Of a stretch of 34,058 nt of DNA, positions 1 to 34,058 are shown piece by piece; position 1 is the stretch's first letter, and the number at the start of each line of letters is the position of its first letter. Both the position numbers and the translations under genes were made by a program. The DNA lies in assembly GCA_016938595.1 (NCBI GenBank), contig JAFGUJ010000072.1, positions 1 through 34,058 of the forward strand, written 5' to 3'. This DNA is from Campylobacterales bacterium. GTDB taxonomy: Bacteria > Campylobacterota > Campylobacteria > Campylobacterales > Sulfurimonadaceae. A model generated the notes under the pieces. That model saw only the letters and a program-made list of their open reading frames with translations, ran no database searches and was not told the origin of the DNA.

Positions 1-81
1 AATGACGTCAAAATGGATCTCTCTGCAATGCAGGATATCTACTACAATACCTTCAAAAAAGTGATCGAAGGCGATCTCTAA
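1..81 (+). CDS. C-terminal end of an unidentified CDS entering from upstream (27 codons, ends TAA)
   Basis: Open frame from base 1 to TAA at 79-81 (…SAMQDIYYNTFKKVIEGDL*); too short to assign. Confidence 0.55.
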   Translation, partial: NDVKMDLSAMQDIYYNTFKKVIEGDL

Positions 82-88
82 ATCTTCT

Positions 89-106
89 TTTCCCCTTTTG
101 GGGAAA
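89..106. terminator. Possible weak stem-loop terminator TTTCCCC-TTTT-GGGGAAA
   Basis: 7-bp inverted repeat directly after the stop at 81; no long T tract. Confidence 0.4.
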
Positions 107-174
107 CCAATCTTCTCAAAATCTTTTGAATCTCAGATGCACGTTTAAATAAAAAAATGTTCTTGTAGGAAATG

Positions 175-206
175 AAAAGAAAAATTCCCGCATGGTTGCG
201 AGAATT
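175..206 (-). terminator. Rho-independent terminator of murA
   Basis: Minus strand AATTCTCGC-AACCAT-GCGGGAATT (9-bp stem with one G-U) followed by TTTTCTTTT, just downstream of the murA stop. Confidence 0.8.
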
Positions 207-215
207 CTGAAGAGG

Positions 216-1478
216 TTATTCTTTTAAGCGCTCGATCGATGCGCCGAGTGCGCGGAGTTTTTGCTCGAGGTTTTCGTATCCGCGGTCTAGGTGATAGATG
301 CGGTGGACATTGGTCGTCCCCTCTGCCGCCATAGCCGCCAGTACCAATGCGCTGGAAGCCCGAAGGTCGGTCGCCATCACGTCAGCTCCAAAGAGGTCGC
401 ATGGCCCGATAACGGTGGCCGTGTGCCCGCTCAGTTTGATTTCCGCTCCCAGACGCTGCAATTCGCTGACGTGCATGAAGCGGTTTTCAAAGAGACGCTC
501 TTCGATGGTGCTGGCTCCGTTGGCCCGAACGGCCAGGGCCATGAACTGTGCCTGCATGTCGGTCGGAAACGCAGGGTATTCCTGGGTAATGATATCGACA
601 GGTTTGAGTTTTTCGGCCGGATGGATCGTCATCGTGGTTTCACCGATCTCAAATGTGCATCCCATCTGTTCCAGTTTGGCCGTTACGGCATCGAGATGGT
701 CGGGGCGTACTTTTTCGAGGGTGATGGAGGAATCGGTAATCGCTGCGGCGCACAGATAGGTTCCCGCTTCGATCCGGTCCGGGATCACTTCGAAATCGAC
801 CATGTCGATTGTTTGACCGCCGGTTCCGACGATAACGAGTTCGGAACTTCCGATTCCGCTGATATCGATGCCGCTGTCACGCAGGATTTCGCACAGCTGG
901 ACTACCTCGGGTTCGCGTGCACAGTTGGTAAGGGTGGTCTTGCCGTGTGCCAAGGCGGCGGCCATGACGATATTGGCGGTGCCGGTGACGGTGATTTTGT
1001 CGAAAATGATATGGGCACCTTTGAGCCCGTTGGGGGCAACGGCATGGACGTATCCGGCGTGGATTGTGATTTCGGCTCCCATCTGCTCGAGCGCTTTAAG
1101 GTGCAGGTCGATTGGACGCTGACCAATTGCACATCCGCCCGGGAGGGAAACTTCGCAATGGCCGAAGCGGGCGAGGAGGGGCCCAAGGACCAGGATGGAG
1201 GCACGCATCGTTTTGACAATATCGTAATTGGCCATGGTATGGTTTACGGTAGAGGTGTCAATACTCAGCAGATGGTTTTCCAGCGTGCAGCTTGCCCCCA
1301 GGTTTTGAAGCAGTTTGAGAAGGGTCTTGATGTCGGCCACTTCGGGCATGTTGCTCATTTGAACCTTGTTGTGCGCCAGCAGTGCCAGTGTGATAAGCGG
1401 CAGCGCCGCATTTTTTGCACCGGAGATGGTAACGGTGCCGCTGAGTTTGGTAGGGCCTTGAATGCGTAAGTAGTCCAT
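216..1478 (-). CDS. murA: UDP-N-acetylglucosamine 1-carboxyvinyltransferase
   Basis: [29 protein letters not shown]… typical MurA N-terminus and [14 protein letters not shown] motif; start moved to the internal ATG at 1478. Confidence 0.96.
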
Positions 1479-1569
1479 AGAGATCCCAGAATATAGATAT
1501 AGAATACGCAATTATAAGGCAGGATTAGTTAAATTTTGTAATAATGGATCAAAGAAGTGAAATGGCAGG

Positions 1570-2988
1570 GTGATGGTGATGAAAGCGAGGGCGGCTGCAG
1601 GGATGTTTTTGGTCATTGCGGCGGTCGAAATCCTGGGAGCAGAGGGCAATGCGGGGGGTGTCGAAGGGCAGCTGAGGGTTTACTCCATGACCGAAGACAA
1701 CCATGACCCTCTTGTGGATTACCGCGGCACGGCAGTCGGGGGGAAGATCCTGTACCGGACACCGGATTGGAACAATGTTCAGGGTGTCGTAGGGGTCTAC
1801 ACCACCCATTTTCTGCATGATAATGTGTCGGCATCGAGAGTGGAGCCTTTGGCATCCGGCAGAGGATCGCGATATGTCGCCGGGCTGGTCGACACTACCG
1901 ATCTTGACGCCAACAACGTTACGGGGATTGGCGAAGGGTATTTGCACTGCCGTATTGAAGAGGGTGAACTTATGATCGGACGGATGAAACTGGACACCCC
2001 TTTTATCAATCCCCAGGATGGCCGGATGATTCCGACGTTTGTGCAGGGCGCCTGGGCGAAGAGAACGCTCGGAGAGGGTTGGCTGATGCAGGGTGGATAT
2101 ATCAACGCTTTCTGGAACCGCAATACCCCCCAATGGAAAAGTGTGGAAGATTCTCTCGGTTACGGATACGAGATGGGGAACAGCTCGCTGGAGAGTGCGG
2201 TCCGGGGAGACTACAAAGGCAACACTTCCTCCAACGGGGTTTTTATCGGGAATCTGCGCTATCATCCCTCTGCAGAATGGCGGTTTGAAGTGTGGGACTA
2301 TTACGTCGAAAACATATTCAATCTGGGGTATGCCGAAATGCTTGCGGCACATCCTATCGGAGATGCCCGGCTGTTGATGGGAGGGCAGATCATTCATCAG
2401 TATGAAGTCGGCGAGGGGGGCAACGGGGAAGACAATCTGCCCGATGCGACCGATGGGCAAAAAGCAAAGTCATACCTGCAAAAAGGTGAAAAAAGCACCA
2501 CCTACGGAGCAAAAATCGCGATGGAATACGACGATTCGCGGGTCGCGCTGGCGTATAACAGAACAACCGATCAGGGGAGGTTTCTGTTTCCGCGCGAGTG
2601 GGGAAAAGAGCCCCTGTATACGTTTCAAAAACGGGATCGGAGTGACGGGAGCGGCGATTGCGATGCATGGCTGGTGAGTCTTGAACATAATTTCAAAAGG
2701 CAGGGGCTGGCAGGGTTCACTCTGATGGCGGGGTATGGAGAATACCGCAAAAGCGATCCCAAAGAGTGGAGGTACAACAAATACGGTACTCCTTCTTATG
2801 CGCAATGGAATATAGACCTGCTTTATCGATTCAGCGGTCCGCTAAAGGGACTGCGTGCGGAATATCTGGCGGTTCGCAAAGTGGCCAGAGGCGAAACGTA
2901 CCAGGTTCAGGGGCCGGCAGAATACAATTTCATTTTTCGAAAAAACGGGATGACACTCCACAATTTTATGCTCAATTACGATTTTTGA
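1570..2988 (+). CDS. OprD-family outer membrane porin
   Basis: Signal peptide, then DNNVTGIGEGYL…MIGRMKLDTPFINPQDGRMIPTFVQG and terminal F; matches OprD-type porins of this phylum and resembles the second porin at 23631. Confidence 0.82.
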   Translation: MMVMKARAAAGMFLVIAAVEILGAEGNAGGVEGQLRVYSMTEDNHDPLVDYRGTAVGGKILYRTPDWNNVQGVVGVYTTHFLHDNVSASRVEPLASGRGSRYVAGLVDTTDLDANNVTGIGEGYLHCRIEEGELMIGRMKLDTPFINPQDGRMIPTFVQGAWAKRTLGEGWLMQGGYINAFWNRNTPQWKSVEDSLGYGYEMGNSSLESAVRGDYKGNTSSNGVFIGNLRYHPSAEWRFEVWDYYVENIFNLGYAEMLAAHPIGDARLLMGGQIIHQYEVGEGGNGEDNLPDATDGQKAKSYLQKGEKSTTYGAKIAMEYDDSRVALAYNRTTDQGRFLFPREWGKEPLYTFQKRDRSDGSGDCDAWLVSLEHNFKRQGLAGFTLMAGYGEYRKSDPKEWRYNKYGTPSYAQWNIDLLYRFSGPLKGLRAEYLAVRKVARGETYQVQGPAEYNFIFRKNGMTLHNFMLNYDF

Positions 2989-3040
2989 GATGCGATAAGG
3001 TGGATTCGGGTAAAATTAAACCAATATTTCCTGAAGGGCA

Positions 3041-3481
3041 GTGATGAGTTCAGCATTGGATCGTCTCAAAAACCTTACCGCAAAAATCTCCAGTTATGAG
3101 TTGGAGCGTAAAAAAAACCTCGCAGAACTGGAACGGTTGTATGAGGTTTTGGGCATTTTTAAGAAAGTGGAACCGTTTGAAGAGCTTTTTGCCCTCAAAG
3201 CGATCAACCTCTCAGGCATTTCACTCGCTGAAGAGGATTTGGGAACCCTGAAAGAGGGGAAATACGCTCAGATCATCGGGATCATCTACGACAAAGAAGC
3301 GAAAGTTAAAAACAAAAATATTTCACTGGCCTATTACGGAAGGGTCGAAAAACTCTCTGCGGAAGAGAAAAAGGACATCATTTCGTTTGTCCTTGGATGG
3401 CGGTTTGAGAAAAGTTTCCGGACGCTGGAGCACTACCATAACCTGATGGGTCAGCTCAAAACTTCAGGGGACGCATGCTGA
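3041..3481 (+). CDS. Hypothetical protein with predicted N-terminal coiled coil
   Basis: 147-codon ORF, SD-like AAGGGCA before GTG(3041)/ATG(3044); overlaps the next CDS start. Confidence 0.7.
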   Translation: MMSSALDRLKNLTAKISSYELERKKNLAELERLYEVLGIFKKVEPFEELFALKAINLSGISLAEEDLGTLKEGKYAQIIGIIYDKEAKVKNKNISLAYYGRVEKLSAEEKKDIISFVLGWRFEKSFRTLEHYHNLMGQLKTSGDAC

Positions 3482-4179
3482 TTTTTTTCGATACCGAAAC
3501 GACGGGGCTTGAAGCGAACGACCGCATCTGTGCCGTCGGAATGGTGGAGGAGGATCAGACGCATTATGAGCTGATCCATCCGGGACGGAAAATCCCCCCC
3601 GCCGCTTCGGCCATTCATCAGATTACGAATGAAATGGTCAAAGAAGCACCCGTATTTGCGGATTCGAAAAGTTATCTGCGGTTTAGGGAGCTGAATGGAG
3701 GATCGAATGTCCTGATCTCCCATAATGCCCCTTTTGATCTGGCCATGCTGGCGAAAGAGGGGATCGAATGGCAGGGGGAGGTGATCGATACCCTCAAATG
3801 CGCGAAGGCGCTGATGGATGATCTGGAAGGGTACAGTCTGCAGTTTCTGCGCTACGAGCTGCGCCTGTATCGGGAGGAGGAGCCGTTTTTCACGGATCAC
3901 GGCGCTTTGATCACTCCGCACCACCCTGTGAGCGATGCGCTCCACGTGAAGATGCTCTATTCATACCTGCTCGATCTTGCCGAACACGAGAAACTGGTGG
4001 CCATTTCCAAAAGCCACGTCCTGCTCAACCGTCTTCCATTCGGCAAATACGCCAAACGCCGGATCGAGGAGATCGCGCTGAAAGATGCGGGATACCTCAA
4101 ATGGATGCTGGAGAGTCTGGTAGACATGGATGGGGATTTACGCTACAGTATCGAACATTTTTTGAGGGAAGTGCCGTGA
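3475..4179 (+). CDS. 3'-5' exonuclease, DEDDh (DnaQ-like) family
   Basis: LIFFDTETTGLEANDRICAVG (ExoI), SHNAPFDLAML (ExoII), HHPVSDALHV (ExoIII). Confidence 0.85.
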   Translation: MLIFFDTETTGLEANDRICAVGMVEEDQTHYELIHPGRKIPPAASAIHQITNEMVKEAPVFADSKSYLRFRELNGGSNVLISHNAPFDLAMLAKEGIEWQGEVIDTLKCAKALMDDLEGYSLQFLRYELRLYREEEPFFTDHGALITPHHPVSDALHVKMLYSYLLDLAEHEKLVAISKSHVLLNRLPFGKYAKRRIEEIALKDAGYLKWMLESLVDMDGDLRYSIEHFLREVP

Positions 4180-4556
4180 AAATAGCCATTCAATGCGATT
4201 CGCCGTTGTTGCAGCGCTCATTGGAACTTTTTTTGGAGGGGCAGCTCAGCTCGATCCGCCAGTGCGACATCCTGATCCGCGACCGTGAGATCCGTGACGA
4301 CAACCACCCGACGTTTGTGATCGGCTCGAACGCATCGGCCGATCTGATCAAGCCGTTTTCAAAAGCACAGCTGCTTCACGCGCTGGCCCAAAAATACGAT
4401 TCGCTGAAACAAGAACCTGCCGCCAAGATGGAAGAAACGGCAACCGGGAGCGAGGAGGGGGTCAGTTTCGAGATCCTTGAGCGCCACATCGAGAAACTGA
4501 CGCGTGAGTATCAGGACAATATCCTTAAAGCGATACGGGCATTTTATGAAAAATAA
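4176..4556 (+). CDS. Hypothetical protein, possible degenerate receiver-like N-terminus
   Basis: GTG start overlapping the upstream TGA (GTGA); continues in the 4101-4556 ORF frame; contains IKPFSKAQLLHAL. Confidence 0.65.
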   Translation: MKIAIQCDSPLLQRSLELFLEGQLSSIRQCDILIRDREIRDDNHPTFVIGSNASADLIKPFSKAQLLHALAQKYDSLKQEPAAKMEETATGSEEGVSFEILERHIEKLTREYQDNILKAIRAFYEK

Positions 4557-5133
4557 TCCTCCACTGACGAAAAAGATCATTGCCGGAAAATTCAAAGGAA
4601 AAACGCTCCGGCTCCCTTCCAAAGAGACGACACGAAGTTCCAAGGCGATTGTTCTTGAATCGTTTTTCAATACGGTCCAGTTCGACATTATCGACGCAGT
4701 CGTTGTCGAGGTATTCTCCGGAAGCGGATCGATCGGACTCGAAGCTCTCAGCCGGGGGGCAAAAAAAATCCTCTTTATGGAAAAAGACCGCGATGCGGTC
4801 AAAACGCTGCGCCAAAACATTGCCCAGACCGATCCGAATGCGTGCGAAGTGTTTGAGGGAGACAGTTTTACGACCATTTCGCAAGTGAAAAAACGGCTTG
4901 AAACGCTGGGCGAGAGCGCTTTTATCTACGTCGATCCCCCTTTTTCCTATCGTGAGGGGATGGAAGATGTCTATGACAAGATGCTCAGCCTGATCGCTTC
5001 GTTTCCTCTTGAACTGGCCAAACTTTTCATCATAGAACACATGAGTACCCTGGAACTCCCCGAGTCGATCGGCCGTTACAACCGGATCAAGACCAAAAAA
5101 TTCGGAAAGACCTCTCTCTCCTACTACGCCTGA
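4546..5133 (+). CDS. rsmD: 16S rRNA (guanine966-N2)-methyltransferase
   Basis: KIIAGKFKGKTLRLPS…VVEVFSGSGSIGLEALSRGAKKILFMEKD…FIYVDPPFSYREG (SAM-binding and DPPF motifs); ATG at 4546. Confidence 0.88.
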   Translation: MKNNPPLTKKIIAGKFKGKTLRLPSKETTRSSKAIVLESFFNTVQFDIIDAVVVEVFSGSGSIGLEALSRGAKKILFMEKDRDAVKTLRQNIAQTDPNACEVFEGDSFTTISQVKKRLETLGESAFIYVDPPFSYREGMEDVYDKMLSLIASFPLELAKLFIIEHMSTLELPESIGRYNRIKTKKFGKTSLSYYA

Positions 5134-5143
5134 ACCCCAAGAG

Positions 5144-5160
5144 TGGAATAGACTTTGCTT
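5144..5160 (+). promoter_or_regulatory. Candidate sigma-54 (RpoN) promoter, GTGGAATAGACTTTGCTT
   Basis: GG-N10-GC (-24/-12) at 5145-46 and 5157-58, about 20 nt upstream of flgI ATG. Confidence 0.7.
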
Positions 5161-5178
5161 TGGTTTGTCCATTAAAGG

Positions 5179-6231
5179 ATGGGCATGAGAATTTTTGCGT
5201 TACTGTTTTGTGTATTGACGTTGTCGCAGGCCGCACGGATCGGAGAAATTTCGAACATCGTCGGTGTCAGGGACAATCAGATCATCGGGTATTCTCTTGT
5301 CGTCGGTTTGAAGAAAACCGGGGACGGGACCACGTCCAAATTCACCCTCCAATCGATCGCCAACATGCTCAAAGCGATGAACATCGACATGAACCCCGTC
5401 GATATCAAATCCAAAAACGTTGCTGCCGTCGTTGTCACGGCCAAATTCGCCCCTTTCGCCCGCCAGGGGGATACCTTCGACGTCGTCGTCTCTTCCATCG
5501 GAGATGCCAAATCGCTGGAGGGGGGAACGCTTCTGATGACGCCGCTCAAAGGGGTGGACGGCAAGATTTACGCTTTGGCGCAGGGACCGGTCAGCATCGG
5601 CGGAAGAAATGAAAGAGGTGCCGGCGCCGAATCGCATCCTACCGCGGGAATGGTGTACGGCGGCGGCCTGGTTGAGCGGGAGATCCACCAGGACCTCTAC
5701 CATCAGCAAAACGCCACCCTTTCGCTCAAAACCTCCAATTTCAACAACGCCGTAGCGATTCAGAATGCGGTCAATGCCAAATACCGGGATCAGGTAGCTG
5801 TTGCGGTCGATCCGCGTACGATCAATCTGCGCCTGCCGCAAAACCGCTCAATGGTCGAGTTTTTGGCCGAAGTTCAGCAGATTGATATCCATTACGCGCA
5901 GGACTCCAAAATCGTCATCAACGAACGGACCGGGACAATCGTCGCCGGAGTCGATGTCGAAGTGAAGCCGGTGGTCGTAACGCAGGGGGACATCACGGTC
6001 AAAATTCTTGCTCAGGATGAGGTTTCCAATCCTGCGGGAAGCGTCGCGATGGACAAGAGCCTTGTAATCGGATTGAATGAAAACGAAGTCTATACCGAAA
6101 AAGGGACGACAACGGTTGCCAACATTGTCCGCTCGCTGGAAAAACTCGGGGCGTCACCCAAAGAGCTGATAGCGATTTTGCAGGCGATGAAAAGCGCCGG
6201 GGCCATTTCGGTTGATCTGGAGGTGATCTGA
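5179..6231 (+). CDS. flgI: Flagellar basal body P-ring protein
   Basis: ARIGEISNIVGVRDNQIIGYSLVVGLKKTGDGT… canonical FlgI. Confidence 0.96.
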   Translation: MGMRIFALLFCVLTLSQAARIGEISNIVGVRDNQIIGYSLVVGLKKTGDGTTSKFTLQSIANMLKAMNIDMNPVDIKSKNVAAVVVTAKFAPFARQGDTFDVVVSSIGDAKSLEGGTLLMTPLKGVDGKIYALAQGPVSIGGRNERGAGAESHPTAGMVYGGGLVEREIHQDLYHQQNATLSLKTSNFNNAVAIQNAVNAKYRDQVAVAVDPRTINLRLPQNRSMVEFLAEVQQIDIHYAQDSKIVINERTGTIVAGVDVEVKPVVVTQGDITVKILAQDEVSNPAGSVAMDKSLVIGLNENEVYTEKGTTTVANIVRSLEKLGASPKELIAILQAMKSAGAISVDLEVI

Positions 6232-6515
6232 TGGATGTTTCCAACGTACAGTACCACAAAGCGGTTCCGTCGATCGGAACCAAAGAGGGCGACGCCGCAC
6301 TGCGGGAAAAAACCGATCAGTTTGAAGCCATCATCGTCAAAATGATGCTCGATGAGGCGATGAAGGAGGAAAAAAATCTTTTTTCGGCCAATGATCCGGG
6401 AGAGAAAATCTTCAAATCGATGTATCGGGAAGAACTCTCGAACGCCAGTGCCGGAGGATTTGGATTCTCACAGATGCTGTTTGAGCATTTGAGCCAAAAA
6501 GGGGAGAAAAACTAA
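6231..6515 (+). CDS. flgJ: Flagellar rod-binding protein (FlgJ N-terminal domain only)
   Basis: KTDQFEAIIVKMMLDEAMKEE…EKIFKSMYREELSNASA rod-binding domain; no muramidase domain; 1-nt overlap with flgI. Confidence 0.82.
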   Translation: MDVSNVQYHKAVPSIGTKEGDAALREKTDQFEAIIVKMMLDEAMKEEKNLFSANDPGEKIFKSMYREELSNASAGGFGFSQMLFEHLSQKGEKN

Positions 6516-6539
6516 ATTTTTCGCTCTCTTTGCCGATAT
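6513..6539 (+). promoter_or_regulatory. Candidate sigma-28 (FliA) promoter TAAA-N15-GCCGATAT
   Basis: TAAA 6513-6516, exactly 15 nt, GCCGATAT 6532-6539; 43 nt upstream of flgM. Confidence 0.82.
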
Positions 6540-6581
6540 GGTGAGTAGACATCATAAACGGACAACAAAGAAGGATTCACC

Positions 6582-6788
6582 ATGATTTCAAGTGTGAACA
6601 GCTCACTGATTAAAGGTGCCTACCAAGAGGCATCATTGAAAACCAAAGAGCAGGAAAAACCGGCTCAATCCATTACGAAACAAGGTGACACGAGCCGCAT
6701 CGAAGAACTGAAAAGTTCGATCGAAAAAGGGGAATACCGTGTCGATATCGAAGCGTTGGCCAAGCGCATAGCGCAAGAGCTGATCTAA
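6582..6788 (+). CDS. flgM: Anti-sigma-28 factor FlgM
   Basis: 68 aa; C-terminal SRIEELKSSIEKGEYRVDIEALAKRIAQELI is FlgM-like; flagellar context and sigma-28 promoter. Confidence 0.78.
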   Translation: MISSVNSSLIKGAYQEASLKTKEQEKPAQSITKQGDTSRIEELKSSIEKGEYRVDIEALAKRIAQELI

Positions 6789-6805
6789 CCTATAAGCAGG
6801 AGTTT

Positions 6806-7237
6806 ATGATGTTGTCTTATCAATTGCAAAGCGCGATCAAAGATCTGGAAGCACTCATCTCTTTGTCGAAAGAGGACATAGCCGACATTAAAGAGGCGAA
6901 GCACAATCCTCAGTTTGAACGGTTCGCCATCAAAGAAGAGAAAATAAAAAGTTTTGAACACAAAAAAGCGATGATTGATCGCGAGATTTCAAAACTGATG
7001 ACGGCCGAACCTTCAAAGCCGCTTGCCGATCTTTTGGATAATGAACAACATCAGCAACTCGACCTCCTCAAAGAGCACCTCTCAACATTACGCGAAGTGA
7101 ACCAGCAATACGCCAAAATGGTTCTGAGTGTCGGCGCTTTTTACAATACTCTGCTCGAACGCGTCGTCCCCACGCAGATGCAGGGGTATCAGAAAGTGGC
7201 CTCCTCGGAAGCGTCGTTTTTGGAAGTGAGAGCGTAA
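6806..7237 (+). CDS. FlgN-like flagellar export chaperone (by position and helical content)
   Basis: Small alpha-helical protein between flgM and flgK. Confidence 0.6.
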   Translation: MMLSYQLQSAIKDLEALISLSKEDIADIKEAKHNPQFERFAIKEEKIKSFEHKKAMIDREISKLMTAEPSKPLADLLDNEQHQQLDLLKEHLSTLREVNQQYAKMVLSVGAFYNTLLERVVPTQMQGYQKVASSEASFLEVRA

Positions 7238-7238
7238 T

Positions 7239-9104
7239 ATGGCATCGATTTTCAACGCATTGCACATCGGATACAGCGGTCTGAATGCCGCCCAGGTCGG
7301 GATCGACACGACCGGACACAATATATCCAATGCCGAAACCGAAGGGTACTCGCGCCAGCGTGTCGTCACCGCGGCGGCCTATCCGGTCAGCATCGATCCG
7401 GGGCAGCGCGGCAACGGGACACAGATCACCGAAATCGTCCGTATTTTCGATTCGTTTGTCTTTAGCCGATACACGGCAGCGTCGCAGTCAAAAGTCTATT
7501 CCGATACACTGAAAAAACATCTCGAGGAACTCTCCACCTATTTTCCCGATATCGACAACATCGGCATCAAAACCGATATGCAAAATTATTTTGACGGCTG
7601 GCAGTCTCTGGCCAACAACCCCGGCAACAGCGCGCTGAAAGTATCATTGGCACAGCAGGCGCAAACGCTGGTCCAGCATATCAAGCAAACGGGCGATCAG
7701 ATTTCTGCCCTCCAAAGCTCCGTGAACGACCAAATCAAGATCAATGTCGAAGAGGTAAACCGCATCGCCGAAAAGATCGCCGGGTTGAACAAAGCGATTA
7801 CGGAAGCCGAAGCAGGGGGAGTCAGCAACGCCAACGACCTCAGAGACCAGCGAAGCCAGCTGGAGATGACCCTCTCGGAGCTTATCGGGGCGAAAGTGAT
7901 GCCCGGCAATATCATGAGCAACAATGTGGTGGATCCCAATATTGCCGTCAAAAAAGAGGATTACACGATCCTCGTCGGCGGATTCAACATCGTTGACGGT
8001 GCCAATTTCCATCCCATCGGGATAGAAAGCGCGGATAACCCAAACGGCTACCACAGCCTCTACTATGAGCGTCAGGACGGGGTGAGAATTCCTTTTGCAC
8101 AGGATATACAGGGAGGCAAAATCGGAGCCCTGCTGGAGCTGCGCGGCACAACGATCGGCACGAACGGGCAGTTTGAGGACGGTTTTTTGCAAGAAACGAT
8201 TGACAACCTCAATGCCCTTGCCAAAGGTCTGATGGAAGCGACGAACAACATTTACGCCCAAAGTGCAACGTCGTCGATGCAGTCGAATTCACTCCCTTTT
8301 ACAGAAGCACAGCAGCTTCTGAGCAGCGATGGCAATTTCAAAGCGGGAACGTTCGATATCGTCGTGTACGACATCGACGGCAATGTCGCGGTACGCCGAT
8401 CGATCACGATTGATGAAAACACCGTCATGAACAATGCGACTACCACGCTCTCCGATGGTATTACCCCTAACAGCATCGTCGAACAGTTGAACTGGCAAAG
8501 AGACGATACGGGAGACAACAATGCCCTCAACGACATCGACGATTTACTTTTTACGCAATTCGGGACGGATCAAAACATTTTGCGGATCGATTTTCAGGCG
8601 GGTTTTGCAGGGCAGGGGTATACCTTTGCCATCGAGGATAACGGGACCAATTTTGCAGGGGTGACGGGTGTCAGCCGGTTTTTCGACGGGGACAACATCA
8701 AAAACATTGCCCTCAGCCGGGAGATTCAGGATGATGCGACAGCGATACGGGGGTTCAAATCACCGGTGAGCGGAGACAATCAAACAGCACTGGCGATGGT
8801 GGAGCTGCAGTTTTCCAAAGTCTCGTTCAAAAATGGAAACGATGTCTACTCCGATACCCTGTACGGAAACTACGATACCGTCGTCACGCAGGTAGGGACA
8901 AAAACGAACTCGGTAATCCTCAGCAACGACACGATTCTGGCGCAATACAATGCGATCAAACTGGAACACGAATCGATTTCAAAGGTCAGTATTGACGAAG
9001 AACTTACCAATCTGATCCGGTACCAGACCTCATACGGTGCGGCGGCCAAGGTGATTACGACTATCGATCAGATGATGACGACGTTGCTTGGCATCAAGAG
9101 CTGA
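7239..9104 (+). CDS. flgK: Flagellar hook-associated protein 1
   Basis: MASIFNALHIGYSGLNAAQVGIDTTGHNISNAETEGYSRQRV… and C-terminal NLIRYQTSYGAAAKVITTIDQMMTTLLGIK. Confidence 0.95.
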   Translation: MASIFNALHIGYSGLNAAQVGIDTTGHNISNAETEGYSRQRVVTAAAYPVSIDPGQRGNGTQITEIVRIFDSFVFSRYTAASQSKVYSDTLKKHLEELSTYFPDIDNIGIKTDMQNYFDGWQSLANNPGNSALKVSLAQQAQTLVQHIKQTGDQISALQSSVNDQIKINVEEVNRIAEKIAGLNKAITEAEAGGVSNANDLRDQRSQLEMTLSELIGAKVMPGNIMSNNVVDPNIAVKKEDYTILVGGFNIVDGANFHPIGIESADNPNGYHSLYYERQDGVRIPFAQDIQGGKIGALLELRGTTIGTNGQFEDGFLQETIDNLNALAKGLMEATNNIYAQSATSSMQSNSLPFTEAQQLLSSDGNFKAGTFDIVVYDIDGNVAVRRSITIDENTVMNNATTTLSDGITPNSIVEQLNWQRDDTGDNNALNDIDDLLFTQFGTDQNILRIDFQAGFAGQGYTFAIEDNGTNFAGVTGVSRFFDGDNIKNIALSREIQDDATAIRGFKSPVSGDNQTALAMVELQFSKVSFKNGNDVYSDTLYGNYDTVVTQVGTKTNSVILSNDTILAQYNAIKLEHESISKVSIDEELTNLIRYQTSYGAAAKVITTIDQMMTTLLGIKS

Positions 9105-9892
9105 TGATTAGCATTGCCGCGCTCGCCGGGGTGATTTTTTTCTCTTTTCTCGGCCCCCTTTTCTACACCGTCGATCCCCAGTTCTTTGATACCGGAGCCA
9201 TACTGCTCTCACCCTCTGCCGAGCATTGGCTCGGTACCGACCGTTTGGGACGCGATTTGCTGGCACGTCTGATGGAAGGGGGGCAGGTATCCCTGGTGAT
9301 CGGGTTTATGAGCGCGCTGATCTCGACGCTGATAGGACTGCTGTACGGAGTGAGCGCGGCGCTGCTGCGCGGTGGATTCGACAAACTGTTTATCGTCGTC
9401 GTCGATCTGTTTTTGACTTTTCCGACCCTCTTTTTGTTGTTGACGCTGGTGAGTTACATCAATGCGTCTGTCTGGATTCTCATCCTCATCATATCGATTA
9501 CCGGGTGGATGAGTACGGCGCGGCTGATCCGATCAGAAAGTTTCGCGATCTCTTCCAAGCCGTTCATCCGTATTCTGCGCATCGGGGGCGTTCACCCTCT
9601 CAAAATCATTTTCAAATATTATGCGCCGCTGCTGGCTCCGATCGTACTGGTCAGTTTTACGTTCGGGGTAGGGGGGGCTATCCTGGCCGAATCGGGACTG
9701 TCGTTTCTGGGGCTTGGGATCGTCGCACCGCAGATGAGCTGGGGGAGCATCCTCAGCAGTGGGAAAGAGGTGATTGATATTGCATGGTGGGTGAGCTTTT
9801 TCCCCGGTCTGATGATCTTTATCGTGACGTTCGCGCTGATGAACATCTCCAACGCCCTGCAAGCGAAGATGAACCAGAAAGAGGTGCGGTAA
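9104..9892 (+). CDS. ABC transporter permease, DppC/OppC type
   Basis: HWLGTDRLGRDLLARLMEGGQVSLVIGF and AILAESGLSFLGLGIVAPQMSWGSIL motifs. Confidence 0.88.
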   Translation: MISIAALAGVIFFSFLGPLFYTVDPQFFDTGAILLSPSAEHWLGTDRLGRDLLARLMEGGQVSLVIGFMSALISTLIGLLYGVSAALLRGGFDKLFIVVVDLFLTFPTLFLLLTLVSYINASVWILILIISITGWMSTARLIRSESFAISSKPFIRILRIGGVHPLKIIFKYYAPLLAPIVLVSFTFGVGGAILAESGLSFLGLGIVAPQMSWGSILSSGKEVIDIAWWVSFFPGLMIFIVTFALMNISNALQAKMNQKEVR

Positions 9893-9893
9893 T

Positions 9894-10097
9894 TTAGCGC
9901 TGCTTCAAAATCGCTTCGGCATTGAGAAGGGCGTAGGGGAAGGGGAGGTCGACCTCTTCGCAGGGCGTTTCCAGACACTCTCCGCACCCTTTTCCGGCAC
10001 AGGTGACGCTGCGGATCGTTTCGGTGTCGTTGCCGTGTTTTTCCATCGCCTCGACGATGTCGTCGAGGGTGAGATTCTGGCAGGCGCAGACGATCAT
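9894..10097 (-). CDS. BFD-like [2Fe-2S]-binding domain protein
   Basis: MIVCACQNLTLDDIVEAMEKHG…VTCAGKGCGECLETPC; start at internal ATG 10097, overlapping the upstream gene end. Confidence 0.62.
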   Translation of the reverse strand: MIVCACQNLTLDDIVEAMEKHGNDTETIRSVTCAGKGCGECLETPCEEVDLPFPYALLNAEAILKQR

Positions 10098-11272
10098 CGC
10101 AGGACATGTCCCACGAATTTGGACATGTTGTTCAGAATCTTCCCGCCGCGGCGGAATCCGAGGCCGCACGCCTCGTACGCGAAAAAGACCCCTGCCTGAT
10201 AGGCGTTGCCGTTTGTGTCGTGCGGGAATTCGACGTATTCCTGATAGACCGGTTTGAAGTTGCCGTACGGTCCGTCGTTGGAGTCGGTGACGTTGCCGGA
10301 TGCGTCCATGATCCGCACGTTTGCCCCTTCGCGCCCGAACATCCGTTTCTCGACGCAGGGGATCCCTTTGAGCGGTTCAAACGAGGTTTTGAGCAGATAC
10401 GGAGAATCCGGGAAGAGGTCGCAGAGGATCTTCATCATCCCCTTGGACTGGAACAGGAGGGTGTAGGCGGGGTTGAGGATGATCGCTTTTTGGTTGTTCA
10501 TAATGGTCGTCAGGACGGTGGCGAGTTCCGGTTCCTCGATCGCGATATCTTCCCACGGGAAAAGTTTGAACCAGTACTCGTACGGGCTCTCATGACTGTC
10601 GTAGATCCCCTCCTCATCGAACTTGACGCCTCCCATTGGCTCGAATCCGGTTTCGAACCCCGCATCGATCGCCATCTGCTGGAGCAGTCTGACGGTCTGC
10701 TCCTCCTCGATGTTGCCGCTTGCACTGCTGAAGAGGATTTTCCACCCCTCATAGTAGCGTTCAAAATCCTCAGGAGCGTCGAAGAGGGTGATGAGACGGC
10801 GGAAGTTGTCACTGATCGCCTGATAGACATTGTTGAACTGCCGCTCCTCGTCCATGCGGTTGTGTTTGAGGATCGCCCACTGGATTATTGCCGTCTCAAA
10901 GAGGGCTGTCGGGGTGTCGGCATTGAATTCGATCAGTTTGATCGGAGCGCCGCCGATCCCGCCGGCGAGGTCGAAGCGGCCGTAGAGATGCCAGTGGACA
11001 TCGTTTTCCCAGCTTTTTTTGATCGTTTCGATGAGGTTGAAGGGGATTCCCAGCTCGAAGAAGAGGTTGTTGTCGATGACGTGCTGCGCCGCGGTGGCGT
11101 ACATGTCGTATAGCTCGTTGACAGCCTCGTAGTACGCTTCGGCTTCGGCATCGGTGACAACGACGAGTTCGTCCGCGACGTATTTGCTTTCATCGCTGTC
11201 GGTATGCCAGTGAAAGCCGATCTGCTCCAGGACGCGGTCGTCGATCGGGGTGACTTTTTCGAGGGTTACCAT
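10094..11272 (-). CDS. Glutathionylspermidine synthase-like ATP-grasp protein
   Basis: IGFHWHTD…ELVVVTDAEAEAYYEAVNELYDMY…LIEFNADTPTALFETA…NIRIMD-like C-terminus; start at ATG 11272, after the UPF0323 stop. Confidence 0.85.
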   Translation of the reverse strand: MVTLEKVTPIDDRVLEQIGFHWHTDSDESKYVADELVVVTDAEAEAYYEAVNELYDMYATAAQHVIDNNLFFELGIPFNLIETIKKSWENDVHWHLYGRFDLAGGIGGAPIKLIEFNADTPTALFETAIIQWAILKHNRMDEERQFNNVYQAISDNFRRLITLFDAPEDFERYYEGWKILFSSASGNIEEEQTVRLLQQMAIDAGFETGFEPMGGVKFDEEGIYDSHESPYEYWFKLFPWEDIAIEEPELATVLTTIMNNQKAIILNPAYTLLFQSKGMMKILCDLFPDSPYLLKTSFEPLKGIPCVEKRMFGREGANVRIMDASGNVTDSNDGPYGNFKPVYQEYVEFPHDTNGNAYQAGVFFAYEACGLGFRRGGKILNNMSKFVGHVLR

Positions 11273-11276
11273 CGGA

Positions 11277-11864
11277 TCAGCCTCCGTAACTGCTGCTGGC
11301 AGTCGTCGTTTTGGAAGCGTCGTTGCCGAAGTAGCTTTTTTTCTGGGTACCTGTAGAGGCGGAGCCTGTGCCACTGGCGGAGCGGTGATAGGCGGAGCGG
11401 TTGGAGACGTCCTGATGTCTTTGGACATTCTTGTTGTTCATCAGCATGTTTCCGATCATGTTTCCCAGCAAGGCTCCCCCAGCGGCGGCAAGGATCGTAC
11501 CGGCCAGCCCCATCCCCTCGCCCTGGGGTTCGGCGTTGAGTTCGGACTGTCCGGCTTGCATTTTTTGGTATTCCTGGTCGGCCAGCTCTTTCATCTCCGC
11601 TTCGGTGAGGACCCGTTCGTGGACCGTTCCGTTTTCGTCCGTTTCGCGGATGATGGCGCGGCTTGGGCCGCTGGTCGGCATCTCTTCGACGATGACGTAT
11701 TTGCCGTTGCTCAGCTGCTCGACGACGAGAAATTTGTTCTGGGCTTCTGCCTGTTCACTGGCTGCCTGTTCTTCGGGGGCGCTTTGGCATCCGCTGAGGG
11801 CACTCATGACAACGATACCGAATGAACCCAGTACGGCGGTTTTTGCATTGAAAATATGTTTCAT
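11277..11864 (-). CDS. UPF0323-type lipoprotein
   Basis: Lipobox SALSGCQS; KFLVVEQLSNGKYVIVEEMPTSGPSRAIIRE; Gly/Ser-rich C-terminus. Confidence 0.78.
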   Translation of the reverse strand: MKHIFNAKTAVLGSFGIVVMSALSGCQSAPEEQAASEQAEAQNKFLVVEQLSNGKYVIVEEMPTSGPSRAIIRETDENGTVHERVLTEAEMKELADQEYQKMQAGQSELNAEPQGEGMGLAGTILAAAGGALLGNMIGNMLMNNKNVQRHQDVSNRSAYHRSASGTGSASTGTQKKSYFGNDASKTTTASSSYGG

Positions 11865-11884
11865 TTTTTTCTCCTGATGGGTAA

Positions 11885-12313
11885 TTAACGTATCCGTTTG
11901 AGCCGCTGCCGGCCAAGACGGTAAATTTTGGATGATGAGCGCTCATAGAGTCCCTGCGCGTCTTCGATGATCCAATCGGTGCGCTCCAGGCAAAAAGACG
12001 GGTCAAACGAACTTCCGCTTTCGTTGGCGGAGGTAGAGTACAGCCATCCGTAGCATTCGATCAGGCGTGCATGTCCGGGATCGGTGACATAACGGAATGC
12101 CTGGTTTTTGACGATGAAGGTGGTCTTTTTGGCATACCGGACACGGCGTTTATGGGCATCGGGGATTCTGATGTGCGTTTTAAGAGTCTGGAACGCGCAG
12201 AAAACTTTTAAAAAGGGTTTAGACTCTTCGCGCCGTTTGGCCTCTCTGAGCTTGTCGGCGCTTTGGGAGAGGAAACCGACGGTGGTGTCGGTCTGGGCGA
12301 GGAGAATTTTCAT
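11885..12313 (-). CDS. Short Sua5/YciO/YrdC-like protein
   Basis: LLAQTDTTVGFLSQS and LYSTSANESGSSFD, resembling the YrdC fold; only 142 aa. Confidence 0.68.
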   Translation of the reverse strand: MKILLAQTDTTVGFLSQSADKLREAKRREESKPFLKVFCAFQTLKTHIRIPDAHKRRVRYAKKTTFIVKNQAFRYVTDPGHARLIECYGWLYSTSANESGSSFDPSFCLERTDWIIEDAQGLYERSSSKIYRLGRQRLKRIR

Positions 12314-12316
12314 GGC

Positions 12317-15300
12317 TTAGGAACGGAGGTAGTCTTGCAACGCGTCTGGTGTCATCCAGCTGTCGTCTTGCATGTGTCCCATCGCCTCGATCGCGGCGCG
12401 GGCAGCGCTGAGGGTCGTGAAATAGGGGATACCCATCCGCAGAACGATCTGGCGGATCTGCTCGGCGTCTTTTTTCGCGGTCTGGTTGTCGGAGGTGTTG
12501 ATCGCCAGCGAAATCTCGCCGTTTTTCATGATGTCTTCGATGTTCGGACGCCCTTCGGAAATTTTGAGGACCGCTTCGCAAGGGATTCCCGCCTCTTCGA
12601 TCTCTTTTTGGGTTCCACGGGTCGCGATCAGTTTGAAGCCGTGATTGTGCAGACCGCGTGCGATTTCTGCCGCGTGCTTTTTATCGCAGTCGATGAAGGA
12701 GAGGAAGCAGGTTCCCGATGTCGGGATCTTATTCCCCGCCGCCAGCTGGCTTTTGGCGAAGCTTACGCCGAAGTTGGCGCTGATCCCCATAACTTCACCG
12801 GTCGATTTCATCTCTGGGCTGAGGACCAGGTCGGCACCGTAGAGTTTGTTGAACGGGAACACCGCTTCTTTGATCGCAACGTGCCCTTTGAGGCGAGGTT
12901 TGAGAAGGCCATTCTCTTCCATGACGATGTTGTAGTTGTCATAGTACGCGAGCGCGCTGCGCAGGCTGTCGCCGAGCATGACACGTGTCGCCACTTTGGC
13001 CAGCGGCATCCCCGTCGCTTTGGAAACAAACGGTACAGTACGGGATGCGCGTGGGTTGACCTCGATCAGATAGATCTCGTTTTGGTAGATCGCGTACTGG
13101 ATGTTGAGCAGACCGATGACGCCAAGGCCCAGAGCGATGGTTTTGGTCTGCGCTTCGACCTGTGCTTTGAGCTCTGGCGAAAGGCCTACCGGCGGAAGCG
13201 AACAGGCGCTGTCACCTGAGTGGATCCCCGCCTCTTCGATGTGCTGCATGACCGAACCGATGTAGACTTCTTTGCCATCACTGATCGCATCGACGTCGAG
13301 CTCGACCGCCTGGTCGAGGAATTTATCAACGAGGACCGGAGAATCGTTGCTCACCGAGACGGCGACGTCCATGTAGGTACGAAGCTCATCCTCATTATAG
13401 ACGATTCGCATCGCGCGGCCGCCGAGGACATAGGAAGGGCGTACAAGAACGGGATAACCCAGTCTCTGCGCGATTTCGAAAGCTCCCTCTTTGGTCATGG
13501 AGAGGCCGTTTTCAGGCTGTTTGAGCCCTTTTTCAACGACAAATGCCGAGAACTTTTCGCGGTTTTCGGCCAGGTCGATTACCTCTGCCGAGGTTCCGGC
13601 GATTTTGGCGCCGATCTCGTGGAGGCTGTTGGCAAGCTTGAGGGGTGTCTGGCCGCCGAAGTGGACGATGATCCCATCAGGCTGTTCGGCTTCGACGATC
13701 GCTCGGACGTGTTCGAAATCGATCGGTTCGAAATAGAGGACATCTGAGGTGTCGTAGTCGGTGGAGACCGTTTCAGGGTTGCAGTTGACCATGATCGTCT
13801 CGATCCCCATCTCTTTGAGGGCGAACGATGCATGGACGCAGCAGTAGTCAAACTCGATCCCCTGTCCGATACGGTTCGGACCGCCGCCGAGGATCATCAC
13901 CTTTTTCTTGTCGCTCTGGCGCGGTGCCTGAAGTCCCAGACGGGTGATGTTCGTTGTCGAGTAGAGGTAAGGGGTCAGTGATCCAAACTCTGCCGCACAG
14001 GTGTCGACTTCGTTGTACTCGAATGCGATCCCCAAAGCCTTGCGGGCATCATATACGTCCGCCTCTTTGGCGTTGCCGCCGTTTTGGCAGATCAGTTTGG
14101 CGATCATTTTGTCCGAGAACCCTTCGGTTTTCAGTCGGCGGAGCTGCGCTTCGTCACCGAGCGTCGCGGCGGTCACTTTTGGTTCCTGGGCGACGATCTC
14201 CTCGATCTGGGCGAGGAACCACGGATCGATTTTGGAGAGTTCGAAGATATCTTCGACGGTGAGCCCCATTCTGAATCCTTGCGCTACGTAGAGGATACGC
14301 TCGGCATTGGGACGGCGGATTTCGTGTTTGACGAACTCAAGTTCTCCCTCGATCGGATCAAATCCGCAAAGGCCCGTTTCCAGAGAGCAGAGGGCTTTTT
14401 GGACAGACTCTTTGAAGGTACGCCCGATTGCCATGACTTCCCCGACCGATTTCATGCTGGTGGTGAGGGTTGATTCGGCTTCGGGGAATTTCTCGAAGGT
14501 GAAGCGGGGGAGTTTGGTGACGATGTAATCGATAACCGGTTCGAATGCGGCGGGGGTACCCGTGATGTCGTTGGTGATCTCATCGAGGGTGAAACCGACG
14601 GCGAGAAGGGTGGCAACTTTGGCGATCGGGTAACCGGTCGCTTTGGAAGCAAGCGCGGATGAGCGCGAAACGCGGGGGTTCATCTCGATGACGATCATCC
14701 GGCCGGTTGCGGGGTTGACGGAGAACTGGACGTTCGATCCGCCGGTGTCGACGCCGATTTCGCGCAGGATCGCGAACGACGCATCACGCATCCGCTGATA
14801 CTCTTTATCGGTCAGGGTAAGGGCAGGGGCGATCGTGATGGAGTCTCCGGTGTGGACCCCCATCGGGTCGAGGTTTTCGATCGAACAGACGATGATGCAG
14901 TTGTCGTTGCGGTCGCGGATGACCTCCATCTCGTACTCTTTCCATCCAAGAAGCGACTCTTCGATCAGGATTTCCGTGATCGGAGACTCGTCCAGCCCGC
15001 GCTGGGCGAGGATTTTGAACTCGTCGATGTTGTACGCGACACCGCTTCCCCCTCCGGCGAGGGTGTAGGAGGCGCGGATGATGATCGGGAAACCGATCGC
15101 TTCGGCCGCGGCGAGGGCTTCGTCCATGTTGTAGGCGTAGCGGGAGATCGGGAGGTCCATCCCGATTTTGATCATCGCCTCCTTGAAAGCCTGGCGGTCT
15201 TCCCCTTTTTTGATGGCGCTGGGGTTGGCACCGAGGAATTCGATTCCCTCCAGCATCCCGGCCTCGTACATTTTCATCGCGGCGTTCAGGGCGGTTTGTC

Positions 15301-15574
15301 CTCCCATGGTCGGAAGAATCGCGTCTACCTTCTCTTTTTTGATGATTTCGGCGATGATTTCGGGTTTGATCGGTTCGATATAGGTGCGGTCGGCAAACTC
15401 TGGGTCGGTCATGATGGTTGCCGGATTGGAGTTGATCAAAACTACGCGGTAGCCCAACTCTTTAAGCGTTTTAACCGCTTGTGTTCCGGAGTAGTCGAAT
15501 TCACAGGCCTGACCGATTACGATCGGGCCTGATCCGATGAGCAATATCGTTTTGATGTCGTCGCGTTTTGGCAT
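12317..15574 (-). CDS. carB: Carbamoyl-phosphate synthase large subunit
   Basis: [37 protein letters not shown]… duplicated ATP-grasp halves; start at ATG 15574. Confidence 0.97.
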
Positions 15575-15630
15575 TGTGACCCTTCTACAAAAAATTTGTA
15601 AATTATAGGGCAAAGGCACTTAAAATCGGA

Positions 15631-16392
15631 TTATCTGACCTTGGTGATCACATGAAAATAGGCCGGATTTTTGCCGTAGTAGTAGGGCTCGATCACGGCA
15701 CTCTGATACCCCTGGGCTTTGGCCGTTGAAATGACTTTTCCCACTTTCAGCCCCGAGAGGAAAATCTGATCCAAACCGGAAGTGGTCACTTCGTCCCCAA
15801 CCGCGATGGGGATCCAGGTCGGTATGAATTCGACGACGAGATGCTTGGCATTGGCTCCGCGGACGATTCCCGGTGCCATCGAAGCGCCGACGTTCACTGC
15901 ATACGAACTTTTGACGTCACCGTTGAGCAGGGCCATCGCTTTGCCGTTGTTGGAAACGACGATACCTGCCGCATACCCGCGGTAGAGCAATCCGTAAACC
16001 TGTCGGGGGTTGAAATGTTCCATCTCCAGCCACAGTTTGTGGGGGTCTCCGAAACGGACATAGGAGAGGGATCGGACCAGTTCCGTCTCCCCATGGGTGA
16101 TGAAGGTGCTGTTGTTCTCTCTGAGCAGTTTCTGGTATTCGTCTGCAACCTGATGAAGGGCCAAAAGCTCTTTTTCGTAATAGCGGTTTTTTTCCTGAAG
16201 GGAGATGATGGTTTGCTGCTGGTCGAAATGTTCTTCGAGGGTTGCTTGCAGGGTCTCGATCCCATCGAGATAGTAAGATTTCACCGCAAGGGTCACACGG
16301 AGTATAGGAGATTGCAGCAAACCGGTAAAATAGAGGGCTGCGCTCACCGCAAGGGCGAGCAGAAGGGTCAAAAAAAGCTTTTGTTTATTCAT
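15631..16392 (-). CDS. mreC: Rod shape-determining protein MreC
   Basis: N-terminal TM, coiled coil, beta domain (VVSNNGKAMALLNGDVKSSYAVNV); immediately after mreB, 8-nt overlap. Confidence 0.87.
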   Translation of the reverse strand: MNKQKLFLTLLLALAVSAALYFTGLLQSPILRVTLAVKSYYLDGIETLQATLEEHFDQQQTIISLQEKNRYYEKELLALHQVADEYQKLLRENNSTFITHGETELVRSLSYVRFGDPHKLWLEMEHFNPRQVYGLLYRGYAAGIVVSNNGKAMALLNGDVKSSYAVNVGASMAPGIVRGANAKHLVVEFIPTWIPIAVGDEVTTSGLDQIFLSGLKVGKVISTAKAQGYQSAVIEPYYYGKNPAYFHVITKVR

Positions 16393-17422
16393 TATCGAAG
16401 AGTTCGTGGAGCTGATCGATCTCTTCCAGAGCACGTCCGGTTCCGCGGGCTACGCACAGCAGCGGTTCATCGGCGACATAAACCGGAATTTTGATGATTT
16501 CGGAAATGTATTTGTCGAGCTGGCGGATGAGGGCCCCCCCTCCGGTGAGAATGACGCCGTTGTTGACGATGTCGCCGGCCAGATCGGGCGGCATGTTTTC
16601 CAGCACGTCGCGTACCGCTTCGAGGATCTCCTTGAGAGGTTCACGCATCGCTTCGCGGGCATCTTCGCTGGTAAGTTCGATCGAGGTCAAAAGACCTTCG
16701 ACCTGATCGCGGCCGTTGATGATCATTTTGAGCTCCTGTGCCAGAGGCATCGCGGTCCCGATGTTGATCTTGATGTCTTCGGCAATCCGTTCCCCGATCA
16801 GGAGGTTGTATTTGCGTTTGACGTAATCCATGATGGAACGGTCGATTTTGTCCCCGGCGATGCGGATGGAACGGCACAGAACGAGACCGCCCAACGAGAC
16901 GACGCCGATTTCGGTCGTACCGCCGCCGATATCGACGACGATGTTCCCCTTGGGTTCGCGGATGTCGATCCCCGCACCGATCGCAGCCGCCATAGGCTCG
17001 TCGATCAGGTACACTTCACGCGCGCCGGCACTCATCGCCGATTCACGTACCGCTTTACGCTCTACCTGAGTCAGTCCGTAGGGGACGCAGATGATGATAC
17101 GCGGGCTGATGAGGCTGCTGCGTCCGTGCGCTTTTTCGATGAATTTTCGGATCATTTTTTCGGTCATGTCGAAATCGGCAATAACGCCGTCTTTCATCGG
17201 GCGGATCGCTTTGATATTGCCGGGAGTTTTTCCGACCATCTCTTTGGCTTCGCGGCCGACGGCCAATACTTTTTGCTGGCCGTATTTTTCGGTTTTGACG
17301 GCAACGACGGAGGGCTCATTGATGATGATGCCTCTGCCTTTGGAAATAACGAGGGTATTGGCCGTCCCCAGGTCGATGGAGAGATCGTTGGAGAACATTC
17401 CGATGAGTTTGTTAAATAGCAT
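16385..17422 (-). CDS. mreB: Rod shape-determining protein MreB
   Basis: LSIDLGTANTLVISKGRGIIINEPSVVAV… canonical actin-like MreB. Confidence 0.97.
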   Translation of the reverse strand: MLFNKLIGMFSNDLSIDLGTANTLVISKGRGIIINEPSVVAVKTEKYGQQKVLAVGREAKEMVGKTPGNIKAIRPMKDGVIADFDMTEKMIRKFIEKAHGRSSLISPRIIICVPYGLTQVERKAVRESAMSAGAREVYLIDEPMAAAIGAGIDIREPKGNIVVDIGGGTTEIGVVSLGGLVLCRSIRIAGDKIDRSIMDYVKRKYNLLIGERIAEDIKINIGTAMPLAQELKMIINGRDQVEGLLTSIELTSEDAREAMREPLKEILEAVRDVLENMPPDLAGDIVNNGVILTGGGALIRQLDKYISEIIKIPVYVADEPLLCVARGTGRALEEIDQLHELFDNE

Positions 17423-17430
17423 TGTGTGTC

Positions 17431-18663
17431 CTAAGCGCTTTTTTGATTCGGTTTTTTAAGATATACGGGTTGAGTTTGGGATTCAACGACCTCTTTGGTA
17501 ATGACCACTTCATAGCCGGCATATTCGGGAAGCTCATACATGATATCCCCCATGATCTCTTCCATGATGGCACGCAGCCCCCGAGCTCCTGTCTTGCGCG
17601 ACAGCGCTTTTGCGGCAATGGCGCTCAAAGCCTCTTTTTCAAAGGTGAGTTCGACATTGTCGATTGCAAAAAGTTTGGTGTATTGCTTGAGGAGGGAATT
17701 TTTTGGCTCGGTCAGGATACGGACCATCTCCTCCTCGGTGATTTTGTTCAGCGACGCGATGATCGGAAGACGCCCGATCAGCTCGGGGATCAGCCCGTAG
17801 CTGACAAGATCATCGGGCTCGACGTTTTCGAAACTGTCATCGATGTCGGCGGATGAACGTTTCTCGTGGCCGAATCCCATGACGTTGTTCCCTTTTTTAC
17901 GCTCCAGAATCTGTCCGAGACCGTCAAATGCCCCGCCGCAGATGAAGAGGATGCCGGATGTGTCGATCTGGATGAAATCCTGGTTGGGATGTTTGCGTCC
18001 CCCTTTGGGAGGGATGTTGACCACAGAACCTTCGATGATTTTGAGCAGCGCCTGCTGTACCCCTTCGCCCGAAACGTCACGGGTGATCGAGCGGTTTTCG
18101 CTCATGCGGGAGATCTTGTCGATTTCGTCGATGAAAACGATCCCCTGCTGTGCCCGCTCGACGTCACCGTCGGCGGCCTGCAGCAGTTTGGTCAGGATGT
18201 TTTCGACGTCTTCTCCGACGTATCCCGCTTCGGTGAGGCTGGTCGCGTCGGCGATGGCGATCGGGACGTTCAGGACGCGGGCGATGGTCTGCGCCATCAG
18301 CGTTTTTCCGCTTCCGGTCGGCCCGATCAGCAGGACGTTGGATTTGGCGATTTCGGTCTCATCCTCGATCTGGTGGTGCTTGAAAATCCGTTTGTAGTGG
18401 TTGTAGACGGCGACGGAGAGGAGTTTGCGGGCCCGCTCCTGGCCGATGATGTACTGCCCGAGGAAGGCATTGAGCTCTTTGGGGGTCAGAAGCTCGGTTT
18501 CCATGTGCTCGACATGTTCGGAGCCCTGTGTGTCGTGGTCTCCGAACATGATTTTGTAGGCGGAAAAAACGCAGTTCTTGCAGATGTAGACGTTGTTTCC
18601 GGCAATCAGCGGGTTATGATCGCTTTCTGGCGCTTCACAGAAGCTGCAATGGCGATGGATCAT
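17431..18663 (-). CDS. clpX: ATP-dependent Clp protease ATP-binding subunit
   Basis: Zn-binding CSFCEAPES…[32 protein letters not shown]. Confidence 0.96.
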
Positions 18664-19445
18664 GACTCTTTCCTTTCAAAGGGAATACCCCGTTTGGTAT
18701 TGATGATGAATTCGCACATCTTTTTGACGTAATCGCTCTGTGAATCCGCAAGCAGCGCCGAGGCGGTTTCCTGCAACGGCTTGCCCGATTCGAAAAGATC
18801 GCGATAGGCACTGCGCAGAGCGTCAATGTCGGCGCGTTCGATATGGCGGCGAAGACCGTTAAGGTTGAGGCCGCGCAATACCGCACGGTTCCCCTCTGCC
18901 AGACAATAAGGCGGGATGTCCTGAGAGAGAGCCGATGCCCCTGCGATCATCGCATAGTCGCCGATTTTGACGAACTGGTGGACGGGGGTCATTCCGCCGA
19001 TGACGGCAAAGTTGCCCATCTCGACGTGTCCTGCCAGCGTTGCGGCATTGGCGAGGATACAGTGGTCTCCGATAATGACGTCATGCCCCAGATGGACGTA
19101 GCCCATGAAGAGGTTGTCGTTTCCGACGACGGTTTTTCCTCCCCCTCCGGCGGTGCCGGGGTTGAAGAGGGTGAATTCACGGATTTTGTTACGGTCGCCG
19201 ATGATCAGCTCGACCTCTTCGCCGGCGTATTTGAGATCCTGAGGTACCGACCCCAGTACCGCATGGGAGAAAATCTCATTGTACTCGCCGATCGTTGTGT
19301 TGCCGTAGATGCAGGCACCCTGCGCGATTTTGGTCCCTTTGCCGATTTTGGCTCTGCCGGAAACGAAACAGAATGCCCCGATTTCGACGTCAGGCCCGAT
19401 TTGCGCCCCTTCTTCGATGATGGCGTGTGGAGAAATCAAACTCAT
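18660..19445 (-). CDS. lpxA: Acyl-ACP--UDP-N-acetylglucosamine O-acyltransferase
   Basis: Hexapeptide repeats, [35 protein letters not shown]. Confidence 0.95.
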
Positions 19446-19450
19446 AGGGC

Positions 19451-19894
19451 CTACTTGTCGACGATCATGGCTTTGAGTTCGGCTTCGGAGACGAGGGTGT
19501 CGTCCACATAGGCTTTCCCTTCCAGAACCCAGATGGAGCCTTTGTGCTTGACAACGTTCATCCGGTATTCGAGACGGTCCCCGGGGCGGACCGGGGCACG
19601 GAACTTCGCGCCGTCAATGCTCATGAAATAAACGACTTTGTTCGCCGCTTCCTCTTCGGTCATGTCCATGCTCTGAAATGCGAGAATACCGCCGGCCTGA
19701 GCCATCCCCTCGAGGATCATAACGCCCGGATAGATCGGGTGGCCCGGGAAATGCCCTTCGAAAATCTGTTCGCCGATGGTGACGTTTTTGTACCCGACAA
19801 GCGATTCGTTGGGGGTAAGATCGGTCACACGGTCGACGAGAAGAAAAGGGAAACGGTGGGGTAAAATTTTTTGGATTTGAACAACATCAATCAT
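19451..19894 (-). CDS. fabZ: 3-hydroxyacyl-ACP dehydratase
   Basis: [17 protein letters not shown]…[25 protein letters not shown]. Confidence 0.95.
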
Positions 19895-19945
19895 AGTTTT
19901 TGGACACCTTGGGTAAAAAATCCCCTTATTTTAGCGCAAAAACTG

Positions 19946-21028
19946 TTAATTAACGGTAATAAGTTTCTCTTTTGTGTCGTCGTAGGTTTTCGTCTCCAGT
20001 GTCAGGACGATTTTGCCCGCGGGAATCTCGTCGACGACGATGACGGCCGAGGTGCTGAACGGAGTGCCGCTCAGTCGGGCGCGCAGTGTGATCTCCGTTT
20101 CGACCGGGGGGGCATCGAACATCAGCTCCTGCGTATGGGGATAGTTCAGACCGGTGAGGGCGTTGAAAGTATCGAGGGTGATGAAACGTACCTCTTCGCG
20201 GTTGAGGAAAAACTGTCGCTCACACTCGAAATCGATCACGCCATTCGTCTGTGTACGGTTGATCGTCGAGTAGAAGAGGGGGTATGAGGGGACGACGGCC
20301 CCTGAGACACTCAGGGAGGAGCGGAGCAGACGGTAGTTTACGAACCGCTCTTTGATGATCCGGTACGCTGTGCCTGCCTCTTCGAGCTTCATGCGACGCT
20401 CGTACATTTCCAGACGCTCTTCGATGGATGCGGGGAGGATTTGCCGGGAAAGGGGGGAGAACATTTCGTCCATCAGACGGTGTTGCTGGTCGCGCTGCAT
20501 GGCAAGGCCGAAAAGGCAGCCGCAGTAGTCCTGGCGATAGAGCTGCTGTTCCTTGCTCACCCGGCTCTGATCGGCGGTTCCCCCCTCTTTGCGGTAGTCG
20601 AAGGCGACGAACTCGACGCCGTGGCTCTCACGGAACGCTTCGCCGGCTCTAATCAGCTGCTCCTGGGATTTTTTGGGGCTGACGAGGAGGGTGGTCGTCA
20701 TCCGTTTTTCCCCGAGTTCCAAGGCTTTATGGGCGCTGACATCGAACCGGCGGTCGAAGCACACTTCGCACCTGGCCCCTTTTTCGGGTTCGTTTTCGAG
20801 CCCTCGGACGGCGTCGAGCCAGTTTTCGAAATCATAGGGTCCTTCTATCAGCTCAATACCCAGTTTTTTGCAGCTGCGCATTACGTCGAGAAGGCGGAGG
20901 CTGTATTCGCTGTAAGGGTGGATATTGGGGTCATAGAAGAACCCGACGAGTTTTTCGTCGGGGAATTCGTGCTGGAGCTTTTCGATAAAGAAGTGCGAAT
21001 CGACGCTGCAGCAGATGTGGACTAACAT
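19946..21028 (-). CDS. Epoxyqueuosine reductase QueH-like protein with C-terminal extension
   Basis: MLVHICCSVDSHFFIEKL, FFYDPNIHPYSEYSLR, CEVCFDRRFDVSA, RQDYCGCLFG. Confidence 0.82.
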   Translation of the reverse strand: MLVHICCSVDSHFFIEKLQHEFPDEKLVGFFYDPNIHPYSEYSLRLLDVMRSCKKLGIELIEGPYDFENWLDAVRGLENEPEKGARCEVCFDRRFDVSAHKALELGEKRMTTTLLVSPKKSQEQLIRAGEAFRESHGVEFVAFDYRKEGGTADQSRVSKEQQLYRQDYCGCLFGLAMQRDQQHRLMDEMFSPLSRQILPASIEERLEMYERRMKLEEAGTAYRIIKERFVNYRLLRSSLSVSGAVVPSYPLFYSTINRTQTNGVIDFECERQFFLNREEVRFITLDTFNALTGLNYPHTQELMFDAPPVETEITLRARLSGTPFSTSAVIVVDEIPAGKIVLTLETKTYDDTKEKLITVN

Positions 21029-21031
21029 GTA

Positions 21032-21538
21032 TTAGTCGCGAGAAGCCAAAATCTCTACCGATTCGATGGTGTCGCGCATTTGGATGTTGTCGAGAACGGC
21101 CATAGATGCCGCGTCATCCGCTTCGATTCCGCCGAATACCGTGTGGACACCGTCAAGGTGAGGGCAGCTGACAAAGCAGATGAAAAACTGGCTTCCGCCG
21201 GTGTTGGGGCCGGCGTGTGCCATGGAAAGGGCCCCTTTGACGTGGCGGTGTTTGTTGAGCGCCGTTTCGCACGGGATCGCCCAGCCCGGTCCGCCGGTGC
21301 CGGTACCGTGGGGGCATCCCCCCTGAGCCATGAAGCCGGGGATGACGCGGTGGAAGTTGAGGCCGTTGTAGAATCCGTCGTTGACGAGTGCGGCGAAGTT
21401 GGCGACGGTGTTTGGGGTTTCGTCGTTATAGAGTTTGAGCCAGATGACCCCTTTGTTGGTGGTCATTTTCGCCCATTGGTAGCTTGCGAGCTCCTCTGCG
21501 GTAGCGTTGTAGTTTTTCAGTTCTTTGCGTCCGAACAT
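21032..21538 (-). CDS. Peptidyl-prolyl cis-trans isomerase, cyclophilin type
   Basis: [19 protein letters not shown]…[22 protein letters not shown] at 21538. Confidence 0.9.
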
Positions 21539-21585
21539 TGTGTCGTATCCTTGAGGGAATTTTTTGCAATTATAGTCGAAGAATC

Positions 21586-21614
21586 TTAACCGAGGCAACG
21601 GAATCGGTTATAAT
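21586..21614 (+). promoter_or_regulatory. Candidate sigma-70 promoter TTAACC-N17-TATAAT
   Basis: TTAACC 21586-21591 and TATAAT 21609-21614 with 17-nt spacer upstream of the histidine kinase. Confidence 0.5.
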
Positions 21615-22854
21615 GACCCAAATTTATTTGGGGAAATTGACCTTGGAATCCTGGCTGCAGCGTCGTTTGGCAAATCTTTCACTTCGCGAACTTCATTTCT
21701 ATACGGTCGTCTTTATCCTTTTTTTTACGGTTGTTTTTGCCTCTTTGCTGGTCTACGATGAATACCGCCAGTTTGCCATGGCCGCCGATACGACTCTGTT
21801 CGGGATACGCGGCGACCCCCATGCGCTCAAAGGGCGGCTGATCAAGATCATCGTTGAAATCTCGACGCTTGCCCTGATCCTTTTTGGTTTTATTTTCGGG
21901 ATCACCAAAGTCGTCAACAGCATGATTTCCAGGGATATGGAGCGGTTCATGCAGTTTTTTGAAGCGGTCCATACGAAGGCGAAACCGATTCCGTCTGATG
22001 AACTTTATTTCACCGAATTCAAGCGGATGGCGGGGTATGCCAATGAGATGGCCGATACCATTCAGGAACAAAAAAAGTCACTCAGGATGCTCAACGCCGA
22101 TCTCGAAGAACGGGTCAAACGAAAAACGGCGGCGCTACAGCTCAAAAACGAGGCGCTGGAGATCGAACAGCACTTTTCGCAGGGGCTGCTGGAATCGCAT
22201 AAACAGTTCATCCGTTATGCGATCCACGAGACCCATACCCCCCTTTCGGTTATTATGGCCAATATCGAACTTTTCAGCATGAATGAGGGGCGCAACCGCT
22301 ACCTGGCAAAAATCGAAGCGGCGGTCAAAAACATCTTCAGCATTTACGACGATTTGAGCTATCTGGTCAAAAAAGATCAGATCGACTATCCCAAAAAACC
22401 GATCGATCTTGGAGAGTACGTCGAGAAGCGGCTCGAATTTTTTGATGAGGTGGCTCATTTCTCCAACCACTCTTTGGAATACAACCACCCCGAACTGGCG
22501 TCGTGGATCCAGTTTAATGAAACGAAACTGCAGCGGGTGATCGACAACAACATTACCAACGCGATCAAATACACCAAAAGCGGCGAGCCGATTCGCGTCG
22601 GGGTGGCATGCAACACAAGCTCTTGTCGGTTCTGGGTTGAGAGCCGGTCGCAAAAGATTCATGACGAGCAAAAGATTTTCGAGGCATACTATCGGGAACG
22701 AAAAAAGAGCGACGGTTTCGGGCTGGGGCTGAGTCTGGTTAAATCGATCTGTGACGAAGACGGCGTGGGGATCACGATCACTTCGGACAATGATGTGACC
22801 CGTTTTGAATACCGTTTTGAAAAAGGAGTCGTCGTTGAAAATTCTCCTGCTTGA
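21613..22854 (+). CDS. Membrane sensor histidine kinase
   Basis: Two TM segments, RYAIHETHTPLSVIMANIELF H-box, DNNITNAIKYTKSG N-box, SDGFGLGLSLVKSICDEDG G-box; true start uncertain (ATG 21613 or a downstream TTG). Confidence 0.87.
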   Translation: MTQIYLGKLTLESWLQRRLANLSLRELHFYTVVFILFFTVVFASLLVYDEYRQFAMAADTTLFGIRGDPHALKGRLIKIIVEISTLALILFGFIFGITKVVNSMISRDMERFMQFFEAVHTKAKPIPSDELYFTEFKRMAGYANEMADTIQEQKKSLRMLNADLEERVKRKTAALQLKNEALEIEQHFSQGLLESHKQFIRYAIHETHTPLSVIMANIELFSMNEGRNRYLAKIEAAVKNIFSIYDDLSYLVKKDQIDYPKKPIDLGEYVEKRLEFFDEVAHFSNHSLEYNHPELASWIQFNETKLQRVIDNNITNAIKYTKSGEPIRVGVACNTSSCRFWVESRSQKIHDEQKIFEAYYRERKKSDGFGLGLSLVKSICDEDGVGITITSDNDVTRFEYRFEKGVVVENSPA

Positions 22855-23497
22855 AGACGAAACGATGCTCAGCGAAGCGATCAACGAATATCTGACGTCT
22901 CAGGGGCACCGCGTGACATTGTTCGAAGACGGTTCCGAGGCGCTGGAAACATTAAAACACGATGCGTTTGATCTGCTGGTTCTCGATATCAATGTCCCCG
23001 GAATCGACGGCCTCGATCTGCTCGAAAAGCTCCATGAACTCAAAATCCGTACCCCCGCCATCTACATCAGCGCTCTCGTCGACATCGAGGGGATCAGCCG
23101 CGCGTACGATCTGGGGTGTTACGACTACCTCAAAAAACCGTTTCATCTTAAAGAGCTCGCTCTGCGGATCGACAAGGTGATGCAAAGCTGCACGATCCCC
23201 CAGAGCCATCTGCGCCTCTCCAAAAGCTACAGCTATGATGCATCGACGTCGACATTGCTGTGTGAGAACGTAACACAGCCTCTCACCAAACGGCAGCTTC
23301 AGATCATCGATCTGTTGGCCCGTAACCGGGGGAGGGTTGTCGATTTCGATCAGTTTCGCAGCTACATATGGGACGAAGAATACGTCGACAACGCGACGAT
23401 ACGGGCTGAAGTGAGCCGTCTGAAGAAATCGCTCAAGGAGGATTTCATCCAGAATATCCGCTCACTGGGCTACATGATCGATATTCCCCGCTCCTAG
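22835..23497 (+). CDS. OmpR/PhoB-family response regulator
   Basis: LKILLLEDETMLSEAINEYL…LLVLDINVPGIDG…KKPF and winged helix; TTG start 22835 behind AAAAGGAG. Confidence 0.9.
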   Translation: MKILLLEDETMLSEAINEYLTSQGHRVTLFEDGSEALETLKHDAFDLLVLDINVPGIDGLDLLEKLHELKIRTPAIYISALVDIEGISRAYDLGCYDYLKKPFHLKELALRIDKVMQSCTIPQSHLRLSKSYSYDASTSTLLCENVTQPLTKRQLQIIDLLARNRGRVVDFDQFRSYIWDEEYVDNATIRAEVSRLKKSLKEDFIQNIRSLGYMIDIPRS

Positions 23498-23569
23498 GCG
23501 TTACTTTTTTACCCATAATCTTTTTTTTCTTTTTCGTTTCTTCCCATTCTGTTTTCGGATTTTCTTTTT

Positions 23570-23601
23570 GCTACGTTCATGCTACGTTTTGTTCTCATAA
23601 T
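23570..23601 (+). promoter_or_regulatory. Candidate response-regulator binding direct repeat plus -10 upstream of porin
   Basis: GCTACGTT at 23570-23577 and 23581-23588 (11-bp phase), CATAAT at 23596-23601. Confidence 0.6.
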
Positions 23602-23630
23602 GACAGTGTGAAAAAAAAGAAGGAGTGAGA

Positions 23631-24962
23631 ATGAGAGGTAAAGTTTCTCTGTCGCTTTTGGCATCGGCGTTGGTTGTCAACGCGTTTGCCGCGGATGATT
23701 TGGCAGGAATGTTCAAGGAAGGGAAAGCGAGCGGACAGATCCGCGCTTTCTATATTGACCGGGATTATTCGGGGATTGCATCGGTGCATCGCGATGCGAC
23801 AGCGATCGGCGGATATCTGAAATACGAAACGGGTGCTTGGAACGGTCTGAGCCTCGGTGCGGCGTTCTATACGTCCAACGGTCTGTTTTTGGGTGACAAA
23901 ACGACAGCGACCGGAACGGACAATCCGAAAGTTGATCCAACACTGCTTGGGAAAAGCAACGATTCGGTTACCTATCTGGGCGAAGCGTATGTGCAGTACA
24001 AAAACGGCAACACGACGTTCAAGGGCGGACGCCAGAAGCTCGATACCCCGATGGCGGGAAGCGACGATGCGCGGATGCTCCCGAACCTGTTTGAAGCGTA
24101 CGTCCTGAGCAATACCGATATGAAAGACATGACGCTCATCGCGGCCCACGTGACGAAATTCGCGCAGGGGACGTTCGGACGTGCCTATAACGGCGGCGTT
24201 TTGAGCGTCACGTCGGGGTATTCTTTGGTGAATTCAAAAGACTATGTCGGTGAATTCGTCGATATGGGAAGCTATGCTATCGGACAAAACACGGACGGCG
24301 TCAGCGTCGCTGCGGCGGTCTACACGGGGATTCCGGGGCTGAAACTCCAGTTGTGGGACTATTATGCCCACGATATTCTCAACGCGATCTATGCCGAAGC
24401 CAATTACGGCTGGTCGATGGGCGGCGGGATTTCCCCGTATGTCGCGGCGCAGTATATCCGTGAAGACAACATCGGTAACGATTATGCAGGCGAGGTGGAA
24501 AGCAATTTCTACGGCGCGAAAGCCGGGGCAAAAATCGGCAACTGTGACGTGTCGGTCGCTGTTTCGCACAACTCGTCGGAAGCTGACGCCACCATCGGCG
24601 GCGGAACGATCACTCCGTGGGGTGGGATGCCGGCTTATACGCAGGGGATGGTGACCCGTCACCAGTTCATGTCGGGAACGGACGCGTGGAAAGTGGCCGC
24701 CAGCTATGACTGGAAAGATTACGGAATCGGCCTGAACACAGGTGTGTACTATGTCGAATTTGATATGGGCGACATGAACGGATATTCCACGGAAACCGGC
24801 TCAGTTGCCAGCGAAGCGGGATTCGATATCATATACAATCCCCAAGCGGTCAAAAATCTTCAACTGCGCTTCCGTGGGAATTTTCCGCGTGAGTATCAAG
24901 AGAAGCCCGGACAGGATATGGACTGGGATGAATATCGCGTTATCGCGAACTACAACTTTTAA
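23631..24962 (+). CDS. OprD-family outer membrane porin
   Basis: Signal peptide; GRQKLDTPMAGSDDARMLPNLFEAYVLS; C-terminal aromatic residue; AAGGAG 6-11 nt upstream of ATG 23631. Confidence 0.84.
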   Translation: MRGKVSLSLLASALVVNAFAADDLAGMFKEGKASGQIRAFYIDRDYSGIASVHRDATAIGGYLKYETGAWNGLSLGAAFYTSNGLFLGDKTTATGTDNPKVDPTLLGKSNDSVTYLGEAYVQYKNGNTTFKGGRQKLDTPMAGSDDARMLPNLFEAYVLSNTDMKDMTLIAAHVTKFAQGTFGRAYNGGVLSVTSGYSLVNSKDYVGEFVDMGSYAIGQNTDGVSVAAAVYTGIPGLKLQLWDYYAHDILNAIYAEANYGWSMGGGISPYVAAQYIREDNIGNDYAGEVESNFYGAKAGAKIGNCDVSVAVSHNSSEADATIGGGTITPWGGMPAYTQGMVTRHQFMSGTDAWKVAASYDWKDYGIGLNTGVYYVEFDMGDMNGYSTETGSVASEAGFDIIYNPQAVKNLQLRFRGNFPREYQEKPGQDMDWDEYRVIANYNF

Positions 24963-24975
24963 AGGAGGTTGAAGA

Positions 24976-25290
24976 ATGAAACAGGAATTGGTAGATGTGA
25001 TCAAAAATGATCCTGATTATCTGCGCCTTATCCGCGAACGAAGCCGTTTCGCGTGGACATTGACGATTACGATGCTGGTCATCTATTTCGGATTTGTATT
25101 GGTGATCGCGTTTGATCCCTCGTTGCTCGGGACACCCCTGTTTGAGGGTTCCGTGACGACGATCGGGATTCCCATCGGGATCGGCGTCATCATCAGTGCC
25201 TTTATTCTGACGGGTATTTATGTCCGTCGTGCCAACGGGGAGTTCGATGAACTCACCAACCGTATCAAAGCCAAAGCAAAGGGAGAGTAA
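24976..25290 (+). CDS. DUF485 (YjcH-like) membrane protein
   Basis: [41 protein letters not shown]; upstream of ActP-type symporter; AAAGGAGGT SD. Confidence 0.88.
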
Positions 25291-26954
25291 TGAAAACGGT
25301 ACTTTTGACCCTCCTGGCCGCCTCGTATGCCTTCGCGGGTGATGCTCTGGGCGGAGAAGTGGAGAAGCAGGCGCTGAACATGTCGGCGATCATCATGTTC
25401 CTGATTTTCGTCGGTGCGACGCTGGGGATCACCTATTGGGCCGCCAAGCGGACCAAAACGGCGAAAGATTTCTACACCGCCGGCGGCGGGATTACCGGTT
25501 TTCAAAACGGTATGGCGATCGCGGGGGACTACATGTCGGCCGCATCGTTTTTGGGGATTTCGGCCCTCGTGTATGCCAAAGGGTATGACGGCCTGATCTA
25601 TTCGATCGGGTTTCTCGTCGGATGGCCTATCATTCTGTTCATGATCGCCGAGCAGCTTCGCAACCTCGGTAAGTATACGTTTGCGGACGTTGCATCGTAC
25701 CGTTTGCAGCAGACACCGATCCGTACACTGGCGGCATTCGGTTCGATTCTGACGGTCGTACTGTACCTGATCGCACAGATGGTAGGTGCCGGTAAACTGA
25801 TCCAGCTTCTGTTCGGTCTGGATTATGAAGTGGCGGTTATCCTCGTCGGTGTATTGATGATCCTCTACGTTACGTTCGGGGGAATGCTCGCAACGACATG
25901 GGTTCAGATCATCAAGGCGTTCCTCCTTCTTTCGGGTGCGACGTTTATGGCGGTTGCCGTTATGGCCCACTACAACTTCAACTTCGAAACGTTGTTCGCA
26001 ACGGCGGTAGAGATGAAAGAGACGGCCGCTATCATGGCTCCTGGCGGATTGGTAAGCGATCCTATTTCGGCGATTTCACTCGGTATTGCTCTGATGTTCG
26101 GTACGGCGGGTCTTCCGCACATCCTGATGCGCTTTTTCACCGTCAGCGATGCCAAAGAGGCGCGTAAATCGGTTTTCTATGCGACAGGGTTCATCGGATA
26201 TTTCTATATCCTGACGTTCATCATCGGTTTCGGTGCGATCGTTATGGTGTTCCAGAATCCACAGTATCTTGATGTGGCGAAAGCGGCGATCGACGGCGGC
26301 GCTCCGATCCTCGGCGGCGACAACATGGCGGCGATCCACCTCTCTCACGCAGTGGGCGGAGACTTCTTCCTCGGGTTTATCTCGGCGGTAGCGTTCGCGA
26401 CGATCCTGGCGGTCGTCTCGGGGCTCACACTGGCTGGGGCGTCGGCGATTTCGCATGACCTGTATGCATCGGTTCTGCGCGCCGGACGTGCGGATGGACT
26501 GATGGAGATGAAAGTTTCGAAAATCGCGACGGTCGTTTTGGGTATCGTGGCTATTTTCCTGGGGATTATTTTCGAAGACCAGAATATCGCGTTCATGGTC
26601 GGATTGGCGTTTGCGATCGCGGCGAGTGCCAACTTCCCGGTATTGTTCCTCTCCATGTTCTGGTCGAAACTGACCACACGCGGTGCATTGCTGGGCGGAT
26701 CGCTCGGTTTGGCTACGGCAGGGGTTTTGGTGATCCTGGGACCGACCGTATGGGTGGACGTACTGGGTAATGCGGAAGCGATCTTCCCGTACAAATATCC
26801 GGCATTGTTCTCGGTAACGGCGGCGTTCGTCGGTATCTGGTTCTTCTCGATCACCGACAAGAGCGATAACTCCCGCCGTGAGATCGAAGCATTCGAAGCA
26901 CAGAATATCCGTTGCCAGACCGGTATCGGAGCTGAGGGTGCCGTTGAACATTAA
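25290..26954 (+). CDS. actP: Cation/acetate symporter-type sodium:solute symporter
   Basis: SSS family: [41 protein letters not shown]; follows DUF485 with 1-nt overlap. Confidence 0.88.
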
Positions 26955-26962
26955 ATTGGAAC

Positions 26963-26986
26963 GCCGGGGGAATCAAATCCCCCCGG
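26963..26986 (+). other. Intercistronic stem-loop GCCGGGGG…CCCCCCGGC
   Basis: GC-rich inverted repeat after actP stop, no T tract. Confidence 0.55.
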
Positions 26987-27014
26987 CCGCGCTTGCCGCT
27001 ATGGCACTGAAGCT

Positions 27015-27030
27015 TGCCCCTTTCGGGGCA
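27015..27030 (+). other. Intercistronic stem-loop TGCCCC-TTTC-GGGGCA
   Basis: Perfect 6-bp inverted repeat. Confidence 0.5.
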
Positions 27031-27061
27031 GAGTTCTCACAACTGTTATCAGGAGCTTCCT

Positions 27062-28885
27062 TTGAGTCTCTTTGACCAAAAAGCACTTTTGATGTCTATC
27101 CATCCGTTTGATCTGCTCAGCGAGCGAATGATCGAAAAGCTGATGACACAGATGGATATTGCCTACTACCCGACCGATACAGTGCTGATAGCCCCGAGGG
27201 TAAGGGCAGAATCTCTTTACATCATTATCAAGGGGATCGTCAACGAAACCATCGACGGCGAACTCCAGAACGTCTACGGCGAGCGCGACAGCTTTGACGC
27301 CAACTCGCTCATATACGGAAACACCCAAAGCACCTTTACGGTCGCCGAAGATCTCATCTGCTACTGCCTCCCCAAAGAATCCTTCCTCAACCTTCTCCAG
27401 GATGCCGAGACGTTTCAAAACTACTTTATGCAGGATTTCATCACCAAACACCAGCGCCTCAAAGAGCGCCAGCACCAGAACGATCTGACCCCGTTCATGG
27501 TGGCACGGGTCGATGAGATCTACCTGCACGCCCCCTGCATCGTCGATGCCGGTCTCTCCATCCGTGAAGCGCTCCGGGAGATGACACGGACCGGCGCCAA
27601 AGTGATTTTGGTCCGTCATGAGGGGGCGACGGGGATTGTGACCGATACCAACCTGCGCGAGAAAGTTCTGCTTGCCGAAAAGAATATGGGCGATCCGATC
27701 GGGGAGATTGCGACGTACGGCCTGATCATGGTCGAGCGGAGCGATTTTTTATTCAACGCGCTGCTTCTATTCACCAAGTATGGCGTCAAGCGCCTCGTTG
27801 TATCGGAAGGGGAGAAGATTGTTGGGATTCTCGAACAGCTCGATCTGCTGAGCCATTTCGCGAACCACACCCATCTCATCGCGGCATCGATCGACCGGGC
27901 GACCTCTATCGACGAACTCGTCAACATCGAACGCTCCCTGATGCAGGTGATCCGTTCCCTGACCTCCAAGGGGGTGCGGGTCCGCTACGTTTCCAAACTG
28001 GTCAGTGAGCTCAACGCCAAGGTGTACCGCAAGGTTTTCGAAATGGTCCTTCCCGCCGGGCTTCAGCAGCGCTGTGCATTGATCGTGATGGGGTCCGAAG
28101 GGCGCAGCGAGCAGGTGCTCCGCACCGATCAGGATAACGCCCTGATCATCGCCGATGGGGAGGACGAGGCCGTGTATGAGCCCTACATGCAACAGCTGAA
28201 TGCCAATCTGACCCGCCTGGGCTTTCCCGAATGCAGCGGAAACGTCATGGTGAGCAACCCCTACTGGCGCCGAACCGTCACGGGATACAAGAAGCAGATT
28301 TCCGAGTGGATCGATACGCTGGACGAACAGAGCCTTCAGTCTCTATCGATTTTTCTCGACGCGCAGTGTGTTGCGGGGGATGAAGCGCTGCTGAGTGCGT
28401 GTACCACGTATCTGTTCGAGCGGTTCGAGGGGCGCAGCGATGTTCTGGCCCATCTGGCCAAAGCAGCGCTCGCTTTTGAGACGCCGCTTTCTCTCTTCTC
28501 GGGATTTGTCCTGGGGCATGCCGGGCACGAAAGCGAGCTCGACATTAAAAAAGGGGGGATTTTCGCGATCGTCCACGGCATCCGGACGCTGGCGTTGGAA
28601 CACAAGATTCAGACGACGAATACGACCGAGCGGATCAAGGAGCTCAACAACATCGGCCTCTTCGACAAACGGTTCGCGAGCGAGCTGATCGAGGCGTACG
28701 ACACGCTGCTCAGTATCCGTCTGCGCGCCATGCTCTCCCAGAAGCAGGACTTTAAAGCACAAAATTACGTCAATCCGAAACTTCTGGGAAAAGCCGACCG
28801 CGATCTGCTCAAAGATGCCTTTAAAATCGTCAACACGTTCAAAAAATTTCTGACCTACCACTTCCATCTGGGGATGGTCGTGTAA
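27062..28885 (+). CDS. DUF294 nucleotidyltransferase-like protein with cNMP-binding and CBS domains
   Basis: N-terminal cyclic-nucleotide-binding-like region, CBS pair, GSEGRSEQVLRTDQDNALI GlnD-like motif; TTG start 27062 after AGGAGC. Confidence 0.84.
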   Translation: MSLFDQKALLMSIHPFDLLSERMIEKLMTQMDIAYYPTDTVLIAPRVRAESLYIIIKGIVNETIDGELQNVYGERDSFDANSLIYGNTQSTFTVAEDLICYCLPKESFLNLLQDAETFQNYFMQDFITKHQRLKERQHQNDLTPFMVARVDEIYLHAPCIVDAGLSIREALREMTRTGAKVILVRHEGATGIVTDTNLREKVLLAEKNMGDPIGEIATYGLIMVERSDFLFNALLLFTKYGVKRLVVSEGEKIVGILEQLDLLSHFANHTHLIAASIDRATSIDELVNIERSLMQVIRSLTSKGVRVRYVSKLVSELNAKVYRKVFEMVLPAGLQQRCALIVMGSEGRSEQVLRTDQDNALIIADGEDEAVYEPYMQQLNANLTRLGFPECSGNVMVSNPYWRRTVTGYKKQISEWIDTLDEQSLQSLSIFLDAQCVAGDEALLSACTTYLFERFEGRSDVLAHLAKAALAFETPLSLFSGFVLGHAGHESELDIKKGGIFAIVHGIRTLALEHKIQTTNTTERIKELNNIGLFDKRFASELIEAYDTLLSIRLRAMLSQKQDFKAQNYVNPKLLGKADRDLLKDAFKIVNTFKKFLTYHFHLGMVV

Positions 28886-29499
28886 TGTTTGAATCTCTCA
28901 AGCGCAGCTGGAACCGCAGGGGGCTCAGGGACGAACACTATGCATCGCTGTTTGAACCGTACGAGGGGGACGAAGTCGTCGTATTCGATACCGAAACGAC
29001 GGGGCTCAATTCCAAGCGTGACGAGATTCTCAGTATCGGCGCGGTGAAAGTGAAAGGGGACCGGATCCTCACGTCGCAGAGTTTTGAGGTTTTCCTCAAA
29101 CCTGACCGGACGATCAGCACTGAGAGCATTAAAATCCATCATATCCGTCCGTGTGATCTGGAACATGCGGTCGAGCCGTTAGAGGGGGTGAAAAAGTTTT
29201 TAGAATTCATAGGGAACCGCCCGCTGGTGGGCTACTATCTGGAGTTTGACATGGCGATGGTAAACCGCCTGATCAAGCCGTGGCTGGGAATAACCCTTCC
29301 CAACCGTCAAGTCGAGGTTTCAGGGCTTTATTTTGATAAAAAAATTGCCTTGATTCCTCAAGGAAACATTGATTTACGCTTCGATACAATCCTCCGTGAG
29401 CTTAGAATTCCGAGGATGGGGCAGCATAACGCGCTCAACGATGCGATTATGACCGCAATGGTCTACATAAAACTACAACACACCATTAAACTACATTAA
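28885..29499 (+). CDS. 3'-5' exonuclease, DnaQ-like (DEDDh)
   Basis: EVVVFDTETTGLNSKRDEILSIGAVKV, VGYYLEFDMAMVN, GQHNALNDAIMTA. Confidence 0.86.
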   Translation: MFESLKRSWNRRGLRDEHYASLFEPYEGDEVVVFDTETTGLNSKRDEILSIGAVKVKGDRILTSQSFEVFLKPDRTISTESIKIHHIRPCDLEHAVEPLEGVKKFLEFIGNRPLVGYYLEFDMAMVNRLIKPWLGITLPNRQVEVSGLYFDKKIALIPQGNIDLRFDTILRELRIPRMGQHNALNDAIMTAMVYIKLQHTIKLH

Positions 29500-29511
29500 G
29501 GAGACATTGCC

Positions 29512-31473
29512 ATGAGCGATACCGTAAAACCGATTTTTCATCCGAACCGTGAGTTTGCCAAAAACGCGCGTATCAAAAATATGTGTGAATACAACGAACT
29601 TCAGACGTGGGCCGAAGAGGACTATGAAGGGTTCTGGGGACACTTTGCTAACGAAAAAATCGATTGGTTCCAACCGTATACGCAGGTACTGGATGAGAGC
29701 AACGCGCCGTTCTATAAATGGTTTGTCAACGGAAAACTGAACGTATCGCATCAGTGTATCGACCGCCATCTGGCTACCCGCAAAAACAAAGCGGCGATCA
29801 TCTTCGAAGGGGACAACGGTGACCAGCGGATCATCACCTACCGCGAACTCTCGTATGAAGTGAACAAAACGGCCAACCTCCTCAAAACGCAGTTCGGCAT
29901 CGCCAAAGGCGACCGCGTCGTCATCTACATGCCGATGATCCCCGAAGCGGCGTTCATGATGCTCGCGTGTGCCCGTATCGGTGCGATCCACTCGATCGTA
30001 TTCGGCGGGTTCTCGGCTGAAGCGCTCCGCGACCGTATCATCGATGCCGAAGCGAAACTCGTCGTCACGGCCGACGGTGCCTACCGCAAAGGAAAGCCTT
30101 ACCTCCTCAAACCGGTTGTGGACGATGCGCTTAGCCACGGGTGCGAATGTGTCAAAGCGGTGTGTGTCGTCGAGCGCAACGGCGAGGACATCAACTGGGT
30201 TGCGGGACGCGATTACTCCTACAACGAACTGATCAAAAGCCAGCCGAACAAATGCGAGCCCGAGATGATGGATGCGGAAGATCCGCTCTTTTTGCTCTAC
30301 ACCTCCGGTTCGACCGGCAAACCCAAAGGGGTCCAGCATAACAGCGCGGGATACATCCTCTGGGCGCAGATGACGATGGAATGGGTCTTTGATGTCAAGG
30401 AAAACGATACCTACTGGTGTACGGCCGACATCGGATGGATCACCGGGCACACCTACATCGTCTACGGACCGTTGGCGATGGGGGCGACGACCGTCATGTT
30501 CGAGGGGGTTCCGACCTATCCCGACGCCGGACGCTGCTGGAAAATGGTCGAAGAGTACAAAATCAACCAGTTCTACACCGCACCGACCGCGATCCGCGTT
30601 CTGCACAAAACTGGTGCCGACGAGCCGGCCAAATACGATCTTAGCAGCCTGAAAGTCCTCGGAACCGTCGGCGAGCCGATCGACCCGCCGGCATGGAAAT
30701 GGTACTACGAAGCGGTCGGCGGCGGAAAATGCGCCATCGTCGATACCTACTGGCAGACCGAGACGGGGGGACACATCGTCTCTCCGCTGCCGGGTGCGAC
30801 TCCGATCAAACCGGCCTGCGCGACCTTCCCGCTTCCGGGTATCATCGCCGAGATCCTCGATCCTCAAACGGGCGAAAAAGTACCGGCGGGAGAGGGGGGC
30901 TACATGTGTGTCACCCGTCCGTGGCCGTCGATGATCCGCGGCATCTGGGGCGATCCCGAGCGTTTCGTGAAATCGTACTTCGGCGACGTCAAAAAAGAGG
31001 GTAAACCGGTCTACTTCACGGGTGACGGTGCGATCTACGACGAGCAGGGCTACATCACGATTACCGGCCGTACCGACGACGTCATCAACGTTTCGGGGCA
31101 CCGTATGGGAACCGCCGAAGTCGAAGCGGCGTGTAAAAAACACCCCAACGTCGCCGAAGTCGCCGTCGTCGGCAAACCGCACGACATCAAAGGTGAGGGA
31201 ATCTTCGCCTACATCGTCCTCAAAAGCGAAGACACCGTCGGTGAAGAGATGGAGATGGTCAAAGAGATCAACAAGGTCATCATGAAAGAGATCGGCAACA
31301 TCGCGATCTGCGACGACATCGTCTTCGTACCGGGACTGCCGAAAACGCGCTCGGGCAAAATCATGCGCCGCATCCTCCGCTCCATCGCCAAAGGCGAAGC
31401 GATCACGCAGGATATCTCGACCCTCGAAGACCCAAGCATCGTCGCGACGATCGAAGCGAAAGTCAAAGGGTAA
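29512..31473 (+). CDS. acs: Acetyl-CoA synthetase
   Basis: [54 protein letters not shown]. Confidence 0.96.
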
Positions 31474-31491
31474 ATCTCTCTTTTTTTCTTC

Positions 31492-31524
31492 TCCCGCTCC
31501 GGCGGGAACTTCTCTGCCTTTTTT
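31492..31524 (+). terminator. Possible terminator of acs
   Basis: TCCCGC-TCCG-GCGGGA stem with T-run 11 nt further on. Confidence 0.45.
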
Positions 31525-31630
31525 AAACCTTGACGTTTACCTGATTGTTCAAAATTGCTGGATGGTTTCTGTTGCGTAAAAATCGTATCGGATTTGTGTC
31601 TTTGGAAGGATGGAAAACGGAGTATGAAGG

Positions 31631-31705
31631 TGGATGGGGTAGAGGGATTCGAACCCCCGGATGACTGGACCAAAACCAGTTGCCTTACCGCTTGGCGATA
31701 CCCCA
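31631..31705 (-). tRNA. tRNA-Gln(TTG), CCA encoded
   Basis: Minus strand TGGGGTATCGCCAAGCGGTAAGGCAACTGGTTTTGGTCCAGTCATCCGGGGGTTCGAATCCCTCTACCCCATCCA; full cloverleaf, anticodon TTG. Confidence 0.95.
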
Positions 31706-31739
31706 GTGTTTTGAGTGCGAAAGAATACAAGCCGAATTC

Positions 31740-31865
31740 TTAAAATCCAATAATAAGCCCCTTTGTGTCATAGTTCCATTCTGATGTTGCACAACCAAAC
31801 GAGCAAAGTCCGTTTGGTTGGCAAGGACAAAATTGTCCTTTGCAATCCCCTAAAGCTTTTCGCAT
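31740..31865 (-). CDS. Candidate Cys-rich micro-ORF, 41 aa (not in supplied ORF track)
   Basis: MRKALGDCKGQFCPCQPNGLCSFGCATSEWNYDTKGLIIGF*; no clear SD; may be a remnant. Confidence 0.25.
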   Translation of the reverse strand: MRKALGDCKGQFCPCQPNGLCSFGCATSEWNYDTKGLIIGF

Positions 31866-31876
31866 GAATGCGAAAG
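31792..31876. other. Three consecutive hairpins in intergenic region
   Basis: CAACCAAACG/CGTTTGGTTG (31792-31820); GCAAGGACAA/TTGTCCTTTGC (31821-31843); CTTTTCGCAT/ATGCGAAAG (31856-31876). Confidence 0.7.
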
Positions 31877-31935
31877 ATTGAGACAGTCTTTACCCATTTT
31901 TTGAAAACACATACGATAAATTACAAGGAATTTCT

Positions 31936-32463
31936 ATGGCCGCCGGTTCGACAATATGCAAAGCGCAGCTCACCATCAGCGATATGGATCGCAACTACTA
32001 CGAGACGCACGATCTCACGATTGCCCAGCACCCTTCCGAAACCGACGAGCGGCTCATGATGCGCCTCGTCGCGTTTGCCCTCAACGCGAGCGAGCGTCTC
32101 GTCATCACCAAGGGGATCGGGGGAGAGGACGAACCGGACCTGTGGGAGAAGGACTATGGCGGCGACATCGTGCTCTGGATCGATCTGGGACAGGTGGATG
32201 AGAAACGGCTGCGCAAAGCGTGCGGCAGAGCGGAGAGGGTCATCGTCTACACCTACAACCTCAAAAGCGCGAGCGCGTGGTGGCGGCAGAACGGTGCGAC
32301 GTTCGCCCGGTTCAAAAATCTCGAAGTTATCTACCTGCATGCGGAGGGGATAGAGAAACTGTACGGGCGCTCCCTGCGGCTGCAATGCACCATCAGCGAG
32401 GGGGAGCTGAGCCTTCACAGCGATGTGGCGGATGTGACGGTTACACAGGAGAGGTGGCAGTAA
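31936..32463 (+). CDS. YaeQ family protein
   Basis: AQLTISDMDRNYYETHDLTIAQHPSETDERLMMRLVAFALNA…DEPDLWEKDYGGDIVLWIDLGQVDEKRLRKACGRA is YaeQ-like. Confidence 0.9.
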   Translation: MAAGSTICKAQLTISDMDRNYYETHDLTIAQHPSETDERLMMRLVAFALNASERLVITKGIGGEDEPDLWEKDYGGDIVLWIDLGQVDEKRLRKACGRAERVIVYTYNLKSASAWWRQNGATFARFKNLEVIYLHAEGIEKLYGRSLRLQCTISEGELSLHSDVADVTVTQERWQ

Positions 32464-32517
32464 AAAGGTAACCGTTTTTTAGCTATACTTACCCTATATT
32501 TATTTTCACTTACGGAT

Positions 32518-33246
32518 ATGATCATGAAACGAAAAATCGGAACCTTTAAAAGCTCTATCGCCAATCTCGAACTGCATGACCGTATGTTGCGGGAAAATAC
32601 CCTTATTCTGGCCGAACCAGGTTCGGGTAAAACCCATCTGGCCAATAAAATCCGTGAATTTGTCATCGCGGCAGGGATCCCGACCCTGTATCTGGATTTT
32701 TCCGACCCCGATGTGGACCATATCGAAGAGCGGTTCAAACACGGCAGCGAATTTCATTACATGCGTTTCGATGAGAGCGACGAATTCGATGCGGCTGTGG
32801 ATGCGGCGATTGCAGAGCGGCGCAACATCTACATGGCGGTAAACCCATCCTATTTCGCCAGCAAGCGCGACATCAAAAGCAAACTTTCGAAGATGATGCA
32901 AAAACGCGAACTTCTGGACAATTATTACTATTTCATGCAGGATATCGCCAACATCGAAGGCTTCCATGCCAAGTTCGAAGACTTTATTTTCTACACGTTC
33001 GATCTGGTCAACCTCAAAAAATTCGGCCTCACGTTCCTGGCGCAGCCAAACGAGATTTTCGAGAACCCGCGGATCAAGCTCCTCTTCTCGTTCCTCTTTA
33101 TTGGACGGTGTTCGAATGCCTATTATTACAATACAACCGTACTACGGAATATGAAGCCGCATACCTTTTTGTACCAGTACCGCGTCGATAACCGCTCGCT
33201 GCTGTTTAACAACATCCAAAGCGATATCGTTCACATCGATATCTAA
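32518..33246 (+). CDS. P-loop ATP-binding protein of unknown function
   Basis: LILAEPGSGKTHLANKI Walker A, LYLDFSDPD strand; ATG 32518 or 32524. Confidence 0.75.
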   Translation: MIMKRKIGTFKSSIANLELHDRMLRENTLILAEPGSGKTHLANKIREFVIAAGIPTLYLDFSDPDVDHIEERFKHGSEFHYMRFDESDEFDAAVDAAIAERRNIYMAVNPSYFASKRDIKSKLSKMMQKRELLDNYYYFMQDIANIEGFHAKFEDFIFYTFDLVNLKKFGLTFLAQPNEIFENPRIKLLFSFLFIGRCSNAYYYNTTVLRNMKPHTFLYQYRVDNRSLLFNNIQSDIVHIDI

Positions 33247-33257
33247 ATACACAAATG

Positions 33258-33272
33258 CCCCCCTTCGGGGGA
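33258..33272 (+). terminator. Possible stem-loop terminator CCCCCC-TTC-GGGGG
   Basis: GC stem with TTCG loop just after the P-loop ATPase stop; no T tract. Confidence 0.4.
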
Positions 33273-33293
33273 AAATTCTCCACTTGGTTACGT

Positions 33294-34058
33294 ATGAACA
33301 TTCCCCTCCCTTTTCTGATGATTCTTGCCATGATGCTCTGGGGCGGAGGCTGGCCGGCGCTTAAAATCCTCACCGAAAGCGTTTCGTGGGAGGTCGCCAC
33401 ATTCTGGCGGTTCGCCCTCATGAGCATTGCATTTTTACCGGTATTATGGTGGCACCGCAAACCCATCAGTCTCTCTGTGCGCGCACTGGGATGGGTCGGT
33501 TTCAGCGGATTTCTCAACGCCGTCTTTATGGCTCTGTCGTTTTGGGGGGTGGCTGTGGGAACCGCAGGGGCGGGCGGCGTTGTCATAACGACGCTCAGCC
33601 CCGTCCTGACGGTCCTGATCGCCGTGGCGGTGCTGGGGATGAAACCTGAACTCCGCCACATCGCGGGGCTCGTGATCGGTCTGATCGGCGGAGCCGTCAT
33701 GGTGCAGGTATGGGACGGAGAGGTTCTTCTGCACGGCGGGAACCTGATTTTCGTGGCATGCGCTCTTGTCTGGGCGGCCCTCACCCTTTCGGCACAGAGA
33801 TCGCATCTGCACCTTGACCCGATCCACTACACTTTTTTTCTGGGACTGATCGCTACGGTGTTTATGGCTTTTATCGCCTATCCCCACGGCATCGGGTCGG
33901 TGTTCGGCCAGAACATGCGGTTCTGGGGGGCGCTGGTTTATCTCGCTGTTCTGGGGCAGACGGTCGCCTCCACGATCTATTTCATCGCGTCGGGGAAAAT
34001 GGGGTCGGGACGTGCGAGTTCGTACATGTTTCTCGTCCCCGTCTGCGCACTTGCATCG
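33294..34058 (+). CDS. EamA/DMT-family transporter, truncated by window end
   Basis: ATG 33294, MNIPLPFLMILAMMLWGGGWPALKILTESVSWEVATFWRFALM…; frame open to 34058. Confidence 0.82.
   Translation, partial: MNIPLPFLMILAMMLWGGGWPALKILTESVSWEVATFWRFALMSIAFLPVLWWHRKPISLSVRALGWVGFSGFLNAVFMALSFWGVAVGTAGAGGVVITTLSPVLTVLIAVAVLGMKPELRHIAGLVIGLIGGAVMVQVWDGEVLLHGGNLIFVACALVWAALTLSAQRSHLHLDPIHYTFFLGLIATVFMAFIAYPHGIGSVFGQNMRFWGALVYLAVLGQTVASTIYFIASGKMGSGRASSYMFLVPVCALAS

Follow-up and report, generated by a model that had tools for sequence, protein, structure and literature searches.

A candidate two-component switch accompanying an acetate-scavenging operon and its predicted operator in Campylobacterales

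Background

In Escherichia coli, the acs-yjcH-actP operon is not known to have a local two-component system, porin, DUF294 or DnaQ gene. PhoB, a response regulator of the OmpR family, acts at the pho box, an 11-bp direct repeat that replaces the -35 element at a fixed distance from the -10. In Pseudomonas and Vibrio, acs and actP are controlled by CrbS/CrbR (MxtR/ErdR), and for P. fluorescens the predicted targets of this system extend to a chemoreceptor (PMC5715377). Within the Campylobacterota, PceS/PceP of Sulfurospirillum serves tetrachloroethene respiration, and in EMSA experiments its OmpR-type regulator PceP bound direct repeats of CTATW that overlap the -35 (PMC7755780). BumS/BumR of Campylobacter jejuni responds to short-chain fatty acids; the available part of that account describes no linkage to an ActP operon (PMC11796366).

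Whether these sulfur-oxidising Campylobacterota live as autotrophs or as mixotrophs depends on their use of acetate. Our literature search, with most subscription journals outside its scope, found neither a regulator of acetate use in these organisms nor a description of the switch presented here. The locus lies in a stretch of 34,058 nucleotides (contig JAFGUJ010000072.1, Sulfurimonadaceae), referred to below as the window.

Results

Gene block

All eight genes that the initial annotation had listed, from the sensor histidine kinase (HK) and the response regulator (RR) to acs, were recovered on the plus strand with their coordinates (Table 1). For the HK, the start at ATG 21613 is doubtful: because that codon overlaps a TATAAT -10 element conserved in the genus, and because homologues begin at the position equivalent to 21643, translation probably starts at TTG 21643. 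The phospho-acceptor of the RR is D51. ActP is the only SSF protein in its own assembly, which is 89% complete, so that statements of absence from this genome are provisional. Beyond the terminator-like hairpin at the operon end lies a tRNA-Gln on the opposite strand, and divergently upstream of the HK are two conserved neighbours, a peptidyl-prolyl isomerase and a QueH-like gene, both read from the sequence without a Pfam scan. The hairpin repeat between actP and the DUF294 gene stands outside the switch; it may possibly act as an attenuator and could lessen read-through into acs.

Table 1. Features of the locus, numbered from the first base of the window
Feature	Position	Strand	Basis or remark
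Probable HK-RR promoter, TTAACC-17-TATAAT	21586..21614	+	genus-conserved; without RR box
Sensor histidine kinase (HK)	21643..22854 (likelier; ORF listed 21613-22854)	+	HisKA, HATPase_c
OmpR/PhoB-type response regulator (RR)	22835..23497	+	Response_reg, Trans_reg_C
Predicted RR box, direct repeat TGCTACGTTCA-TGCTACGTTTT	23569..23590	+	11-bp period, at expected -35 position
-10 hexamer CATAAT	23596..23601	+	+27 from first base of box
OprD-family outer-membrane porin	23631..24962	+	PF03573, E=3e-29
DUF485 (YjcH-like) membrane protein	24976..25290	+	PF04341, E=1e-33
ActP cation/acetate symporter	25290..26954	+	PRK09395, 943 bits (cut-off 750)
Interspersed extragenic hairpin repeat, actP-DUF294 gap	26957..27038	+	
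cNMP-CBS-nucleotidyltransferase (DUF294 protein)	27062..28885	+	cNMP, CBS, DUF294 and DUF294_C domains
DnaQ-like 3'-5' exonuclease	28885..29499	+	PRK09145, 287 bits (cut-off 189)
acs, acetate--CoA ligase	29512..31473	+	TIGR02188, 978 bits (cut-off 725)
Intrinsic-terminator-like hairpin (31501-31518) and T run	31501..31525	+	operon end

Conservation across the order

The initial annotation had named failure of the HK-RR pair to accompany the cluster in related genomes as evidence against its proposal; when this was checked, the two were found together, with synteny extending across the order. In a comparison of about 100 genomes, the pair and the 11-bp-repeat promoter element travel with the operon genes order-wide. 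Within the genus, the complete block is syntenic wherever a contig covers it. A survey of 80 regions around DUF294 genes from the order recovered the arrangement HK-RR-OprD-DUF485-ActP-DUF294-DnaQ-Acs in many families (f1, f4, f6, f7, f18 and others), together with variants such as HK-RR-DUF4212/SSF-DUF294-DnaQ-DUF485-ActP in f9, HK-RR-DUF485-ActP-Acs in Sulfurospirillum and similar loci, and Acs plus HK-RR-DUF485-ActP-DUF294-DnaQ in f16. Named carriers include Hydrogenimonas, Sulfurovum, Sulfurospirillum, Malaciobacter halophilus, Arcobacter vandammei and a Nautiliaceae MAG.

Among 219 genomes of the order, 73 held both an RR orthologue and ActP, 16 ActP only, 14 the RR only and 116 neither (Fisher odds ratio 38, p about 1e-27, uncorrected for phylogeny), and the two genes lay less than 12 kb apart in 64 of the 73 genomes holding both. 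Ten of the 16 ActP-only genomes belong to two families (f11 and f14), in which ActP is more distant. The 14 genomes with an RR orthologue and no ActP indicate that the RR regulon is wider than acetate uptake. Synteny, the co-occurrence and proximity of RR and ActP, and the conserved promoter box together give good support to the suggested coupling of the two-component system to the operon.

The predicted operator

The gap between the RR and porin genes holds the direct repeat TGCTACGTTCA-TGCTACGTTTT, which is near-invariant across the genus. From the genus we set the pattern TGCTA-N7-GCTA and then counted it in loci that had been retrieved by protein and not by DNA. Between the RR and the first transport gene it was present in 22/22 genus loci, 39/41 order loci and 18/18 named loci, a total of 79/81 in which a few order-set genomes recur in the named set. 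Of the two loci counted as missing, L118 has its box further downstream. Ten other spacings, pooled, gave 1/810, and shuffled gaps gave a mean below 0.05 per set. Of the 82 boxes found, 77 could be aligned in full. In these, a -10 hexamer with the consensus TATAAT stands exactly 27 bases past the first T of the box, its key positions, which had played no part in the selection, being A in 98% and T in 97%, and no separate -35 apart from the box is evident. A box at this fixed distance from the -10 resembles the geometry of PhoB-type activators and predicts PhoB-like activation of the operon by the RR. The other features of an OmpR/PhoB-type system are all present, namely a regulator with REC and winged-helix domains, a HisKA/HATPase_c kinase and adjacency of the two genes, and a direct-repeat operator with a register of about 11 bp near the -35 is present at the level of sequence.

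The box was found in none of 58 regions upstream of the HK, and autoregulation of the HK-RR pair through it was therefore rejected. A pattern search of the window's own genome (89% complete) returned one strict site only, the one before this porin. Some loci have the operon with no two-component system beside it (L069, L100, L114, L124, L127, L139). These keep the box before the porin or DUF485 gene, and their genomes encode an RR orthologue at another place, which in G126 and G214 is about 10 kb distant. In L100 and L139, large genes upstream of the porin (720 and 290 aa) were CrbS/CrbR-like by length but were interpreted as an efflux pair, and the actual two-component system lies about 10 kb from there.

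Separately placed or promoted acs genes also carry the box (L062, L064, L086, L115, L116, L122, L161, L173), with none before the separate acs of L114, L129 and L138 or before the second copy in L122. The box preceded only 1/19 lone DUF294-DnaQ pairs, and we rejected it as an element belonging to lone DUF294; with 18/19 lone pairs lacking it, DUF294 and DnaQ would be passengers or conditional members. ActP operons and acs were the most frequent targets seen. Relatives carry a few further sites. One of these precedes an sCache_2 chemoreceptor (L288), and others, seen in Arcobacter-like loci, precede an aldehyde dehydrogenase (L146, L147, L237) and a TAXI-type binding protein. A second recurrent box of the genus, TGCTAyACTrTTGCTAyACT, precedes a 113-aa protein, which may be another or a shared target.

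The kinase

Two transmembrane helices are predicted in the HK of the window (residues 29-47 and 79-97), with about 30 residues between them, and neither this protein nor its clade has a Cache domain; a Pfam scan of the window HK gave no PAS match. Long-form kinases in other families carry a periplasmic sCache_2/dCache_2 domain, whose nearest solved structures include 4EXO, 4K08 and 5G4Y. Pyruvate, acetate and propionate have been reported as ligands of such domains (PMC5062169). The long-form sensor belongs to the C2/C3-carboxylate Cache group. On a tree of the kinase core, about six changes between Cache and short form are needed, and the short form arises at least four times when well-supported branches are counted. 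The loss in f6/g43 (L129, L131) is independent of that in the window's family, since these kinases are nested among Cache carriers.

Across the family, the H box with its phospho-acceptor His (HETHTP), the N box and the G2 box are conserved, and the G1 box DxGxG is found in 0/100 kinases. The canonical HisKA feature set is thus incomplete, and ordinary autokinase activity is uncertain for the family as a whole.

Discussion

Based on these data, we consider it likely that this acetate-scavenging operon is under its own two-component system, and the HK-RR pair with its box is very probably a real acetate switch, apparently undescribed. The HK and RR would be transcribed from a separate promoter without a box. 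With acetate as the presumed cue and activation as the predicted direction, the phosphorylated RR would bind the 11-bp direct repeat standing in for the -35 upstream of the porin gene, contact sigma-70 in the PhoB manner and turn on a single transcript. The porin, to judge by its position, would admit acetate through the outer membrane, DUF485-ActP would provide symport across the inner membrane, and Acs would activate acetate to acetyl-CoA; the DUF294 and DnaQ-like proteins would be part of the same transcript, and we propose no role for them. In relatives, the kinase probably detects a periplasmic C2/C3 carboxylate through sCache_2. As this domain has been lost in the window's family, the cue there would have to reach the kinase by way of its membrane helices, from the cytoplasm or by means of a partner, for which ActP is one candidate.

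That partner suggests a further reading, which we offer as speculation and think unlikely: the short kinase, which lacks both the Cache domain and the G1 box, may no longer bind a ligand directly and may take its cue from the ActP of its own target operon, a transporter co-sensor; regulated dephosphorylation may be what it mainly does. If true, two separate proteins would reach what CrbS does by fusion of an SLC5 symporter to a kinase.

Of the alternatives to an acetate switch, it is possible, though we do not favour it, that the system senses some other cue, such as redox, envelope state or a pyruvate- or propionate-like carboxylate, and that the acetate genes are just one output. The loss of the sensor domain in the window's family, the RR orthologues in genomes without ActP and the boxes of Arcobacter-like loci at aldehyde dehydrogenase and TAXI-type binding protein genes are consistent with this, but the box is seen most often at ActP operons and acs, and the relatives' sensor groups with C2/C3-carboxylate Cache domains. 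It appears doubtful that the system truly regulates the operon but mainly as a sensor phosphatase or a repressor, with the signal turning the operon off. The family-wide lack of DxGxG beside retained H, N and G2 boxes would suit a phosphatase, and one such phosphatase-only sensor for short-chain fatty acids, that of C. jejuni BumS/BumR, exists in the phylum (PMC11796366); conservation of the phospho-acceptor His and of the N and G2 boxes nevertheless argues against this reading, and a box that replaces the -35, where no good -35 is present, is the geometry of an activator. That the HK-RR pair and operon are neighbours through history alone, the box being served by another regulator, is highly improbable. 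In its favour, paralogous OmpR-type regulators in these genomes lie near similar GCTA repeats (L054-L056); against it, RR and ActP co-occur and are adjacent, and the box sits in the gap between RR and operon and never before the HK.

For the acetate switch that we favour, the analysis yields a candidate regulator, a list of predicted targets and a candidate operator whose half-site, spacing and distance to the -10 are specified. The Cache domain has been lost repeatedly from kinases whose core, regulator and operator persist, and this offers a natural experiment in how two-component sensing continues once the sensor domain is gone.

Comparison with known systems

The locus shares with the E. 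coli operon the association of acs, DUF485 (YjcH) and ActP. It resembles the pho box in the register of the repeat and in having a fixed spacing to the -10, and differs from it in half-site and regulon. PceS/PceP, from the same phylum, likewise has an OmpR-type regulator and an 11-bp repeat register over the -35 (PMC7755780), but its sensor has seven transmembrane helices, its targets are unrelated and its functional repeats are 22 bp apart, whereas here the kinase has two helices and the gene neighbourhood is one of acetate use. BumS/BumR shares the phylum and responds to short-chain fatty acids, as is presumed of the present system. BumS lacks residues for autophosphorylation, which may be set beside the missing G1 box here; it is a cytoplasmic protein with a PAS sensor that answers branched fatty acids and butyrate, unlike the membrane-anchored kinase of the window (PMC11796366).

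Any likeness to CrbS/CrbR would lie in the targets, for the conserved box and synteny make acs and actP predicted targets here as well, and the box before a chemoreceptor in some relatives recalls the chemoreceptor predicted there. The wiring is different, as the initial annotation had proposed. CrbS combines an SLC5 symporter domain with a STAC domain, whereas the kinase here is short, with HisKA and HATPase_c only, and no SLC5-fused kinase was found in the window's own assembly (89% complete). The sole LuxR-type (GerE) protein in that assembly, G000:C106, was rejected as a CrbR candidate, because the locus that encodes it resembles one for type I secretion. CrbR is LuxR-type and has the inverted-repeat ACTU motif, whereas here an OmpR-type regulator is paired with a predicted 11-bp direct repeat, and the porin lies inside the operon, a further difference from CrbS/CrbR.

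Kinase family and paralogous two-component systems

The G1 box (DxGxG; window region 22640-22740) was absent from all 100 examined kinases of the family of the sensor kinase adjoining the acetate operon, although the H, N and G2 boxes were conserved. Paralogous two-component systems were found in relatives at loci L054, L055, L056, L146, L147, and L148; their kinase is about 630 aa long and differs in its N-terminal region, and the response regulators at L054-L056 were about 60-63% identical to that of the window. In some of these loci, an aldehyde dehydrogenase gene or one encoding a TAXI-type binding protein is preceded by the box predicted as the site of the window regulator (TGCTA-N7-GCTA).

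Extragenic repeat and second porin

The joint of the acetate operon occupied by an interspersed repeat varies among members of the genus. Its three stems are GAACGCC...GGC, GCTNGCCGCTATGGCACTGAAGC, and GCCTC..GAGGC, with compensatory changes in 9 of 19 predicted pairs, and a search of Rfam returned no match for it within the window. The repeat pattern was matched 14 times in the same genome (G000) at ≤3 mismatches, compared to 0 for a control pattern, with copies on contigs C155, C186, C203, C204, C208, C19, C143, and others, and was also present at genus loci L041, L043, L044, L046, and L047. The second porin is distant from the acetate operon and is not preceded by the predicted regulator box.

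Additional features of the window
Feature	Position	Description	Match
Interspersed extragenic repeat	26957-27038	about 75-80 nt, three stems	
Second OprD-family porin	1570-2988		PF03573, E=7e-16

Other boxes in relatives

A second recurrent box (TGCTAyACTrTTGCTAyACT), accompanied by a -10 element like TACAAT, was observed in many genus members upstream of the gene for a conserved 113-aa protein with no Pfam match (L255, L256, L257, L259, L261, L268, L269, L271, L272, and L278); the regulator acting there may be that of the window or a paralogue. At L262 of G004, a genus member lacking a clear orthologue of the kinase, a box-like site lies 54 nt upstream of a biotin-carboxylase-like gene. Box-like sites were also found at chemoreceptor genes in L288, L284, and, in a loose form, L281, and both of the two receptors scanned contained sCache_2/dCache_2 domains. 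These chemoreceptor sites suggest that some species link chemotaxis to the acetate regulon.
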